Program-made: the position numbers and the translations under genes | Notes under the pieces: generated by a model | Seen by the model: only the letters and a program-made list of their open reading frames with translations | What the model was told of the DNA's origin: nothing | Databases searched by the model: none | Assembly: GCA_017537365.1 (NCBI GenBank) | Contig: JAFYKZ010000002.1 | Coordinates: 1-64,000 of the forward strand | From: Clostridia bacterium | GTDB taxonomy: Bacteria > Bacillota > Clostridia > Oscillospirales > Acutalibacteraceae | Direction of reading: 5' to 3' | DNA length: 64,000 nt | In this document: piece after piece, positions 1-64,000 of the stretch | Numbering within the stretch: position 1 is the first letter of the stretch | How the letters are laid out: each line of letters opens with the position of its first letter

Positions 1-190
1 GGGCATAGCTGGGCAGCTAAGTGCGGCTTGGATAAACGCTGAAAGCATCTAAGCGTGAAGCCAACCTCAAGATAAGATTTCCCATAGCATAAGCTAGTAA
101 GGTCCCCGGAAGACTACCGGGTTGATAGGCTGCGTGTGTAAGCATAGTGATATGTGTGCTAGGCAGTACTAATAGACCGAGGGCTTGACC
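1..190 (+). rRNA. 23S ribosomal RNA, 3' end (partial)
   Basis: The first 190 bases read as the last part of a bacterial 23S rRNA. They include the highly conserved stretch with GGGCATAGCTGGGCAGCTAAG and the terminal segment ending in AGGGCTTGACC, which pairs with the 5' end of the molecule. The gene enters from the left edge, so only the 3' part is present. The end is placed at the conserved CTTGACC; the exact processed end is not visible. No 5S gene or tRNA follows before the first protein gene. Confidence 0.95.
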
Positions 191-253
191 TATTTTTCAA
201 TCCTCTCTTTCATACTTGTTCAGTTTTCAGGGTGTGAGTTATATTGTATTTTA

Positions 254-278
254 AAACGACCTTTTTGGGTCTTTTTTT
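254..278 (+). terminator. weak candidate terminator of the rRNA operon
   Basis: A short GACC / GGTC stem with a T-rich loop is followed by a run of seven T (272-278). The stem is only four to five pairs, so this is a candidate rather than a firm call. The rest of the 190-386 spacer holds a promoter for the next gene and nothing else recognised. Confidence 0.4.
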
Positions 279-318
279 GTTATTTTAGAATATATTTTTG
301 CTAACATTTTTATTTGTA

Positions 319-347
319 TTGACTTTTAAAAAATAATAATGTACACT
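319..347 (+). promoter_or_regulatory. sigma-A promoter for SGNH lipoprotein
   Basis: TTGACT (319-324), 17-bp spacer, TACACT (342-347), 39 bases before the TTG start at 387. Confidence 0.55.
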
Positions 348-386
348 CAATTTATAGTTACTTTATAGATGAAATGAGGTTTTATT

Positions 387-1712
387 TTGAAGAAAATAGT
401 ATGCTTTTTTATGATTTTTGCTATGCTTTTTTCATTTTGCGGTTGCAAGGATGATGAGGGTTTTGTCGGCGGCTCTTTTGATGATATAGGAGTTTATAAT
501 CCTGATGCACTTTTTAAAGACCCTGATAGTGAAGATTCAGATACCGATAGCGGAAATTCAAAAGTTAATTATAATGCGAATTCAGGTACTCAAACCGGCA
601 ATTCGCAATCAAGTTCTTCAGAAGGTGATGATTCGGTGAAAACTATTGATTATAATTTCAGATATTTAGCTAATACATATTCAAAGCTTACAAAGGATAA
701 AAAATTAACCGTTGGTTTTTTAGGTGGCTCTGTAACCGAGGGAACAGGAGCTTCCAGTCCTGAAAGGGATAGTTGGGCAAGACTTATTTGCAATAATTTA
801 AGAAATGATTTTGATGCCACCGTTGTTGAAAAACGTATGTCTATTGGCGGCACCTCCTCTTTTTTAGCTGCGTTTAGATATGAGTATGATTTTGGTAGCA
901 CAAAAGCTGACCAACCTGATTTGTTATTTATAGAGTTTGCTATAAACGATTATTATGATGAATATACTTATGACCAAGTTGTTAGGAATTCTGAATCATT
1001 AGTTAAAAAAGCTCTTTCACTTAATCCTAAAATGGATATAGTTTATGTGTTGACATTTGATAATAATACCAAAAATTCTGATTACGACCAACTTCGTGCA
1101 CACAAGGATGTAGCTCAAAAGTATGGCTTTTTATGTATAAATCTAAGAGATATATTAGGCCCTGTAGCAGACTTTAAGAATGATTATTCCGATAATGTTC
1201 ATCCTAATACAAATGGCTATAAGGTATATGCAAAAGAAATTTATAGAAAAATTTCTGCTTGTATGCCTAGTTTGAGCGATGGTATTGCTAATCCTCAGGT
1301 TAAGAATACCGCTGTACCTGCAACTGCTATGAGCAACTATTATAAAAATATGAAGTTTATTACTTCTGATAAAATGAAATTTACCGGTAATGGCTGGAAA
1401 TACGAAAACGAAAAATTCTCTTGGACTCAAAAAGGCAGATTCGGCGGAGTAGTTAAAGCTAGCACAAAGGGTGCTGAGATGAACTTTGAATTTACAGGAG
1501 ATACATTTGCTATTCTTTATAATAGAGAAAATGGTAAAGGTAGTATTTCGGTTCAAATTGACGGTGGAGAAGTTCAAACACTCAACGCTTCCACTGGTAA
1601 CCAAAATCCAAAAACTCACGAGTTTAAGGTTTCGGGCAGCGGAAAGCATACCGTTAAAATAACCTTGAACACAAATGCTGAATTCCAAATCGGCGCTATT
1701 ATGTATAATTAG
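387..1712 (+). CDS. SGNH/GDSL-type hydrolase lipoprotein
   Basis: A secreted lipoprotein of 441 aa, likely an esterase or deacylase acting on cell-surface or extracellular carbohydrate. The TTG start is set by GAGGT at 376-380. Residues 1-20 form a signal peptide ending in FCGC, with C20 the probable lipidated cysteine (the lipobox is imperfect). A Ser/Asp/Asn-rich linker covers about 25-85. SGNH blocks follow: GGSVTEG with candidate nucleophile S115, AIND around 185-188, and DNVH with D269 and H272. The last 130 residues look like a beta-sandwich appended domain, as in two-domain carbohydrate esterases. Substrate is not deducible. It is a monocistronic gene with its own promoter and a strong terminator. 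Confidence 0.8.
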   Translation: MKKIVCFFMIFAMLFSFCGCKDDEGFVGGSFDDIGVYNPDALFKDPDSEDSDTDSGNSKVNYNANSGTQTGNSQSSSSEGDDSVKTIDYNFRYLANTYSKLTKDKKLTVGFLGGSVTEGTGASSPERDSWARLICNNLRNDFDATVVEKRMSIGGTSSFLAAFRYEYDFGSTKADQPDLLFIEFAINDYYDEYTYDQVVRNSESLVKKALSLNPKMDIVYVLTFDNNTKNSDYDQLRAHKDVAQKYGFLCINLRDILGPVADFKNDYSDNVHPNTNGYKVYAKEIYRKISACMPSLSDGIANPQVKNTAVPATAMSNYYKNMKFITSDKMKFTGNGWKYENEKFSWTQKGRFGGVVKASTKGAEMNFEFTGDTFAILYNRENGKGSISVQIDGGEVQTLNASTGNQNPKTHEFKVSGSGKHTVKITLNTNAEFQIGAIMYN

Positions 1713-1715
1713 TTT

Positions 1716-1754
1716 TGAATGACACTTTCAAATTTTTGAAAGTGTCATTTTTTC
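1716..1754 (+). terminator. intrinsic terminator after SGNH lipoprotein
   Basis: A perfect 14-bp stem (1718-1731 with 1736-1749) and a 4-base loop, followed by a T tract. Confidence 0.9.
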
Positions 1755-1755
1755 T

Positions 1756-1784
1756 TTGACTAAATTTATTAAATATGATATTAT
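1756..1784 (+). promoter_or_regulatory. sigma-A promoter for GT2 gene
   Basis: TTGACT (1756-1761), 17-bp spacer, TATTAT (1779-1784). It lies directly after the preceding terminator. Confidence 0.6.
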
Positions 1785-1814
1785 ATTATATATTTATTTA
1801 AAGGAAGTATTATT

Positions 1815-2780
1815 TTGAAGGATATACTTTATATTGTTGTTCCTTGCTATAACGAGGAGGAGGTTTTGCCTGAAACCTCTAAAAGTTTAGGCGAAAAATT
1901 GAAAAATTTAATAGATAAAGATGTTATAAATCCTAAAAGCCGAGTGCTTTTTGTTAATGACGGCTCAAAAGATTCTACATGGAAAATTATTGAAAATCTA
2001 AACAAAGAAAATGAATTTTTTGTTGGGATTTCTTTAAGCAGAAACCGCGGTCATCAAAATGCTTTGCTTGCGGGTCTTGAAGTTGCGATAGAATATGCGG
2101 ATGTTACCATTTCTATTGATGCAGATTTGCAGGATGATATAAATGCTATTGATGAAATGCTTAGCAAATACTATGATGGTTGCGATGTGGTTTATGGTGT
2201 TCGTTCAAGCCGCAAAAAAGATTCTTTTTTTAAGCGTTTCACGGCTGAGTGTTTTTATAGGTTTATGAAATGGCTCGGTGTTGATACTATTTTTAACCAT
2301 GCAGATTATAGACTTATGAGCAAAAAAGCGGTATTGGGTTTAAAAGAATTTTCTGAGGTTAATTTGTTTTTGCGCGGAATGGTGCCGTTGGTTGGCTTTA
2401 AATCGGATGAGGTTTATTATGAACGGGATAAAAGATTTGCCGGAAAATCAAAATATCCTTTTAGAAAAATGCTAAGTTTTGCTATTGAGGGTATAACCTC
2501 TTTAAGCACTAAGCCGATAAGATATATAACCCTTTTGGGCTTTTTGATTTTTGGAATAAGTATCGGTATGTTAATATATTTTCTTATTCGTTGGGCTATT
2601 GGCGCTACCGTTGTTGGTTGGGCTAGTGTTGCTTGCTCGGTTTGGGCAATTGGCGGTCTTATAATGTTGGCGCTTGGTGTTATCGGCGAATATATCGGGA
2701 AAATATATCTTGAAACCAAGGCGAGACCTAGATTTTTAATAGATAAAAAGCTTTTAGATATTAAGTTTGATGACATATAA
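1815..2780 (+). CDS. family 2 glycosyltransferase, GtrB/DPM1-like
   Basis: A membrane glycosyltransferase of 321 aa that probably transfers a sugar from a nucleotide donor to undecaprenyl phosphate. The TTG start follows AAGGAAG near 1800. The N-terminal GT-A fold shows VVPCYNEEE near residue 10, FVNDGSKDST near 50 and the metal-binding DADLQDD near 100. Two hydrophobic helices lie at about 235-260 and 270-295, the arrangement of polyprenyl-phosphate glucosyltransferases such as GtrB and ArnC. No flippase or partner GT is adjacent, so the acceptor glycan is unknown. Confidence 0.88.
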   Translation: MKDILYIVVPCYNEEEVLPETSKSLGEKLKNLIDKDVINPKSRVLFVNDGSKDSTWKIIENLNKENEFFVGISLSRNRGHQNALLAGLEVAIEYADVTISIDADLQDDINAIDEMLSKYYDGCDVVYGVRSSRKKDSFFKRFTAECFYRFMKWLGVDTIFNHADYRLMSKKAVLGLKEFSEVNLFLRGMVPLVGFKSDEVYYERDKRFAGKSKYPFRKMLSFAIEGITSLSTKPIRYITLLGFLIFGISIGMLIYFLIRWAIGATVVGWASVACSVWAIGGLIMLALGVIGEYIGKIYLETKARPRFLIDKKLLDIKFDDI

Positions 2781-2828
2781 AATAAGACGAATAAGGTGCT
2801 TTGATGCGTGCTTTATTCGTCTTATTTG
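2781..2828 (+). terminator. hairpin after GT2 gene
   Basis: A 14-bp inverted repeat (2781-2794 with 2813-2826) starts immediately after the stop codon. The following T tract is poor, so termination strength is uncertain. Confidence 0.6.
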
Positions 2829-2846
2829 TTGTGTTAAAGCTTATGG

Positions 2847-2875
2847 TTGAAAAAATTCATAAAATATAGTATAAT
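2847..2875 (+). promoter_or_regulatory. sigma-A promoter for PASTA pseudokinase
   Basis: TTGAAA (2847-2852), 17-bp spacer, TATAAT (2870-2875). Confidence 0.7.
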
Positions 2876-2906
2876 ATATAAATAAATTTAATTTCGGAGG
2901 TTTAAT

Positions 2907-4622
2907 ATGATTAATACCGAAAGACTTTGTTTTGGTTGTATGAATGATAACGGGGGAGAAAAAATATGTCCCGTTTGCGGTTTTGATGCAAATGAAAATA
3001 ATCCCGATTCATATTTGCCGATTAAATTTTTATTAAATAACCGATATTTAATTGGTAAAACAATATCGGTAACAAGTGAAGCGGTTACTTATATAGGTTT
3101 CGACAAATCGAACGACAGCAAGGTTGAAATAAAGGAATATTTTCCTAAAAACTTCGCTCATAGAAATCCTGATAAAACCGTATCAATGGTTAAGGGCGGC
3201 GAATATACCTTTAATGAAGGCTTGATGGAGTTTGCCGAGATAAATACTAAGATAATGACCAGTGAAGCTACCGCGGTGGTTTCAGTGCTTTCTGTTTTTG
3301 AGGAAAATGGAACGGTTTATGCTGTAAATGAGCTTATTCCTTCAATAACTCTTGAACGCTTTTTGCAGAAAAACGGCGGCATTTTAAAATGGGAGCAAGC
3401 GAGAGCATTGTTCTTACCTGTTATTGATACTGTAAAGGCAATGAATGATGCAGGTGTTATTCATAGAGGTATTTCGTCTGAAACTGTTATAGTTGGACGA
3501 GATGGAAAGCTTAGAATAAAGGACTATTCTATAAAGAAAACCCGTATTGCCGATACCGAGTTAGAACCTAAAATTTACGCCGGTTATGGCGCGGCAGAGC
3601 AGTATGGCTTTGAGGAAATGCATACTGATACATATACTGATGTTTACGGACTTTGCGCTTTGCTTTTCAGAGTGCTTATAGGAAATGTTCCCCCTGAAGC
3701 AGCGGTTAGACTTAAAGATGATTCTATGACCATACCTGCAAGATTTGCAGAGGAATTACCTAGACATGTTTTATCTGCTCTTGCAAACGGATTGCAGGTG
3801 TTGCCTAAGAACCGAACTCGAAATATAGAGGAATTAAAAAATGAACTCGTTTATGCCGAAATTGCAGGCGCTTCGGTTAAGAAGACTCGCGTTCAGGCAG
3901 GTGTTTCTGTGAATTCTGGCTCGAATTCAAATTTGTCAGATAAGAATAATAAAAAGCAAAAGAAAAAAGGCGGCGCAGCAAAATATGCAATAATTTCTGC
4001 CGTTTGCACTGTGGCCTTGCTTATAATTTTAGGTGTTATTTTAGGCTTTGCTTTCAGAGATATTCTTTTCCCGAACACAAATGACGATAATCAAAGTGAG
4101 CTTAGTTCATTTAGCGAGCCTGAGGTTGAATCTATCGGCTCGGTTGAAAGTGGGGCAGAGATTAGCGCAAAGCAGTATACTGTACCTGAGCTTCGCGGAA
4201 AATATTATTCTGATATTGCTGATGATGACCAATACGAAATGTTTAAAATCGAAATAATTGATAAGGCTTATTCGGATTCTTATGCTAAGGGCGAAATTTG
4301 TGCTCAATCCTTAAAGGCCGGAAGTTCCGCGGTTAGAGATACTAAAATAGAAATTACCATATCCTTGGGACCTAAAGAAATAAGAATGGGTAATATCAAA
4401 GGCTTGGATGAGGTTAATGCTAAATTAGAATTATTAAAGCATGGATTTTTGTATGATAATATCGAGGTGCTTGAAAAGTATGATGAAACCAAGAAACCGG
4501 GTGTTGTTCTTGAACAGGTTCCTGAATATAATGAAACTGTAAGTCCTGAGGACAAGGTTAAGATTTATATTAACTCTTATAAGGGCGAAGAGGAAGAAGA
4601 ATCTTTGGAAGAATCGTATTAA
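2907..4622 (+). CDS. membrane PASTA protein with degenerate Ser/Thr kinase domain
   Basis: A 571-aa protein of the PrkC/zinc-ribbon kinase type. Order: an N-terminal zinc ribbon (C8, C11, C21, C24), a kinase-like domain at about 45-315, a Lys-rich linker, one transmembrane helix at about 360-383, and two PASTA-like repeats outside the membrane (about 420-490 and 491-560). The VEIK lysine (K76) is present. The Gly-rich loop is not recognisable, the HRD motif reads HRG (186-188), the catalytic-loop Lys and Asn are Ser and Thr, and DFG reads DYS (206-208). The sequence therefore suggests a pseudokinase that senses muropeptides or wall precursors without phosphotransfer. GGAGG at about 2896-2900 supports the ATG start. 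It is a single gene in its own unit. Confidence 0.82.
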   Translation: MINTERLCFGCMNDNGGEKICPVCGFDANENNPDSYLPIKFLLNNRYLIGKTISVTSEAVTYIGFDKSNDSKVEIKEYFPKNFAHRNPDKTVSMVKGGEYTFNEGLMEFAEINTKIMTSEATAVVSVLSVFEENGTVYAVNELIPSITLERFLQKNGGILKWEQARALFLPVIDTVKAMNDAGVIHRGISSETVIVGRDGKLRIKDYSIKKTRIADTELEPKIYAGYGAAEQYGFEEMHTDTYTDVYGLCALLFRVLIGNVPPEAAVRLKDDSMTIPARFAEELPRHVLSALANGLQVLPKNRTRNIEELKNELVYAEIAGASVKKTRVQAGVSVNSGSNSNLSDKNNKKQKKKGGAAKYAIISAVCTVALLIILGVILGFAFRDILFPNTNDDNQSELSSFSEPEVESIGSVESGAEISAKQYTVPELRGKYYSDIADDDQYEMFKIEIIDKAYSDSYAKGEICAQSLKAGSSAVRDTKIEITISLGPKEIRMGNIKGLDEVNAKLELLKHGFLYDNIEVLEKYDETKKPGVVLEQVPEYNETVSPEDKVKIYINSYKGEEEEESLEESY

Positions 4623-4639
4623 ATTAATATAAATTATAC

Positions 4640-4668
4640 TTGATTTTCAAAATGTTTTATGGTATAAT
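4640..4668 (+). promoter_or_regulatory. sigma-A promoter of the rimP-nusA operon
   Basis: TTGATT (4640-4645), 17-bp spacer, TATAAT (4663-4668). Confidence 0.7.
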
Positions 4669-4689
4669 ATGTAAAAGACTTTAAGAAAG

Positions 4690-4720
4690 GTGAGTGGGGA
4701 AACCCGCTCACTTTTGTTTT
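4690..4720 (+). promoter_or_regulatory. leader hairpin, possible attenuator of the nusA operon
   Basis: A nine-pair stem GTGAGTGGG / CCCGCTCAC closed by a GAAA loop is followed by TTTTGTTTT. It sits about 15 bases after the expected transcription start and 40 bases before rimP. It has the form of an intrinsic terminator inside the 5' leader. Confidence 0.65.
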
Positions 4721-4757
4721 GAGTATTTATCTTTGCAAAAGTAAAGGAGTTGGAAGG

Positions 4758-5210
4758 ATGGCAAGTGCTGCCGAGAGGGTTTATTCTTTGATTAAAGAAA
4801 CGGTTGAAGAATGCGGTGTTGAGCTTTGGGATGTTCGCTATCTTAAAGAGGGCGCGTCCTATTATTTAAGGGTTTTTATCGACAAGGCAGAGGGTATTAA
4901 TATTGACGATTGCACCAATGTTTCCCATGCGATTGACCCGATTATTGATGAAGCCGACCCTATAAAAGATTCTTATTATTTAGAGGTTTGCTCGCCTGGT
5001 ATTGAACGCGAGCTTACTAGGGATTATCATTTTAAGAGATTTATAGGTGAAAAGATTAAAATTAAGCTTTATAAAGCTATGGATGGTAAAAAAGAATTTA
5101 TGGGTATTTTGAAGGCTTTTTCGGATACTGTTATTTTAGAAATTGATGGTTTAGATATAACCTTTGATTATAAAAATATTTCAAAAGCAAATCTATGTGA
5201 TTTTGAATAA
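4758..5210 (+). CDS. rimP: ribosome maturation factor RimP
   Basis: RimP, 150 aa, is needed for late 30S subunit maturation. The ATG at 4758 is chosen because AAGGAG (4743-4748) lies nine bases upstream. An upstream extension from 4719 would overlap the leader hairpin and is not supported. The N-terminal alpha/beta domain carries the family pattern around YYLRVFIDK, CTNVSHAID and LEVCSPGIER. The C-terminal domain is the SH3-like fold. It is the first gene of the rimP-nusA-infB operon, the usual Firmicute order, with a 35-base gap to nusA. Confidence 0.95.
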   Translation: MASAAERVYSLIKETVEECGVELWDVRYLKEGASYYLRVFIDKAEGINIDDCTNVSHAIDPIIDEADPIKDSYYLEVCSPGIERELTRDYHFKRFIGEKIKIKLYKAMDGKKEFMGILKAFSDTVILEIDGLDITFDYKNISKANLCDFE

Positions 5211-5245
5211 ATTTAACTTAAATACTGTTTGGAGGAATTTGAAAA

Positions 5246-6331
5246 ATGGCTAGAACAAAAAAGACTGCAAAAAAAGAAATAGATAACGCTGAGTTTTTTG
5301 CTGCACTTAAAGCGATGGAGGAAGAAAGAGGTATACCGCAAAAGTTTATTGCGGATAAGTTTTCGGAGGCTATCACCATTGCCGCGCGCAAGGATTACGG
5401 CGGAAATGATATAGTTTCCTGCGTTATTGACCCTGAAAATCAAATCTTTACCGTAACAGCAAGAAAAACAGTTGTTGATGAGGTTGAAGATTTTTATACC
5501 GAAATTTCCCGCGAGGATGCAGCCGCTATCGACCCTGCTTCAATAGAAAACGGTTTTGTTGATATTAAGTTAGACCCAAGCAAATTCGGCAGAGTTGTTG
5601 CTCAAAATTCTAAGAACAACTTCCGTCAGGGTGTTAGAGAGGCCGAGAGAGGTCAAACCTTAGCGGAGTTCCAAAGCTATAACCGCGAACTTGTTACTGC
5701 GGTTGTTCAAAAGATAGACCCTAAAACAGGAAACGCAATTTTAACTATCGGTCATAATGATGCAACCTTGCCAAAGTTAGAGCAGGTTCCAGATGAAGTT
5801 TTATCTGAGGGCGACCATATTAAAGTTTATGTTGTTGATGTTAAGGATACCGAAAAGGGTGCAAGAATAATGCTTTCTCGTACTCACCCGGGTCTTGTTA
5901 AGCGTTTGTTCGAAACAGAAGTACCTGAGATTTTTGACGGTACTATCGAAATTAAATCAATCTCCCGTCAGGCAGGCTCCAGAACTAAAATTGCAGTTTG
6001 GTCTCCCGACCCTGAGATTGATGCGGTTGGTTCTTGCATAGGACCGAAAGGAACTCGTGTAAACAAGATAGTTGAGGAATTAGCAGGCGAGAAGATTGAT
6101 ATTGTTAAATACAGTGAAAATCCTGTTGAATTTGTTTCCGAAGCATTGTCTCCCGCTAAGGTGGCTTCGGTTGAGATTTTAAGTGAAGAACCTAAGGTTT
6201 GCAAGGCAAGTGTTCCTGAGGCTCAGTTGTCTTTGGCTATCGGTAATAAAGGTCAGAATGTTCGTCTTGCCGCTAAGCTTACAGGCTGGAAGATTGACAT
6301 TCATCCCGAAAGCGGATTTTTCGGTGAATAA
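5246..6331 (+). CDS. nusA: transcription termination/antitermination protein NusA
   Basis: NusA (361 aa) binds RNA polymerase and modulates pausing and termination. The sequence shows the N-terminal polymerase-binding domain (about 1-125), an S1 domain (about 130-200) and two KH domains with IGPKGTRV near 270 and IGNKGQNVRLA near 335. It ends after KH2 and lacks the acidic repeats of enterobacterial NusA, as in other Firmicutes. GGAGG at 5231-5235 supports the start. NusA could act on the leader hairpin of its own operon, which is inference. Confidence 0.97.
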   Translation: MARTKKTAKKEIDNAEFFAALKAMEEERGIPQKFIADKFSEAITIAARKDYGGNDIVSCVIDPENQIFTVTARKTVVDEVEDFYTEISREDAAAIDPASIENGFVDIKLDPSKFGRVVAQNSKNNFRQGVREAERGQTLAEFQSYNRELVTAVVQKIDPKTGNAILTIGHNDATLPKLEQVPDEVLSEGDHIKVYVVDVKDTEKGARIMLSRTHPGLVKRLFETEVPEIFDGTIEIKSISRQAGSRTKIAVWSPDPEIDAVGSCIGPKGTRVNKIVEELAGEKIDIVKYSENPVEFVSEALSPAKVASVEILSEEPKVCKASVPEAQLSLAIGNKGQNVRLAAKLTGWKIDIHPESGFFGE

Positions 6332-6351
6332 TAGGTATAGGAGTATAGGCT

Positions 6352-6624
6352 ATGGCAGTAAGAAAAGTACCTATGCGAATGTGCACCGCTTGCAGAGAAA
6401 TGAAGCCTAAGATTGAACTGATAAGAGTTGTTAAATCGGCAGAGGGCGAAATTAGTCTTGATGTTACGGGCAAGAAAAACGGCAGAGGTGCTTATATTTG
6501 TAAGAATTCTGAATGTTTTAAAAAAGCCAAAAAGACCGATGCTTTATCTCGTGCATTTGAAACTAAGGTAACAGAAGAAATATATAATCAGCTTGAAACG
6601 GAGCTTGAAAAAATTGAAAAATAA
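6352..6624 (+). CDS. rnpM: YlxR/RnpM family RNA-binding protein
   Basis: A 90-aa protein of the YlxR family (DUF448). The diagnostic N-terminus contains RMCTACREMKPK near residues 7-18, and GRGAYIC occurs near residue 45. The Bacillus homologue binds RNase P RNA and modulates its activity. It lies between nusA and the L7Ae-like gene in the conserved order, 20 bases after nusA. Confidence 0.93.
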   Translation: MAVRKVPMRMCTACREMKPKIELIRVVKSAEGEISLDVTGKKNGRGAYICKNSECFKKAKKTDALSRAFETKVTEEIYNQLETELEKIEK

Positions 6625-6919
6625 AATACTGTCGCTTTTAGGTTTTGCAACCAAGGCCGGAAAACTCGGGTTTGGTTTTGAGGCCGCAAGGGAGGCTTTA
6701 AGGGATAAAAAATCGAAGCTTATTTTAATAGCTTCGGATATTTCCGAAAAAAGCTTAAAAGAAATGAAGTTTTATTCCGAAAAAGCTAATGTTAGATGCA
6801 TAGAGTTAAAGGATTTAACAATGATAGATATTTCTAATTCCGTTGGAAGAAAATGCGGAATAATCTCCGTTAACGATAACGGATTTGCCGATGCTTTGCA
6901 AAAGGCATACGATATTTAA
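6614..6919 (+). CDS. L7Ae-family ribosomal protein YlxQ
   Basis: A 101-aa L7Ae/L30e/S12e/Gadd45 family RNA-binding protein, equivalent to YlxQ, which recognises kink-turn RNA. It shows [14 protein letters not shown] at the N-terminus followed by [12 protein letters not shown] at 6614 preceded ten bases earlier by GGAG (6600-6603) is the preferred start. An earlier in-frame TTG at 6593 has no ribosome binding site. Either choice overlaps the end of rnpM, consistent with translational coupling. Confidence 0.88.
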
Positions 6920-6932
6920 GGAGGATTTGCTA

Positions 6933-9512
6933 ATGACCAATAAATATAAAATAAGCGATCTCGCTAAGGATTTTAATATGAAATCCAAAGATTTAATAGC
7001 TTTTATAACCGAGGTTACCGGTGCTGAGAAAAAATCGGGAGCTTCTTTAAACGAGACCGAAATAGGTCTTGTTTTCGAAAAATTAACCGAGAAAAATTCG
7101 GTTAAGAGCTTTAAAGAATATTTTGCAACAGGTGAGGAATCTCGCGAAAAGGCTAAAAAAGCCCGCGAGGAAGAAAAGAATAAGAAGCTCGCCGAGCAAA
7201 TGGCAATTTTAGAACAGTTGAAGGCTGCTGCCGCCGCTCAAAACGGCGAGCCTGCTCCTAAAAAAGAGGAAAAGAAGGCAGAGCCTAAGACCGCTGAGAA
7301 GCCTAAAAAGACCGAAGAGAAAAAGGTTGAAAAACCCGCCCCGAAAAAGGTTGAAGAAAAGAAAGCAGAAAAGCCTGCTGAGAAAAAAGCTGAGCCGAAG
7401 CCTGAAAAGAAGGTTGAAGCAAAGGCTGAGAAAAAGGTTGAAGAAAAACCTGAGGTTAAAGAGCATAAACCATCAGACCCCAATCCCTTTGTTTCAAAGA
7501 AAAAGGATAAAAAGCCGGGTGCCGCTCCAAACAGAGGACCTGCTGAAATCCGTCGCGTTGATACAAGAACTTCAAATATCAATATTGATAAATATAATGA
7601 GAAGTATGAAACTATCGCGCCTGCTAACTCAATGAAGGATAACTATTCGAGAAAGCAGAAGATAAAACAAAAATCTCAGGATTATAAGCGTCCTCAGGGT
7701 GCTAAGCGCGAAACCGAGGCAGATAAGCTAAGAAGAATGCAGTTAGAGCGCATCAAGAAAACGCCTATAACCGTAACTGTTGGTGATGAGATAACAGTTG
7801 GTGAGCTTGCTGCTGCTATGAAGAAAACTGCCGCCGAGGTTATAAAAGAGTTATTAAAGCTCGGTATGATGACAACTGTAAATCAGGTTATTGATTATGA
7901 TACCGCCGAAATAGTTGTTACCGAAATGGGCGCTAAAATCGAGAGAGCGGTTGTTGTTACAATCGAAGAGCAGATTATGGATGATACTGAGGATAATGCA
8001 GAAAATCTCAAACCCAGAAGTCCTGTTGTTGTTGTTATGGGACACGTTGACCACGGTAAAACATCCCTCCTTGATGCTATTCGTGATACTGCGGTTACTG
8101 ATACAGAAGCCGGCGGTATTACTCAGCATATCGGTGCTTACAGAGTAAACTGCAACGGTAATGATATTACCTTCTTGGATACTCCGGGACACGCTGCGTT
8201 CACCTCTATGCGTCAACGCGGTGCTATGGCTACTGATATTGCAGTTTTGGTTGTTGCCGCTGATGACGGTATTATGCCTCAGACCATAGAAGCTATAAAC
8301 CACGCAAAAGCTGCTAAGGTTCAGATTATCGTTGCAATTAATAAGATGGATAAGCTTGAAGCTAACCCTGATAGAATTATGCAACAGTTGACCGAGCATG
8401 AATTAGTACCTGAGGAATGGGGCGGCGATATTATTTGCGTTCCCGTTTCAGCTAAAACTCATATGGGTATTGATAACTTGCTTGAAAATATCTTGCTCGT
8501 TGCCGAAATGCAAGAGTTAAAGGCTAACCCCGACCGTAAAGGTCATGGTATTGTTATTGAAGCGAGACTTGATAAGGGACGCGGACCTGTTGCATCCTTG
8601 CTTGTTCAAAACGGTACATTAAATTCAGGTGATATTATTGTTGCAGGAACTTCGGTTGGTCGTGTTCGTGTTATGACCAATGAGAACGGCGTTGAGGTTA
8701 AGAGTGCAGGTCCATCTGTTCCGGTTGAGATTACAGGTCTTGCTGAAACCCCGAATGCAGGCGATGTATTTGATGCGGTTTCTGATGAAAGACTTGCTCG
8801 CCAGTTAGTTGAGCAGAGAAAGCAAAAGATTAAAGAGGAAATCTTTAATTCTAAGCAAAAGGTTACCCTTGATAATTTATTCCAAAATCTCTCTGAGGGC
8901 GACCTTAAAGAACTTAATATTATCGTTAAAGCCGATGTTCAGGGTAGTGTTGAGGCTATCAGAGAAAACCTTACCAAGCTTTCTAACGAAGAAGTTAGAG
9001 TTAGTGTTATTCACGGCGGTGTTGGTGCGGTTAATGAGTCGGATGTTATGTTGGCTCAAACCTCAAATGCTATTATCGTAGGATTTAATGTTCGTCCTGA
9101 TGCAGTAGCTCAGGCTGCCGCAGAGCGCGACGGTGTTGACATGCGTATGTATCGCGTAATTTATGATTGTATCGAAGAAATCGAAGCGGCTATGAAGGGT
9201 ATGTTAGCACCTAAATTCCGCGAGAATATTTTAGGTACAGTTGAAGTTCGTAATGTTTATAAAATTTCAAGCGTTGGTACCGTTGCAGGTAGCTATGTAA
9301 CAAACGGTAAGGTAACAAGAGCTTGCCAAATCCGTGTTGTTCGTGATGGTATTGTTATTTGTGAGGATAAGATTGATTCGCTTCGCAGATTTAAAGACGA
9401 TGTTAAGGAAGTGGCCCAAGGTTACGAATGCGGTATCAGCCTTGAAAAGTTTGCCGATATTAAGGAAGGCGACGTTTTCGAAGCCTTTATTATGGAGGAG
9501 TATAGAGACTAA
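6933..9512 (+). CDS. infB: translation initiation factor IF-2
   Basis: IF-2 (859 aa) is the GTPase that brings initiator tRNA to the 30S subunit. AAGGAGG at 6918-6924 fixes the ATG at 6933; an extension to 6885 is not supported. The N-terminal IF2N helix (about 1-50) is followed by a highly charged Lys/Glu/Ala/Pro-repeat linker (about 65-180) and a second IF2N segment (about 285-335). The G domain starts near residue 368 with GHVDHGKT, then DTPGHAAF and NKMDK. The C-terminal domains II-IV are complete. The Lys/Pro repeat makes long spurious reading frames on both strands. Confidence 0.97.
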
Positions 9513-9859
9513 TGGCAGGATACAAAATTAACCGTATCACTTCGGATATCAGATTGGCTCTATCCGAGCTTTTAAGAGAGGTTAAAGACCCGAGAGTAAG
9601 CCGTATGCTTAGCATTGTTAAGGTTGATGTTTCGGGAGATTTATCCTATGCTACTGTATATGTTAGCGCGATTGAGGGCTTTGAGGCTACCGTTAATTCG
9701 GTTAAAGCCCTCAAAGGCGCGCAAGGCTATTTAAGACGCGAGCTGGGCGCCAGATTATCGCTTAGAAAGGTGCCTGAGCTTCGCTTTGTGGCTGATGATT
9801 CAATAGAGCAGAGCGCTAACATTTCAAAAATAATCGACTCGTTTAAAGAGGAAGAATAA
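9512..9859 (+). CDS. rbfA: ribosome-binding factor A
   Basis: RbfA (115 aa) is a KH-fold protein that binds the 16S 5' helix during 30S assembly. The start overlaps the infB stop in TAATG, implying coupled translation. Family features are INRITSDIRLALSELL at the N-terminus, VKDPRV near 26 and LRRELG near 75. It follows infB as in most bacteria. Confidence 0.95.
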   Translation: MAGYKINRITSDIRLALSELLREVKDPRVSRMLSIVKVDVSGDLSYATVYVSAIEGFEATVNSVKALKGAQGYLRRELGARLSLRKVPELRFVADDSIEQSANISKIIDSFKEEE

Positions 9860-9860
9860 A

Positions 9861-10865
9861 ATGAAGAATGATAAAAATATAGGCTGTAATGAGCTTAATT
9901 TAAAGCAAACAGCCTCATATTTGAGAAAGCACAATAATTATATAATCCTAACCCATGCCTCGCCTGACGGTGATACCTTGGGCTCGGCTTATGCGCTTTA
10001 TTATGCATTAAATGAAATAGGTAAAACAGCCTGCGTGTTATGCCCCGATGTTATACCGAAAAAATATGATTACTTTGCAAGAAAAACTGACCATGTTTCA
10101 ATGGAAAATTCAACCGTTATTGCGGTTGATATTGCAACCGAGGCATTGCTTGGCGGATTAAAGGATGAATTTGCAGGTAAAATCAATCTTTGTATTGACC
10201 ATCATATTTCAAACACTCGTTATGCCGAAAATTTATATCTTGATGCTTCGGCTGCCGCAACTGCGCAGTCAATGTACGAGCTTATCGAGCAGATGAAGGT
10301 TAATATTAACGATATAACTGCAAAGGCTCTTTATACAGGTCTTGCCACCGATACAGGTTGCTTTAAATATGCAAATGTAACCGAAAAGACCCATTTAATT
10401 GCGGCAGAGCTTTATAAATTTAATATCGATGCGGCTGAAATTAACCGTCTTATGTTTGATACTAAATCTAAAAAGCTTATCAAATTAGAGCAAATGGTAT
10501 TATCAAAATCGGAGTTTCATTTTGATGATAGATGCTTTTTGCTTCCTGTAACTGCCGAAATGCAAGAGGAAACAGGTTGCAGCGGTACTGAGCTTGAAGG
10601 TATAGCCGTTATATCCAGAAGTGTTGAGGGTGTAATGGTTGGAATAACTATGAAGCAGACCGATATGGAAGAATTTAAGGTGTCGCTTAGAACATATCCG
10701 CCTCTTGATGCAAGTGCAATTTGCAATAAATTAGGCGGCGGCGGTCATGTTGCGGCGGCAGGAGCTACTGTTAAAGGAACTTATGAGGAAGTTAAAGCAA
10801 GGGTTTTAAAGGCAGTTGGCGAAGCATTGGAGGAAGTTGATGCAGGGTCTGATTCTGTTAGATAA
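9861..10865 (+). CDS. nrnA: DHH-family phosphoesterase NrnA (nanoRNase/pAp phosphatase)
   Basis: A 334-aa DHH/DHHA1 phosphoesterase that degrades very short RNA and dephosphorylates pAp. The metal-binding motifs are visible: HASPDGDTLGS near 34-44, VAVDIAT near 90, IDHH near 111 and ATDTG near 155. The C-terminal DHHA1 domain carries GGGGHVAAAGA near 300. The gene starts two bases after rbfA and overlaps the truB start. This position is conserved in many Firmicutes. Confidence 0.93.
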   Translation: MKNDKNIGCNELNLKQTASYLRKHNNYIILTHASPDGDTLGSAYALYYALNEIGKTACVLCPDVIPKKYDYFARKTDHVSMENSTVIAVDIATEALLGGLKDEFAGKINLCIDHHISNTRYAENLYLDASAAATAQSMYELIEQMKVNINDITAKALYTGLATDTGCFKYANVTEKTHLIAAELYKFNIDAAEINRLMFDTKSKKLIKLEQMVLSKSEFHFDDRCFLLPVTAEMQEETGCSGTELEGIAVISRSVEGVMVGITMKQTDMEEFKVSLRTYPPLDASAICNKLGGGGHVAAAGATVKGTYEEVKARVLKAVGEALEEVDAGSDSVR

Positions 10866-11727
10866 GCCTGAGGGCTTAACCTCGTTTTCGGCGGTATCTC
10901 GGATAAAGAGAGCCGCAAGTGAAAAAAGGGTTGGTCATACGGGAACATTAGACCCTATGGCAACAGGTGTTTTGCCGATACTTTTAGGCAGAGCAACCTC
11001 CCTTTCTTCTCTTATGCTCGATGCGGACAAGCGATATATAGCAAAGGTTAAGCTTGGTATTAAAACCGATACAGATGATATAACAGGCGAAATAATAGCC
11101 GAGAAAGAAGTTAATGTTTCTGATAATGATTTAGAAAAAGCTATAAATTCTTTTGTTGGTAAAATCAGTCAAACTCCGCCCATTTATTCAGCTTTAAAGA
11201 AAGACGGTGTTCGTCTTTATGATTTGGCAAGGCAGGGTAAAACGGTTGAAATCGCCTCTCGCGAAATCGAGATTTTTTCCATAAAGCTTTTGAGCGGATT
11301 AGATGAAAACAATGAGTTTGTTATAGAAACCCATGTTTCAAAAGGAACTTATATTCGCTCTCTGGCAAGAGACATTGGCGAGAAATTAGGTGTAGGTGCT
11401 ACCTTAACCGAGCTTCGCCGAACCTATGCATCAGGCTTTGATATTGAAGCTTGCGCCAGCTTAGAAAAAATAAATTCAGATAATATCGGAGAGTTTATTT
11501 TAAGCGAGGAAATAGCGGTTAGGCATTTGCGCGAAATTAAAGTTACCGAAAAACAGGCTATTCGTTTTTGCAACGGAGGTCAGCTTTCGTTTGACCGCAT
11601 AAATATAAAAGATATAAAAGAAAATGAATTATTCAGAATAAAGTTTAATGATAAGCTTTTAGGTATTGGTTTTGCTGATTTTGAAAAGTGCGAAATCGGT
11701 ATTAAATGCGTTATAAATAATATATAA
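10840..11727 (+). CDS. truB: tRNA pseudouridine(55) synthase TruB
   Basis: TruB (295 aa) makes pseudouridine 55 in the T loop of tRNA. The ATG at 10840 has GGAGGAAG just upstream (10829-10836); a TTG at 10816 is less likely. LLDKPEGLTSF at the N-terminus, VGHTGTLDPMATGVLP with the catalytic Asp near 40, and KGTYIRSLARDIG near 170 are family signatures. It overlaps nrnA by 26 bases, so translation is probably coupled. Confidence 0.95.
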   Translation: MQGLILLDKPEGLTSFSAVSRIKRAASEKRVGHTGTLDPMATGVLPILLGRATSLSSLMLDADKRYIAKVKLGIKTDTDDITGEIIAEKEVNVSDNDLEKAINSFVGKISQTPPIYSALKKDGVRLYDLARQGKTVEIASREIEIFSIKLLSGLDENNEFVIETHVSKGTYIRSLARDIGEKLGVGATLTELRRTYASGFDIEACASLEKINSDNIGEFILSEEIAVRHLREIKVTEKQAIRFCNGGQLSFDRINIKDIKENELFRIKFNDKLLGIGFADFEKCEIGIKCVINNI

Positions 11728-11751
11728 ATCAGAAAGGGTGGGTTTAGCTTT

Positions 11752-12597
11752 ATGAAAAATGCAATAGCCTTAGGCACATTTGACGGTGTTCACATAGGGC
11801 ATAAAGCGGTTTTAAACCTACCCGATGATTGTTTTAAGATAGCAGTTACCTTTAAATTCCCACCAAAATCTGTGTTTTCGGGAGAAATTGAGTTGATAAC
11901 CGATTTAGAGGAAAAATGCCGAATTTTAAAAAAATTGGGTATAGATGAGGTTTTTGTTTTAGATTTTTTAGAGGTTAAAGACCTATCAGGTGATGAATTT
12001 TTAAAATTTCTAAAAGAGAAATTTAATCCCTCGTTTATTTCTTGCGGATATGATTACCGTTTTGGAAAGGGCGGAGAGTTTTCGGCGAAAGATTTAAAGG
12101 CTTTTTGTGAAAAAGAGGGTATCGAGTTCAGAGAAACCCCTGAGGTTTCATTGGGTGGAGAAAAGGTTTCCTCAACCTCAATCAGAGAAATGCTTAAAAC
12201 GGGAGATTTTACGGGCGCTAACCGTCTTTTATCAGAAGATTTTTCTTTCGAGGCAGAGGTTATATCGGGTGATAAGAGGGGAAGAACGATAGGATTTCCA
12301 ACTGTGAACCAAATATATCCTGAAAACCTTTTAAAGCTGGAATTTGGTGTATATGAAACCAGAGTTTCTTTTGATAATAAGATTTATAAAGGTATAACCA
12401 ATATAGGTATCAGACCAACCTTTAAATCGGATTTTATTATAAGCGAGACCTATATAGATAATTTTTCGGGTGATTTATATGGCAAAAAGCTTAGGATAAC
12501 ACCTCGGAAATTTATTAGAAAAGAAGTTAAATTTTCTTCAATAGAAGAACTTAAAAAACAAATAGATTTAGATTTAATGAATATAAAGGAGAGTTAA
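11752..12597 (+). CDS. ribF: bifunctional riboflavin kinase/FAD synthetase
   Basis: RibF (281 aa) converts riboflavin to FMN and then to FAD. The N-terminal nucleotidyltransferase domain has GTFDGVHIGH (residues 8-17) and the late SSTSIREML motif. The C-terminal flavokinase domain has RGRTIGFPTVN near 180. It is slightly shorter than the roughly 300-residue family norm but both domains are complete. It follows truB by 24 bases and ftsK begins two bases after its stop. Confidence 0.94.
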   Translation: MKNAIALGTFDGVHIGHKAVLNLPDDCFKIAVTFKFPPKSVFSGEIELITDLEEKCRILKKLGIDEVFVLDFLEVKDLSGDEFLKFLKEKFNPSFISCGYDYRFGKGGEFSAKDLKAFCEKEGIEFRETPEVSLGGEKVSSTSIREMLKTGDFTGANRLLSEDFSFEAEVISGDKRGRTIGFPTVNQIYPENLLKLEFGVYETRVSFDNKIYKGITNIGIRPTFKSDFIISETYIDNFSGDLYGKKLRITPRKFIRKEVKFSSIEELKKQIDLDLMNIKES

Positions 12598-12598
12598 A

Positions 12599-14992
12599 AT
12601 GGCTGCAAAGAAGAAAAGTAGTTCTAAAAAGAGCAACGCATCAAAATCGCAAAATAATACTGCCGGTCAAAGACAGCTTTTGTCTGTTATTTGGTTTGCG
12701 GCGGCAATATTTCTTTTATGTGTTGTATTTATTCCGGGCGAAAATGTATGGTCCTGGCTTCATAATACAATGTTTGGCATTTTTGGTATAACTGCATATT
12801 TCTATCCGTTCTTGATGGGCTTTGTTGCAGTTATGTATGCTCTGAATAGACTGAACGGCTCGATTACCGCTAAGATTATCGAATCGGGCGTGCTTGTTAT
12901 GCTTATCGGCGGCGCGGTTGATGTTTTCGCTTCCCATATTTTTAAATCAACCGAGCTTGCTTGGGGAGAGCATATTATAGATGCGTTTGTAACTAGAAGC
13001 AAGGGCGGATTTTTCGGCGCGTTTATCGGCGAAAGCTTATGCGCGATTTTCGGCAATGTTCCTGCCGCTATAACTATTATACTTTTAATATTTGTTTTCT
13101 TTATGATTATAACCGGAACAACCCTTATTTCCTTGTTTAAATCTATTTCAACTCCTGTTAAAAAGATTTCCGAGCAGGCTGAAAATTCTTTCCAGGAAAG
13201 ACTTGAAAGGGAAGAAACAAGAGGAAGACAGTTAAAGGTTATAAAAGGCTTTGATGTTGATATTCCTGTTGAGGATGAAAAGCCTTCAAAACGCAAAAAA
13301 GAAAATCAAACTACTCTTAAAGAAAAACAGGAAAAACTTGTTAGCGCATATAGAGATGAGCCTGTTAAAATGGAAGAGGAAGAGCCTGAAACACCTTTTG
13401 GCGCAGAGGATAAAGCTGAGATGGACAAGGCTTTAAAAATTGCAAAGCAAGAGGAAGAAAAAATAGATTTCAAGGCGGAAACCGATAAATTCACTAAGGA
13501 TTTAGATGAAAAAAATGATGCCATGGATAGCGGTTATGTTTTTCCTCCGATAAGTTTGTTGAAGGCGGGAAAAAGCTCAAAAGCAACCGCAGCAGGCACC
13601 GAACTTACTGCTGAGCATTTGGTTGAAACCCTGCGTTCTTTTGGTGTTGAAACAAGAATCGTTGATATAAGTCGCGGACCGACTGTAACAAGATACGAGC
13701 TTCAACCTTGCGCAGGTGTTAAAATAAGTAAAATAACCAATCTGGCGGATGATATTGCTCTAAATCTTGCAACCGCAGGTGTTAGAATAGAAGCGCCTAT
13801 TCCTAATAAAGCGGCGGTAGGTATTGAAGTTCCTAATAAAATGAGCGATGTTGTTGATGTCAGAGGTATTTTGGAGTCTCCTATATTTACATCTGCTAAG
13901 AGTAAGTTGACGGTTGCATTGGGTAGAGATATAGGCGGTAATGAAATTGTAACCGATATTGCAAAAATGCCGCACGGTTTAATCGCAGGTGCAACAGGTT
14001 CAGGTAAATCGGTTTGCATTAACTCGATTATTATGAGTATTCTATATAAAGCAACACCCGAAGAGGTTAAGCTTTTAATGATAGACCCTAAGGTTGTTGA
14101 ACTTGGTATTTATAACGGTATTCCTCATTTGTTGGTACCTGTTGTTACCGACCCGAGAAAAGCCTCAGGAGCTCTCGGTTGGGCGGTTACCGAAATGGAA
14201 CAGAGATACAGAATGTTTGCCGATAGAGGCGTTAGAAATATTGAGGGATATAATAAGTTCGTTGAGGAAGAAAATAATCCCGAGCTTAAAAAGATGCCTC
14301 ACATTGTTATTATTATAGACGAGCTTGCAGACCTTATGATGACTGCACCTAATGAGGTTGAGGATTCTATTAATCGCATAGCCGCAAAGGCAAGAGCGGC
14401 AGGTATGCATTTGCTTGTTGCAACTCAGCGTCCGTCGGTAGATGTTGTAACCGGTGTTATCAAGGCTAATATACCAACAAGAATTGCGTTTGCAGTTTCA
14501 AGTCAGGTTGATAGCCGAACTATTTTAGATACCGCAGGAGCAGAAAAACTTTTGGGTAGAGGCGATATGCTCTTTAAATTTGCAGGAGCGCCAAAACCTA
14601 ACCGTATTCAAGGTTGTTATGTTAGTGATGAAGAGGTTGAAAGCGTTGTAGACTTTATTAAGGGCAAAAGAACTGCCGATTATGATGATAATATTATGGT
14701 TGAAATCGAGCGTCAGGCGGCGGTTGAGAAAAAGCAAGAAACAGGGCTTGAAGAGGACGGTCCTGACGAGGATGTTATGCTTGAAGATGCTATCAAGGTT
14801 GTTGTTGAAAACGGTATGGCATCAACCTCGCTTTTGCAGAGAAAGTTAAAGTTAGGTTATGCTCGCGCAGCCAGAATTATTGACTGTATGGAGCAAAGAG
14901 GAATAGTAGGTCCTTATGAGGGTTCAAAACCCAGAAAGGTGCTAATAACTGCCGAACAATTAATGGAAAGAGAAGCTCAGGGGGATGAATAA
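12599..14992 (+). CDS. ftsK: DNA translocase FtsK/SpoIIIE
   Basis: A 797-aa membrane-anchored DNA pump of the FtsK/SpoIIIE family, acting in chromosome segregation at division or sporulation septa. The N-terminal Lys/Ser-rich start is followed by about four transmembrane helices (about 25-175), a charged linker (about 200-310) and the RecA-like motor. Walker A is GATGSGKSV near 467 and Walker B is IIIDELADLMM near 567. The C-terminal winged-helix gamma domain (about 720-785) reads DNA polarity sequences. Being in a clostridial spore-former, it may serve both vegetative and forespore translocation, which is inference. Confidence 0.95.
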   Translation: MAAKKKSSSKKSNASKSQNNTAGQRQLLSVIWFAAAIFLLCVVFIPGENVWSWLHNTMFGIFGITAYFYPFLMGFVAVMYALNRLNGSITAKIIESGVLVMLIGGAVDVFASHIFKSTELAWGEHIIDAFVTRSKGGFFGAFIGESLCAIFGNVPAAITIILLIFVFFMIITGTTLISLFKSISTPVKKISEQAENSFQERLEREETRGRQLKVIKGFDVDIPVEDEKPSKRKKENQTTLKEKQEKLVSAYRDEPVKMEEEEPETPFGAEDKAEMDKALKIAKQEEEKIDFKAETDKFTKDLDEKNDAMDSGYVFPPISLLKAGKSSKATAAGTELTAEHLVETLRSFGVETRIVDISRGPTVTRYELQPCAGVKISKITNLADDIALNLATAGVRIEAPIPNKAAVGIEVPNKMSDVVDVRGILESPIFTSAKSKLTVALGRDIGGNEIVTDIAKMPHGLIAGATGSGKSVCINSIIMSILYKATPEEVKLLMIDPKVVELGIYNGIPHLLVPVVTDPRKASGALGWAVTEMEQRYRMFADRGVRNIEGYNKFVEEENNPELKKMPHIVIIIDELADLMMTAPNEVEDSINRIAAKARAAGMHLLVATQRPSVDVVTGVIKANIPTRIAFAVSSQVDSRTILDTAGAEKLLGRGDMLFKFAGAPKPNRIQGCYVSDEEVESVVDFIKGKRTADYDDNIMVEIERQAAVEKKQETGLEEDGPDEDVMLEDAIKVVVENGMASTSLLQRKLKLGYARAARIIDCMEQRGIVGPYEGSKPRKVLITAEQLMEREAQGDE

Positions 14993-15882
14993 TGAGAAAA
15001 TCGGTTAAAGCCAATAAGCTAAAATCGGTTCTCGTGGCACTCGGGTTAATAATAGTTTTAATAATAACTTATTTTTTAGCCGATAGTGAATTATTATCAA
15101 AAAATGCATCGTTTGATGCTTCTCAAAGCTTTGTAAGGTTTTTAGATGTAGGTCAAGGCGATGCGGCTTTGATATATAGCAACGGATACTCTGCTTTAAT
15201 TGATACAGGAACTACTGAGAGTGCTAACGATGTTTGTATTGCGCTTGATAATTGCGGCATTGAAAGAATAGATGTTTTAATTATTTCGCATCTTCATACC
15301 GACCATACGGGCGGTGTTGAAATGATTGCTGAGCAGTTTGGAATTGATAATGTTATCTTGCCTGAGCTTTCGGTTGGAAGTGAAGGACTGGGACACGCAG
15401 AGTATTTAATAAATAAAGTAACTAAAACAGGCGGTGAGATTTATACCGCAAAGCAGGGTATGAATTTCACTGTTGGCGAATTTGAAATTACTGTTTTGGC
15501 TTCTTTCGATAAATTAGACGATGAAAATAATCGTTCGATAATGCTCGCGGCAGAGATTGACGATAAAAGATTTATATTTACGGGAGACGCTGAGGTTAAA
15601 GCGGAAAATATGCTTTTAAATGAGGGATTAGACCTTAAATGTGATGTTTTTAAAGCAGGGCATCATGGTAGCAGTACCTCAAACAGCGAAAAGCTTTTAT
15701 CCGAAATGCGACCGAAATTTGCAGTAGTTTCGGCGGGTGCAAATAATATGTATGGACATCCGCATAGAGAGGTTTTATCCGCTTTCGAGCATTTTGATAT
15801 TGAAGTTTTAAGAACGGATTTAATAGGAGATATAACCTTTTATGTTAAAAAAGGTCATATAAATCCAAAATATGAAAAATAG
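14992..15882 (+). CDS. ComEC/Rec2-like metallo-beta-lactamase-fold hydrolase
   Basis: A 296-aa protein with one N-terminal membrane anchor (about 14-30) and an extracytoplasmic metallo-beta-lactamase domain like the C-terminal domain of ComEC. Visible motifs are FLDVGQGDA near 48, SHLHTDHTGG (metal ligands) near 100, FTGDAE near 198 and KAGHHGS near 220. The competence channel portion of ComEC is absent, so this is a stand-alone nuclease/phosphodiesterase-like enzyme. The start overlaps the ftsK stop by one base (TAATG). Confidence 0.88.
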   Translation: MRKSVKANKLKSVLVALGLIIVLIITYFLADSELLSKNASFDASQSFVRFLDVGQGDAALIYSNGYSALIDTGTTESANDVCIALDNCGIERIDVLIISHLHTDHTGGVEMIAEQFGIDNVILPELSVGSEGLGHAEYLINKVTKTGGEIYTAKQGMNFTVGEFEITVLASFDKLDDENNRSIMLAAEIDDKRFIFTGDAEVKAENMLLNEGLDLKCDVFKAGHHGSSTSNSEKLLSEMRPKFAVVSAGANNMYGHPHREVLSAFEHFDIEVLRTDLIGDITFYVKKGHINPKYEK

Positions 15883-15905
15883 AGTGATTTACGGAGGAAT
15901 AGGCT

Positions 15906-17741
15906 GTGTGCGGATTTGTAGGGTTCACAAATTTTATAAATGACGATGGCGTTATATTAGAGCAGATGATGAATCGCATCGTCCATAGAGGTCCTGATTC
16001 TGAGGGTAAATTTATAGATTCTGATATCGCCTTAGGATTTAGAAGACTAAGCATTATTGATTTAGCAGAGGGCGACCAACCTATGTTTAATGAGGATAAA
16101 AGCTTAGTGCTTGTGTTTAATGGCGAGATTTATAATTTTAAAGATTTGCGCGCCGAGTTAATAGAAGCAGGGCATACCTTTTCAAACAATTCGGATAGCG
16201 AGGTTTTGCTTCACGGTTTTGAAGAATGGGGCGAGGAACTAGTTAAAAAGCTTCGCGGTATGTTTGCATTTGTGATATTTGACAGACGCGATAAATCTAT
16301 TTTTGCCGCGCGAGATATGTTTGGCATTAAGCCTTTTTATTATACTTTTATGGGTGAGAGCTTTATATTCGGTTCGGAGATTAAGTCGTTTTTAGACCAT
16401 CCTGAGTTTAAAAAGGAATTAAACGAGGAAGCACTTGGTCATTATTTATCTTTTCAGTATTCTCCGGCAGAGGAAACCTTTTTCAAAAATGTTTTCAAGC
16501 TTCCTCCTGCGCATTTCTTCACCTTTAAAAACGGAGAAATGCAGAAAACGCGATACTGGAAGCCTGAATTCAAAGCCGAAGAAGGAGTTTTGGAATATTT
16601 TTCTGATATAACGGATACCACTGTTCGTGAATCGGTTGCGGCTCATAAAATCGCTGATGTTGAGGTTGGCTCTTTTCTTTCGAGCGGTATAGATTCGAGC
16701 TATATTGCAGAGGCGGCAAAGGTTGATAAAACCTTTACGGTTGGTTTCGAAAGTCCCGATGGCGACCGATATAATGAAATACATTTTGCGAAAAAATTTG
16801 CCGATACTATCGGTGTTGAAAACATTTCAAAAATTATAACCGACGAGGAATATTGGTCAAGCTTTCCTGAAATTCAGTATTTTATGGACGAGCCTTTGGC
16901 AGACCCTGCCGCTATCGCTTTGTATTTTGTAAGTAAGCTTGCAAGTGAGCATGTTAAGGTTGTAATGTCGGGCGAGGGGGCAGACGAGCTTTTTGGCGGA
17001 TATAGAATTTATCAAGAGCCTTTAACCTTAACGGTTTATGATAAATTGCCCTTTGCGGTTAAAAGATTTATCGGTAAAATATGCGAGTATTTGCCTCAAA
17101 AACATGGAATTAATTATCTTGTAAGACGAGGCAAAACTATTGAGGAGCGCTTTATCGGAAATGCAAATATTTTTTCCTTTAAAGAGCGAAACGAGCTTTT
17201 AAAATCCGAAAAGGCAAAAAATGCAGTAGAGCCTTCGCTTTTATGCAAAAAGTTTTATGACGAGGTTTCTGATAAGGATACCGTTACTAAAATGCAATAC
17301 CTCGATATAAATATGTGGCTTATGGGGGATATTCTTCTTAAAGCTGATAAAACTAGTATGGCAAATTCGCTTGAACTCAGAGTTCCATTCCTTGATAAAA
17401 AGGTTATGGAATTTGCTCAAACGATACCGCTGAATAGTAGAGTTAATACTGTAACTACCAAATTAGCTTTAAGAAAAGCGGCAGAAAAAACCTTACCGCC
17501 GCTTACCGCTAATAAGGATAAATTAGGTTTTCCTGTGCCTATAAGGGTATGGCTTAAAGAGGATAAGTATTATAATATAGTTAAAGAAGCCTTTTTAAGC
17601 GAAACTGCAAATAAATATTTTAATACTGATAAATTAATGTCCTTGCTTGATATTCATAAATCGGGAAAAGCAGATACAAGCCGCAAGATTTGGACGGTTT
17701 ATACCTTCCTAGTATGGCATAAAAAATATTTTGAAATATAA
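15906..17741 (+). CDS. asnB: asparagine synthase (glutamine-hydrolysing)
   Basis: AsnB (611 aa) makes asparagine from aspartate, glutamine and ATP. A GTG start places the catalytic Cys at position 2 (MCGFVGF), with GGAGGAAT at 15893-15900. The N-terminal glutaminase shows RGPDS, RLSIID and NGEIYN. The C-terminal synthetase domain has the ATP pyrophosphatase loop SSGIDSS near 258 and GEGADELFGGY near 358. Clostridial AsnB-like enzymes may instead amidate cell-wall meso-diaminopimelate; sequence alone does not separate these. It is the last large gene of the run starting at rimP. Confidence 0.92.
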   Translation: MCGFVGFTNFINDDGVILEQMMNRIVHRGPDSEGKFIDSDIALGFRRLSIIDLAEGDQPMFNEDKSLVLVFNGEIYNFKDLRAELIEAGHTFSNNSDSEVLLHGFEEWGEELVKKLRGMFAFVIFDRRDKSIFAARDMFGIKPFYYTFMGESFIFGSEIKSFLDHPEFKKELNEEALGHYLSFQYSPAEETFFKNVFKLPPAHFFTFKNGEMQKTRYWKPEFKAEEGVLEYFSDITDTTVRESVAAHKIADVEVGSFLSSGIDSSYIAEAAKVDKTFTVGFESPDGDRYNEIHFAKKFADTIGVENISKIITDEEYWSSFPEIQYFMDEPLADPAAIALYFVSKLASEHVKVVMSGEGADELFGGYRIYQEPLTLTVYDKLPFAVKRFIGKICEYLPQKHGINYLVRRGKTIEERFIGNANIFSFKERNELLKSEKAKNAVEPSLLCKKFYDEVSDKDTVTKMQYLDINMWLMGDILLKADKTSMANSLELRVPFLDKKVMEFAQTIPLNSRVNTVTTKLALRKAAEKTLPPLTANKDKLGFPVPIRVWLKEDKYYNIVKEAFLSETANKYFNTDKLMSLLDIHKSGKADTSRKIWTVYTFLVWHKKYFEI

Positions 17742-17798
17742 ATTTTAATAAAACTTCTTTTGTTACAAATACTATTGTTGCAAAGGAGGTTTTTGATT

Positions 17799-17981
17799 AT
17801 GCAAAACGGCAGTATGATGTCTTTTATGAAAGGTATGGGCGCAGGTATGATTGCAGGCGCGGCTGCGGTTGTTGTCGGCAAGGTTATGATGCAGGACCGC
17901 AGAAATTTAGATAAAGGCTCAGCAAAGCTTGTTAAGGCTGTAAACGAGTTTGTTGACGGCGTTCAAACTATGGTTAAATAA
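17799..17981 (+). CDS. small glycine-rich membrane-associated protein (YtxH-like)
   Basis: A 60-aa protein with a hydrophobic Gly/Ala segment (MGAGMIAGAAAVVVGKVMM, about 12-30) and an amphipathic C-terminal helix. AAAGGAGGT at 17782-17790 fixes the ATG at 17799. The short glycine-zipper helix plus charged tail resembles the YtxH/YhbD-like small envelope proteins, but no specific family can be asserted. It lies between asnB and a terminator. Confidence 0.75.
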   Translation: MQNGSMMSFMKGMGAGMIAGAAAVVVGKVMMQDRRNLDKGSAKLVKAVNEFVDGVQTMVK

Positions 17982-18018
17982 AAAAGAGAAGTAGGTTTAA
18001 AACCTACTTCTCTTTTTT
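17981..18018. terminator. bidirectional terminator between the small gene and clpC
   Basis: A stem of more than ten pairs (GAGAAGTAGG / CCTACTTCTC) flanked by A and T tracts. It serves both the plus-strand operon and the minus-strand clpC operon, whose last stop lies at 18017. Confidence 0.9.
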
Positions 18019-20467
18019 AAACCACATTAAACTTAAATTTTGAATCCTCGTATACGCAGGATACATTATCACCCTTTTTAATGCTACCATCTAAGATTTT
18101 TTCACTTAAAGTATCTTCGATTTTGCTCTGAATTTCGCGTCTTAGAGGTCTTGCGCCAAAGCTATCATCGAAACCGGTTTCGGCTAATGCGGATTTAACC
18201 GAAGCATCCCATTTTAAAGTTATTTCAAGGCTTTTAAGCCTTAAACTTAAATTTTCAAGCATTTTTTCGGCTATTTCTTCAATCTCTTGCTTTTCTAGCT
18301 TTGAGAAAACAATTATATCATCAACTCGGTTTAAAAATTCGGGTCTGAAAGTGTTTTTAAGCTCGGCTAAAACCTCGGTTTTTATATCCTTGTTAGAGGT
18401 TTTATTATCGGTTTCGGCAAAACCAAAGCTGATTTTTTTATCGGTGATTTTGCGTGCGCCGATATTTGAGGTCATAATTATCACCGCGTTTTTAAAATCA
18501 ACCCGTCTTCCTTGCGAATCGGTTAAAATACCATCCTCTAAGATTTGAAGAAGCATATTAAAAACATCGGGATGAGCTTTTTCAATTTCATCAAAAAGTA
18601 TAACAGAGTAGGGGTTTCGTCGCACCTTTTCGGTGAGCTGACCGCCTTCTTCAAAACCAACATATCCCGGTGGAGAGCCTACGAGCTTTGATACCGTATG
18701 TTTCTCCATATATTCGGACATATCAAGCCTTATCATCATATTTTCGCTTCCAAACATAGCCTCGGCGAGCGCTTTGCAAAGTTCTGTTTTTCCAACACCT
18801 GTAGGACCTAAAAATATAAAAGAACCGATAGGTCTTTTTGGGTCTTTAAGTCCAACTCTGCCTCGTCTTATTGCCTTGGAAACGGCTTTAACTGCTTCGT
18901 CTTGCCCAATTAGTCTATTATGAAGTTCATTTTCAAGCCTTAAAAGTCTTGCGCTTTCTTCCTCGGTTAGTTGCAAAACGGGAACACCCGTCCAAGAAGA
19001 AACAATTTCTGCAATATTTTCGGCAGTAACGGTACCCGATGAATGTCCGTCGCCGTTTAACCAAGCATCTTTTTGAGTTTTGTATTTTTCTTTTAAGGAT
19101 AACTCGGTATCGCGAAGAGATGCCGCGCGTTCAAACTCTTGGGATAAAATTGCTTCATCCTTTTCGGCTTCGGTTTTGCTTATTTCTTCCTCGAGCTGTT
19201 TGATTTCGTCAGGCAAAACCGATAAGGAAAGCCTAACCTTTGAAGCCGCTTCGTCGATAAGGTCTATTGCTTTATCGGGAAGATAACGGTCGGTTATATA
19301 GCGGCTTGATAGTTTAACCGCGCTTTCAATCGCTTCATCGGTTATTTTAACCTTGTGGTGAGCCTCGTATTTATCGCGAAGGCCTTTTAATATTTCAATG
19401 GAATCTTCACTTGATGGCTCGTTCACTGTAACAGGTTGGAAACGGCGCTCTAAGGCAGAATCTTTTTCAATATTTTTTCGGTATTCAGAAATGGTGGTTG
19501 CGCCTATAAGCTGAAATTCGCCTCTTGCTAATGCCGGTTTTAATATATTTGCGGCATCGGTTGCACCCTCGGCAGAGCCTGTTCCTATAAGAGTATGAAC
19601 CTCATCAATAAACAAGATAACATTTCCTGATTTTATAACCTCGTCTATAACCGCTTTAATTCTTTCCTCAAAATCACCTCGGTATTTTGTTCCTGCAACC
19701 ATACCTGTTAAATTTAAGGTAAATAGTCTTTTATTTTGCAAAATATCAGGAACATCGCCACTTGCAATTTTTTGAGCCAAGCCCTCGGCTACCGCAGTTT
19801 TACCAACACCCGGTTCACCTATGAGACAAGGGTTGTTTTTACTTCTTCGGCAAAGAATTTGAATAACCCTTTCAATTTCCTTTTCTCTTGCTAAAACAGG
19901 GTCTAGCTTTCCTGATTTAGCTTCGTTTGTTAAATCTATTCCGAATTTCGAAAGATTTTCAAGTTTTGAGTTATCTGCTTTTTCATTTTCGGCTGAACTT
20001 TCACGATAATTGTTCATATTGGTATCAAAGCCCGATGCCGATAAGGCATCTGTGGAAATAGCTTTAATATCACCGCCTAATGCTTTTATAAAGCGTATAG
20101 CATAGTTATCGCCATCTCCTAATAAACCTAGCAAAATATGCTCGGTTCCAACATATTGCTTGCCCATTTTATTGCAACCGCTCATAGCTGTTTCAATAAC
20201 CTTTTTAGCTCTTGGAGTGAAATGGTCGGGCGAGAGCTTGGTTGGTGTTCCATAGCCTATATCGTTTTTTATCAGATTTAATATTTCATCAAAATTTATA
20301 TTATTTCGGTTTAAAACAGCAAAAGCAACGCCACTTTCAAGTTTTAAAAGTCCTAACAATAAATGCTCGCTTCCAACATAGGTATGACCTAAGCTTTCGG
20401 CTAAACTTATAGCCGAATTTAAGGCTTCGTTTGCTTTGGTTGTGAACCCGTTAAAATTATATTTCAT
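18017..20467 (-). CDS. clpC: ATP-dependent Clp protease ATP-binding subunit ClpC
   Basis: ClpC (816 aa) is the AAA+ unfoldase that feeds ClpP and, with McsB, removes arginine-phosphorylated proteins. Two N-terminal Clp-N repeats (about 1-145) precede AAA domain 1 with GEPGVGKT near 218. A UvrB/UvrC-like coiled M domain lies around 410-470, and AAA domain 2 has GPTGVGKT near 555. The IGF/VGF-type ClpP-docking loop appears as ISFGF near 675. It is the last gene of the ctsR operon, 13 bases after mcsB. Confidence 0.97.
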   Translation of the reverse strand: MKYNFNGFTTKANEALNSAISLAESLGHTYVGSEHLLLGLLKLESGVAFAVLNRNNINFDEILNLIKNDIGYGTPTKLSPDHFTPRAKKVIETAMSGCNKMGKQYVGTEHILLGLLGDGDNYAIRFIKALGGDIKAISTDALSASGFDTNMNNYRESSAENEKADNSKLENLSKFGIDLTNEAKSGKLDPVLAREKEIERVIQILCRRSKNNPCLIGEPGVGKTAVAEGLAQKIASGDVPDILQNKRLFTLNLTGMVAGTKYRGDFEERIKAVIDEVIKSGNVILFIDEVHTLIGTGSAEGATDAANILKPALARGEFQLIGATTISEYRKNIEKDSALERRFQPVTVNEPSSEDSIEILKGLRDKYEAHHKVKITDEAIESAVKLSSRYITDRYLPDKAIDLIDEAASKVRLSLSVLPDEIKQLEEEISKTEAEKDEAILSQEFERAASLRDTELSLKEKYKTQKDAWLNGDGHSSGTVTAENIAEIVSSWTGVPVLQLTEEESARLLRLENELHNRLIGQDEAVKAVSKAIRRGRVGLKDPKRPIGSFIFLGPTGVGKTELCKALAEAMFGSENMMIRLDMSEYMEKHTVSKLVGSPPGYVGFEEGGQLTEKVRRNPYSVILFDEIEKAHPDVFNMLLQILEDGILTDSQGRRVDFKNAVIIMTSNIGARKITDKKISFGFAETDNKTSNKDIKTEVLAELKNTFRPEFLNRVDDIIVFSKLEKQEIEEIAEKMLENLSLRLKSLEITLKWDASVKSALAETGFDDSFGARPLRREIQSKIEDTLSEKILDGSIKKGDNVSCVYEDSKFKFNVV

Positions 20468-20480
20468 TTAAAAACCTCCA

Positions 20481-21497
20481 TTATAGAGTAATTTCTTTAA
20501 ATACCTCCCTTATAGCGTCGGCGCGTTTAATATCGCGCTCATCGGGAGATATTTCTCCGTATTTTCTCATTAGCATATATTTTTGATTTTCTATTAATAT
20601 ATTAAATGCATCAATTTCTGTTTTTATTATGCCCAAGGAAACTCCGAGTTTAATCACAGAAAGCAGACTCATCATTTCTCCACTGTTTAAAATTCGGCAT
20701 CCCTTTAATGTTCCCAATGCTCTGAAAACTGTATCAGAAGCTTTGGTTATATCAAGAGAGTTTCTTAAACTGCGCTCTTTTTCAATGAGACCTGATGCTA
20801 TAATTTTCAGGTTATCTATTGCATTTTTTTCACTAATGCCTAAGGTTATCTGGTTTGAGATTTGATAAAGCGAGGCGGCAGAATTTGTTCCCTCACCGTA
20901 AATTCCTCTAACCGTGAAACCGATTTTATTAATGTTTTCGCGAAGCTCTTTTATTTCACCCGAGCTTTCGCAAAGGGGCAGATGAAGCATAACCGAGGCT
21001 CTGAGCCCTGTACCTAAATTTGTTGGACATTCGGTTAAAAATCCCAACTCGTTATCAAAGGCAAAGGAAAGCTTATCGCAAAGTAAAGTGTCTATTCTTT
21101 CGGCTATATCATAAGCTTTTTCAAGCTGAAAACCCGATAAAATTACCTGAATTCTTATATGGTCTTCTTCGCCTATCATAACGCTGATGCTTTCATCATT
21201 TGATAAAATTATAGCTCTGCCCTCAGGCTTTGATGCAAATTCAGGACTTATAATATGTCTTTCAACCATAGCACCAAGCTCAATCTGAGGCACATCCTTC
21301 ATATCAATGAACTTTAAGGTTTTAGCATAAGGTGTGTGGCTATCAATAATCGCAGATTTAACCTTCTTCTTTAATTCCTCAAGCTCGGATAAGGACATAT
21401 TAGAGGGAAAAGGGATACCGCTTAAATTTCTCGCAAGTCTGATTCTGGTTGAAGCGGCAATATCATAGTCGGGCAGATTAAAATTATTATTGCTCAT
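20481..21497 (-). CDS. mcsB: protein-arginine kinase McsB
   Basis: McsB (338 aa) phosphorylates arginine residues on damaged proteins and on CtsR, marking them for ClpC-ClpP. The ATG at 21497 has GGAGG nine bases upstream; a GTG three codons earlier would abut the Shine-Dalgarno. The phosphagen-kinase fold shows STRIRLARNL near 17, TECPTNLGTGLRASVMLH near 155-172 and RGIYGEG near 200. It overlaps the mcsA stop by 11 bases. Confidence 0.95.
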   Translation of the reverse strand: MSNNNFNLPDYDIAASTRIRLARNLSGIPFPSNMSLSELEELKKKVKSAIIDSHTPYAKTLKFIDMKDVPQIELGAMVERHIISPEFASKPEGRAIILSNDESISVMIGEEDHIRIQVILSGFQLEKAYDIAERIDTLLCDKLSFAFDNELGFLTECPTNLGTGLRASVMLHLPLCESSGEIKELRENINKIGFTVRGIYGEGTNSAASLYQISNQITLGISEKNAIDNLKIIASGLIEKERSLRNSLDITKASDTVFRALGTLKGCRILNSGEMMSLLSVIKLGVSLGIIKTEIDAFNILIENQKYMLMRKYGEISPDERDIKRADAIREVFKEITL

Positions 21498-21987
21498 TTT
21501 TTTCACCCTCCAATTTTCTGATTTTATCTCTTATAACAGCCGCTTGTTCATATTTTTCCTCGCTGACCAATCGGTTTAGTTCAAGCTTTAAATTATCAAT
21601 ACTATCCTCTTCGGGAATAACAGCGAGTGGCGCACGGTTTGGAACTTTTCCTGAGTGGGTTGTAGCCCCGTGAACTCTTTTTAAATAGGGGAGAAGCTCT
21701 GATTTAAAAGTGTTGTAACACTCGGCGCAACCAACTTTTCCTGTTGCGGCTATATCCGAAAAAGCAGAACCGCAAACGGCGCAACGGCGTTTTCCGTCGC
21801 TTAAACCTGTTGTAGCAACATCGCCAAGCATAGATGCTAACATTCCTGCAAGACCTGTTTGAGCAAAACCGCCGAGTCCTTGCTCTGCGGCGCAAATTCC
21901 ACAAAGATTAATTTCTCTAACAACACCATTCACAACCGACTTTATATGAGTAGTTGCGTGGTTTTTACCACATTTTTCACATAACAT
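21487..21987 (-). CDS. mcsA: McsB activator McsA
   Basis: McsA (166 aa) is the zinc-finger activator of McsB. Four CxxC pairs are visible: C3/C6, C29/C32, C69/C72 and C86/C89. A UvrB/UvrC motif sits at about 128-162 (KLELNRLVSEEKYEQAA). It is the second gene of the ctsR operon. Confidence 0.95.
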   Translation of the reverse strand: MLCEKCGKNHATTHIKSVVNGVVREINLCGICAAEQGLGGFAQTGLAGMLASMLGDVATTGLSDGKRRCAVCGSAFSDIAATGKVGCAECYNTFKSELLPYLKRVHGATTHSGKVPNRAPLAVIPEEDSIDNLKLELNRLVSEEKYEQAAVIRDKIRKLEGEKNEQ

Positions 21988-22004
21988 AAATAATCACCAT
22001 ATCC

Positions 22005-22457
22005 TTAAATCACACTTAAAAGCATTTGCTTTAAAATAACCGCTCTAACATTTTCTTTTAAAATAGGCGGTACACTCTGCATAACCGATTCAGATACCGC
22101 CGCTGCCATAATTTTGGCTTCCTTGCGGCTAATAAGTCCTGATTCGAGGCAGTTTTCGATAACAATACGAGTTGTCATAGAATCTATACTATCTCCAATA
22201 GAGTTGATTATATGCATAAGGGCAGAGGAGGAGTTGAGCATAACCCTTTTAATTCTTATATATCCTCCGCCACCGCGACGGCTTTCTATAATATATCCGT
22301 GCTCAGGGGTAAATCTTGAAGATAAAACATAGTTTATCTGACTTGGAACACAACCGATAAGTCCTGCAAATTCGTTGCGTTGAATTTCGGCTATATTTTC
22401 CTCGGATTCGTTTAGCATTTTTATAATTTCTTTGGTTATTAAATCGCTCATTCGCAT
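22005..22457 (-). CDS. ctsR: transcriptional repressor CtsR
   Basis: CtsR (150 aa) represses class III heat-shock genes and is inactivated on heating or by McsB. The winged helix contains NEFAGLIGCVPSQINYVL (about 26-43) and the DNA-binding glycine-rich wing SRRGGGGYIRI (about 59-69). The C-terminal dimerisation and McsB-contact domain is complete. It heads the four-gene operon and is preceded by two CtsR-type operators, so it is autoregulated. Confidence 0.96.
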   Translation of the reverse strand: MRMSDLITKEIIKMLNESEENIAEIQRNEFAGLIGCVPSQINYVLSSRFTPEHGYIIESRRGGGGYIRIKRVMLNSSSALMHIINSIGDSIDSMTTRIVIENCLESGLISRKEAKIMAAAVSESVMQSVPPILKENVRAVILKQMLLSVI

Positions 22458-22472
22458 ATTAAAGCACCTCTT

Positions 22473-22522
22473 TTTGACCTTTCCTGACTTTTATTATACA
22501 CAAAAGTCAGGAAAAGTCAAAT
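22473..22522 (-). promoter_or_regulatory. ctsR promoter bracketed by two CtsR operators
   Basis: On the minus strand TTGACT (22519-22514), a 16-bp spacer and TATAAT (22498-22493). One CtsR-type direct repeat (AGTCAGG-N3-GGTCAAA form) lies at 22473-22489 downstream of the -10. A second copy in the opposite orientation (22505-22521) covers the -35. Both match the known RGTCAAA-spaced heptad consensus with one degenerate half. Confidence 0.85.
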
Positions 22523-22563
22523 ACTTTTTAAAACTAATTAAAAATTTTTTTAATTGATTTGTA

Positions 22564-22591
22564 ACCGTCAAGGTAAAATTGGCATAGTATG
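22564..22591 (+). promoter_or_regulatory. possible SigK-type promoter for the Cys-rich peptide
   Basis: AC (22564-22565), 17-bp spacer, CATA (22583-22586) and T at 22590 match the mother-cell SigK pattern AC-N17-CATA-N3-T. No good sigma-A promoter was seen here. A short consensus like this can occur by chance. Confidence 0.4.
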
Positions 22592-22618
22592 TGATGAAAA
22601 CAAAAGGAGGTTTTCAGT

Positions 22619-22765
22619 ATGTGTAATTTTGGTGGAAATAACTGTTCATGGATTATCATTCTTATCATAATCCTCTTCTGCTGCGGCGGTTGCGGCGGCA
22701 ACAATTATGTGAGTGGTAATAACGGTTGTGGCTGCGGCTGCGATAACAACTGCGGCTGTTGCTAA
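22619..22765 (+). CDS. 48-aa Cys/Gly-rich small membrane peptide
   Basis: A short gene preceded by AAAGGAGG (about 22603-22610) and ended by TAA, followed by a strong terminator. The product begins MCNFGGNNCSW, has a hydrophobic run of Ile/Leu/Phe (about 12-20), then CCGGCGG and a tail of alternating Gly/Cys/Asn. Twelve of 48 residues are Cys. It resembles the small proteins labelled high-cysteine HCB protein 13 in clostridia, whose function is unknown. A spore-surface or metal-binding role is inference only. Confidence 0.75.
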   Translation: MCNFGGNNCSWIIILIIILFCCGGCGGNNYVSGNNGCGCGCDNNCGCC

Positions 22766-22775
22766 TCCATAGCCT

Positions 22776-22812
22776 AAAAAACACGCAGGTCAGAAAGACC
22801 TGCGTGTTTTTT
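22776..22812. terminator. bidirectional terminator
   Basis: A 16-bp stem (22776-22791 with 22797-22812) with AGAAA loop and T6. It serves the Cys-rich peptide gene and the minus-strand ATP-grasp gene ending at 22815. Confidence 0.93.
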
Positions 22813-22814
22813 GT

Positions 22815-23846
22815 TTAACCATATTTCTTTTGAAGCTGTTTAATACCTTTTGGCATTTTTTTATAGTATTTTCGTTTGTTCTTATTTATGTATTTTATAA
22901 TTTCCTCGCCGCAAGGCTTTTCTGATGAAATTTGCGCCGGTCTCCCTGCCGGACGGTTATTAGCTTCTATAAAGCAAGGACCATCAGACGAAATTGCAAT
23001 ATCCCAACCAACAATGGCGGTTTTATTAATTCGAAGTGCACCATCCTTAACCATTTCTTTCGTTTCATTCCAATAGGGAATTGTGAAACCTTTTATTTTA
23101 GCGTTTGAAACGGGGTGATAAGAATAACGGTTCTTTTTAGCATCGCAACCAGTTGAGAAAATTACACCGGTTTCAATATCAACTGCAGCACCAAATCCAC
23201 CTGTTGATATATTATCGCAAACATTATTATCAGTAGCGGTGCGAAGCGCCGCAGAAATGATTTTAACATTTTTTCCGTCACATAAGGTCATTATCCTCAC
23301 AGTATTGACCGAATTAGGATTCATTTCGTTCATTTTCGGGTGTTGAACTAAATATTCTTCGCAAATATATTCTTCCTCAGTGATTTTAGATATACATTCA
23401 GCAAGCTTTGTATCAATCTCTTCGGCTGAAACAGAAAAAATTCCTCTGCCCTTTGAACCGTGAACAGGTTTAAATACAACCTTGCCGTGCTTTTTTATAA
23501 AGCTTTCCACTTCGGACAAGTTTTCGGCTTTTACATTAAACCACTCGCGTTTTAACATATCTTCAAAAAGCATATACTGCTTATCTTTTCCTGAACCTAG
23601 TTTTCTTTCAAAATCGCCATCAACCAAAGGATATTTTGCCCGTTGGTGATAGGTGAGAAGATAGTTTTTGCGAACGCTGTTTTTAAGATTTTGAAAATTG
23701 TATAAAAAGTATTCGTTATAGGTTGCATGGAATCTTTTTTTGCAGTAAATCAAATCGAAAAAAACTATAAATTTTTTAAATCCGCAAACACCGTTTTCTT
23801 CAAGCATTTTATTGCAAGATTTAATTTTCTTAAATGGATTTCTCAT
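22815..23846 (-). CDS. sugar-transfer-associated ATP-grasp protein
   Basis: A 343-aa ATP-grasp protein resembling the ATPgrasp_ST family found near polysaccharide genes. The ATP-binding region shows VVFKPVHGSKGRGI near 124-137, ICEEYLVQH near 165 and the metal-binding end FIEANNRPAGRPAQ near 290-304. The reaction in this family is not established; ligation of an amino acid or acid to a surface glycan or peptide is plausible. It is the last gene of a minus-strand cluster starting with tmcAL, 12 bases after mrp. Confidence 0.78.
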   Translation of the reverse strand: MRNPFKKIKSCNKMLEENGVCGFKKFIVFFDLIYCKKRFHATYNEYFLYNFQNLKNSVRKNYLLTYHQRAKYPLVDGDFERKLGSGKDKQYMLFEDMLKREWFNVKAENLSEVESFIKKHGKVVFKPVHGSKGRGIFSVSAEEIDTKLAECISKITEEEYICEEYLVQHPKMNEMNPNSVNTVRIMTLCDGKNVKIISAALRTATDNNVCDNISTGGFGAAVDIETGVIFSTGCDAKKNRYSYHPVSNAKIKGFTIPYWNETKEMVKDGALRINKTAIVGWDIAISSDGPCFIEANNRPAGRPAQISSEKPCGEEIIKYINKNKRKYYKKMPKGIKQLQKKYG

Positions 23847-23858
23847 TTAACCTATTCC

Positions 23859-24698
23859 TTAGTTTTTATTAGCTAGAATTGCTTTAACTGCATCTTCAAG
23901 ATAATTATTATCAAAACGCTCAAACTCGCCGTTATCAACCATTTGAGCTAGTGATACATCAATAGGCATTTTGCCAAGCAGGGCGACACCTAACTCCTCT
24001 GCGATATTTTCACTACCTGAGCCGAAAATATTAAACTTTTTGCCGCAATCAGGACAAACAACATAACTCATATTTTCAACAATACCTAAAACATTGATAT
24101 TCATAAGTTTAGCCATATTATAAGCTTTTTTAACTATGAGAGAAACAAGGTCTTGCGGAGAGGTTACGATAATTGCGCCGTCTAGCGGAATGGTTTGGAA
24201 AACAGTTAGCGGAACATCGCCTGTTCCGGGAGGACAGTCGATAAATAAATAATCCAAGTCTCCCCAAACAACCTCTTGCCAGAACTGTTTAACAACGCCT
24301 GCAATAACGGGTCCGCGCCAAATTACAGGCGCATCTTTTTCTTGAAGCATCATATTAACCGACATTATTTTAATGCCTGTTTTGGTTTCGGCAGGTAAAA
24401 TACCAACCTCGTTTTGCATAGCGGGGGTATTAATACCAAAGGTTTTCGGAATTGAAGGACCTGTTATATCAGCATCCAAAATACCAACCTTATAACCTTT
24501 GCGGCTCATAAGAACAGCAAGCTGCGAAGTTACCATTGATTTACCAACGCCGCCTTTGCCGCTAACTATACCTATAACGTGCTTAATGTTATTAAACGAA
24601 CCAGTAGGCTCTATGAGGCTATCAGGTTTTCTGCTTGAACAACTTTCTGAACAGGAAGAGCAATTTCCTGAACAACCGCTTGAAGTTTCTTGTGCCAT
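23859..24698 (-). CDS. mrp: Mrp/ApbC iron-sulfur carrier ATPase
   Basis: A 279-aa Mrp/NBP35-family P-loop ATPase that carries and transfers Fe-S clusters. An N-terminal Cys cluster (CSGNCSSC, then a further C) precedes the deviant Walker A GKGGVGKS near residue 47. The paired CPDC near 219 is the cluster-bridging motif. The start is supported by GGAG upstream. It sits 13 bases after the mutarotase-like gene. Confidence 0.92.
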   Translation of the reverse strand: MAQETSSGCSGNCSSCSESCSSRKPDSLIEPTGSFNNIKHVIGIVSGKGGVGKSMVTSQLAVLMSRKGYKVGILDADITGPSIPKTFGINTPAMQNEVGILPAETKTGIKIMSVNMMLQEKDAPVIWRGPVIAGVVKQFWQEVVWGDLDYLFIDCPPGTGDVPLTVFQTIPLDGAIIVTSPQDLVSLIVKKAYNMAKLMNINVLGIVENMSYVVCPDCGKKFNIFGSGSENIAEELGVALLGKMPIDVSLAQMVDNGEFERFDNNYLEDAVKAILANKN

Positions 24699-24711
24699 TT
24701 TAATTTCTCCT

Positions 24712-25647
24712 TTAAAGCTTTGCGATTAGATTATCAATGGAAGCATCATTTTTAACATCAACATCAAAGTCAATTTTCGAAAGAGTCCATTTCTCGTTTA
24801 ATGTATTCGATTCGCCTGGATTTACAACTTTAAGCTCACTTAAAGTTTCAAATTCGAGCATACAAGCATTTGTATAGGTTTCAAAAGAACAACCACCGTC
24901 GGGATATTTACCTTCTAAATGATTGGTTTTATATTCTTTCTTAAATACCTCACCGTTTAAGAGGTAATATGCCTTGCCGCAATTTAAGTCGAGACCTAAT
25001 TTCATAGGACCGTCGCAGGTTGGCTTTTGGGTAACGGTTAAATATTTTTTGCCCCAATAAATTCTATCGTTGCTCATATCGGTATAAGGCCAGATTGAAA
25101 CGATTCTATTTGGAAGCAATACAGTATCTCTTGTGTTCATAGGAAGAATAATAGTTCCGTTTTGAGCGCAAACCGAGAGAGCCCAAACTGAATATTCACG
25201 AGGAGTATCGGCAATATTTTGAACACTCATTTTAATTTCAAGTTCAGAAGAATTTTCAGCCATAATAATTTCCATTTGGCTTTGAATTCCAACCTCTTTA
25301 TAGGGTACTTGGGTGAATATAGCACCATTTTCGGTTTTTTCATATTCAACCGGACTATCGTCAGGAGTGTAGGTTTCAGGATAGCTTTCGGGGGAAGACC
25401 AAATTCTGTGTCCTCCAAGGTTTTCCCAATGCTTGCCTTCGCCGAAAAGGTCGGTATAAGGTTTGTCCATATCAATACCGCCTAAACCGGCTCTGTCATC
25501 GCACATAAAGTTCTGACCGCCAACAAACCCGAATTTTATAATACGGGGACCGATTTCAACTGTTACAAGAGCAGATATAATACCATTTGAAATTTCAACG
25601 CATTTACCGTAATCCTTGTAAGCTTCAACTGTTTTTAAGGTTACCAT
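24712..25647 (-). CDS. aldose-epimerase-like (galactose mutarotase superfamily) protein
   Basis: A 311-aa soluble protein with the look of a DUF4380/galactose-mutarotase-like beta-sandwich: GPRIIKFGFVGGQN near 33, GGHRIW near 78, and later strands with WALSVCAQNG and LNEKWTLSKI. No signal peptide is seen. It might act on a carbohydrate or be a sugar-binding module; no catalytic assignment is made. It is between an SGNH lipoprotein and mrp in a minus-strand series. Confidence 0.65.
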   Translation of the reverse strand: MVTLKTVEAYKDYGKCVEISNGIISALVTVEIGPRIIKFGFVGGQNFMCDDRAGLGGIDMDKPYTDLFGEGKHWENLGGHRIWSSPESYPETYTPDDSPVEYEKTENGAIFTQVPYKEVGIQSQMEIIMAENSSELEIKMSVQNIADTPREYSVWALSVCAQNGTIILPMNTRDTVLLPNRIVSIWPYTDMSNDRIYWGKKYLTVTQKPTCDGPMKLGLDLNCGKAYYLLNGEVFKKEYKTNHLEGKYPDGGCSFETYTNACMLEFETLSELKVVNPGESNTLNEKWTLSKIDFDVDVKNDASIDNLIAKL

Positions 25648-25669
25648 TTCTTGAGACTCCTTTTATGTG

Positions 25670-26743
25670 TTACATATTTATTTTATTAAGTATAGCATCT
25701 GCAACCTTTTTCATACCTGCATTTCCTGGGTGGGTAATCCAATCGCTTTTTACATAATCGGTGCCGCCGTTTTCGGTTACATAAGTTTGGTTAATAGTAG
25801 CTTCGTGTGCCGGCACATGAATAGAGTCTAATGATACACATTCAATTTCCCATTTTGCGCAGGTATCAATAACAGTTTGCTCAACGGTTGATGCTTGATA
25901 CCAACCATAAACCCAAATAATACGAGCTTTCGGGCATTTTTCTTTAATAAGTTCAACAAATTTACCGCAAGTCTCAGTAAACGCAGCTTTTCTGGCACTG
26001 TTATTAATATTATCGCCCGCTTGAATAATAATAAGGTCTAGGTCTTTGGTGAATAAATCGCCGAGAGCGGGAGAATTTTCTCCATTATTTTTCCAAGGAA
26101 GACTTAATATGTTTTCATTGAAGTCTTTAACTTTTTCGATAGCCTCAAAACGATGAGCTATGTGAGCTCTTTCAAACTTACAGTTTGGATTTTTAGCTAA
26201 AATAGCTTGGGTTACATGATGATAATAGTCATTTTCAGCATCGGTAGCACACATACCATAGCTATAATTGCTCATACCTAAAAGCAAGGAGTTTCCTAAG
26301 AATAAAACCTTATTAGGCACAACATTAACATTTATTTTACTGCCGTTAATTCTTTTAACAACAGCTTTTTTAACTCCGTTTTCGGTGATGATACTATTGT
26401 TTTTAAACACTAGCTTAGCTATTGTCTCAGTCTTTTCTTCTCCGCACTTACTGCATTTTAATAATCTGGAGCCTTCGATCTTTGTGGTAGGCTCAGTAAT
26501 GATTTTTGATTCAACGAAATTATGATTGGCGCATTTCTTGCCCGAACCGGAAGTGGTTTGAGAATTTGAGGAGACCTCGTTTTTAGGAGTTTCGCTTTCG
26601 GTTGAAGCGGGCTCGCTGCTTTCATCTTTATTATAAGCATAATCGTTAGTAGAGCCTGTTTGGAAGCTAACCTCATCGTTACATGCCGCAAAGGATAAAA
26701 CGAGAACGGTTGCCATTAAGACACATAAGATTTTTTTAAACAT
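25670..26743 (-). CDS. SGNH-like hydrolase lipoprotein with Cys-pair domain
   Basis: A secreted lipoprotein of 357 aa. The ATG at 26743 has AAAGG at proper spacing; a GTG three codons earlier is possible. The signal peptide ends LSFAAC with C21 lipidated. A Ser/Glu linker is followed by a small Cys/His module (C71, H74, C97, C100). The SGNH-like domain has LGNSLLLG with S152, QAGDN near 241-245 and D334/H338 at the C-terminus (spacing D-x3-H rather than the usual DxxH). It overlaps the tmcAL stop by eight bases. It is probably an esterase or deacylase of surface glycans. Confidence 0.72.
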   Translation of the reverse strand: MFKKILCVLMATVLVLSFAACNDEVSFQTGSTNDYAYNKDESSEPASTESETPKNEVSSNSQTTSGSGKKCANHNFVESKIITEPTTKIEGSRLLKCSKCGEEKTETIAKLVFKNNSIITENGVKKAVVKRINGSKINVNVVPNKVLFLGNSLLLGMSNYSYGMCATDAENDYYHHVTQAILAKNPNCKFERAHIAHRFEAIEKVKDFNENILSLPWKNNGENSPALGDLFTKDLDLIIIQAGDNINNSARKAAFTETCGKFVELIKEKCPKARIIWVYGWYQASTVEQTVIDTCAKWEIECVSLDSIHVPAHEATINQTYVTENGGTDYVKSDWITHPGNAGMKKVADAILNKINM

Positions 26744-27917
26744 TTTTATCACCTTTCAGTTTTATAATTTTTCTTTTATATTCCAAACCGCAAGCGAGCG
26801 GATTGTTTAAGGATAAAGCATATAAATCGGTAGCTAAACATTCGGTTTCAAAAACCTTTTTAGTATCGGCGGTTAATTTTTCGGTATCTGCCAAACGGGA
26901 AATAACGGGAATGGGTGAATTTTTAATATTTTCTTTTAAAAACTTCTCGCCATCATTACTAAACCCCAGTATTCTGATATAGGGGAGAGGCTTCATAAAA
27001 AATGAATTATCAAACCCTAAAAATGCCGAAAGAACGAGTCTTCTGATACGAGCTTCGGTATACCGTTTAACTTTTACCTCATTATACAACATTTTGAGAT
27101 TCGTTGCAACCCTGGAAGCTGAAAAAATTTTATTTTCAAGTCCCTCGCTAATGTCGGGCAAACTAGCAAAATCCTCTTTTGTTTTTGTTCTTAAAACTGA
27201 TAGAATTGCGGTTTCTATTTTTGAAATATCAGATATACTATCGGCAGTTAAAAGCGATAATATTTCAGGATTTATATATTTCTTGCAAAATTCAAAATCA
27301 TTTCCTTTAAGTTTTTCTCTAAGTAATGAGGCAGAAACAAATTCGTCTACTTTTAAAGAATCGTGTTTAGCCCCCTTGCGCGATATGGTTTTAAATTCGC
27401 AGTTAAATCCGAGTTTTTTTGCGGCGATAATATATTCGAGCCCTAAATTGTTATTAGGTTCCTCTAAGATACCATTTGGTGCGCCTAATTCTTCGGCAAT
27501 TTTTTGACGAGCGGCGGCAAAGGTTATGTTTTTATCTTGGTATTCCTTTAATTTTTTCGAAAACTCGTTTGATAAAAGAATATCGGCAGTTTTTTTAAGC
27601 TTTTCAATATTTCCGCATTCGCTTCCAAAAATAATCGTATCGCAACCGGCATACATAAGGGCAGATACACCGCCTAAGGCGAAGTTTTGCGCGGTGGACA
27701 TAGACCATAGAACAGGAAGCTCAATTACAACATCTGCTCCTGCCTTTAAAGCGGACATGGCTCTGATACCTTTATCGCAAATGGCGGTATCTCCTCGTTG
27801 AACGAAATTTCCGCTTATAACACATACAACAGTGCCTAGTTTTTTAGCCTCTTTTATAAGGTATTCGTGGCCTGAATGCAGTGGATTAAACTCCGCTATA
27901 ATGCCTATCTTAGACAA
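26736..27917 (-). CDS. tmcAL: tRNA(Met) cytidine acetate ligase
   Basis: TmcAL (393 aa) uses acetate and ATP to form N4-acetylcytidine at the wobble position of elongator tRNA-Met. The nucleotidyltransferase N-terminus shows GIIAEFNPLHSGHEYL, SGNFVQRGD near 37 and GADVVIELPV near 60. Length fits the YlbM family. It is the first gene of a minus-strand cluster and is divergent from ackA across 124 bases; ackA makes or uses acetate, the same small substrate. Confidence 0.92.
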   Translation of the reverse strand: MSKIGIIAEFNPLHSGHEYLIKEAKKLGTVVCVISGNFVQRGDTAICDKGIRAMSALKAGADVVIELPVLWSMSTAQNFALGGVSALMYAGCDTIIFGSECGNIEKLKKTADILLSNEFSKKLKEYQDKNITFAAARQKIAEELGAPNGILEEPNNNLGLEYIIAAKKLGFNCEFKTISRKGAKHDSLKVDEFVSASLLREKLKGNDFEFCKKYINPEILSLLTADSISDISKIETAILSVLRTKTKEDFASLPDISEGLENKIFSASRVATNLKMLYNEVKVKRYTEARIRRLVLSAFLGFDNSFFMKPLPYIRILGFSNDGEKFLKENIKNSPIPVISRLADTEKLTADTKKVFETECLATDLYALSLNNPLACGLEYKRKIIKLKGDKNV

Positions 27918-27942
27918 ATTATCGCCTCCTTTTAAAAAACAC

Positions 27943-27971
27943 TTGAAAACTCTGCCAAATTAGAGTATTAT
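27943..27971 (+). promoter_or_regulatory. sigma-A promoter for ackA-galK
   Basis: TTGAAA (27943-27948), 17-bp spacer, TATTAT (27966-27971). Confidence 0.55.
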
Positions 27972-28041
27972 AAATAAGATATAAGTATAATTTAACATAC
28001 TTTTAAAATTTATTCAACAGTTTTTAAACGGAGGAAGAAAA

Positions 28042-29235
28042 ATGAAGATTTTCGTTGTAAACGCAGGAAGCTCTTCTCTTAAATATCAGCTTATTGATAT
28101 GGAAAACGAGCAAGTGCTATGTAAAGGTCTTTGCGAGAGAATAGGCGTGGAGGGAAGCTGTATCAGTCATAAATCGGCTGACGGTAAGGTTTATGAAACC
28201 GAAACTCCAATGCCAACTCATAGCGAGGCTTTCCAATCAGTTGTTTTTGCTATGACTAAGAGTGATGCTAAGGTTATCGACTCTTTTGATGATATTAGCG
28301 CTATCGGTCATCGTATCGTGCAAGGCGGTAGTATTTTTAAAGGCTCTTGCATTATCACTCCCGAGGCATTAAATGATATTGAAGAGTTAGGCGCTTTGGC
28401 TCCGCTTCATAACCCTGCTCATGTTTTGGCTATTAAGGCTTGTATCGAAACCTTTGGTAGCGAAAAGCCTCAGGTTGCAGTATTTGATACCTCTTTCCAT
28501 CAAACAATGCCTGCTAAGGCTTATATGTTCCCAATTCCGTATAAATATTTCACCGATTATAAGGTTAGAAAATATGGTGCTCACGGAACTTCTCATAACT
28601 TTGTAAGCAGTCGTTGCGCTGAAATTATGGATAAGGATATTAAAGATCTTAAAATTATCACCTGTCATTTAGGAAACGGTTGCTCAATTACCGCAGTTAA
28701 GGGCGGAGAATGTATTGATACTTCAATGGGCTTCACCCCTCTTGACGGTTTTATGATGGGCACCCGTACAGGTACATTAGACCCATCTGCTATCACCTTT
28801 ATTGCAGAAAAAGAAAATCTTTCTCCTGCTGATTTAAATCGCATTTTCAATAAAGAATCTGGCGTTTTGGGCGTTTCAGGTGTTTCTAACGATAATCGTG
28901 ATGTTGTTGCTGCTGCAAAAGAGGGCAACGAGAGAGCTCAGCTTGCAATAGATATGCAAAGATATCAAATCGCTAAGTTTATCGGTTCTTATGTTGCTGC
29001 AATGAACGGTGTTGATGCTATTGTATTTACCGGTGGTATCGGTGAAAATGATGCGGCTTTAAGAGCTGAGGTTTGCGGTTATTTAACCTACTTAGGTATA
29101 ACTGTTGATACCGATAAAAATGCACTCAGAGGTGAAAATAAAATCACAACTGATGATAGCCGTGTTAGTGTTTATGTCATTCCAACAAATGAGGAGCTTG
29201 CTATCGCAAGAGATACATTAGCGCTTGTAAAATAA
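28042..29235 (+). CDS. ackA: acetate kinase
   Basis: AckA (397 aa) interconverts acetyl phosphate and acetate with ADP/ATP, the energy-yielding end of fermentation. Signatures are VNAGSSSLKYQL at the N-terminus, GHRIVQGG near 92, FDTSFHQTMP near 148-157, HLGNGCSI near 208 and GGIGENDA near 330. Length and ends match the family. GGAGGAAG precedes the ATG. No pta gene is adjacent. galK follows within 16 bases, so they are likely co-transcribed. Confidence 0.97.
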   Translation: MKIFVVNAGSSSLKYQLIDMENEQVLCKGLCERIGVEGSCISHKSADGKVYETETPMPTHSEAFQSVVFAMTKSDAKVIDSFDDISAIGHRIVQGGSIFKGSCIITPEALNDIEELGALAPLHNPAHVLAIKACIETFGSEKPQVAVFDTSFHQTMPAKAYMFPIPYKYFTDYKVRKYGAHGTSHNFVSSRCAEIMDKDIKDLKIITCHLGNGCSITAVKGGECIDTSMGFTPLDGFMMGTRTGTLDPSAITFIAEKENLSPADLNRIFNKESGVLGVSGVSNDNRDVVAAAKEGNERAQLAIDMQRYQIAKFIGSYVAAMNGVDAIVFTGGIGENDAALRAEVCGYLTYLGITVDTDKNALRGENKITTDDSRVSVYVIPTNEELAIARDTLALVK

Positions 29236-29251
29236 TTTTGGAGTGGAAATT

Positions 29252-30523
29252 ATGAATATTAACGAAATCAAAACAGCTGTTTTAGACGGTAAGTTTAATG
29301 ATAGTTTCAATCTTTTATATGGTGAAACTGAAATCGCTAAACAGCGATATGCAAAGGCTTGCGACAGTTTTAATGAGATTTATCCAACCTCATTGGATAT
29401 TCGTTTCTTTTCTGCTTCGGGCAGAACCGAAATCGGCGGTAACCATACCGACCATCAGCATGGCTCAGTTTTAGCGGCTGGCGTTAACCTGGATGTTATT
29501 GCGGTAGTATCTCTAAATGATGAGGGTATAATTCGTATTAAGTCTGAGGGTTATCCTATGGACGAGGTTGATATAAACGACCTTGATAAAAAGGATAATG
29601 AAAATGGAAAAGCGATTGCCTTGATTCGCGGTGTTGCAAGTAAATTTGCTGCAGCAGGTTGTGAGCTTAAAGGATTTAATGCTTATACTATCTCTAATGT
29701 TTTAAAAGGCTCGGGACTTTCTTCTTCTGCCGCATTTGAAACCCTTATCGGTAATATCTTAAACGGAATGTTTTATGATAATAAGATGGCTCCGATTGAA
29801 ATTGCAAAAATCGGTCAGTTTGCTGAATGTGAATATTTTGGTAAACCCTGCGGTTTGCTTGACCAAATGGCAAGCTCTATGGGTGGATTTACATACGCTG
29901 ATTTTAACGACCCGAAAAACCCGATTTGCGAAAGCATAGCGCTTGATATAAACAGTTTTGGTTATAGCCTTTGCGTTGTTGATACAGGCGGAGACCACGC
30001 TAATCTAACCGAGGATTATGCAGATATAACCCGCGAATGCAAGGCTATCAGTAACGAGCTCGGCGTTGATTTTTTACGCGATGCTGATGAAGAAGCCTTT
30101 TATGGCAAACTAGCTGAGCTTAGAAAGAAATGTGGCGATAGAGCAGTGCTCAGAGCTTTCCATTTCTTTAATGAGCAAAAGAGAGTTTTGGCTCAGTATG
30201 AAGCATTGAAGCAAGGCAATTTTGAAGAGTTTTTAAGACTCGTTAATGAATCAGGCAATTCTTCTTATGATTATTTGCAAAATCTTTATTCAAACTCCAA
30301 TGTTTCTGAGCAAGGCTTGTCCCTCGCCATTGCTTTAACAAGACAGTTCTTAAACGGAAAAGGCGCTTGCAGAGTTCACGGCGGCGGTTTTGCAGGAACA
30401 ATTCAATGCTATATTCCAACCGAAAAAATGGCTGATTATAAGCTTATGATAGAAAAGGTATTCGGCGAGAACAGTTGTTGTCCTCTTTCTATTCGTAAGG
30501 TCGGCGGATATGAAGTTGTATAA
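29252..30523 (+). CDS. galK: galactokinase
   Basis: GalK (423 aa) phosphorylates galactose to galactose 1-phosphate, a GHMP kinase. The ATG at 29252 has GGAG (29240-29243) eight bases upstream. The galactose signature appears as GRTEIGGNHTDHQHG near 50, the ATP-binding GSGLSSSAAFE near 152, and the C-terminal VHGGGFAGTIQ near 375. galT and galE are not in the window. It shares the ackA transcript. Confidence 0.93.
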   Translation: MNINEIKTAVLDGKFNDSFNLLYGETEIAKQRYAKACDSFNEIYPTSLDIRFFSASGRTEIGGNHTDHQHGSVLAAGVNLDVIAVVSLNDEGIIRIKSEGYPMDEVDINDLDKKDNENGKAIALIRGVASKFAAAGCELKGFNAYTISNVLKGSGLSSSAAFETLIGNILNGMFYDNKMAPIEIAKIGQFAECEYFGKPCGLLDQMASSMGGFTYADFNDPKNPICESIALDINSFGYSLCVVDTGGDHANLTEDYADITRECKAISNELGVDFLRDADEEAFYGKLAELRKKCGDRAVLRAFHFFNEQKRVLAQYEALKQGNFEEFLRLVNESGNSSYDYLQNLYSNSNVSEQGLSLAIALTRQFLNGKGACRVHGGGFAGTIQCYIPTEKMADYKLMIEKVFGENSCCPLSIRKVGGYEVV

Positions 30524-30536
30524 AATATTTTAAAAA

Positions 30537-30574
30537 TAAAAATGAGTAGCAAGAAAATTGCTACTCATTTTTTA
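30537..30574. terminator. terminator after galK
   Basis: A 12-bp stem (30541-30552 with 30558-30569), GAAAA loop and T6 tract. The A tract on the other side also makes it usable by the minus-strand PBP gene ending at 30583. Confidence 0.9.
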
Positions 30575-30582
30575 TACTCATT

Positions 30583-32856
30583 TTAATCTGAAATGTTTTG
30601 CGAAGTAACAGGCGGAGTTATTGGTGGGGGAGGGGTTTGCGGAGTGCTTTCCGGCGTAGATTCAGTTGGAGTTGAAGTTGAATCTCCGCTTTCAGTACCG
30701 CCTGAGTTCTCGTTTCCATCAGTGTCTGACGGGGTTGTTGTAGTACTGTCTGTCGGGGTGGAAGTGCTTGTTGTTGGTTTAGAGGTGGATGTTGTTGATG
30801 AGGTTGAGGCATTTGAACTAGTTTCCTCTTTTTCAACTTCATCAGGGTTATAAGAGAATCCACCGGGGGTTGTTCCTTTTTTATAGTAACCGCCGTTTTT
30901 CTTATAAACATCCTCGCTGTCAGTAAAGGTTTTCTTTTCCAAACCTTTATGAACCTGTTTCATAACATCTCGCCAAACGGTAGCCGCCGCGGAGGTGCTT
31001 CTGACTTGTTGAGGCATATCAAAGCCATACCAAACCGAGCCTACATAGTATGGAGAGCCGGCAACCATCCATAAATCGTTTGATTCGCTCGAAGTACCTG
31101 TTTTAGCGTAGGCTTTCAGTGAATAGTTGAAGCCTCTGATACCGCTACCTGTACCCTCACTGCCGTAAACAACCTCTTGCAAAAGGTGATTCATAATAGT
31201 TGCGGTTGAGGGGGAGATAACCTGATTACCCTTGGTATCGGATTCTAATACAAGCTCACCAGTCATTTTTTCTATTTTATAATAGGTGGTGGGCTCGAAA
31301 AATTTACCGCCGTTTCCAAATATCGCATAAGCTGCGGCGGATTCAGTAGTCGTCATACCGTAGGTGCATCCGCCGAGAGCCAAAGAAGCTAAATTTTTAT
31401 CTGTTTCATTTAGATATTTAAGACCTAATTTTTGGGTTAAAAATTCATAAGAGGTATCAATTCCAACCTTTTGCAAAAGTCTGACAGGAATAGTATTAGC
31501 CGATTTTCTTATAGCATAGTTAAGACTAATATCGCCTTTATAATGCCCATACCATTCATTAGGACCTGATTTGTTTCCGCGATAGTTTTTAATAGGTTGG
31601 TCTAAAACCTTAGAAGAATAGTTAACAATATCTTTTTCAATTGCCAATGCATAAACGCCAATTGGCTTCATAGTGGAACCAGGTTGACGAGGCGCGCCTG
31701 TTGCACGGTTTAAACCGCGGTTAACTGTTTTTTCTCCAACACCGCCAACAATGCCGACGATATGACCGCTATAATCCATAATGGTCATAGCTGATTGAAC
31801 TCCAACTCGCTCGCCTTCGGCATTTTTACCTTTCAGATAGAAGTATTTCGATGTGTTCAAATACACATTTTCCATAGTTGACTGAATCTCGGGATTAATG
31901 GTTGAATAAATTTTATAACCGCCGTTATAAAGCATGGTTGAAGCGATATCCTCGCTGCATTTATATTCTTTTGCTAAATCTGATATAACTTCTTCGATCA
32001 ATGTATCAACAAAATAGCTGTTTATTTCGGCTTCTAAGTTAGTTTTTTGAGATACATCAAGCTTAATAGGTTTATCATAACTAGAACTGAATTTTTTAAA
32101 ATCTATAAATTCGAGTTCTAACATTTTAGTTAGTATTGCGGCTCGGCGCGAATTGTTGGATTCCATACCTGTTATAGGATTATGTTTAACAGGGTTTTGG
32201 GTTATAGCCGCCAAGGCAGCACACTCGTTTAAGGTTAATTCGCTGACGTCTTTGTTAAAATAATAGTTAGATGCAACCTGAACACCGCAAATACCGTTTC
32301 CTAATGAAATGGTATTCAAATAGGCTTCAAGTATTTGCTTTTTAGAAAGCTTTGTTTCAACAAGAGATGCTCTTACAATTTCTCTGATTTTGCGAAGAGC
32401 GTTTCTGCCATCGTCTCCCGAAACATTTTTTATAAGCTGTTGAGTTATGGTAGAGCCACCGAATTCCTTATCGTTAAATTTAAAAATATAGTTACCGATA
32501 GCACCGAGGGTTCGTTTCCAGTCAACACCTCTGTGCTTTTCAAATCGCTCATCTTCAATAGCTATAAAAGCATTTAAAAGGTCTTTGGGCATTTTATCAA
32601 TACTAACCCAAATGCGATTTTCATTACCGTGCAAGCGTTGGTATTCGGTCCAATCGCCCTTTTCGTTTTTAACATAGATAGCAGAGGTCATATTAAGTTC
32701 CATGTTTTTAATATTTTCAGCTATACTGGACGCAGAAAAAAAGTCGATTTTCTTTTCCGATTTAGCATAAACCGGAATAGCAAAAACCGAAATAGCGGTT
32801 ACGAATATTAAAATGTAAGATAAATAAACGCACAGCCTTTTAAAAAATTTCTCCAT
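30583..32856 (-). CDS. class A penicillin-binding protein (PBP1A type), paralogue 1
   Basis: A bifunctional peptidoglycan glycosyltransferase/transpeptidase of 757 aa. One N-terminal membrane helix (about 9-31) anchors it. The GT51 domain shows EDERFEKHRGVDW near 100, GGSTITQQLIKN near 135 and EAYLNTISLG near 182. The transpeptidase has the SxxK motif in GSTMKP near 396 and KTGTSS near 590. The C-terminal 80 residues are a Ser/Thr/Pro-rich tail. It is monocistronic with its own promoter. A second paralogue lies at 60855-63248. Confidence 0.94.
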   Translation of the reverse strand: MEKFFKRLCVYLSYILIFVTAISVFAIPVYAKSEKKIDFFSASSIAENIKNMELNMTSAIYVKNEKGDWTEYQRLHGNENRIWVSIDKMPKDLLNAFIAIEDERFEKHRGVDWKRTLGAIGNYIFKFNDKEFGGSTITQQLIKNVSGDDGRNALRKIREIVRASLVETKLSKKQILEAYLNTISLGNGICGVQVASNYYFNKDVSELTLNECAALAAITQNPVKHNPITGMESNNSRRAAILTKMLELEFIDFKKFSSSYDKPIKLDVSQKTNLEAEINSYFVDTLIEEVISDLAKEYKCSEDIASTMLYNGGYKIYSTINPEIQSTMENVYLNTSKYFYLKGKNAEGERVGVQSAMTIMDYSGHIVGIVGGVGEKTVNRGLNRATGAPRQPGSTMKPIGVYALAIEKDIVNYSSKVLDQPIKNYRGNKSGPNEWYGHYKGDISLNYAIRKSANTIPVRLLQKVGIDTSYEFLTQKLGLKYLNETDKNLASLALGGCTYGMTTTESAAAYAIFGNGGKFFEPTTYYKIEKMTGELVLESDTKGNQVISPSTATIMNHLLQEVVYGSEGTGSGIRGFNYSLKAYAKTGTSSESNDLWMVAGSPYYVGSVWYGFDMPQQVRSTSAAATVWRDVMKQVHKGLEKKTFTDSEDVYKKNGGYYKKGTTPGGFSYNPDEVEKEETSSNASTSSTTSTSKPTTSTSTPTDSTTTTPSDTDGNENSGGTESGDSTSTPTESTPESTPQTPPPPITPPVTSQNISD

Positions 32857-32888
32857 TTCATAAACCTCTGAAAAAGTTATATATACTG

Positions 32889-32917
32889 ATTATATCACTC
32901 TATACCATATTTATCAA
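32889..32917 (-). promoter_or_regulatory. sigma-A promoter for PBP paralogue 1
   Basis: Minus strand TTGATA (32917-32912), 17-bp spacer, TATAAT (32894-32889). Confidence 0.7.
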
Positions 32918-32944
32918 GTTTTTTAAGGCAAATTAATCAATTCT

Positions 32945-32984
32945 TAAAAAAATAGACCGATTAGGAAAAGAAACCTAATCGGTT
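32945..32984 (-). terminator. terminator after the C39-like gene
   Basis: A 10-bp stem (32956-32965 with 32974-32983). On the minus strand it is followed by a run of T, so it ends the 33371-33877/32990 transcript. Confidence 0.88.
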
Positions 32985-32989
32985 TGTTT

Positions 32990-33355
32990 TTAAATACTCT
33001 TTATTTCCCAATAATATTTCCTTTTAGAAGGAGGAAAATCTTCTAAAATTCCATATTCAGGGTCGTAGAATGTTCCTTTAAAATACAAAGACCAATGCCA
33101 ACATTTTGGAGTTTCAAGACTTAATATGCAAATTTCGGGAAGCTCAGATTTTTCTAAAACTTCTTTTCTTTCTTTATCATAAGAAATACCGAACATATCG
33201 AGTGCATAAAACATTTGCTTTAAGGTGGTTTCGCGGTTTGTTTCAACTGTTTTTCTAACTGTTTCAATACTTTCGCCCGATAACATTGAAAGAACTGCCT
33301 GACCACATTCGAGAGGCGTTGGCTCATAAATATGCTCGATTTTTTCGATTATCAT
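32990..33355 (-). CDS. small C39-like cysteine-peptidase-fold protein
   Basis: A 121-aa cytoplasmic protein resembling a minimal C39-type papain fold. PLECGQAVLSML places a candidate nucleophile at C17, HWSLYFKG gives H87 and FYDPEYG gives D98, the Cys-His-Asp order of bacteriocin-processing peptidases. There is no transporter, leader peptide or signal sequence nearby, and no sign of secretion. It could be a housekeeping peptidase or an inactive binding domain. It follows the DUF6512-like gene by 15 bases, so the two are probably co-transcribed. Confidence 0.65.
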   Translation of the reverse strand: MIIEKIEHIYEPTPLECGQAVLSMLSGESIETVRKTVETNRETTLKQMFYALDMFGISYDKERKEVLEKSELPEICILSLETPKCWHWSLYFKGTFYDPEYGILEDFPPSKRKYYWEIKSI

Positions 33356-33370
33356 TTTTTAATACTTCCT

Positions 33371-33877
33371 TTATTTTGTTGGGTCTTTAAATATATTCAA
33401 ATTTGGAGGGATAAAACTGAATATAAAGAATAATGCTGTAAAAACAACGGTTAAAAAATATAAAAGCAATCGCGTTATATTTGAATATTGTTTAGAGTAT
33501 TCAATACTCCTGTTTCGGCAAACAAGCATTAAAATAACAGAAACATAATAAATAATAATGTTTATAAAATCGGGTACTTTGCCGAAAATACCGTTCAAGG
33601 TGTAAAAGGATATAACAATAAAAGCCATAGCCTTAAAAATACTGCTTATGGAAGCGGGAATATAATTTTCTGCCTTTTTTGAAATGAGCATATATTCTAT
33701 GAAAAAATAAATAAGAGAAGGGAAGAAAACGAGCTTTAAATGCTCCCAAACGCTCTCGTTTATGGGAAAAACGAGCCCTAAAAGCATCATGTTTCCCGAT
33801 AAGTCATAAATAAAATGCCCTAATGTTCCAAGTGCTCCTATTATAAAAAATGCTAAAATATTTTTCTTTAAGCCCAT
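33371..33877 (-). CDS. DUF6512-like multi-pass membrane protein
   Basis: A 168-aa integral membrane protein with about five hydrophobic helices. The N-terminal region GTLGHFIYDLSGN and the PINESVWEHLKLVFFP stretch are the recognisable features of DUF6512-type clostridial proteins. Function is unknown. ATG at 33877 is preferred to a GTG three codons upstream; the ribosome binding site is weak in both cases. Confidence 0.65.
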   Translation of the reverse strand: MGLKKNILAFFIIGALGTLGHFIYDLSGNMMLLGLVFPINESVWEHLKLVFFPSLIYFFIEYMLISKKAENYIPASISSIFKAMAFIVISFYTLNGIFGKVPDFINIIIYYVSVILMLVCRNRSIEYSKQYSNITRLLLYFLTVVFTALFFIFSFIPPNLNIFKDPTK

Positions 33878-33926
33878 ATATATCACCGTTAAATAATATT
33901 TACGGGCTAATGCAAAATATTACAAT

Positions 33927-34478
33927 TTAAGCAAGCTTATTATTGTCTATTAAGTATTTTAGCTTTAAAACGGCGGTTTGGGTTTTGGCGTCTTTTATTT
34001 CGCCCGACATTATCATATCTAAAACAGTATCAAACGGAATTTTTTCAACATTTAAAAATTCATCCGAATCCAAATCCTGTTCACCGATAGTTAGCCCTGT
34101 TGCCGCATAAAGCCAAATGATTTCATCGCAGTATCCGGGTGTGGGGTAAAGTGTTCCTAAATCTATGAACTTTTCAGCAACAGCACCTGTTTCTTCTCTA
34201 AGCTCGCGTTTTCCGCATTCCAGCGGGTCTTCATCCTTGCTGTTTCTTTTTCCTGCAGGAATTTCTAAAATACTTTCAAAATAAGGGTATCTGAACTGCT
34301 TTACTAAAAGTAAGCAGTTATCGTCTGTTAGTGGAACAACGCAAACTCCGCCGGGGTGTTCAATGATTTCTCTTGAAGCGGTGGTATTATTTGGTAGAAG
34401 GGCGGTATCTACCCTTAAATTAATAACTTTTCCGTTATAAATATATTCTTTTTTAAGTTGTTTTTCTTCTAAATTCAT
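33927..34478 (-). CDS. Nudix hydrolase, ADP-ribose pyrophosphatase type
   Basis: A 183-aa Nudix enzyme that probably hydrolyses ADP-ribose to AMP and ribose 5-phosphate. The N-terminal strand region KVINLRVDTALLPN is typical of NudF/YqkG. The Nudix box runs from PAGKRN to RELREETGAV (about 82-108). Length matches the family. It is divergent from the M14 gene. Confidence 0.9.
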   Translation of the reverse strand: MNLEEKQLKKEYIYNGKVINLRVDTALLPNNTTASREIIEHPGGVCVVPLTDDNCLLLVKQFRYPYFESILEIPAGKRNSKDEDPLECGKRELREETGAVAEKFIDLGTLYPTPGYCDEIIWLYAATGLTIGEQDLDSDEFLNVEKIPFDTVLDMIMSGEIKDAKTQTAVLKLKYLIDNNKLA

Positions 34479-34537
34479 TATTTTTGTCCTCCGTAAATAT
34501 ACTAGTAGTAATATATAAAAAATAAGGGAGATTAATT

Positions 34538-35434
34538 ATGGAAAAAATTGTGCTTTCAAAGGAATATTGTTATGTTGAAAGGCAAAAAATAATTGACCAA
34601 ATTTGCAGTAAATATTCCTTTGTTAAAAAGTCTGTTATAGGCAAAAGCTGTTTGGGAAGAAATATAACCGCTTTAAAAATAGGCTCAGCTTCTCAGTACA
34701 CTCTTATAACAGCCGCCTTTCACGGAAGCGAGCATATAACCTCAAATGTGCTTCTGATGTTTATCGAAGAACTTTGCGAAGCACTTGATAATGGCGGTTA
34801 CATAGCAGGACTTAATGCGAGGCGAGCTTTAAGAGGCAGAGGGGTTATTTTTATACCTTGTGTAAATCCTGACGGTTGCGAAATATCAATAACAGGCAGA
34901 CCGCCTGAAAACGATATTGCAAATATTTTTAAACACAAAACCGATTTTAAAAAATGGAATGCAAACGCAAGAGGTGTTGATATAAACCATAATTTTGATG
35001 CCGATTGGTATGCGCTTCGCGAAAAGGAAAGAAACGAGGGTATTTATGGACCTGCACCCTCGCGATTTGGCGGATACAAGCCCGAAAGCGAGCCAGAAAC
35101 TCAAACCCTTGTGAATTTATGCAAAAAGGCTGATATAAGGCATATTTTGGCTTTGCATAGTCAAGGAGAAGTTATATACTGGAATTATGGTAAAAATATG
35201 CCTTACCGCAGTCGCAAAATGGCGGAAATTATGGCAACCTCGAGCGGTTATGCTCTTGATGTTCCGATTTCCATAGCAACTGGTGGCGGTTTTAAGGATT
35301 GGTTTATTGATAAATTTAATCGCCCTGGATTTACCATAGAGATTGGAAAAGGTGAAAATCCGCTTCCTATTAATATAGCAGGGAAAATATATGAACAGCT
35401 TAAAGAAACTCTGGTTTTATGCAGTATAATGTAA
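34538..35434 (+). CDS. M14-family zinc carboxypeptidase-like protein
   Basis: A 298-aa M14 metallopeptidase without signal peptide. Zinc ligands are seen in AAFHGSEH (HxxE, near 70-74) and LALHSQGE near 210, with DINHNFDADW near 153 and the catalytic Glu in FTIEIGKGE near 273. It resembles the gamma-D-glutamyl-diaminopimelate (peptidoglycan peptide) carboxypeptidase branch more than digestive enzymes. Being cytoplasmic, it may recycle muropeptides, which is inference. GGGAG sits before the ATG. Confidence 0.85.
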   Translation: MEKIVLSKEYCYVERQKIIDQICSKYSFVKKSVIGKSCLGRNITALKIGSASQYTLITAAFHGSEHITSNVLLMFIEELCEALDNGGYIAGLNARRALRGRGVIFIPCVNPDGCEISITGRPPENDIANIFKHKTDFKKWNANARGVDINHNFDADWYALREKERNEGIYGPAPSRFGGYKPESEPETQTLVNLCKKADIRHILALHSQGEVIYWNYGKNMPYRSRKMAEIMATSSGYALDVPISIATGGGFKDWFIDKFNRPGFTIEIGKGENPLPINIAGKIYEQLKETLVLCSIM

Positions 35435-35437
35435 AAA

Positions 35438-35541
35438 ACGGACTGCTGCAAAAGCAACAGTCCCATCTATATCAAAGGGGATGTATCGGTAATTTTAAAG
35501 ATAGTCTCAGACTATCGCCGATATTATGGGATATCCCGAAA
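35438..35541 (+). ncRNA. candidate structured RNA downstream of the M14 gene
   Basis: Between the M14 stop and the terminator lie three consecutive self-complementary elements: GGACTGCTGC / GCAACAGTCC (35440-35463), a two-tier stem with outer TATCGG / CCGATA and inner GATAGTC / GACTATC (35485-35523), and the palindrome GGGATATCCC (35528-35537). No convincing reading frame occupies it. It could be a 3'-UTR-derived RNA. It does not match a riboswitch class I recognise. Confidence 0.4.
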
Positions 35542-35578
35542 ACCCCCTGCTGTATAATATGCGGCAGAGGGTTTTTTG
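35539..35578. terminator. terminator between M14 and DegV genes
   Basis: AACCCCCTGC pairs with GCAGAGGGTT (one mismatch), followed by T6. It lies between convergent genes and can serve the plus strand best. Confidence 0.8.
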
Positions 35579-35597
35579 TTACTTTATTCGCGCTTGT

Positions 35598-36455
35598 TTA
35601 TGCAATGGGATTTTTGCGGATAAATAGAACACCCAATGTATCTGCGCCGCAGTGAGAAGAAATGGTGCAACCTGCTCTTGTTAAGAAAACTTCTTTAAAG
35701 TCTGCCTTTGATTTTACATGGTCTACAACGGCTTTAACGATTTCTTCATCACAACCTGCATGGGTTACAAAAATGCGTGAAAGGTCGATATCCGAAGCAT
35801 CGCCGATTCGCTCATCAACATAAGTTTTGAGCACATCAGCATATTTTCCGCGATATTTTTTGCCAACTCCCATAGAGCCGTTTTTAACCTCTATACAAGG
35901 CTTTAATTTAAGAAGGTTTGCGCCGAGCATTGCAACAGCTGAACATCTGCCACCCTTATGAAGATATTCAAGATTATCAATAACAAAAGAAGCATCAACA
36001 CAAGGAACCAGCTCATTTATTTTGGCTACGATTTCTTCTGCGGATAAGCCTTCTTTTGCCATTTCAGCGGCAGCTATAACTAAAAGACCTCCACCTGTTG
36101 AAAGGTTTCTTGAATCTATCGGATAAACATTTTCAACCTCTTCTGCCGCGATACAGCTATTGCGGTAGGTTGAAGACATTTCAGCGCTTATGGAAAAATG
36201 GATAACTGAGCTACCGTCATTTGTAAGCTCGGTAAAATATTCAACAAACTCGCCGATATTAGCGGCGGTTGTTTTTGGAAGCTCGCCTGTTTTATCATGG
36301 TGAGCATAAATTTCATCGGGTGTTATATCAAGACCGTCGCGATAAGTTTTATCGCCTAAGGTTACGCCTAGGGGCAAAATTTTCACATTATAACGCTCAA
36401 TAAGTTCGGGGCTTAAATCGGTTGTGCTATCACTTGAAATAATAATATTAGCCAA
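35598..36455 (-). CDS. DegV family fatty-acid-binding protein
   Basis: A 285-aa DegV/FakB-type protein that binds a fatty acid for phosphorylation by FakA. The TTG at 36455 is chosen because GGAGG lies nine bases upstream (about 36465); an upstream extension to 36482 has no support. Signatures are IISSDSTTDLSPEL at the start, SGGG-type lipid-contact region near 125 and VFLTRAGCTISSHCGADTLG near the end. No fakA is in the window. Confidence 0.9.
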   Translation of the reverse strand: MANIIISSDSTTDLSPELIERYNVKILPLGVTLGDKTYRDGLDITPDEIYAHHDKTGELPKTTAANIGEFVEYFTELTNDGSSVIHFSISAEMSSTYRNSCIAAEEVENVYPIDSRNLSTGGGLLVIAAAEMAKEGLSAEEIVAKINELVPCVDASFVIDNLEYLHKGGRCSAVAMLGANLLKLKPCIEVKNGSMGVGKKYRGKYADVLKTYVDERIGDASDIDLSRIFVTHAGCDEEIVKAVVDHVKSKADFKEVFLTRAGCTISSHCGADTLGVLFIRKNPIA

Positions 36456-36655
36456 GTTAATTCCTCCAATATTTAATAACAAAATTTATTATTTGATGTT
36501 ATTATATCATTTATTTATTAAAATCGCAACAAAATTATTGCAAAAATGCTGTAAATAAATGCTACTATATGTTGAAAATGGCAGATTTTTGTACATATTT
36601 AACAAATTCGAAAATAAAAATTCTATTTTTGTTTCGGAAATTTCACAAATTTTAC

Positions 36656-36684
36656 TTGAAAATGGGGAATAATACTGATATAAT
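36656..36684 (+). promoter_or_regulatory. sigma-A promoter of the glycogen operon
   Basis: TTGAAA (36656-36661), 17-bp spacer, TATAAT (36679-36684), 34 bases before glgB. The remaining 36456-36655 is AT-rich with no gene recognised. Confidence 0.7.
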
Positions 36685-36717
36685 ATATTATGTATAGGAG
36701 AAGGTGCTTTTTGCGCC

Positions 36718-38595
36718 GTGTTAAATTCTATGAATAACTCTGTTAAAAAAATTAGTGATTTTTCGGGAAAGTATTTGCCCGATGCTTATAGAATGTTAGG
36801 TTCAAAGCTAAAAGGGGATAAGGCGGTTTTCAGAGTTTGGTCTCCTAATGCCAGTGAGGTTTCGGTTGTTGGTGATTTTAATGGTTGGGATATAAATTCA
36901 AATCCAATGAAATTAATAAACGGCGGTATTTGGCAAGCGGAAATAAAAGGTATCAAAAATTTCGATAATTATAAATATGCGATAACAGGTTTCGATGGAA
37001 ATGTTGTTTTAAAATCAGACCCTTATGCCAATCATTTTGAAACTGCTCCGAATAATGCCTCTAAAATATATGCAGAGGATAATTTTGTTTGGAATGACAG
37101 CGATTGGCTTAAAAAACGCGGCGATATAAATATTTATGAAAAACCGATAAACATTTATGAAGTTCATTTAGGCTCATTTAAGAGATATGAGGATGGTAAC
37201 TGTTTCGATTATGTTAAATTAGCCGAGGAGTTATCGGTATATTTAAAGGATATGCATTATAACTATATAGAGCTTATGCCTATAACCGAATATCCTTATG
37301 ATGCTTCTTGGGGATATCAGGTAACAGGTTATTTTGCACCAACCTCGCGTTACGGAACACCTGCCGATTTCAAAAAATTTGTTGATATTATGCACAAGGC
37401 GGAAATTGGAGTTATTTTAGATTGGGTGCCTGCGCATTTTCCGAAAGATGAGCACGGGCTTTACAGGTTTGATGGTACCGCGCTTTACGAATATGAGGAC
37501 ACTCGCATAGGTGAGCACAAGGCTTGGCAAACGGCGGTATTTGATTATGCTAAACCGCAGGTAAAAAGCTTTCTTATATCAAGCGCGGTATATTGGCTTA
37601 AAGAGTTTCATATTGATGGATTAAGAGTTGACGCGGTTGCCTCTATGCTTTATAGAGATTATAACCGAGCGGACGGTGAATGGACCGCTAATATTAATGG
37701 TGGCAAAGAGCATTTAGAGGCGGTTGAGTTTTTAAGAGACCTAAATAAAGAAGCTTTTAAGGTTAATAAAAATGTTCTTATGATAGCCGAGGAATCTACT
37801 GCTTGGCCTCAGGTTACAAAACCTAGTGAGCTAGGAGGCTTAGGTTTTAATTTCAAATGGAATATGGGTTGGATGAACGATATGCTCGAATATATGAAAG
37901 CAGACCCTTATTTCAGAAAAGATATGCATAAAAATTTAACCTTTTCTTTCTTTTATGCATTTAGCGAAAATTTTATTTTACCGATTTCTCATGATGAAGT
38001 GGTTCATGGAAAATGTTCTATGATAAATAAGATGTTCGGTGAATATAATTTAAAGTTTGATTCTTTAAAAGCCTTTTATGCTTATATGATGGCTCATCCG
38101 GGTAAAAAGCTTTTATTTATGGGTGAGGAGTTTGCCCAGTTTGATGAATGGGATTATAAATCTGAGCTTAATTGGTTTTTGATGGATTTCGAAAGCCATA
38201 GAAATATGTTAAAATACGTTAAAGCCTTAAATTTGTTTTATATGGAAAATTCTTCTCTTTGGGAAAATGATTTTTCTTGGGAAGGCTTTAAGTGGATTTC
38301 GCATGACGATTATTTGCAGAGCGTTATAGCTTTTAGAAGAATTAATAAAAAGGGAGAAGAACTCATAGCAATTTGCAATTTTACTCCCATAGAGAGAAAA
38401 AACTATCGAATAGGTCTTCCTTCAAATTCAAAATATAAGAGAGAATTTTGTTCCGACGATAAGGCTTTCGGCGGTAATACGCCTAAATCCAGAAAGCTCA
38501 TATCTGCTGAGAAAAAAGAAATGCACGGATATGAATTTTCGGCGAATTTTAATATACCGCCGATGTCGGTAAGCTTTTATAAAAAAGTGAATTAA
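36718..38595 (+). CDS. glgB: 1,4-alpha-glucan branching enzyme
   Basis: GlgB (625 aa) introduces alpha-1,6 branches into glycogen. The N-terminal CBM48 domain includes FRVWSPNASEVSVVGDFNGW near 36-55. The GH13 barrel contains DGLRVDAVASMLY with the nucleophile Asp near 305, the acid/base in MIAEEST near 358, and SHDEVVHGK near 423. Start is GTG at 36718 after AGGAGAAGG; an ATG four codons later is possible. It heads the glgB-glgC-glgD-glgA operon. Confidence 0.95.
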   Translation: MLNSMNNSVKKISDFSGKYLPDAYRMLGSKLKGDKAVFRVWSPNASEVSVVGDFNGWDINSNPMKLINGGIWQAEIKGIKNFDNYKYAITGFDGNVVLKSDPYANHFETAPNNASKIYAEDNFVWNDSDWLKKRGDINIYEKPINIYEVHLGSFKRYEDGNCFDYVKLAEELSVYLKDMHYNYIELMPITEYPYDASWGYQVTGYFAPTSRYGTPADFKKFVDIMHKAEIGVILDWVPAHFPKDEHGLYRFDGTALYEYEDTRIGEHKAWQTAVFDYAKPQVKSFLISSAVYWLKEFHIDGLRVDAVASMLYRDYNRADGEWTANINGGKEHLEAVEFLRDLNKEAFKVNKNVLMIAEESTAWPQVTKPSELGGLGFNFKWNMGWMNDMLEYMKADPYFRKDMHKNLTFSFFYAFSENFILPISHDEVVHGKCSMINKMFGEYNLKFDSLKAFYAYMMAHPGKKLLFMGEEFAQFDEWDYKSELNWFLMDFESHRNMLKYVKALNLFYMENSSLWENDFSWEGFKWISHDDYLQSVIAFRRINKKGEELIAICNFTPIERKNYRIGLPSNSKYKREFCSDDKAFGGNTPKSRKLISAEKKEMHGYEFSANFNIPPMSVSFYKKVN

Positions 38596-38666
38596 CCGTA
38601 AGTGATTTGCGGTGATATATAGCGCAACAATTTTGTTGCAGCAAAATTAGAACAGGAGTGTTTTCT

Positions 38667-39881
38667 TTGAAAAACAAAAAATGTGTGGCTATGCTGTTGG
38701 CAGGCGGTCAGGGTAGCAGATTAGGGGTGCTTACCAGTAAAATCGCGAAACCTGCTGTGCCGTATGGCGGAAAATACCGTATTATAGATTTTCCGCTATC
38801 TAATTGCACTAATTCTGGTATAGATACAGTTGGTGTTCTAACTCAGTATAAGCCATTAGAGCTCAACGATTATATCGGCTCAGGTAAGCCTTGGGATTTG
38901 GATAGTTCAAACGGCGGTGTTCATATTCTTCCGCCCTATCAAGGTTTATCAGGTGAGGGTTGGTACAAAGGAACAGCTAACGCTATTTATCAAAACCTTG
39001 AATTTATTGAGCGTTATAACCCTGAGTATGTTCTTATTTTATCGGGCGACCATATTTATAAGATGGATTATTCCAAAATGATTGAAGAACATGAGGCGAG
39101 CGGTGCAGCTTGCACTATTGCTGTGCTTGAAGTTTCTATGGAAGAAGCAACTCGTTTTGGTATTATGAATACCGATGAAAATGATGTTATCTATGAATTT
39201 GAAGAAAAGCCCGCTAACCCTAAGAGCAACTTGGCTTCAATGGGAATTTATGTGTTTAATTGGGATAAGCTTAAAAAATACTTAACCGAAGATGAGAAAA
39301 AAGAAAATTCCTCTAACGATTTCGGTAAGGATGTTATTCCTGCTATGCTTTCTAATAATGAGCTTATGAGGGTTTACCGTTTTAACGATTATTGGAAGGA
39401 TGTTGGAACTGTAAACTCCTTATGGGATGCAAACCTTGACCTACTTAATCCTAAGCTAGACCTTAACTTAGCAGATAAAAAATGGCGAATTTATTCCCGT
39501 AATGTAGGCTTCCCGCCACAGTATGTATCTGAAAATGCGGTTGTTGAAAATTCGCTTGTTACAGACGGTTGCGAGATTTACGGCAAGCTTGATTTCTCTA
39601 TTCTTTTTGAAAATGTAACTGTTGAAGAGGGGGCAGAGGTTGAATATTCCCTTATTATGCCTGGTGCAGTTATTAAAAAAGGTGCTAAGGTTAGATATTC
39701 TATTATAGCTGAAAATGTAATCGTTGAGGAAGGCGCTGATATTGGCGGAGACCCTGCTTTTGTAGGCAGCGATGATTGGGGTATTACGGTTGTTGGCGAT
39801 AATTTAACTGTTGGCAAGAATGCTCAGATTCAAGCTAATAAAATGATAACAGAAGATGTAAAAGAGGGGGAGAAAATATGA
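38667..39881 (+). CDS. glgC: glucose-1-phosphate adenylyltransferase, catalytic subunit
   Basis: GlgC (404 aa) makes ADP-glucose for glycogen synthesis. The TTG at 38667 is preferred, with AGGAG (38654-38658) eight bases upstream. The nucleotide-binding [11 protein letters not shown], the [15 protein letters not shown] stretch, and the metal-binding [10 protein letters not shown] near 130 are intact. A C-terminal left-handed beta-helix completes it. The stop overlaps glgD as ATGA. Confidence 0.95.
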
Positions 39882-40990
39882 AGAATTCAGCAGTTACAGG
39901 AATAATTTTTGCTAATTTTAATGATGATTTATTAAAAAAATTAACAACTAATCGTTCTATGGCTTCTGTGCCCTTTGGAGCAAGATACAGACTTATAGAT
40001 TTTCCTCTTTCTAATTTAGTTAATGCAGGTGTTACTAAGGTTGGCATTGTAACTAAGGAAAACTACCGTTCGCTTATGGACCATGTCGGAAGCGGTATTT
40101 ATTGGGATTTAGACCGTAAAAACGGAGGACTTTATCTTTTACCGCCTTATATAACAGGTGCTAAGCGTTATAGAGGTACGGTTGATGCTTTAAACGGAAT
40201 TAGAGACTATATTAAACATTCAAAAAGCGAGTATATTGTGCTTTGTAATGCCGATGTGCTTGCTAATGTTGATATTTCAGCCGCTGTTAAAAAGCATATT
40301 AAAAATGAAGCGGATATTACCTTGGTTTATGCTAAGGGCTCTCTTGCGGAAGTTCCCGACGAAACCATGATTCTTTCTTTGGAAGATAATAATAGAGTAA
40401 CCGAAATTGGTTTAGATTCTAAAGAGGGCGAGGTTAATTTTAGCATAGGTATTACTATTATCGGTCGCGATTTGTTGCTTAAAATAATTGATAGAGCCTA
40501 TGACGAGGAACTTTCAAGCCTTAATTGTGATGTTATAGCAAGAGGTGTTAAGCAATTTAAAATCTATGGTGTGCTTCATGATGAATATGTTGCATTTATG
40601 AACGGAATTGACAGTTATCATACCGCTAATATGGATTTACTTAAAGCAGATGTTCGCAGTCAGGTATTTAATAAGAAAAGACCTGTTTTCACTAAAACTC
40701 GCGATGATATGCCAACCCGTTACGGCATTGATGCAAAGGTTACTAACTGTGTTATCGGAGACGGTTGCGTAATTAACGGTACTGTTAAAAACTGTGTTCT
40801 TTTCAGAGGTGTTAAGGTTGAAAAAGGCGCTGTTGTTGAAAATAGTATTCTTATGCAGGAAACCTGCGTAGGAAAAGATGCTGTGCTCGATTATGTTATA
40901 GCTGATAAAAATGCTTGCATTGGCGAGGGTATGACCTTGAAGGGCACAACCGAAAATCAATTCATTGTTAATAAGAATCAAATAGTTTAA
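39878..40990 (+). CDS. glgD: glucose-1-phosphate adenylyltransferase regulatory subunit GlgD
   Basis: GlgD (370 aa) is the non-catalytic partner of GlgC. The Gly-rich loop of GlgC is replaced by [11 protein letters not shown] and the catalytic GDHIYKMD by [10 protein letters not shown], while [11 protein letters not shown] is kept. Loss of these residues fits the known role of GlgD as a subunit that activates GlgC. It overlaps glgC by four bases, favouring co-translation and assembly of a heterotetramer. Confidence 0.93.
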
Positions 40991-41007
40991 TTCATAAGGA
41001 GAAAATA

Positions 41008-42429
41008 ATGAAAGTTTTATTTGCTGCCAGTGAAGCTTATCCGTTTGCGATGTCGGGCGGACTTGCAGATGTTGCAGGAGCTTTGCCAAAGGCTTTGAGA
41101 AAGAGATTTGTGGGTTGCAGAGTTGTGCTTCCGCTTTATGCTGGTGTATCTCAGGAAATGAGAGAGAAAATGACCTTTGTTTGCAATATAACTGTTCCTG
41201 TTGCTTGGCGCAGGCAGTATTGCGGTGTATTTGAAGCTCATATTGACGGTGTGATTTACTATTTGATTGATAATCAATATTATTTCAATCGCGACGGGCT
41301 TTACGGTTATTTCGACGATGCAGAGCGTTTTGCATTTTTCTCCCGTGCGGTGCTTGAAATTTTGCCTCATATAAATTTTAAGCCTGATATTATACATTGT
41401 AACGATTGGCAAACCGCATTAATACCTGTATATCTTGATGCTTTTTATAAGTATGCGGATTTTTATAAGGATATTAAAACAGTATTTACAATCCATAATA
41501 TCCAGTATCAGGGAAAATACGGATATGAGCTTACTGAGGATGTTTTAGGACTTCCGCAGGAGAATGCAAGTCTTTTAGATTATGATAATTGCATTAACTT
41601 TATGAAGGGCGGTATTCAATGCGCTCATAAGGTTACTACCGTTTCTCCAACCTATTCACGCGAGATATTAGACCCCTATTATTCTCACGGACTTGACGGT
41701 ATTTTAAAGGAATTTACCTATAAATTAACCGGTATTGTTAACGGTATTGACTGTGATGTTTATAATCCCGAAACCGACCCGTTAATTTACAAAAACTTCT
41801 CGGCAGAGGATGTTTCAAATAAGGCTTATAACAAGCAAAAGCTTCAAGAGGAGTTGGGACTTCCGCAAAATAAAGATGTTCCTGTTATAGGTATTGTTAC
41901 GAGACTTGTTAAGCATAAGGGAATAGACCTTGTTAAATGTGTTTTCGAGGAGCTTTTAAATGCCGATTTGCAGTTTGCAATTTTAGGCTCGGGAGAATGG
42001 GAGTTTGAAACATTTTTCCATGAGATGGCAAGCCTTCATCCTGATAAGGTTGGTTTGAAGTTAGGCTTTAAGCCTGATTTGGCTCATAAAATTTATGCGG
42101 GCGCAGATATATTCTTAATGCCTAGCCAAAGTGAACCTTGCGGATTAGCGCAAATGGTAGCTCTTCGTTACGGAACAATTCCGATTGTCCGTCAAACAGG
42201 CGGTCTTAACGATACTATTTCGGATAGTGGGGACGGTAAGGGCAACGGCTTTACTTTCAGCACATATAATGCTCACGATATGCAACATACTATATGGAGA
42301 GCATTAGAAGGATATAGCGATAAGGAAGGTTGGGCAATTCTTCGCGACCGCGCAATGCGTTGTGATAACAGTTGGTCGGCTTCTGCAAATCAATATATAG
42401 GATTATATAAAGAAATTATAGGAAAATAA
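41008..42429 (+). CDS. glgA: glycogen synthase (ADP-glucose)
   Basis: GlgA (473 aa) elongates alpha-1,4-glucan from ADP-glucose (GT5). The start motif is EAYPFAMSGGLADVAGALPKAL, containing the KTGGL-equivalent (here MSGGL). HCNDWQTALIP near 132, VSPTYSREI near 213 and the GT5 E-x7-E motif in PSQSEPCGLAQMVALRYG near 372 are present. It ends the operon before a strong terminator. Confidence 0.95.
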   Translation: MKVLFAASEAYPFAMSGGLADVAGALPKALRKRFVGCRVVLPLYAGVSQEMREKMTFVCNITVPVAWRRQYCGVFEAHIDGVIYYLIDNQYYFNRDGLYGYFDDAERFAFFSRAVLEILPHINFKPDIIHCNDWQTALIPVYLDAFYKYADFYKDIKTVFTIHNIQYQGKYGYELTEDVLGLPQENASLLDYDNCINFMKGGIQCAHKVTTVSPTYSREILDPYYSHGLDGILKEFTYKLTGIVNGIDCDVYNPETDPLIYKNFSAEDVSNKAYNKQKLQEELGLPQNKDVPVIGIVTRLVKHKGIDLVKCVFEELLNADLQFAILGSGEWEFETFFHEMASLHPDKVGLKLGFKPDLAHKIYAGADIFLMPSQSEPCGLAQMVALRYGTIPIVRQTGGLNDTISDSGDGKGNGFTFSTYNAHDMQHTIWRALEGYSDKEGWAILRDRAMRCDNSWSASANQYIGLYKEIIGK

Positions 42430-42442
42430 AATCAGGGATTTT

Positions 42443-42473
42443 AAAAAGGGTTGCTTTTTGCAACCCTTTTATA
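42443..42473 (+). terminator. terminator of the glycogen operon
   Basis: An 11-bp stem (42444-42454 with 42460-42470) with a T5 loop. It sits in what would be the extended reading frame of uppP and so argues against that upstream start. Confidence 0.88.
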
Positions 42474-42501
42474 TTTATTTATATGTATATGGGTGATATT
42501 A

Positions 42502-43308
42502 TTGGTAGAAATTTTAAAATCGGTATTTTTAGGTGTGATACAGGGTTTAACCGAGTTTTTGCCTGTTTCATCATCTGCTCATTTGAATTTTTTTCCTTGG
42601 GTTTTCGGTTGGGAGATAACTGAGTCGTTCGATTTGGGGCTGCATATCGGAACTTTAATGGCGATTTTTGTTTACTTTTTCAAGGATTTTGTTATAATGG
42701 TAAAGGGTGGGGGAAGACTAGTCTTTAAAAAAGAAAAAAATAATGATGGTAAAATTTTCTGGTATCTTGTTATTGCAACTATTCCGGCAGGCATTTTAGC
42801 TTTATTGTTTGAAAAAATGGTTGACCTTATAATCGGCGGTAATATAAACGCTTTAATGATAGTAATAGCTTTTGCTTTGATTATAATGGGAATTGTTTTA
42901 TACATAGTCGATAAAAATGCTAAACAAAAGGTTAGGTTTGAAAACTTGAAGTTAGCTCAGGTTTTAAAGGTTTCGGTTTCGCAAGCTTTGGCGGCGGCGG
43001 TGCCCGGTGTTTCGCGTTCGGGAATAACTATGACGGTTGCGCGAATATTAAAGCTTGACCGTGAGTCGTCGGCAAGACTTTCTTTTTTGCTTTCTGCACC
43101 TATGGTTTTGGCGGCGGTTATTTTTAATCTTAATAACTTTAAGCTTAACCTATCTTTCTTATTTGGAATTTTAGCTAGCTTTGTATCGGGAATTTTGGTT
43201 ATAAAATTCCTCTTGGATTATCTGAGGCGGGGAAGCTATAAGCAGTTTGCTATATATCGTATTATAATAGGTGTTGCTATAATTGGTTTGGCTGTTATAA
43301 GAATGTAA
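42502..43308 (+). CDS. uppP: undecaprenyl-diphosphatase
   Basis: UppP/BacA (268 aa) dephosphorylates undecaprenyl pyrophosphate to recycle the carrier lipid for wall and capsule synthesis. The TTG at 42502 follows GGGTG; the longer frame from 42451 overlaps a terminator. Motifs are GVIQGLTEFLPVSSSAHL near 8-25 and PGVSRSGITMTVAR near 160. About eight membrane helices are predicted from hydrophobicity. Confidence 0.94.
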   Translation: MVEILKSVFLGVIQGLTEFLPVSSSAHLNFFPWVFGWEITESFDLGLHIGTLMAIFVYFFKDFVIMVKGGGRLVFKKEKNNDGKIFWYLVIATIPAGILALLFEKMVDLIIGGNINALMIVIAFALIIMGIVLYIVDKNAKQKVRFENLKLAQVLKVSVSQALAAAVPGVSRSGITMTVARILKLDRESSARLSFLLSAPMVLAAVIFNLNNFKLNLSFLFGILASFVSGILVIKFLLDYLRRGSYKQFAIYRIIIGVAIIGLAVIRM

Positions 43309-43336
43309 AAATATCTGTGATTTTTTTAAAAAGTTC

Positions 43337-43365
43337 TTGACCTTAGGGGGTTAGTATGTTATAAT
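43337..43365 (+). promoter_or_regulatory. strong sigma-A promoter of the rpmG-secE-nusG-rplKA operon
   Basis: TTGACC (43337-43342), 17-bp spacer, TATAAT (43360-43365). It is followed by a leader of about 195 bases before rpmG in which I see no gene and no known riboswitch. Confidence 0.85.
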
Positions 43366-43567
43366 ACTACTACCTCTGAGGTTCTTTTTTTTTGCAAAGA
43401 ATCGGAATGTTTGAGTTGAAAGTATATATATTGCGTGGTGCTTTTCTTTTCATAACTATATGTTGTGAAATGGCGCAATAAGGCTTTTTCAAACTGAGGG
43501 AGGCGTTTACTTTTACAAATGTTGGAGTAAAAGCAAAAAATATTTCCGTAAAACGGGAGGTGCCGTT

Positions 43568-43717
43568 ATGAGAGTTAAAATTACTCTGGCTTGTACAGAA
43601 TGCAAGCAACGCAATTACAACACAATGAAAAACAAGAAAAACGATCCGGACAGGCTTGAAATGAACAAGTATTGTAGGTTCTGCAAGAAGCACACTGTAC
43701 ACAAGGAAACAAAGTAG
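43568..43717 (+). CDS. rpmG: 50S ribosomal protein L33 (bL33)
   Basis: A 49-aa bL33 starting [17 protein letters not shown] and ending HKETK. Two CxxC pairs (C9/C12 and C36/C39) make it the zinc-binding C+ form. GGGAGGTG sits just before the ATG. It heads the secE-nusG operon as in most Firmicutes. Confidence 0.96.
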
Positions 43718-43727
43718 GAGGTAAAGT

Positions 43728-44423
43728 ATGAAAGCTGTTAATAATATTTGTCGCTATGCGGCAATCGTTTTCGGTTTAGCCTCACTTTTGCTTTTCTTTG
43801 CGGATTTTGCCACTATTATAACAAGTGGCGGTCAAGCAACTGCTGTTGCTGCTCAGTATGCTTTTGGTAGCAAAATTGCTATTGGAGAGACAACATTTGA
43901 TTTAGCAAGATCAACCCATCTTCAATTATGCTTCTGGTTAACAGCAGCATCGGTTGTATCAAGCTTCTTAACAATCAAATATAAGAAGGCTCGCTTTGCA
44001 GCTTCGGGCTTAGGAATTGCAACTAGTATTTATATGTTGGTTGTAGCTCTTTCAGCTCCTGAGAAGTTTATTGACTTCCGTCCTGTTACTAACATCACCG
44101 ATATAACTCATACTCCTTTTGTTTGGGTATTGTTTGGTGTTTTAGTTGGTTTCACCGCTCTGTCAATCGCTCATTTACTTATTGACGATTATCTTGAAGT
44201 GTTAGCTTCAAATGGCGAAAAGAGAACCATTTGGCAGCATATTGTTCACTTTGTAAGAGATTATAAGAGTGAAGTTAAGAAAATCGTTTGGCCAAATTAT
44301 AAGGATGTTATGAAGAATACTTTCATCGTTCTTATTATGTGCTTATTAGTAGGTCTTTTGATTTGGGGCGTAGATTTCGGTCTTGTTAAACTTCTTGACC
44401 TTATCTTAGGTATTAATTCCTAA
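43728..44423 (+). CDS. secE: SecE with a four-helix N-terminal extension
   Basis: A 231-aa protein. The last 60 residues are canonical SecE (FVRDYKSEVKKIVWPNYKDV near 175-194, then one membrane helix at about 197-218), the clamp subunit of the SecYEG translocon. The first 165 residues form an extra region with four hydrophobic helices at about 9-32, 66-83, 90-109 and 129-152. Single-helix SecE of about 60 aa is usual in Firmicutes; E. coli has three helices. There is no stop or frameshift between the parts. The extension lacks a family I can name. Confidence 0.88.
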   Translation: MKAVNNICRYAAIVFGLASLLLFFADFATIITSGGQATAVAAQYAFGSKIAIGETTFDLARSTHLQLCFWLTAASVVSSFLTIKYKKARFAASGLGIATSIYMLVVALSAPEKFIDFRPVTNITDITHTPFVWVLFGVLVGFTALSIAHLLIDDYLEVLASNGEKRTIWQHIVHFVRDYKSEVKKIVWPNYKDVMKNTFIVLIMCLLVGLLIWGVDFGLVKLLDLILGINS

Positions 44424-44435
44424 GGAGGAATATAA

Positions 44436-44966
44436 ATGTCTGAAACAACAGAAGCTAGATGGTATGTTGTCCATACCTATTCGGGATATGAAAATAAGGT
44501 AGCAAGCGACCTTGCAACAATGGTTGAAAGCCGCGGTATGCAGGACCTTATTCAAGAAATCAGAATCCCAACCGAAATAGTTACAGAAATCAAGGAAGAC
44601 AAAAAGCGTGAGGTTGAACGCAAAATATTCCCCGGTTATGTTATGATTAAAATGATTGTAACAGATGATAGCTGGTATGTTGTAAGAAACATTCGCGGCT
44701 GCACCGGATTTGTTGGACCGGCTTCTAAGCCCGTTCCGCTAACAGATGAAGAGGTCGCTAACCTAGGCGTTGAAAAGCACAGCGTTGAAGTGGGTTACAG
44801 CGAGGGTGATAATGTTAAAATTATCAGCGGTCCTCTTGAAGGCTATTCAGGTACTGTTAAAACGGTTGATACCGCTAATAACAATGTTTGCGTAGTTCTT
44901 TCTATGTTTGGCAGAGAGACACCTGTTGAGTTAGAGCTCGACCAGATTTCTTTGGCAGACGATTAA
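44436..44966 (+). CDS. nusG: transcription termination/antitermination protein NusG
   Basis: NusG (176 aa) couples RNA polymerase to Rho or the ribosome. The NGN domain begins RWYVVHTYSGYE and contains FPGYVMIKM near 69 and RNIRGCTGFVG near 85. The C-terminal KOW domain has GDNVKIISGPLEGYSG near 125. GGAGG precedes the start, 12 bases after secE. Confidence 0.97.
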   Translation: MSETTEARWYVVHTYSGYENKVASDLATMVESRGMQDLIQEIRIPTEIVTEIKEDKKREVERKIFPGYVMIKMIVTDDSWYVVRNIRGCTGFVGPASKPVPLTDEEVANLGVEKHSVEVGYSEGDNVKIISGPLEGYSGTVKTVDTANNNVCVVLSMFGRETPVELELDQISLADD

Positions 44967-45030
44967 AAATTTATTGGTTAATAATGCAGTAATGCTTATT
45001 AGGTCTCGGCATAGGACTTTATATGCCACG

Positions 45031-45085
45031 GTGGGAGGGACGGAATATGACCGTTCCGCCAAGTATCGAAAGATACTGTTACCAC
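45031..45085 (+). promoter_or_regulatory. structured leader of rplK
   Basis: GTGGGAGG opens an element closed by TTACCAC. Inside are a stem GGGACGG / CCGTTCC (45036-45058) and a GAAA-capped stem AGTATC / GATACT (45062-45077). A shorter relative precedes rplA. Such motifs flank L11/L1 genes in other Firmicutes and may bind a ribosomal protein. Confidence 0.65.
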
Positions 45086-45106
45086 GAATATTGGAGGTGC
45101 AAATAA

Positions 45107-45532
45107 ATGGCTCAAAAAATTTCAGGTTACATTAAGCTTCAAATCCCTGCAGGTAAGGCTACACCGGCTCCCCCGGTTGGTCCTGCTCTCGGTCAGCACG
45201 GCGTCAACATTATGGCGTTCACTAAGGAGTTTAACGAAAGAACAAAGAATGATGCAGGTCTTTTAATTCCGGTTGTTATCACCGTTTATGCAGACCGTTC
45301 ATTCAGCTTCATCACTAAAACTCCACCCGCAGCTGTTCTTATTAAAAAGGCTTGCGGTATTGAGAGTGCATCCGGTACACCTAACAAAACCAAGGTTGCT
45401 AAAATTACAAAAGAGCAGATAAAGAAGATTGCAGAAACAAAAATGCCCGATTTGAATGCAGCTAGCATTGAATCCGCTATGAGTATGATAGCTGGTACAG
45501 CTCGCAGTATGGGCGTAGAAGTAGTCGATTAA
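45107..45532 (+). CDS. rplK: 50S ribosomal protein L11 (uL11)
   Basis: uL11 (141 aa) forms the GTPase-associated centre with 23S rRNA. The [23 protein letters not shown]-type N-terminus (about 9-31) and [14 protein letters not shown] near 73 are diagnostic. GGAGGTG precedes the ATG. A 140-base spacer with the structured leader separates it from nusG. Confidence 0.97.
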
Positions 45533-45541
45533 TTCTCTCTT

Positions 45542-45568
45542 GTGGGAGGAAAATTCCGATTTAACCAC
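45542..45568 (+). promoter_or_regulatory. short repeat of the rplK leader motif before rplA
   Basis: GTGGGAGG, TTCCG and TTAACCAC recur in the same order as at 45031-45085, compressed to 27 bases. Confidence 0.5.
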
Positions 45569-45586
45569 TTAATTGGGAGGTAAACA

Positions 45587-46279
45587 ATGAAACACGGAAA
45601 AAAATATAATGAAAGCGTAAAGCTTATTGAAACAGGTAAGCTTTATGATGTAAATGAAGCAGTTGAGGTTGCGGTTAAGACCGGTACTGCTAAGTTTGAC
45701 GAAACTGTTGAAATTCATGTTCGTTTGGGTGTTGACTCTCGTCACGCTGACCAACAGGTTAGAGGCGCAGTTGTTCTACCGAACGGAACAGGTAAAAAGG
45801 TTAGAACTCTTGTACTTTGCAAGGGCGACAATGCTAAGGCTGCTGAGGAAGCTGGCTCTGACTATGTTGGTGCAGAAGAATTAGTTGCTAAAATCCAAAA
45901 CGAAAACTGGTTAGACTTTGATGTTGTTATTGCAACACCTGATATGATGGGCGTTGTAGGTCGTTTGGGTAAGGTTTTAGGTCCTCGTGGTTTAATGCCT
46001 ACTCCTAAGGCTGGTACTGTTACTCCTGATGTTGCTAAGGCTGTTACCGAGGCTAAGGCAGGTAAGATTGAGTACCGTCTCGACAAGACAAATATTATCC
46101 ACTGTCCTATCGGTAAGGTTTCCTTCGGTCCTGAAAAGCTTCAAGAAAACTTTGATGCTTTAATGGGCGCTATTGTTAAGGCTAAGCCTGCTGCAACAAA
46201 AGGTCAGTACATTAAGTCTTGCGTTATTGCAACTACTATGGGCCCTGGAATCAAGCTCAATGTTGCAAAGTTCATTTAA
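45587..46279 (+). CDS. rplA: 50S ribosomal protein L1 (uL1)
   Basis: uL1 (230 aa) builds the L1 stalk and often represses its own operon. The sequence has the family start [18 protein letters not shown] near 38, and [18 protein letters not shown] near 125-142. TGGGAGG precedes the ATG. A terminator follows at once, so rplJ and rplL are not in this transcript. Confidence 0.97.
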
Positions 46280-46290
46280 TTGAAGTTTAT

Positions 46291-46330
46291 AAAAAAATTA
46301 TCCGCAGTCGTTTAGACTGCGGATTTTTTT
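46291..46330. terminator. terminator after rplA
   Basis: ATCCGCAGTC (46300-46309) pairs with GACTGCGGAT (46315-46324) and is flanked by A7 and T7, so it works in both directions, between rplA and the minus-strand CapA gene. Confidence 0.93.
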
Positions 46331-46349
46331 GCCATTTGAGTTTTGATTT

Positions 46350-47693
46350 TTAATCTTTAAAGGTTATATCGCAACCGATATGCTGTTGGCATTTGGTAAG
46401 TCCGTCTTTTAACAGGGCTTTTGTTCGGTTGTAGGAATTATAAGATTTTGTTGCGGCGGTGCCTGTAAGACCGTATTTAACGCTGCCGTCATCGGCTTTT
46501 TCTAAGGGATAAATGGTATATTGATAACCACTACCGCCTCTGTATCGGTCTACCCAAGTGGGTATAACATTAATATTCGATAAAACAATATCGCCATTAC
46601 TGTATTTCTCTAATTTATAAGAGAACATTAAACCGTCCTCGGTGTGTCCTGTTGTGCATTCAGGGTTCATAATTTCTTGGCGCTGATTAGAAACCGCATT
46701 ACCCATCGAATAAAGGCAAATTGTATCGGTCTGACCGTCCTCAGAATGAATCAAATCAATAGGTTGTATAACATGAGGATGACCGCCAAGTATCATTTGA
46801 ACGCCTAAATTTGATAGCTTTTGAGCAATAGATTTTTGCCAAGTGTTAGCAGATAATTGATATTCTTCGCCCCAATGCATATAGAAAACAATAAAATCGG
46901 CGCCTTGGGCTTTCATATCATTTATGACATTTTCGGCTTCAATATAAAAGTCATTTATATGCTGATACGAAAAGGTATTTATAAGGTTGTTTGCGTCTTT
47001 TGAAATGATGTTTCCGTTTAAATATTTTCGGCTTTGGTCTGAACCTGTGGTTTCATAAGAATAGCTTACCATACCGATTTTAATACCGTTTATATCTTTA
47101 ACTAAAAATTTCGGGTCGTTTTCAGTTTCTTTGGTTCCTAAAAAGCCTATTTTGCGGTTTTTAAGTATTTGAACAGTTCTTTTTAATCCGAAAAGCCCTG
47201 TATCATAACTGTGATTATTAGTTGTAAGCAATAGGTTAAGTCCAGATTTTTTTATGTTATCTGCAAGAACATCGGGACAATTAAAAGCAGGGTATCCACT
47301 GTATTTACCCGATTCGGTTCCGCCAAAAGTAACCTCTAAATTGGCAACTGCTAAATCATGCTTTTTATAATAAGCTGAGGTCTCTTTGAAAAAGGCCGAG
47401 AAATCATATCCACCATCGGCGGTTTTAGCACCATCAAGCTGGGTTGAATGCACCATAATATCGCCTGTGCTTATAACCGTTGCTGAGGATACTATTTTAG
47501 GGGTTTTATCTTTTTCGGCAGAGTCTGAAAGGGACGGGGAAGGGGACGAATTACCATCGTTTTTATCAGGTAATATTGAAGATATAACAACCGCTGATAT
47601 AGCAATGATGCCTGCAAGAGCCAAAGCACAAATGGATAAAAATATTCTTCTTTTTATTATGGCTTTTTGTCTAGCCGTTCTTTTATTTTTCAT
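46350..47693 (-). CDS. CapA-family (poly-gamma-glutamate synthesis-like) metallophosphatase
   Basis: A 447-aa protein anchored by one N-terminal helix (about 14-36) with an extracytoplasmic CapA/PGA_cap domain. Metal and family motifs: STGDIMVH near 72, VANLEVTFGG near 108, LTTNNHSYDTG near 147, FYMHWGEEY near 268 and GGHPHVIQP near 302. The fold is metallophosphatase-like. The activity of non-capsule members is not settled; no capB/capC partners are present here. Confidence 0.85.
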   Translation of the reverse strand: MKNKRTARQKAIIKRRIFLSICALALAGIIAISAVVISSILPDKNDGNSSPSPSLSDSAEKDKTPKIVSSATVISTGDIMVHSTQLDGAKTADGGYDFSAFFKETSAYYKKHDLAVANLEVTFGGTESGKYSGYPAFNCPDVLADNIKKSGLNLLLTTNNHSYDTGLFGLKRTVQILKNRKIGFLGTKETENDPKFLVKDINGIKIGMVSYSYETTGSDQSRKYLNGNIISKDANNLINTFSYQHINDFYIEAENVINDMKAQGADFIVFYMHWGEEYQLSANTWQKSIAQKLSNLGVQMILGGHPHVIQPIDLIHSEDGQTDTICLYSMGNAVSNQRQEIMNPECTTGHTEDGLMFSYKLEKYSNGDIVLSNINVIPTWVDRYRGGSGYQYTIYPLEKADDGSVKYGLTGTAATKSYNSYNRTKALLKDGLTKCQQHIGCDITFKD

Positions 47694-47725
47694 TTTAAAC
47701 TCCGTTATTTTAGATTATATATAAT

Positions 47726-47754
47726 ATTATAAAACAAAAGAAATTAAAAATCAA
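47726..47754 (-). promoter_or_regulatory. sigma-A promoter for the CapA-family gene
   Basis: Minus strand TTGATT (47754-47749), 17-bp spacer, TATAAT (47731-47726), within the 65-base gap after sigK. Confidence 0.65.
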
Positions 47755-47758
47755 TTAT

Positions 47759-48439
47759 TTAGTCAAATTGTTTTCTTAACTTTTCTAGTGCAGATTTTTC
47801 TATTCTTGAAACATAGCTTCTTGAAATATTTAGTTTTTTAGCTATTTCGCGTTGTGTGAGTTCAGGAAAACCGGCTATTCCGTATCGGTATTTAATAATT
47901 TCGGTTTCTCGTTCATCTAAACAGCCATACATAACAACTCTTAATCGTTCAAGCTTTAATTTAGTATCAATTTCGTCTGCAATATCGCGGTTATCGGCGA
48001 TTATATCTATAAGCGTTAAGGTGTTACCTTCTTTGTCGGTATCGATGGGGTCGCTTATAAAAACATCCTGAGCTGATTTTTTTTGGTTTCTGAAAAACAT
48101 CAAAATCTCATTTTCGATACATCGAGAGGCATAGGTTGCAAAGCGAATTCCCTTATCCGATTTATAGGTTGAAACCGCTTTAATAAGGCCGATTGTTCCT
48201 ATCGAAATCAAATCGTCTTGCTCGGCGCCTGTGGCATAGTATTTTTTAACTATATGAGCCACTAGCCTTAAATTGTGTTCAACCAAAGTGTTTCTGGCAT
48301 TAATGTCTCCTGCACGGCTTTTTTCAAAAAGTTCGGCTTCTTTTTTTGCAGAAAGAGGAGGGGGAAAAGCACCAGCACCGCTAACATGAAGAGCAAAATA
48401 GAAGATGGAGGATAATAAATTTAATAAAATTTCAAACAA
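47759..48439 (-). CDS. sigK: RNA polymerase sporulation sigma factor SigK
   Basis: A 226-aa sigma-70 factor matching SigK, the late mother-cell sigma factor. A hydrophobic N-terminal pro-sequence (about 1-20) precedes FPPPLSAKKE. Region 2 includes LVEHNLRLVAHIVKKY near 53, DLISIGTIGLIKA near 76 and FATYASRCIENEI near 98. Region 4 helix-turn-helix is TQREIAKKLNISRSYVSRIE near 197. The gene is uninterrupted, with no skin element. Its presence indicates spore-forming ancestry. Confidence 0.9.
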   Translation of the reverse strand: MFEILLNLLSSIFYFALHVSGAGAFPPPLSAKKEAELFEKSRAGDINARNTLVEHNLRLVAHIVKKYYATGAEQDDLISIGTIGLIKAVSTYKSDKGIRFATYASRCIENEILMFFRNQKKSAQDVFISDPIDTDKEGNTLTLIDIIADNRDIADEIDTKLKLERLRVVMYGCLDERETEIIKYRYGIAGFPELTQREIAKKLNISRSYVSRIEKSALEKLRKQFD

Positions 48440-48516
48440 AAAATCACCCTTTGTATTTATTTGTAAATTATATGCGAAACAGGGCTTGTTTCTTGATAAT
48501 TTATTATGTAAAAAGG

Positions 48517-48545
48517 TTGCAAATTAATTATGATTGTGATATAAT
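48517..48545 (+). promoter_or_regulatory. sigma-A promoter of the polysaccharide locus
   Basis: TTGCAA (48517-48522), 17-bp spacer, TATAAT (48540-48545), 61 bases before the aminotransferase. Confidence 0.65.
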
Positions 48546-48606
48546 CTAAATTAGATATATCTACCCAAAATCGGCTTTGAATTTTAATAAATTTTAGAGG
48601 AAAAAT

Positions 48607-49788
48607 ATGAAAAAATTGGAAAATAAGGTTTGGCTTTCTTCACCTACGATGCATGGAGACGAATTGAAGTATATGCAAAAAGCATACGAAACAAACTGGA
48701 TGTCGACTATCGGAGAAAATATCAACGAAATTGAAAAATCGGTTTGTGAAAAGCTGGGTTGCAAGTATGCAGTTGCTTTAAGTTGCGGAACTTCGGCTTT
48801 GCACCTTGCAATTAAAATAGCAGGGGTTAAAAGCGGTGATAAAGTTTTTTGCAGTGATTTAACTTTTGCGGCAACGGTTAACCCTGTGCTTTATGAAAAG
48901 GCTGTCCCCGTTTTTATTGATACCGAGTATGATACTTGGAATATGGACCCTAAGGCGCTCGAAAAAGCATTTGAGATTTATCCTGATGTTAAGGTTATCG
49001 TTGTTGCTAATCTTTACGGAACACCTGCAAAGTTTGAAGAGATATTAAGTATCGCCGAAAAGCATAATGCAATAGTTGTTGAGGATGCTGCTGAGTCTTT
49101 TGGAGCTACATATAAAAACAAGCAAACAGGAACTTTCGGGAAATATAATATAATTTCCTTTAACGGAAATAAAATTATAACCGGCTCGTCGGGAGGTATG
49201 CTTTTAACTGACGATGAGAAAGCTGCTGAAAACGCTAGAAAATGGTCAACTCAGTCGAGAGAAAACGCTCCTTGGTATCAACACGAGGAGATGGGCTATA
49301 ACTACCGAATGAGTAATGTTATAGCAGGTGTTGTAAGAGGTCAGTTGCCGTATCTTGGAGAGCACATTGCAAAAAAGAAAGAGATTTTTGAGCGTTATAA
49401 AGAAGGCTTAAAAGACTTGCCTGTAACAATGAATCCTTTTGACGAAGAAATTATGGTGCCGAATTACTGGCTTTCTTGCATGTTGATAAATAAAGAGGCT
49501 ATGTGCCATCAGGTTAGAACTGATACTGAAACAAGCTATGTTTCAGAAAAAGGAAAAACCTGTCCTTCCGAAATTTTAGAAATGTTAGCAAAAAATAACG
49601 CGGAGGGCAGACCAATTTGGAAACCTATGCACCTTCAACCGATATATAAAAACAACGATTTTGTTTCGATAGGTTATGATGTTGGCGAGGATATTTTCGA
49701 TAGAGGCTTATGCTTGCCCAGCGATATTAAGATGACTGCCGATGAGCAGAATACTATTATCGAAATTATAAGAGCTTGTTTTAAATGA
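48607..49788 (+). CDS. DegT/DnrJ/EryC1/StrS-family sugar aminotransferase
   Basis: A 393-aa PLP-dependent aminotransferase for keto sugar nucleotides. The N-terminus WLSSPTMHGDELKYM, GTSALHLAIK near 62, VVEDAAESFGA near 159 and the PLP lysine in SFNGNKIITGSSGG near 182-195 are family signatures. The C-terminal GEDIFDRGLCLPS is also typical of 4-amino-sugar forming members. Located upstream of capF and the 2-epimerase, it probably supplies an amino sugar for a surface polysaccharide. Confidence 0.9.
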   Translation: MKKLENKVWLSSPTMHGDELKYMQKAYETNWMSTIGENINEIEKSVCEKLGCKYAVALSCGTSALHLAIKIAGVKSGDKVFCSDLTFAATVNPVLYEKAVPVFIDTEYDTWNMDPKALEKAFEIYPDVKVIVVANLYGTPAKFEEILSIAEKHNAIVVEDAAESFGATYKNKQTGTFGKYNIISFNGNKIITGSSGGMLLTDDEKAAENARKWSTQSRENAPWYQHEEMGYNYRMSNVIAGVVRGQLPYLGEHIAKKKEIFERYKEGLKDLPVTMNPFDEEIMVPNYWLSCMLINKEAMCHQVRTDTETSYVSEKGKTCPSEILEMLAKNNAEGRPIWKPMHLQPIYKNNDFVSIGYDVGEDIFDRGLCLPSDIKMTADEQNTIIEIIRACFK

Positions 49789-49809
49789 TTTTTTTGAGGT
49801 TTACATATT

Positions 49810-50750
49810 ATGTATGCGAAATATATAAAGCGCCCACTTGCACTTTTGAAATATTCGCCATGGTGAGAAGCTGTATGAAACCTTGCTTACTAATGAGGAA
49901 TGCGCAAATGCCGTTGATATGGGAGATGCAGATATACTTATTAAAGTAGAGCAGTATGATAAGATTAAACCCATAATAGCTGCGTTAGGTTTTAATGAAA
50001 TTTCCGAGAGCAATCATGAGTTTATCTGGAATAAACCGAATGCTCTTCATTTAGAGCTTCATAAAATGCTAATACCTTCATATAATAAGGATTATTATGC
50101 TTATTTTAAAGATGGTTGGCATTTGGCAAAAAAGACCGATACTACCCGATACGAGCTTTCAGCAGAGGATAATTTTATATACTTATTCACTCATTATGCA
50201 AAGCATTATAGAGACGGCGGTATAGGAATTCGCCATTTGACAGATTTTTATGTATTTTTAAATAAAAATCAGGATATTGATAAAAAGTATATTGAGAAAG
50301 CCTTAAATAAGCTTCAACTTTTAGATTTTTATAAAAATTCTATGCAAACCTTAGCGGTTTGGTTTGATGGTGAAAAGGATACAGAGATTAGATTTTTTAA
50401 CTGCTAAAATAATAGGTAGCGGTTCTTATGGCACGCATGATGCGCATATTATATCTTCTGCTGTTAAAACCTCAAAAACAGTTGAAAATAGTAACAGCGT
50501 TAAGTCAAAAAAGATGATTCCCATGCTTTTTCCAAAATATTCGGTTATGGCAGGAAAGTATTCAATTTTGAAAAAATGCCCTGTTTTGCTGCCATTTGCT
50601 TGGGTTTGGCGTTTTGTTACTGCTATATTTTTCAGACGAGATAATATTAAAACACAAAAAAATGATTTGAAGCTTATGTCGTCAGATAATATTTCCAAAT
50701 ACCAGCAGGAATTAAATTTTGTAGGCTTAGATTTTAATTTCAAGGAGTAA
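49810..50750 (+). pseudogene. composite pseudogene: sugar transferase start / CapE scrap / nucleotidyltransferase
   Basis: A chain of three gene fragments. (1) ATG at 49810 with GAGGT (49796-49800) begins MYAKYIKRPLA, the typical start of an undecaprenyl-phosphate sugar phosphotransferase, and stops at TGA 49864-49866. (2) In another frame, 49853-49924 encodes RHGEKLYETLLTNEE, the hallmark of the CapE C-terminal region. (3) It runs straight into ADILIKVEQYDKIKPI, a nucleotidyltransferase-family (NTP_transf_5) domain lacking its N-terminus. The last fragment is split by a frameshift at the T6 tract 50393-50398; five T would join it to the frame ending at 50750. The fragments suggest two deletions in an ancestral capsule cluster. 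Confidence 0.78.
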
Positions 50751-50753
50751 TAA

Positions 50754-51950
50754 ATGAATATTTTAGTTACAGGCTCTAACGGTTTTGTTGGCAAAAATTT
50801 GGTTTCGGCTTTAAAAAATATAAAAACCGGAAAGGATAAAACAAGACCCGATATTATTATTGATGAAATTTTTGAATATGATATTGATACGGACGAAAGT
50901 TTGTTGGATTCATATTGTTCTAAGGCAGATTTCGTCTTTAATCTTGCGGGTGTTAACCGCCCTCAAAATGCTGAGGAGTTTATGGAGGGAAACTTCGGTT
51001 TTGCTTCAAAATTGTTTGATACTCTTAAAAAAGATAATAACACCTGCCCTATAATGATTTCTTCTTCAATACAAGCCACCTGCATTGGCAGATATGACAG
51101 TGATTACGGAAGAAGCAAAAAAGCAGGGGAGGATTTAAGTTTTGCTTATGGTGAGGAAACCGGTGCAAATGTTTTTGTTTATCGCTTTCCGAATTTGTTT
51201 GGTAAATGGTGCAGACCGAATTATAACAGTGCTGTTGCAACATTTTGCTACAACACAGCTAATGATTTGCCGATAACAATAAATGATAGGGCAATAGAGC
51301 TTGAGCTTTTATATATAGACGATTTGATTTTTGAAATGCTTGATTTGCTAGAAAATAAAGAGCATCGTTGCGAGTTTGACGGTATAAATACTGTTTTAAA
51401 AGAGAACGGAAAATACTGTGCGGCACCTATAACGCATAAGGTAACCTTGGGTGAAATTGCCGATTTGCTCGAAAGTTTTAAGGCTCAACCGAACACCCTT
51501 TTAATGCCTGAAATTGCGGATAATTCTTTTGCTAAAAAGCTTTACAGTACATATCTGAGTTATTTACCAAAAGAAAAGGTTAGTTTTCCATTAAAAATGA
51601 ATGTTGATAACAGAGGTAGTTTTACTGAACTTTTAAAGACAGAAAACTGCGGTCAGTTTAGTGTTAATATTTCGAGACCAGGTATAACAAAGGGTCAGCA
51701 TTGGCATCATTCTAAATGGGAATTTTTTATCGTTGTTTCGGGACACGGGCTTATTGAAGAAAGAAAAATCGGATCTGATGAGGTATTAAAATTTGAGGTT
51801 TCGGGTGATAAAATAGAGGCCGTACACATGCTTCCGGGATATACTCATAACATTATAAATTTGAGCGATACAGAAGATTTGGTAACGCTTATGTGGGCAA
51901 ACGAGCAGTTTAACAAGAACAAGCCCGATACATTTTTCGAAGAGGTGTAA
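50754..51950 (+). CDS. capF: CapF-type bifunctional NAD-dependent reductase/cupin
   Basis: A 398-aa CapF/WbjC-like enzyme of UDP-N-acetyl-L-fucosamine synthesis, acting after CapE. The N-terminal extended SDR domain shows VTGSNGFVGKNL near 5 and LAGVNRP near 65, with a YGRSK-type catalytic pair near 120 (DYGRSKKAGED). The C-terminal cupin has a metal site GQHWHHSKWEFFIVVSG near 305. It begins three bases after the composite pseudogene. CapE itself is missing here. Confidence 0.9.
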   Translation: MNILVTGSNGFVGKNLVSALKNIKTGKDKTRPDIIIDEIFEYDIDTDESLLDSYCSKADFVFNLAGVNRPQNAEEFMEGNFGFASKLFDTLKKDNNTCPIMISSSIQATCIGRYDSDYGRSKKAGEDLSFAYGEETGANVFVYRFPNLFGKWCRPNYNSAVATFCYNTANDLPITINDRAIELELLYIDDLIFEMLDLLENKEHRCEFDGINTVLKENGKYCAAPITHKVTLGEIADLLESFKAQPNTLLMPEIADNSFAKKLYSTYLSYLPKEKVSFPLKMNVDNRGSFTELLKTENCGQFSVNISRPGITKGQHWHHSKWEFFIVVSGHGLIEERKIGSDEVLKFEVSGDKIEAVHMLPGYTHNIINLSDTEDLVTLMWANEQFNKNKPDTFFEEV

Positions 51951-51953
51951 AAA

Positions 51954-53138
51954 ATGGAAATCAAAAAAGATTATTCTGATATTAAATTCAAAGATAACGG
52001 CAAGTTAAAGCTTTTAATAATTGTTGGAACCCGTCCTGAGATTATTCGTCTTGCGGCGGTAATAAAGAAATGCCGCAAATATTTTGACTGTATTTTAGCT
52101 CATACAGGTCAAAATTATGATTATAACCTAAACGGAGTTTTCTTTAAGGATTTAAAGCTTGATAATCCTGATGTTTATATGGATGCGGTTGGTGATGATT
52201 TAGGCGAAACAGTTGGTAATATTATAAATTGTTCTTATAAATTAATGAACGAGATTAAGCCGGATGCTTTGCTTATATTAGGAGATACTAATTCTTGTCT
52301 TTCTGCGATTGCCGCTAAGCGTTTGCATATTCCAATTTTTCATATGGAAGCAGGAAACCGTTGCAAAGATGAATGCTTGCCTGAGGAAACTAATAGAAGA
52401 ATAGTTGATATAATTTCGGATGTTAACTTGGCATATTCAGAACACGCAAGAAGATATTTGCACGAATGTGGTTTACCAAAAGAAAGAACCTATGTTACAG
52501 GCTCGCCAATGGCTGAGGTTTTGCATGAAAATCTAGCTGAAATCGAAAACAGCGATATTCATTCGAAATTAGGTCTTGAAAAGGGCAAATATATTTTGCT
52601 TTCGGCTCATAGAGAGGAAAATATTGATACCGAAAAGAACTTCTTATCTTTATTTAATGCTATTAATAAAATGGCAGAAAAATATGATATGCCGATACTT
52701 TATTCTTGCCATCCTCGTTCTAAAAAGCGTTTGGAAACGAGCGGATTTAAGCTTGATAGCAGAGTTATAAAGCACGAGCCGTTAGGCTTCCATGATTATA
52801 ACTGCTTGCAAATGAACGCTTTTGCAGTTATATCCGATAGCGGAACTTTGCCTGAGGAAAGTTCATTCTTCACCTCAGTGGGTCATCCGTTCCCCGCAGT
52901 TTGCATCAGAACCTCAACCGAGCGTCCTGAGGCACTTGATAAGGCTTGCTTTGTGCTTGCGGGGATAGACGAAAAATCCTTGCTTCAAGCGGTTGAAACA
53001 GCTATAACTGCTAATAATGACGGTGATTTTGGCATACCTGTTCCCAATTACACCGATGAAAATGTTTCAACCAAGGTGGTTAAGATTATTCAGTCTTACA
53101 CAGGAATTGTTGATAAAATGGTATGGAGAAAATATTAA
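51954..53138 (+). CDS. UDP-N-acetylglucosamine 2-epimerase family (CapG/WecB-like)
   Basis: A 394-aa non-hydrolysing UDP-sugar 2-epimerase. Signatures are IIVGTRPEIIRLAAVIKK near 22-39, HTGQNYDYNL near 50, ILGDTNSCLSA near 106, HMEAGNR near 130 and SAHREENI near 220. Downstream of capF it is best read as CapG, the last enzyme in UDP-L-FucNAc formation; WecB activity on UDP-GlcNAc cannot be excluded. It is three bases after capF, so the two are co-translated. Confidence 0.9.
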   Translation: MEIKKDYSDIKFKDNGKLKLLIIVGTRPEIIRLAAVIKKCRKYFDCILAHTGQNYDYNLNGVFFKDLKLDNPDVYMDAVGDDLGETVGNIINCSYKLMNEIKPDALLILGDTNSCLSAIAAKRLHIPIFHMEAGNRCKDECLPEETNRRIVDIISDVNLAYSEHARRYLHECGLPKERTYVTGSPMAEVLHENLAEIENSDIHSKLGLEKGKYILLSAHREENIDTEKNFLSLFNAINKMAEKYDMPILYSCHPRSKKRLETSGFKLDSRVIKHEPLGFHDYNCLQMNAFAVISDSGTLPEESSFFTSVGHPFPAVCIRTSTERPEALDKACFVLAGIDEKSLLQAVETAITANNDGDFGIPVPNYTDENVSTKVVKIIQSYTGIVDKMVWRKY

Positions 53139-53215
53139 AATTTACATTTTATTAATTATGTTAGGGTTGACGGTATTCACCTTAAATGATAAAATAATCT
53201 ACGGTGATTGTTCTA

Positions 53216-53836
53216 ATGGAAATAAAAAACATAATTGCAAAGAATATTGCCGAGCTTAGAAAAGCAAACGATTATACCCAAAGTGATTTAGCGAGTAAGC
53301 TTAATTATTCTGATAAATCGGTTTCCAAATGGGAGAGAGCAGAGGCTATACCTGATGTGGCAGTTTTAAAAGAAATTGCTGATTTGTTTGGTGTATCGCT
53401 TGACTATATGGTTGAGGAAAAACATAAAATCAAAACAAAGGATAAAATTTCTGCTTTTACAAAGCTTCATAACCATGGTTTTATAACAGGTATGAGCATT
53501 TTGCTTGTTTGGCTTTTGGCTATGCTTGGATTTATTATTACAGATTCAATAATAGAAGACTTTAAGTTTCAATGGTTAGCTTTTGTTTATGCTATGCCGA
53601 TAACTTTTATTGTCTGGCTTGTTTTTAATAGCATTTGGTTTAATAAAAGAAGAAATTTTCTTATAATTTCTTTTCTTATGTGGTCTCTTTTATTAACTGC
53701 TTTTATAACTCTTTTGGTTTTTAGTATTAATTTGCCAAAAATATTTGCACTTGGCATCTTAGGTCAAATAATCATAATTCTTTGGTCAAGACTTAAATTC
53801 AAGAAAGAAAACAGGGAAGAAAACAATGAATTATAA
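53216..53836 (+). CDS. XRE-family regulator with membrane helices
   Basis: A 206-aa protein with an N-terminal HTH_3 domain (about 5-60; YTQSDLASKLNYSDKSVSKWER) and four to five hydrophobic helices in the C-terminal part (about 90-195). It may sense a membrane or envelope signal. ATG at 53216 has ACGGTG nine bases upstream; a GTG at 53204 is less likely. It overlaps the following PHP gene by 11 bases. Confidence 0.8.
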   Translation: MEIKNIIAKNIAELRKANDYTQSDLASKLNYSDKSVSKWERAEAIPDVAVLKEIADLFGVSLDYMVEEKHKIKTKDKISAFTKLHNHGFITGMSILLVWLLAMLGFIITDSIIEDFKFQWLAFVYAMPITFIVWLVFNSIWFNKRRNFLIISFLMWSLLLTAFITLLVFSINLPKIFALGILGQIIIILWSRLKFKKENREENNEL

Positions 53837-54599
53837 TTACCATACTCATACTCCGCTTTGTGCGCATGCCAGCGGTACACCGGAGGAATATATTATTAAT
53901 GCTATTGAAAATGGAATGGAATATATGGGCTTTTCAGACCATATGCCGTTTATTTGCGCTAATAAAAACCAATCGGGATATCGCGTGCCTTATGATAAGG
54001 GAAAGCTTTATTGCGATGAAATTAAGAAGCTTGCTTTAAAATATAAGGATAAAATCGATATAAAAGTCGGTTTTGAGATGGAGTATTATCCTGAAAATTT
54101 CAAGGAAATGTTAAAAAATGCCCGTGATTTCGGTGCCGAATATTTGATATTGGGTGAGCATTTTATATGCGATGAATCGGTAAACGGCCATTATTCTTCT
54201 AAGGATACAGAGGATATAGATTTATTCAAAACTTATGTTGATAATATTTGCCAAGGTATAAAAACGGGGGTATATACATATATAGCTCATCCGGATATGT
54301 TTAATTTTGTTGGTGATAAAGAGATTTATCGCGAGCAAATGCGCAGAATTTGCAAAGTTTCTAAGGAATATGATATACCACTTGAAATCAATTTTTTAGG
54401 TATAAGAACTAATAGAATTTATCCTAATAGAAAGTTTTTAGAAGTTGCGGCAGAAGAACAGTCTCCAATAGTTTTCGGTCTTGATGCTCATAGTACCGAG
54501 GACTCTTACGACGGAGAATCATTAAAGAAAGCTATGGATATAGTTAATGAATTAGGTCTTAACTATATCGGTAGACCTAAAATTATTTCTATAAAATAA
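53826..54599 (+). CDS. PHP-domain histidinol-phosphatase (HisJ-like)
   Basis: A 257-aa PHP-family metal-dependent phosphoesterase. HTHTPLCAHA near 6-15 and FSDHMPF near 38 supply metal ligands, with GFEMEYYP near 80, GEHF near 110 and AHPD near 156. It resembles HisJ (histidinol phosphate phosphatase), the histidine pathway enzyme, but no his genes are near. Tyrosine-phosphatase CpsB-like members also occur next to capsule genes, an alternative given the locus. Confidence 0.82.
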   Translation: MNYNYHTHTPLCAHASGTPEEYIINAIENGMEYMGFSDHMPFICANKNQSGYRVPYDKGKLYCDEIKKLALKYKDKIDIKVGFEMEYYPENFKEMLKNARDFGAEYLILGEHFICDESVNGHYSSKDTEDIDLFKTYVDNICQGIKTGVYTYIAHPDMFNFVGDKEIYREQMRRICKVSKEYDIPLEINFLGIRTNRIYPNRKFLEVAAEEQSPIVFGLDAHSTEDSYDGESLKKAMDIVNELGLNYIGRPKIISIK

Positions 54600-54601
54600 A
54601 T

Positions 54602-54636
54602 AAAACTGCTAACGAGATTTCGTTAGCAGTTTTTTA
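54602..54636. terminator. terminator after PHP gene
   Basis: A 14-bp stem (54602-54615 with 54620-54633), GATT loop and T6 tract. Confidence 0.93.
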
Positions 54637-54671
54637 CTTAGGGGGGACAGGTTCGGATTATTCGTGTTTGC

Positions 54672-55859
54672 TTAGTGTTTCTCTTGGCTTTCGCGCTCAG
54701 CTATTTCTTCGGGCGAATAATAGTTTTCTTCAAAGATAAAATCCTTAATTTCATCTTTTGCTTCTTCTATATCATAATAATAATACCAAGTGCCTTTAAT
54801 GGTTTTGCCTTGTCCCTTAACATTATCATTTGGAATGCTAAGCTGGTCAAATTCGGGGGAAGCGGCTATTGCCCAAGCTCCTATGGATATAATATCATTG
54901 GTTGAAAGCGAGGTTTCGCATTCGGCAATCATAAGGCTTGCAAGCTCGGGAAGTTTTAGAGGATTCATTTTTTTAATCTCTCTGAACATAGCCGATAGAA
55001 CTTCTTTTTGGCGGTTGCCGCGCTCAACATCACCGTCAATCTTTCTGATTCTGGCGAAACATACTGCCTGAGTTCCCGATAGTCTTTGAAGTCCTGCGGT
55101 TTTAGCCATCGGCTTTTCCATACCGCCAAAATCGGTTTCTGCAACCACTCGGTTCAACTCTTTAACCTCTCGCTCATCAAGTTCAATTTCAATACCGCCT
55201 ATGTAGTCAATAATATGCGCCAGTTCAAAAAAATTCATTGTTACATAATCGGTGATTTCAAGCCCGAAGTTTTGGTTTAAGGTTTTAACCGAAAGCTGAG
55301 ATTTGCCGTATGCATAGGCGTGGGTTAGCTTATCGTAGGAATGACAGTCAATAGCAACATAACTATCTCTCGCGATAGAGGTGAGTTTAATCTTTTTATG
55401 CTTTTTATCAATAGTTAAAACAACATTAGCATCAGAACGGCCTGTTTTATTGTCCTCTCTGGTATCAAGACCTAAAAGAGCAATATTTTTATAACCTTCA
55501 AAATCTGCCGAGGCGATACCTAAATTTGCGGTATCGAGCGGGGTGCGTTCGATTTTGTTTAAAAGATTGTATGCATAACCGTAAAGCCCTAAACCTGCCA
55601 CAATGCAGATGCATAATAAAACCGCAATAAATTTTAAAAACAGATGCTTTTTGCGTTTTTTCTTTTTTGGGGGCGGTTTTCTTTGTTCGGTTTGCCTTGA
55701 ATTCCTTATTTCGTCAAGGTCATAATACTGTCTTTTAGGGGTAATATCTATCATATCAAAATCATCATAAGATTTTGAGTGAGAGGAAATATCGCGTTTT
55801 GAGTTTGAATATATATCATTATCGTTTTTTAAACCGTAATCTTCGTTATCTTTATACAT
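54672..55859 (-). CDS. LytR-CpsA-Psr (LCP) family wall-glycopolymer ligase
   Basis: A 395-aa LCP protein that attaches teichoic acid or capsular polymers to peptidoglycan. A charged cytoplasmic N-terminus (about 1-71) with PKKKKRKK precedes a membrane helix (about 72-96). The LCP domain has the conserved LLGLDTREDNKTGRSDANVVL and ARDSYV pattern (about 127-170) and RIRKIDGDVERGNRQKEVL near 270. It is next to the polysaccharide locus and may ligate its product. It has its own promoter. Confidence 0.93.
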   Translation of the reverse strand: MYKDNEDYGLKNDNDIYSNSKRDISSHSKSYDDFDMIDITPKRQYYDLDEIRNSRQTEQRKPPPKKKKRKKHLFLKFIAVLLCICIVAGLGLYGYAYNLLNKIERTPLDTANLGIASADFEGYKNIALLGLDTREDNKTGRSDANVVLTIDKKHKKIKLTSIARDSYVAIDCHSYDKLTHAYAYGKSQLSVKTLNQNFGLEITDYVTMNFFELAHIIDYIGGIEIELDEREVKELNRVVAETDFGGMEKPMAKTAGLQRLSGTQAVCFARIRKIDGDVERGNRQKEVLSAMFREIKKMNPLKLPELASLMIAECETSLSTNDIISIGAWAIAASPEFDQLSIPNDNVKGQGKTIKGTWYYYYDIEEAKDEIKDFIFEENYYSPEEIAERESQEKH

Positions 55860-55869
55860 TTTGTAACTC

Positions 55870-55903
55870 CAAAATAAAATACTCGGCTATCTCGCCGAGT
55901 ATT
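55870..55903 (-). terminator. terminator after dinB
   Basis: AATACTCGGC / GCCGAGTATT stem (55878-55887 with 55894-55903). On the minus strand it is followed by a T-rich run. The LCP transcript would begin inside this hairpin. Confidence 0.7.
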
Positions 55904-55932
55904 ATTATATTACAAATTTAAAAAAAAGTAAA
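55904..55932 (-). promoter_or_regulatory. sigma-A promoter for LCP gene
   Basis: Minus strand TTTACT (55932-55927), 17-bp spacer, TATAAT (55909-55904). Confidence 0.6.
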
Positions 55933-55937
55933 GACTT

Positions 55938-57116
55938 CTAAACCGTTGTTCCTCGTTTTATTCCGTCAAACCCGAACTTTTTACGAAGCTCGAATACACA
56001 TTCATCCAACTGCTCCTCCTCAGCCTGTTTTTCGTTTTCACCGAATAAATCCTGCTGAACGGCGGTTTCGCTATCTTTAATATTAATAGCTCTGATACCT
56101 ACCGAGCGCAAAGGCTCACCAAAGGTATAATTTTTGCAAAAAAGCTCAAAACCTTGGCGAGCTAAAACGAGGGTGCTATTGGTAGTGAAATTAAAGGTAT
56201 GGCTGAATTCTTTAACCGATAGCGAAGCCGTTCTTATATGAACCTGAACCCCTCCTGCATATAGTTTCTTTTGATGCAGAGTATCGCAAATAGACTGAGA
56301 GAACGAAAGAAAAGCTTTCCAAACTTCATCGTTATTAGTGAAATCTTTACCGCGAGTAGTTGATTTTCCGATACTCTTGGGTTTATGCTCTTCGTGTATA
56401 GAACTTACGGGGGAATTATCAAGCCCCAACGCATAATTTTTAAGCTCAGGTCCCATAATACCTAGCAGACGGTTTAAGGTTTCGTCATCCGCATCGGTTA
56501 AATCGCCTATTGTATGAATGCTTGAACTTTTAAGCTTGGCGCAAGTTTTTTTACCGACAAACAACAGGTCTGATATGGGAAGCTTCCAAACCTTTTCCTT
56601 AAAGTTTTCTCGGCTTATAACGGTAACTGCATCAGGTTTTTTCATATCTGAGCCAAGCTTTGCGAAAATCTTATTGAAGCTCACGCCTACCGATATAGTA
56701 AGCCCTAATTCTTTTTTTATATCATTTCTTATTTTATTTGCAATTTCTTCGCCTGAGCCGAATAAAACAGTACTTCCCGTAACATCAAGCCAACATTCGT
56801 CTATACCGAAAGGCTCGATTAAATCGGTATACCGAGAGTATATGTTAAAGGCTTTTTTTGAATATTCCTCATATTTATCATAAATAGCAGGGAGGGTTAC
56901 AAGCTCAGGACATTTGGCTTTTGCCTCGAAAATAGCCTCGGCTGTTTTAACTCCATAGCTTTTTGCTATTTCATTTTTTGCAAGGATTATTCCATGGCGG
57001 TTTTCCTTGTTTCCGCAAACTGCAACAGGCATCCCCTTTAAGGTTGGGTTAAAAAGAAGCGAAACCGATGCAAAAAAGTTGTTTAAATCGCAATGAAGTA
57101 TAATTCTGTCTGCCAA
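55938..57116 (-). CDS. dinB: DNA polymerase IV (Y-family translesion polymerase)
   Basis: DinB (392 aa) copies damaged DNA. Y-family motifs: IILHCDLNNFFASV at the start (metal Asp), YSRYTDLIEPFGIDECWLDVTGS near 93-115 and SVGVSFNKIFAKLGSDMKKPD near 142. A helix-hairpin-helix region (about 178-215) and the little-finger domain complete it. The TTG start follows GGAGGTGAG. A LexA-type box overlaps its promoter, so it is SOS regulated. Confidence 0.93.
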   Translation of the reverse strand: MADRIILHCDLNNFFASVSLLFNPTLKGMPVAVCGNKENRHGIILAKNEIAKSYGVKTAEAIFEAKAKCPELVTLPAIYDKYEEYSKKAFNIYSRYTDLIEPFGIDECWLDVTGSTVLFGSGEEIANKIRNDIKKELGLTISVGVSFNKIFAKLGSDMKKPDAVTVISRENFKEKVWKLPISDLLFVGKKTCAKLKSSSIHTIGDLTDADDETLNRLLGIMGPELKNYALGLDNSPVSSIHEEHKPKSIGKSTTRGKDFTNNDEVWKAFLSFSQSICDTLHQKKLYAGGVQVHIRTASLSVKEFSHTFNFTTNSTLVLARQGFELFCKNYTFGEPLRSVGIRAINIKDSETAVQQDLFGENEKQAEEEQLDECVFELRKKFGFDGIKRGTTV

Positions 57117-57132
57117 AAGCTCACCTCCAAAG

Positions 57133-57144
57133 GAACATGTGTTC
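57133..57144. promoter_or_regulatory. LexA (SOS) box of dinB
   Basis: GAACATGTGTTC matches the core of the Gram-positive LexA consensus CGAAC-N4-GTTYC. It lies directly after the dinB -10 box. Confidence 0.85.
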
Positions 57145-57151
57145 TATGGTT

Positions 57152-57180
57152 ATTATACTACTAAATTGATTTAATGTAAA
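57152..57180 (-). promoter_or_regulatory. dinB promoter
   Basis: Minus strand TTTACA (57180-57175), 17-bp spacer, TATAAT (57157-57152). LexA at 57133-57144 would block it. Confidence 0.75.
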
Positions 57181-57186
57181 GAGGTT

Positions 57187-57495
57187 TTAAATTTCAAATT
57201 TTTCCAATGCTTTAATATGAAGTCTTTCTATATGGCGTTTGCTGTAATTTAGTATTAATGCGATTTCCTCTAATGTTTTGCCGAAAACATATTTTTGCAT
57301 TAAAAGTTCGCAAAGAATAGGGTCATCAAGCTTTGATATCTTTTTTTCAATTTCTTTCCGAAGTTTTTTGCAAGCTGCAATTTTTTCATCATATTCAGAT
57401 ATATTTTCTTTATGACTTAGTTTTAATCTTTTGAAGGAATTGATTCGCATTTCCTGATATTTATATTGTTTTAGGTAGTTTTTCTTTTTTTGCAT
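57187..57495 (-). CDS. small sigma-70 region-4-like HTH protein
   Basis: A 102-aa protein with a helical N-terminus (about 1-55, Lys-rich, coiled) and a C-terminal helix-turn-helix like sigma region 4: KTLEEIALILNYSKRHIERLHIKALEKF. Phage-type sigma-like regulators share this shape. It overlaps the zinc-finger gene by 25 bases on the same strand. Function is unknown; likely a regulator of the adjacent module. Confidence 0.65.
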   Translation of the reverse strand: MQKKKNYLKQYKYQEMRINSFKRLKLSHKENISEYDEKIAACKKLRKEIEKKISKLDDPILCELLMQKYVFGKTLEEIALILNYSKRHIERLHIKALEKFEI

Positions 57496-57863
57496 TTTTT
57501 CTTTTCCTTTGGTAAAATGAAAGCAACATACTGACCGTAGCTTAAATTTTTATTATTAAGCTTATTATAATTTTCTAAGCCTTTGATAATATCATTTAGA
57601 GTGGTATCAATTTTTAACGCAGGTTTCTTTTTAAAGGTTAAATCGTTATCTTTTTTTCGGCATTTATTACTGCAATAATCTTTTTCTCCAACCGAGAGCT
57701 TTACTCCGCAATGCTTGCAATGAGTTAAAACCTTTTCAAAAATCTTTTCCGATTTACAGGCAGGGCAGATAAATATAAGCTCATGGGGCGAAGAAACTGA
57801 ATGAGTTTCATAATGCCGTTTTGGGTTTTCAAATTCTAAACCGCAGTTTTTGCAGTAAAACAT
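57471..57863 (-). CDS. zinc-finger protein, unknown function
   Basis: A 130-aa protein with many Cys pairs: C4/C7, C33/C36, C48/C51 and C63/C67. These suggest two or three zinc knuckles. Residues 85-120 look like a helical tail, ending in a Lys-rich stretch. Similar architectures occur in mobile-element regulators. AGGAG precedes the ATG. Its transcript starts from a promoter that faces the XRE gene's promoter. No function can be assigned. Confidence 0.6.
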   Translation of the reverse strand: MFYCKNCGLEFENPKRHYETHSVSSPHELIFICPACKSEKIFEKVLTHCKHCGVKLSVGEKDYCSNKCRKKDNDLTFKKKPALKIDTTLNDIIKGLENYNKLNNKNLSYGQYVAFILPKEKKKCKKRKTT

Positions 57864-57875
57864 TTTTAATTCTCC

Positions 57876-57992
57876 TTGACAAATGTTAAATTTCGTATTA
57901 TAATAAAGAAAATTACGAATTTACGTAATGCAAGAGTATTATAATACGAAAAAACGAAATTGTCAAGTTAAAATTACGAATTTTCGAAATTT
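57876..57992. promoter_or_regulatory. face-to-face promoters with repeated TTACGAA-type operators
   Basis: Plus promoter TTGACA (57876-57881), 17 bp, TATAAT (57899-57904); minus promoter TTGACA (57966-57961), 17 bp, TATAAT (57943-57938). They point toward each other. Inverted repeats ATTACG-N6-CGTAAT (57912-57929) and AAATTACGAATTTTCGAAATTT-like (57971-57992) and further CGAA/TTCG half-sites lie between and beside them, likely operators for the XRE protein. Confidence 0.7.
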
Positions 57993-58002
57993 GGAGGAAA
58001 AT

Positions 58003-58329
58003 ATGAATTTTATCTACGATTTAATTGAGGAATTATGCGTTAAAAAAGGAATAAATATAACAACTTTATGCCGTGAGTGCGGTATCCCTCGTTCTATTAT
58101 GACCGACTATAAAAAGGGAAGAATAAAAAGCTTATCCTTAAATAATATAACTAAAATAGCTGATTATTTTGGTGTTGAGGTTGGTTATTTATGTGGCGCA
58201 CCATTAACAGCCGCAAGTGATGAGGCATTAAAAAAAGCCTTGTTTGGTGAGGGCGTTTTGGTTACTGATGAAATGTGGCAAGAGGTTAAAGATTATGCCG
58301 AGTTTATAAAGCAAAAATATAATAAATAG
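58003..58329 (+). CDS. XRE-family transcriptional regulator
   Basis: A 108-aa helix-turn-helix protein. The HTH (about 16-60) includes ITTLCRECGIPRSIMTDYKKGRIKSL, and a helical tail (about 70-105) follows. ATG at 58003 has GGAGG six bases upstream, overlapping the last operator-like repeat; an upstream extension from 57928 is not supported. It likely represses itself and the divergent zinc-finger gene, an inference from the operator layout. Confidence 0.85.
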   Translation: MNFIYDLIEELCVKKGINITTLCRECGIPRSIMTDYKKGRIKSLSLNNITKIADYFGVEVGYLCGAPLTAASDEALKKALFGEGVLVTDEMWQEVKDYAEFIKQKYNK

Positions 58330-58334
58330 CAAAT

Positions 58335-58371
58335 AAAAATTCCGATTGAAATTTCAATCGGAATTTTTTGT
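58335..58371. terminator. bidirectional terminator between XRE and esterase genes
   Basis: A long perfect inverted repeat (58335-58351 with 58352-58368), flanked by T6. Confidence 0.92.
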
Positions 58372-58374
58372 CTT

Positions 58375-59214
58375 TTAAAGATTAAATGTAAGCTTTAACC
58401 ATTTCTCTAAGCTTTCGGTCCAAGCAGAAGCATGGATTATATCAGGGGTTAAAGCTTCTTTATCGTAAACTTCGGTATTGCATATAGAAAGACCGTGTTG
58501 ACCGTAAGGATAAATATGAAGTTCATAAGGGATTTTTTTCTCAGATAAAGCTGCAGCATATAAAAGGCTATTCATAACAGGCACAGTGCCGTCTGCCGCT
58601 GTATGCCAAATAAATGCGGGTGGAGTGTTTTCTTTAACACAACGATCGGCCGAGAAATAATTAACCTCATCCTCATTTGGAGTATGACCTAAAAGATTTT
58701 GAAAACTTCCTATATTAGCATATTTTTTATCAGCGGTGATAACCGGGTAGCAAAGAATGGAAGCATTAACAGGTTTGCTATCGGGGAATATTTCGCGAAC
58801 TTCTTTGCAATCATACATTGTTGAATAATGCGCAGCCAAATGACCGCCTGCTGAAAAACCTATAATTGCAATTTTTTCAGTATCGCAATTCCATTCATCT
58901 GCATTTTTGTGGATAAGCTCTAATGTAGCCGCAACTTCACAAAGTTGGGTAGGGAAATGATGATGCGCAGTAGAATAGTTAAGTAAAAAAGCATTGAAAC
59001 CTTGGGTTAAAAATCTAAGCGCAACCTGTTCACTTTCGCGCTCACTGCACATCCAATAACCACCGCCCGGGCAAACGATAACGCAAGGTCTTTTATTATC
59101 TTGGCGATTCATTTCAACCGAATTATATGGCAAATAAAGGGTTAAGGTTGGATTAGCATCATTGTTGCCTAAAAACTCGAAATGCTCTTTTAAATAAATT
59201 TTCTCATGTTTCAT
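58375..59214 (-). CDS. alpha/beta hydrolase, acetyl-esterase-like
   Basis: A 279-aa cytoplasmic alpha/beta hydrolase. The oxyanion region CPGGGYWM near 50 and nucleophile GFSAGG near 121 belong to the BD-FAE/CE10-like group. The acid is in AADGTVPV near 208 and His in GQHGLS near 243. Likely removes acyl groups from small carbohydrate esters. It has no signal peptide. It is the last gene of a minus-strand group starting near 63248. Confidence 0.85.
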   Translation of the reverse strand: MKHEKIYLKEHFEFLGNNDANPTLTLYLPYNSVEMNRQDNKRPCVIVCPGGGYWMCSERESEQVALRFLTQGFNAFLLNYSTAHHHFPTQLCEVAATLELIHKNADEWNCDTEKIAIIGFSAGGHLAAHYSTMYDCKEVREIFPDSKPVNASILCYPVITADKKYANIGSFQNLLGHTPNEDEVNYFSADRCVKENTPPAFIWHTAADGTVPVMNSLLYAAALSEKKIPYELHIYPYGQHGLSICNTEVYDKEALTPDIIHASAWTESLEKWLKLTFNL

Positions 59215-59231
59215 AATTTATCATTCCTTTT

Positions 59232-59447
59232 TTATTTTTCAATAAATTTAAATCTTTTATAGGTTTTGCCATCTCGTTCAACCTTTTCATTCCACATAGA
59301 AGCAGGTCTTACCCAGAGTTCTTTTTCGCCGTATAAGGCACGGTAAACCACCATTTCTTCCAAGGTTTCGGAATTTTTTGCAATACAGATAACCTCATAT
59401 TCATTACCTTTAAAATGGCGGTATTTTCCAATTTTTATTTCTTCCAT
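59232..59447 (-). CDS. DUF1653 domain protein
   Basis: A 71-aa protein matching DUF1653: KIGKYRHFKGNEYEVICIA, MVVYRALYGEKELWVRPASMW, then a short C-terminus. Function is unknown. It sits 17 bases upstream of the esterase and two bases after the GNAT gene. Confidence 0.85.
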   Translation of the reverse strand: MEEIKIGKYRHFKGNEYEVICIAKNSETLEEMVVYRALYGEKELWVRPASMWNEKVERDGKTYKRFKFIEK

Positions 59448-59449
59448 AG

Positions 59450-59965
59450 CTACTCCATACTGTATAAAAAATTAATGGTTTCGTTTATTTCTTTACTATA
59501 ATAATACATTAAAGTAAAGCTCTCGCCGTTAGGTTTAATATTTTCGGTCAGAGCTTTTAAATCGCCGATAGGGATTATAAAATTATTATTCGAAATCTCG
59601 CTTTTTGCAGGTATCGTTTTAAATTTGAAACGCGAATAATAATTAATCAGGCTATCGGTTGCAGGCCGCAAAAATATAAAATGATTTGGAAATTCTTTTT
59701 TAATATTTTCTAAGAGGGTAGCCATATAACCTTTTCCACGCTCGGATTTTAAGGTTGCGGCAGCATAAATATAAACAGAGGGAATAACTTCTTGGTTTAA
59801 TTTTAAATTGCATTCAAATGCAAAAAGCTCTGCTACTATCTTTTTGTTTTCTACTAAATATCTGCAAGAATTAAAGCAATTATCAAATAAAAATTTTCTA
59901 AATTCTCTGTCTTCTGTTCCAAAAGCCTCGCAGTATATCAGCTCTAATTCGTTTTTTATATTCAT
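59450..59965 (-). CDS. GNAT-family acetyltransferase
   Basis: A 171-aa GNAT N-acetyltransferase. The acetyl-CoA loop appears as LKSERGKGYMATLLENI near 82-98, after YAAATL. The acceptor is unknown. It follows the DUF2156 gene by one base and precedes DUF1653, so all four are probably co-transcribed. Confidence 0.82.
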   Translation of the reverse strand: MNIKNELELIYCEAFGTEDREFRKFLFDNCFNSCRYLVENKKIVAELFAFECNLKLNQEVIPSVYIYAAATLKSERGKGYMATLLENIKKEFPNHFIFLRPATDSLINYYSRFKFKTIPAKSEISNNNFIIPIGDLKALTENIKPNGESFTLMYYYSKEINETINFLYSME

Positions 59966-59966
59966 T

Positions 59967-60848
59967 TTATTTCACCGGAGTGCAAGAATATTTTTTAAGC
60001 AAAATATGAGGATGATAGGAAAGCTTTGCTTTCCTGAGCCCTTCTAAGCCTAAATCGTCCTCGCGGTTTATATATTTATAGTTTTCAAGTTCATTTAAAG
60101 CAAATTGATTATTTATAACAGTATATGCTTCGCCGTAATCTTTTAAGGCTTTTTCGATATGAATATCAAAAACCTCGTCATTTATAGCTGAACCCAAAGT
60201 GAAAGCAACGGCTTTTTCATTTATTAAAATCATACCGCCTTTAATTTCAAGAGCCTCGAAATTGTTTAGAATAATATCAATTCCGTTTTTTTCGCAAAGC
60301 ATATATTTATCAAGTCTATCAATATTTTCAGCATACCAAAGGGCAGCACATTCGCGGACCTTTTCAATATTATCGGCAGTGATTTTTTCATATTTCCAAT
60401 TATGCTTTTTAGAAAAGGCATTAATATGGTTTCGCTTGCTATGATATTTTTTACCTTTTAAGAAAGCTAAATTATCCCTTAAATAAATATAATCGCAGGC
60501 ATCTCGGCTTTCCTTTAAATTATAGTTTTTGCTTTCGACTTCTATAAATTTTGAAAAACGCTCGCCCTCTTGCGCCCAAAAGGAAGGGGACTTATCAGAG
60601 CAATATTCATATATAAGTTTTAAACCTTTTTCAAAATCATCACCCATAGGAAGTTTGAAAACCTCGCGGTCTTTATTTCCCGATTTAATAATAACCTGAC
60701 CGTCGCAAATTGCCATCATATTGTTATATGTGCATTGCCAAACAAGCAGATTAACAAAGGAGTTTTCGCAAGAAAACTCTTTATTGCTTGCGGTGAATTT
60801 TTTATATAAATCTAAATCGCTAAGTTCAATTTTTTTAAATTCAAGCAT
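59967..60848 (-). CDS. DUF2156 phosphatidylglycerol lysyltransferase-like (GNAT-fold) protein
   Basis: A 293-aa protein resembling the DUF2156/MprF C-terminal acyltransferase domain: NSFVNLLVWQ near 30, KGKKYHSKRNHINAF near 133-147 and NEVFDIHIEKALKDYG near 225. It lacks membrane segments, so it is not full-length MprF; it might aminoacylate a soluble or peripheral substrate. It lies between a PBP gene and a GNAT gene. Confidence 0.8.
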   Translation of the reverse strand: MLEFKKIELSDLDLYKKFTASNKEFSCENSFVNLLVWQCTYNNMMAICDGQVIIKSGNKDREVFKLPMGDDFEKGLKLIYEYCSDKSPSFWAQEGERFSKFIEVESKNYNLKESRDACDYIYLRDNLAFLKGKKYHSKRNHINAFSKKHNWKYEKITADNIEKVRECAALWYAENIDRLDKYMLCEKNGIDIILNNFEALEIKGGMILINEKAVAFTLGSAINDEVFDIHIEKALKDYGEAYTVINNQFALNELENYKYINREDDLGLEGLRKAKLSYHPHILLKKYSCTPVK

Positions 60849-60854
60849 AAAAAA

Positions 60855-63248
60855 CTATTCACTCTCGGTTTGTTGATTGCTTTGGTTTTGAGAAGTTGTG
60901 CCTTCGGTTTGAGGTTTGCTTTCGGTATCAGGCTTTTCAGTTTTTTTATCTTCCTCTGAGCCTGGTGTAGCCAAGAGCTTTCCTTGGTGAGAAGAGCAAG
61001 CAGAGGGAATGTTACTTTGCCTGTACCAACCTATAGCTTTTGAGGGACAAGCTTCGGTTGCTAAATCGCCTGTTGCGGTACAATAGTATTTTTTGGAGGC
61101 ATAAGAACTTTCTTCAAATTCTTTAACTTTAAGATTTGCATGAACAGGAGACATAACATTACCCCACATTTTAAGGGCTATACCGCTATGTCTTGACGGG
61201 ATAGGCTCCATAACCTCATAACCGCACCAACATGATGCAACATAATAAGGTGTTCCGCCAACAAACCAAAGGTCGTTTTGGTCGTTAGAAGTACCTGTTT
61301 TAGCAAAAATTTTCATTTTAGGAATATATGATTTAGCGGCAGCACCTGTACCATTAGAACCATAAACTACCTGTTGCAATAAATGGTTCATAACGGTTGC
61401 AGTATCCTCGCTTATAGCCATTTGAGGCTCTGATTTGCGCTCTAAAATAACCTTGCCCTTTTGGTCGGTTACTTTGGTATAAAGAGAAGGCTCATAGTAG
61501 TAACCGCCGTTTCCAAATATCGCAAATGCGGCGGCGGATTCAAGAGTTGTAAGACCGCCGTTAGTACCGCCCATTCCCAATGGCGATAAATTCATATCTT
61601 CTTTGTTAAGGGATTTAACTCCCAATTTTTGGGTTAAGAAATCATATGAGGTCTGGGGAGTCATTTTATTAACAAGATAAACAGGTATAGTGTTTACCGA
61701 GCGTTCAAGAGCATATTGAACGGTAATATTTCCCCAATAGGATGAATACCAGTTTTTAGGAGTCCATCCGTTATAATTGGTTTTAGTATCGTTAACTATT
61801 GTTGAATAGGTTATCATATCCTGCTCAATCGCGGGGGCATAAGCCGCAATCGGCTTCATAGTAGAACCTGGTTGACGCACCGCATCGGTAGCGCAGTTGA
61901 AACCGCGGTTGGTGGTTTTTTCACCGATACCGCCAACGAGCGCTTTAACATTGCCTTGATAGTCCATAACGGTTATACCGCCGGTCATTCTTTTACCGCT
62001 TTTTCCTTTTATGCCATAGGTATCAACCTGACTGAAAACTTTTTCTGCAGCAGCTTGAATATCAGTGTCAACAGTTGCATAAATTTTATAGCCGCCGGTA
62101 TAGAAAAGCTTATTTGCATGAGCTTGGTCGTAACCGTATTTCTCGGCAAGGTCTTTTGATACCTCGGTTATAAGGGCATCAACAAAATAAGAGTTAACAC
62201 TGCTTTGACTAAGAACACGTTTATCAGCCACTATTTTAAGCTCGGTTTTGAGAGCCGCATTATATTCTTCCTCGGTGATATAGCCTTGGTCATACATTTG
62301 GTATAAAACCGATTCGCGTCTTTGTTTGTTATTTTCTGGGTTATCGTCAGGAGCATAATAAGAAGGGCTCTTAGTAATAGAAGCGAGGCAGGCACATTCA
62401 GCGATAGTAAGGTCGTTTACGCTTTTGCCGAAATAATAGTTTGCCGCAACCTCAACACCGTATGTTCCGTGTCCCATAGGGATAGTATTGAGGTAACATT
62501 CTAAAATAATATCCTTAGAATATTTACCCTCTAAAAATCTTGCTCTCATAATTTCTCTGACCTTACGGCTGGCTTTCTGAGAGCGGTCATCGGTCAGGTT
62601 TTTAACTAACTGCTGGGTTATGGTTGAACCGCCCTGACGGGAGGAATAAATAGGTAAAAACTCATTTACGAAAGCACCCATAGTACGCTTCCAGTCAACA
62701 CCTTCATGTTCAAAGAAACGCTTGTCCTCAATAGCGACAAAAGCGTTGGCGAGCATTTGAGGTATACCGTCATAACCTTCGTCCTTATTGTCGATAGCAA
62801 CCTTATCGTAGTCTACCCAAATTCGATTGAATTCACCATGCAATCGGCGGTATTCTTTGTAACCGCCGTTATCGTCATCAACATAAATAGTGGTTGTATA
62901 ATTAAGAGAGTTTTCAAGGTCTTCATCCATAGTACCGTCTACCATAGTGAAGGCATAAAACATAAAACCGCCAACAACGATAGAAACGGTTATAATTCCA
63001 ACCAAGAAAACTGTTAAAATACCTTTTAAAATACTTTTTTTAAGGTTTTTAGACTTGCGGGTTTTCTTTGGTTTTGCAGAGGGAGTGCCTTCTTTTTTAG
63101 AAGAAAAACTATTCAAGTCGAAGCTTACACTATCAGAGCCCGAAAGATTACTCGAATTATCATAGCTGAAAAGCTCGCGGTCTTCTTCGGGGTTATATTT
63201 ATTGTTATTAGAATTGTTTGAAAAACTGCTTATATTATTATCGTCCAT
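60855..63248 (-). CDS. class A penicillin-binding protein (PBP1A type), paralogue 2
   Basis: A 797-aa bifunctional peptidoglycan synthase. A long Ser/Asn-rich cytoplasmic tail (about 1-70) precedes the membrane helix (about 72-97). The GT51 domain shows IEDKRFFEHEGVDWKRT near 172-188 and GGSTITQQLVKN near 207. The transpeptidase has GSTMKP near 464 and KTGTSND near 663. A Gln/Thr/Glu-rich tail follows after CPSKAIGWY. Its GT51 and transpeptidase domains share motifs with the 30583-32856 protein but the flanking tails differ. It heads the minus-strand cluster. Confidence 0.94.
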   Translation of the reverse strand: MDDNNISSFSNNSNNNKYNPEEDRELFSYDNSSNLSGSDSVSFDLNSFSSKKEGTPSAKPKKTRKSKNLKKSILKGILTVFLVGIITVSIVVGGFMFYAFTMVDGTMDEDLENSLNYTTTIYVDDDNGGYKEYRRLHGEFNRIWVDYDKVAIDNKDEGYDGIPQMLANAFVAIEDKRFFEHEGVDWKRTMGAFVNEFLPIYSSRQGGSTITQQLVKNLTDDRSQKASRKVREIMRARFLEGKYSKDIILECYLNTIPMGHGTYGVEVAANYYFGKSVNDLTIAECACLASITKSPSYYAPDDNPENNKQRRESVLYQMYDQGYITEEEYNAALKTELKIVADKRVLSQSSVNSYFVDALITEVSKDLAEKYGYDQAHANKLFYTGGYKIYATVDTDIQAAAEKVFSQVDTYGIKGKSGKRMTGGITVMDYQGNVKALVGGIGEKTTNRGFNCATDAVRQPGSTMKPIAAYAPAIEQDMITYSTIVNDTKTNYNGWTPKNWYSSYWGNITVQYALERSVNTIPVYLVNKMTPQTSYDFLTQKLGVKSLNKEDMNLSPLGMGGTNGGLTTLESAAAFAIFGNGGYYYEPSLYTKVTDQKGKVILERKSEPQMAISEDTATVMNHLLQQVVYGSNGTGAAAKSYIPKMKIFAKTGTSNDQNDLWFVGGTPYYVASCWCGYEVMEPIPSRHSGIALKMWGNVMSPVHANLKVKEFEESSYASKKYYCTATGDLATEACPSKAIGWYRQSNIPSACSSHQGKLLATPGSEEDKKTEKPDTESKPQTEGTTSQNQSNQQTESE

Positions 63249-63283
63249 AAATACTGCCTCCTTATAAGCGATTATTCTTTATT

Positions 63284-63312
63284 ATTTTACCACAATTATC
63301 CTAAAAAATCAA
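63284..63312 (-). promoter_or_regulatory. sigma-A promoter for PBP paralogue 2
   Basis: Minus strand TTGATT (63312-63307), 17-bp spacer, TAAAAT (63289-63284). Confidence 0.6.
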
Positions 63313-63416
63313 CTTTTTGGATATTTAAAAGCAGAAAAATCGAATTTTGTAATATTTTGTAATATCTTATTTATATAAAATATGATATAATATTTTGTAA
63401 AAAGGCAGGTGATAGA

Positions 63417-64000
63417 ATGACCAGAAAAGCATATAATATAACCTTTCTTTCGGTGGTTTCGGTTTTAGTACTTTCTTTGATTGCGAGCGGAATAATCATA
63501 GGAGTTAAAAGTAGCGATTTAAAGGATACCCGCCAAACTGTTTTAGAAACTCAGGCAGACCTTGATGAGAAAAAGGATAAAATATCCGAGCTTGAAAAAG
63601 AGCTTGAGGGTGAGAAAGAAAAAAACAAAAAAACCGAGGCAGAGCTTAATAAATCTAATGCCGAGAGAGATGTGCTTAAAAAGGAAAACGGCGACCTTAA
63701 ATCTCAAATTCAGGTTTTAAACAACAAGAAAAAGGGTAAGGTGGCAGCTACCGCCACCTTAAATGCTCCGCCGTTTAATTTAAACTATAAAATAAATGCT
63801 AATGCGGGGAATAAGGTTTGTTATCTAACTTTTGATGATGGTCCGTCGCCTATAACCCCTCAGGTTTTAAATATACTAGGTTTATATAAAGTTAAAGCAA
63901 CATTTTTTGTTATAAATTCAAATAAATATTTTGATTATACGAAACGAATCGTAAATGAAGGCCATTCTATCGGTATACATACTTATACTCATAATTACGC
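63417..64000 (+). CDS. polysaccharide deacetylase, membrane-anchored (partial)
   Basis: The gene runs off the right edge; about 194 residues are present. ATG at 63417 follows AAAGGCAGGT. One membrane helix (about 12-30) leads to a long Glu/Lys coiled coil (about 35-105), a linker, and the start of a NodB domain with YLTFDDGPSPITP near 139, ATFFVIN near 161 and EGHSIGIHTYTHN near 181-193. It likely deacetylates peptidoglycan or a wall polymer outside the cell. TATAAT at 63386-63391 is a plausible -10 without a clear -35. Confidence 0.9.
   Translation, partial: MTRKAYNITFLSVVSVLVLSLIASGIIIGVKSSDLKDTRQTVLETQADLDEKKDKISELEKELEGEKEKNKKTEAELNKSNAERDVLKKENGDLKSQIQVLNNKKKGKVAATATLNAPPFNLNYKINANAGNKVCYLTFDDGPSPITPQVLNILGLYKVKATFFVINSNKYFDYTKRIVNEGHSIGIHTYTHNY

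Follow-up and report, generated by a model that had tools for sequence, protein, structure and literature searches.

A predicted claudin-fold-like membrane domain fused to SecE in one branch of gut Clostridia

The secE gene in the stretch of Clostridia bacterium DNA analysed here (64,000 nucleotides, hereafter the window) encodes a SecE protein with an N-terminal domain of about 165 residues (the N-domain). On balance, we favour the view that this protein is the sole SecE of the cell, that it derives from one ancestral fusion with a four-helix domain of claudin fold, and that this domain is a 1:1 auxiliary subunit beside SecY which stabilises or tunes SecYEG. SecE is a small, essential clamp of the protein-export channel and is among the most conserved and minimal of membrane proteins. 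The fused form is typical of one large branch of uncultured gut Clostridia, where an entire folded membrane domain has been gained clade-wide, apparently from a single origin, which changes the composition of the translocon. An earlier note on this DNA had missed two things, namely the claudin/TARP-type fold of the N-domain and the fact that the N-domain defines a clade.

The gene lies on the forward strand, begins with ATG and reads through 231 amino acids with no internal stop. Its features and neighbours, by position in the window, are as follows.

43568 to 43717, forward: rpmG (50S ribosomal protein L33), an open reading frame; the first neighbour 5' of secE, kept 5' in fused loci
43716 to 43721, forward: Shine-Dalgarno sequence AGGAGG of the fused secE, read from the sequence; similar sites precede the same ATG in related loci
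43728 to 44423, forward: secE, fused form, 231 aa, from the open reading frame and SecE profile matches
43728 to 44222, forward: N-terminal claudin-fold-like domain, residues 1-165, predicted from AlphaFold2 and fold matches
44175 to 44231, forward: cytosolic end of TM4 and linker, residues 150-168, with a DD.[LI]EV motif, from conservation
44229 to 44282, forward: SecE amphipathic helix, residues 168-185, within which DYKSEVKKIVWP starts, from predicted secondary structure and invariant residues
44247 to 44408, forward: SecE domain PF00584, with the C-terminal membrane helix that clamps SecY, from the profile match
44436 to 44966, forward: nusG, an open reading frame; the 3' neighbour of secE, with the nusG start also 3' in fused loci

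The AGGAGG sits 6 bases 5' of the ATG at 43728 and overlaps the rpmG stop codon (TAG, 43715-43717), and nusG starts 12 bp past the secE stop. In all 30 fused loci inspected secE follows rpmG, and a recognisable nusG start comes next in 29 of them, the readout being unclear in one. The distance from rpmG to secE is mostly 10-82 bp for nearly every secE, fused or plain. The earlier note had described a single uninterrupted fusion frame of 231 aa, four extra hydrophobic helices ahead of SecE and an otherwise normal rpmG-secE-nusG operon position. Each of these descriptions was borne out, by the open frame with SecE models over its C-terminal part, by hydropathy and by the open reading frames, whose order is kept in fused loci, respectively.

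Two SecE models matched the C-terminal part of the protein, PF00584 over residues 174-227 (E 3.8e-18; 65.6 bits versus a cut-off of 22.7) and TIGR00964 (E 1.2e-16; 60.4 bits versus a cut-off of 27.55), together covering residues 172-227. NCBIfam models of longer SecE (the PRK05740 set) gave below-cut-off matches that fell mostly on the SecE core, and no Pfam or NCBIfam model matched when residues 1-166 were searched alone. The motif KSEVKKIVWP, a putative SecY interface, is conserved. The window genome (98% complete) contains one copy of SecE, that adjoining nusG. Hydropathy analysis gave five membrane segments, four of them N-terminal to the SecE part, a number outside the range of one to three membrane helices known for SecE (PMC4632601). 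This count makes the fused protein a variant form, and its identity as SecE stands.

As the earlier note had proposed, the structure of residues 1-165 was predicted alone. AlphaFold2 with 80 homologues returned a claudin/TARP-type fold (pLDDT 92.1, pTM 0.83), with predicted helices at residues 2-24, 63-81, 88-108 and 131-160 and outer strands at 26-32, 35-40, 49-52, 55-58 and 123-128. Four of the strands lie between helices 1 and 2 and the fifth between helices 3 and 4. The full-length protein (20 homologues, pLDDT 80.6) was modelled with the same fold, its SecE part being of low confidence (pLDDT 54-67 for residues 161-190 and 50-66 for residues 221-231). A review of PMP22 describes the claudin fold as a bundle of four helices to which loop 1 contributes four strands and loop 2 a fifth; both termini are cytosolic, and a disulfide in loop 1 links strands 3 and 4 (PMC13307082).

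The top Foldseek matches to the predicted N-domain were TARPs, with claudins, MP20 and the Cav1.1 complex within the best 50; the E value was modest at best (2.6e-3), the probability reached 1.00 and the TM-score to TARP gamma8 (7oca_I) was 0.68/0.62. VIA-align gave Z scores of 12.1 for a TARP chain (141 residues, 3.1 A), 11.5 for claudin-15 and 11.0 for the designed claudin fold CLF_4, although Z scores of 11-12 can be reached by helical bundles by chance, an unrelated four-helix bundle (1yo7_A) scoring 11.6. The N-domain is thereby predicted to have a claudin/TARP/PMP22-type arrangement, for which TARPs are the nearest among solved structures. A profile search of PDB sequences detected no sequence homology to claudins or TARPs. 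Among the 25 Pfam families listed for the 80 members none was of claudin type, and the loop-1 disulfide is not conserved, two or more cysteines within residues 25-62 being found in only 1/80 sequences. Since sequence homology was not detectable and the disulfide is missing, we name the domain claudin-fold-like rather than claudin.

We also considered whether the N-domain belongs to DUF4293 (PF14126). Weak matches were obtained in 31/80 homologues, the displayed stretches being co-linear over about residues 11-150, with a best E value of 5.2e-6 in one of the 80, but this model also weakly matches many long unrelated frames. The best of the members individually shown (L061) reached 24.8 bits against a cut-off of 27, none of 150 family genomes had a match over the cut-off and the window sequence had no match. 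Membership is thus weakly indicated and was not accepted.

To what extent the fused form is shared was analysed by searching related genomes, a check that the earlier note had suggested; the fused form proved to be conserved. In the search of 60 related genomes, about 30 species belonging to the genus of the window yielded full-length fused proteins (40-60% identity), and in the other families of the order the match was limited to the SecE part. Same-genus matches were partial in G036 (residues 1-104) and G010 (residues 1-24) and weak in G014, and the same search gave no match in two further genomes of the genus, G018 (77% complete) and G034 (91% complete). Scanning 84,980 GTDB species with the N-domain only gave 61 loci. 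In 60 of the 61 the N-domain continues straight into SecE; in the other (L075) the contig ends just past the linker, before the SecE motif. These loci are labelled Clostridia, Clostridiaceae, Ruminococcaceae or Oscillospiraceae; wherever a title states the source, it is nearly always a gut or rumen metagenome. The domain was present in 26/135 genera of the family sample (150 genomes). Strong matches in the order sample (295 genomes) came from the genus of the window and one further genus of the family, and matches in the class sample (391 genomes) were confined to the genus of the window, plus one chance motif match (G479). This last (L282, from another family of the class) was examined as a candidate stand-alone domain and rejected, the motif lying inside a PucR-like regulator frame. 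No stand-alone copy was found in the GTDB, family, order or class scans, which detect motif-keeping copies and could let very divergent free copies escape.

Sister genera have a plain one-helix SecE. A tree built from concatenated NusG, RplK and RplA puts the 26 fused rows on one side of a branch with an SH-aLRT of 95.5 (a quick tree without bootstrap). Two changes had been needed in a first tree, where an outgroup row stood beside L180, a partial row of the fused group covering 32% of columns; once three poor rows were removed, one change sufficed for the fused group. The grouping of the fused rows in one clade therefore suggests a single origin, and the fusion may, on these sequence trees, have arisen once. 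A literature search of open-licence papers found no earlier report of this fusion or of other extended or multi-helix SecE in Firmicutes.

The remaining SecE proteins of the family are mostly one helix behind a charged N-terminal tail. In many plain SecE of the family the core is preceded or followed by a long charged tail, the whole protein reaching about 115-190 aa (L198, L199, L201, L218, L220, L234, L251, L258 and others). An N-terminal extension of another kind, about 96 residues long with two membrane helices and the sequence MI[LF]WGF..., was observed in L228 (G353), L235 (G350), L242 (G434) and L276 (G384). These four genera fall in a small, separate clade within the same family; plain SecE occurs in that clade too, and a tree uniting the four was not rejected (p-AU 0.743). 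L271/L280 (G050) and L281 (G073), from another family of the order, encode SecE with a four-helix N-terminal extension that is comparably laid out, with a long loop 1 and a short loop 2; it was rejected as a homologue of the window N-domain because hhalign gave no signal (probability 0.2%). In a further SecE frame of 183 aa, L272 (G055), whose GTG start is uncertain, SecE is preceded by a beginning that resembles a signal peptide, by an acidic segment of low complexity and by a second membrane helix. As the two- and four-helix extensions are unrelated and occur in the same order, membrane modules were probably added to SecE more than once, which suggests that SecE is a repeated site for such addition in these gut bacteria.

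SecG is present in the window genome and in nearly all of the family, and the 11 genomes without it include both fused and plain forms. Equally, SecDF, YidC and YajC are present in 22/22 genomes tested. Replacement of a lost Sec partner by the N-domain is ruled out, since the fused genomes tested have kept SecG, SecDF, YidC and YajC; the N-domain therefore adds to the translocon and replaces none of these. G410 and G413 each gave one SecD/SecF-type match with a weak score, unlike most tested genomes, which may reflect assembly gaps.

Conservation within the N-domain is uneven. It is high in the cytosolic N-terminus (3.1 bits), TM1 (3.0), the TM4-linker (2.9) and the inner loop (2.7), and falls to 2.2 and 2.1 bits in the two outer loops, where most insertions occur. 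Conservation peaks at the cytosolic end of TM1, in the K/R-rich inner loop and in the TM4-linker, adjoining SecE; conserved residues in the outer loops include F46-G47, S62 and D116. Conservation at the cytosolic side above that of the variable outer loops makes an interface with SecY/SecE likelier than a specific outside ligand. By this sequence pattern, the conserved surface of the N-domain more likely packs on SecE/SecY near the cytosolic face than binds one ligand outside. An even number of helices with K/R-rich inner ends would let the SecE part keep its normal orientation.

Judged from its codons, the N-domain is under purifying selection, with a dN/dS of roughly 0.05-0.25 in close pairs (dN/dS of 0.008/0.147 for the window versus L032 and 0.012/0.361 for L040 versus L044), and its sequence diverges more quickly than that of the SecE part (mean pairwise identity 56% versus 72%). 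The conservation of the fused form excludes chance. That the assemblies are mostly metagenome bins could favour an assembly or annotation artefact, but this is refuted by conservation of the frame across genomes, the same frame recurring in dozens of independently assembled genomes from different species with dN well below dS, and we give it practically no credence. The earlier note had allowed that relatives might carry a separate upstream gene, or that translation might begin only near residue 165 from a ribosome site of its own. No separate upstream gene was seen in the loci examined, rpmG directly preceding nearly every secE, and no internal start with a ribosome site ahead of SecE is shared among the 61 loci. 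It is accordingly very improbable that two polypeptides are made, a short SecE by internal start or cleavage plus a free four-helix protein. The window does have one GTG 22 codons before the SecE motif, but it lacks a Shine-Dalgarno sequence; an internal start with an SD-like site within the 34 codons before the motif occurs in 2/61 loci and an ATG in the region before the motif in 12/61. The linker, moreover, would lie on the cytosolic side, beyond the reach of signal peptidase.

We think it unlikely that the N-domain has a job of its own, such as adhesion or the sensing of lipids or the envelope, and is joined to SecE only to be co-expressed or localised with it, leaving export unaffected. 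Such a role would agree with the faster evolution of the N-domain, with the sister genera that do without it and with the single-helix SecE that works in B. subtilis (PMC12445088, PMC3087755), yet the N-domain was never seen without SecE in the collections searched, and the cytosolic side by SecE is more conserved than the outer loops. It is likewise improbable that the N-domain is a membrane spacer or stabiliser that does little specific work, in effect an enlarged form of the two-helix hairpin in E. coli SecE, maintained by drift or because it keeps SecY stable. SecE is known with one to three helices (PMC4632601), some SecE have been noted to gain a hairpin (PMC8675477) and separate membrane extensions occur elsewhere in the order (two-helix and four-helix, above), all of which this explanation would accommodate; a full sheet-bearing fold under strong purifying selection, with F46-G47, S62 and D116 conserved in the outer loops, points to more than a hairpin.

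The reading we favour, an auxiliary subunit beside SecY, would work as follows. The chain would start in the cytosol, cross the membrane in four helices and return the C-terminus of the domain to the cytosol, from where the usual amphipathic helix and tilted helix of SecE would clamp SecY. Each SecYEG would then have one auxiliary subunit, which would pack within the membrane against the edge of SecY on its SecE side. Its action may resemble that of TARPs on AMPA receptors, to which they bind laterally (PMC13307082), by lateral packing with the outer beta-sheet near the channel mouth, an analogy limited to fold and position. SecYE could be stabilised as a result, or opening and partner access tuned. 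The earlier note suggested that the extra domain could dock on SecYEG or modulate export, and this is plausible. More tentatively, and as a possibility we would not lean on, the fusion may be a protein-conducting channel with a built-in TARP-like regulator, in which the claudin-fold part of SecE beside SecY tunes stability, gating or partner access, convergent with the auxiliary subunits of animal ion channels. Being covalently attached, the domain would form an auxiliary subunit in a natural 1:1 ratio, and simple truncation in a heterologous SecYEG could probe what it contributes to gating, stability or partner recruitment.

Compared with the SecE of B. subtilis, which has one helix and functions as a single-helix protein (PMC12445088, PMC3087755), the fused form has in common the C-terminal SecE domain (PF00584/TIGR00964), the invariant K-S-E-x-K-K-I-V-W-P, the rpmG-secE-nusG operon and a single copy, but has 165 more residues, with four membrane helices and a predicted outer beta-sheet. 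The SecE of E. coli has three helices (PMC5766551) and, like the fused form, adds an even number of helices at the N-terminus with the orientation of the SecE part kept; there, however, the addition is a two-helix hairpin, whereas the fused form has four helices and a folded outer sheet, with no detectable sequence relation between the two. With LetA of the E. coli LetAB lipid transport complex there is a structurally similar region (9n8w_A, Z 10.2, 141 residues, 3.9 A), a likeness of helical arrangement near the noise range; LetA is a larger transporter and sequence similarity was not shown. The predicted four-helix bundle, with both termini inside and 4+1 strand loops, is common to the N-domain and to TARPs and claudins. 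In contrast to these, the N-domain is bacterial, is about 5-13% identical in structural alignments and is covalently fused to a channel subunit.

Follow-up and report, generated by a model that had tools for sequence, protein, structure and literature searches.

Probable scar of a resident capsule cluster in a Clostridia genome that carries a second capsule locus beside a split spoIIID

In S. aureus, the enzymes CapE, CapF and CapG catalyse successive steps in the synthesis of UDP-L-FucNAc (PMC3699295). Homologues of all three occur in the genome described here, and in its relatives capE precedes capF and capG. In contrast to S. aureus, however, capE in the window (the whole 64-kb stretch analysed, i.e., the first 64 kb of the 198-kb contig C26) is a 25-codon remnant, and an intact capE is found on another contig. 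The genome's CapE and CapF also fall below the NCBIfam equivalog cut-offs (519 versus 730 and 348 versus 500, respectively), so that UDP-L-FucNAc as the product is a guess.

Remnants of this kind are already known, and the scar described below is a modest finding in that respect. The closest precedent found is that of the Salmonella O-antigen clusters B1 and D1, where serial deletions left a wzy remnant after a polymerase copy elsewhere had taken over (PMC3715488); beyond it, the literature on capsule replacement by a second locus offered little else. Both cases combine a remnant within the cluster with a replacement (here a probable one) elsewhere in the genome, but a single polymerase gene is concerned in Salmonella, whereas the whole interior is gone here and the second locus itself is without genes that the first one keeps. 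The skin- and gin-type elements (PMC5595907, PMC10747680) offer another likeness, namely a sporulation gene that is split, and a large serine recombinase directly next to one of the junctions. They differ in that the split gene here is spoIIID, which is not named among the targets in either paper, and in that a capsule locus would be the cargo.

The scar and its intact counterpart

The genome (G000), from a gut member of the Clostridia, comprises 1.72 Mb in 31 contigs and is rated 98% complete. Its closest relative, G060, shares ~90% DNA identity and has a counterpart of the capsule site at the same chromosomal position (contig C22), where neighbours matching those of the window (rplA, a CapA-like gene and sigK to one side; XRE, PHP, LytR and dinB to the other) enclose an intact cluster. 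This cluster runs from the aminotransferase, whose copy in the window is 92% identical in amino acids, through the sugar transferase and ~15 kb of other genes to capE, NTP_transf_5, capF and capG. The interior consists of LicD-type, glycosyltransferase, acyltransferase, pyruvyltransferase and flippase genes together with a likely polymerase that has no Pfam hit. The ancestral order of sugar transferase, capE and nucleotidyltransferase postulated in the initial annotation is thus that of G060, where all three are intact between the aminotransferase and capF. The order capE–NTP_transf_5–capF also occurs in G007, G025 and G036, and a dozen genomes have an aminotransferase adjoining a sugar transferase. 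The site can also be empty, since in G061 and G080 sigK stands directly beside the XRE gene with no cluster between them. With an intact counterpart at the same site, and with the reading frames in the window truncated or broken, region 49810-50750 is very probably a scar, left where a resident cluster for capsule (surface polysaccharide) synthesis was reduced from ~17 kb to ~0.9 kb.

Table 1. Features of the capsule site in the window (positions in the 64-kb stretch) and of the split spoIIID (contig coordinates)
Feature	Position	Strand	Evidence
sigK, intact, left flank of the capsule site	47759..48439	-	NCBIfam PRK05803, 301.8 bits (cut-off 252)
DegT/DnrJ-family sugar aminotransferase, intact, first gene of the resident cluster	48607..49788	+	PF01041, E=4e-86
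Sugar transferase (Bac_transf) 5' stub, ~13 codons with ribosome-binding leader	49810..49848	+	DNA alignment to G026 and G060 gene starts; PF02397 in intact counterparts
capE fragment RHGEKLYETLLTNEECANAVDMGD, 24-25 codons	49852..49927	+	91% DNA identity to G060 capE, 21432-21507
Near-repeat of 10 bp at the second junction, TATGGGAGAT (G060 capE side TATGGGTGAT)	49918..49927	+	blastn overlap
NTP_transf_5 (PF14907) pseudogene, 3' two thirds (last 277 codons)	49918..50750	+	94% DNA identity to intact G060 gene
capF-like UDP-sugar epimerase/reductase, intact	50754..51950	+	PF14667/PF01370
capG-like UDP-GlcNAc 2-epimerase (WecB family), intact	51954..53138	+	TIGR00236, 221 bits (cut-off 210)
XRE-family gene, right flank of the capsule site	53213..53836	+	97% to the G060 equivalent in the same place
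spoIIID, apparently split by an integrative element; recombinase abuts the 3' half	G000:C10:17963-18088 and G000:C20:6518-8282

Comparison of the window with G060 by blastn resolved three blocks (up to 49,824; 49,852-49,927, capE; and from 49,918 onward, NTP_transf_5), and both flanks of the scar were collinear with G060 at 90-91% DNA identity. At the start of the region, an ATG at 49810 with GAGG upstream opens a frame of 18 codons (MYAKYIKRPLALLKYSPW*, stop at codon 19), as the initial annotation had read it. At the protein level the sugar-transferase stub gives a match of 10 residues (tblastn, E=0.3), which is too short for an E-value and not significant alone; at the DNA level, the stub and its leader align with the aminotransferase–sugar transferase junctions of G026 and G060. 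The stub follows the G026 allele to ~49,848, further than it follows that of G060, so that the capsule type of this species was probably a different one.

The adjoining capE fragment shows 77% amino acid identity, across 26 residues, to the genome's own CapE (tblastn, E=1.9e-9) and covers 33 of 293 profile positions of CapE/FnlA (PF02719, TIGR04130), below the cut-off, i.e., it is not a complete SDR dehydratase. It continues in frame into ADILIKVEQ... of the PF14907 domain, of which profile positions 94-248 of 249 remain (Pfam E=8e-27) and the first 93 are gone, so that the domain is not full-length; the description of a 24-codon CapE piece running into a truncated NTP_transf_5 was therefore borne out. 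Further downstream, a net loss of 2 bp after 50,390 shifts the last 121 codons into another frame, and this single frameshift leaves two open pieces without further stops. It adds to the two deletions, and the region is hence broken at three places rather than the two that had been proposed.

The deletions are called first and second after their junctions, not after their order in time. The first one removed ~16.7 kb between the sugar transferase start and a point close to the capE end, a figure measured on the scale of G060 in a cluster whose content varies between genomes. The collapse of a three-gene cluster, as originally envisaged, is in essence what was found, except that ~15 kb of other genes between them were also lost. 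No clear homology between the deletion ends was detected at the first junction. The second deletion took 542 bp between capE and NTP_transf_5 and left the in-frame fusion. Here the suggestion of short homology held: the junction carries a 10-bp repeat with one mismatch, TATGGG[A/T]GAT (chance 0.0006 for random capE/NTP_transf_5 junctions with <=1 mismatch), and 6 exactly shared bp (chance 0.003), and the second deletion is thus one at short homology, with shared bases beyond chance.

The age of these events was approached by dN/dS relative to G060, which was 0.12 for the NTP_transf_5 remnant, 0.07 for the aminotransferase, 0.07 for capF and 0.03 for capG. Within the remnant it was 0.07 before the frameshift and 0.29 after it, the flanking genes ranging from 0.02 to 0.12 and the collapse being too recent for relaxed selection (a dN/dS near 1) to be seen either way. 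The value of 0.12 means that most of the divergence predates the collapse, which points to a recent event. For the same reason, the intact state of capF, capG and the aminotransferase is weak evidence of selection; it could reflect the short time instead.

A second capsule locus and the split spoIIID

A further capsule locus lies on contig C10 of this genome. Its genes for a sugar transferase, glycosyltransferases, a flippase, a pyruvyltransferase, CapE and NTP_transf_5 are all intact. The sugar transferase is preceded by a collapsed aminotransferase in which residues 9-71 are joined to residues 376-396 (hmmsearch, 22.6 bits, three-frame search). Its capF is an 8-codon stub, the sequence past NTP_transf_5 matching the window across the gene end (54 identical positions in a 58-bp alignment), and no capG remnant was found there. 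Across the genome there is one capF, at the window site, one capG with a single other paralogue (29% identical), one close aminotransferase, one intact NTP_transf_5, and one full CapE-like gene (on C10) besides more distant family members; CapF, CapG and the window-type aminotransferase are intact in the window only. The loci on C10 and C26 are therefore nearly complementary, the sugar transferase, capE, NTP_transf_5, capF and aminotransferase each being present as one intact copy and one remnant. The possibility that capE and NTP_transf_5 on C10 are the moved originals of the window remnants was rejected, the two NTP_transf_5 sharing 63% of their amino acids, compared with 94% DNA identity between the window and G060.

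The second locus starts ~0.5 kb past a junction that splits spoIIID. Contig C10 is collinear with contig C3 of G060 (89%) in a match that ends at about codon 38 of spoIIID, and the remainder of the gene is found on C20 from ~8,131, directly after the gene for a 539-aa large serine recombinase; further left on C20 lie a MobV-like relaxase and another recombinase. Both spoIIID junctions share ACATA. The collinearity up to spoIIID and the continuation of its second half on C20 establish that C10 belongs to this genome. The two contigs are separate in the assembly, and the split gene suggests a single integrative element with the capsule locus within it. With a sporulation gene split and a serine recombinase at the junction, this would be a skin-like gene-intervening element.

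Possible causes of the collapse

Several other readings of the region were considered. The 18-codon frame, with its ribosome-binding site and start codon, might be taken for a leader peptide controlling capF and capG; this is extremely improbable and was rejected, its leader and first codons aligning with a junction in the relatives where a full gene follows. The fused frame (TTG at 49883 to 50407) is in frame and open over 174 codons with a dN/dS below 1, and could in principle encode a new protein or a short regulatory NTP_transf_5. We consider this very unlikely: positions 1-93 of PF14907 are gone, a frameshift lies downstream, and the low dN/dS is accounted for by divergence that predates the collapse. 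A search of 70 genus genomes found no other carrier of the capE–NTP_transf_5 fusion; matches to the fused peptide were always split at the junction into separate open frames, and a single conserved protein over the whole region, which the initial annotation had named as the contrary case, was likewise not found, so that this reading was set aside as well. The assembly is fragmented into 31 contigs, and reads of two places might have been joined wrongly. Such an artefact is also very improbable, and was rejected, as just 10 bp are shared at the second junction and hardly any at the first, the scar is collinear with G060 on either side, and no other contig holds a G060-like full capE or NTP_transf_5.

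The cause of the collapse is less certain. The most likely course is takeover by a mobile capsule locus together with deletion of the resident interior, by which one pathway was split between two sites. The resident cluster, of the G060 type and at the sigK–XRE site, lost its interior by the ~16.7-kb deletion, the 542-bp deletion at the 10-bp repeats and the 2-bp loss, with the aminotransferase, capF and capG spared. An integrative element would have brought in the second capsule locus and made the resident interior dispensable. CapE from C10 may now work together with CapF and CapG encoded by what remains of the resident cluster, and perhaps with its aminotransferase; the chance of this dependence in trans we put at not quite even. 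The fuller account, in which the spoIIID-borne locus displaced the resident capsule, both loci decayed reciprocally, and one part of the polysaccharide pathway came to be encoded on the chromosome and the other on an element that is maybe excised during sporulation, is tentative. Plain decay of the resident locus accepts the scar and differs only in cause and function: the whole locus would be dying, the second locus would be unrelated to the loss, and capF, capG and the aminotransferase would merely be undecayed. It has a reasonable claim, if a somewhat less than even one, in that the collapse is recent (remnant dN/dS, one frameshift, no further stops) and intact neighbours are no proof of use; the near-complementary pattern of intact copies and remnants for five genes argues against it.

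If the takeover by a mobile locus is correct, a capsule replacement would have been caught shortly after the event: the interior has gone, yet the NTP_transf_5 remnant retains 94% identity to its intact counterpart in G060, and this one genome also contains recognisable candidates for the locus that displaced the resident one and for the element that brought it. Should the dependence in trans also be true, a mobile capsule locus could persist with an incomplete gene set by way of its recipient's leftover genes.

The split spoIIID may merit a study of its own. In G034, G066, G076, G083 and G087, the 3' half of spoIIID follows directly after a recombinase gene of comparable size (open frames of 514-534 aa), and 5' fragments end near the same codon as in G000. 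In G025, one contig has a capsule cluster that extends from the sugar transferase to capG and, ~5 kb further on, an intact spoIIID (G025:C19:4972-31426). In G000, a frame that resembles the 3' half of sigK is overlapped at its 5' edge by the gene for a 611-aa serine recombinase (G000:C18:10464-12631), this frame being 62% identical to the window's sigK, which is intact. In G001, G074 and G083, sigK matches fall into two halves on different contigs with a break at about residues 106-113, as expected of skin-type elements.
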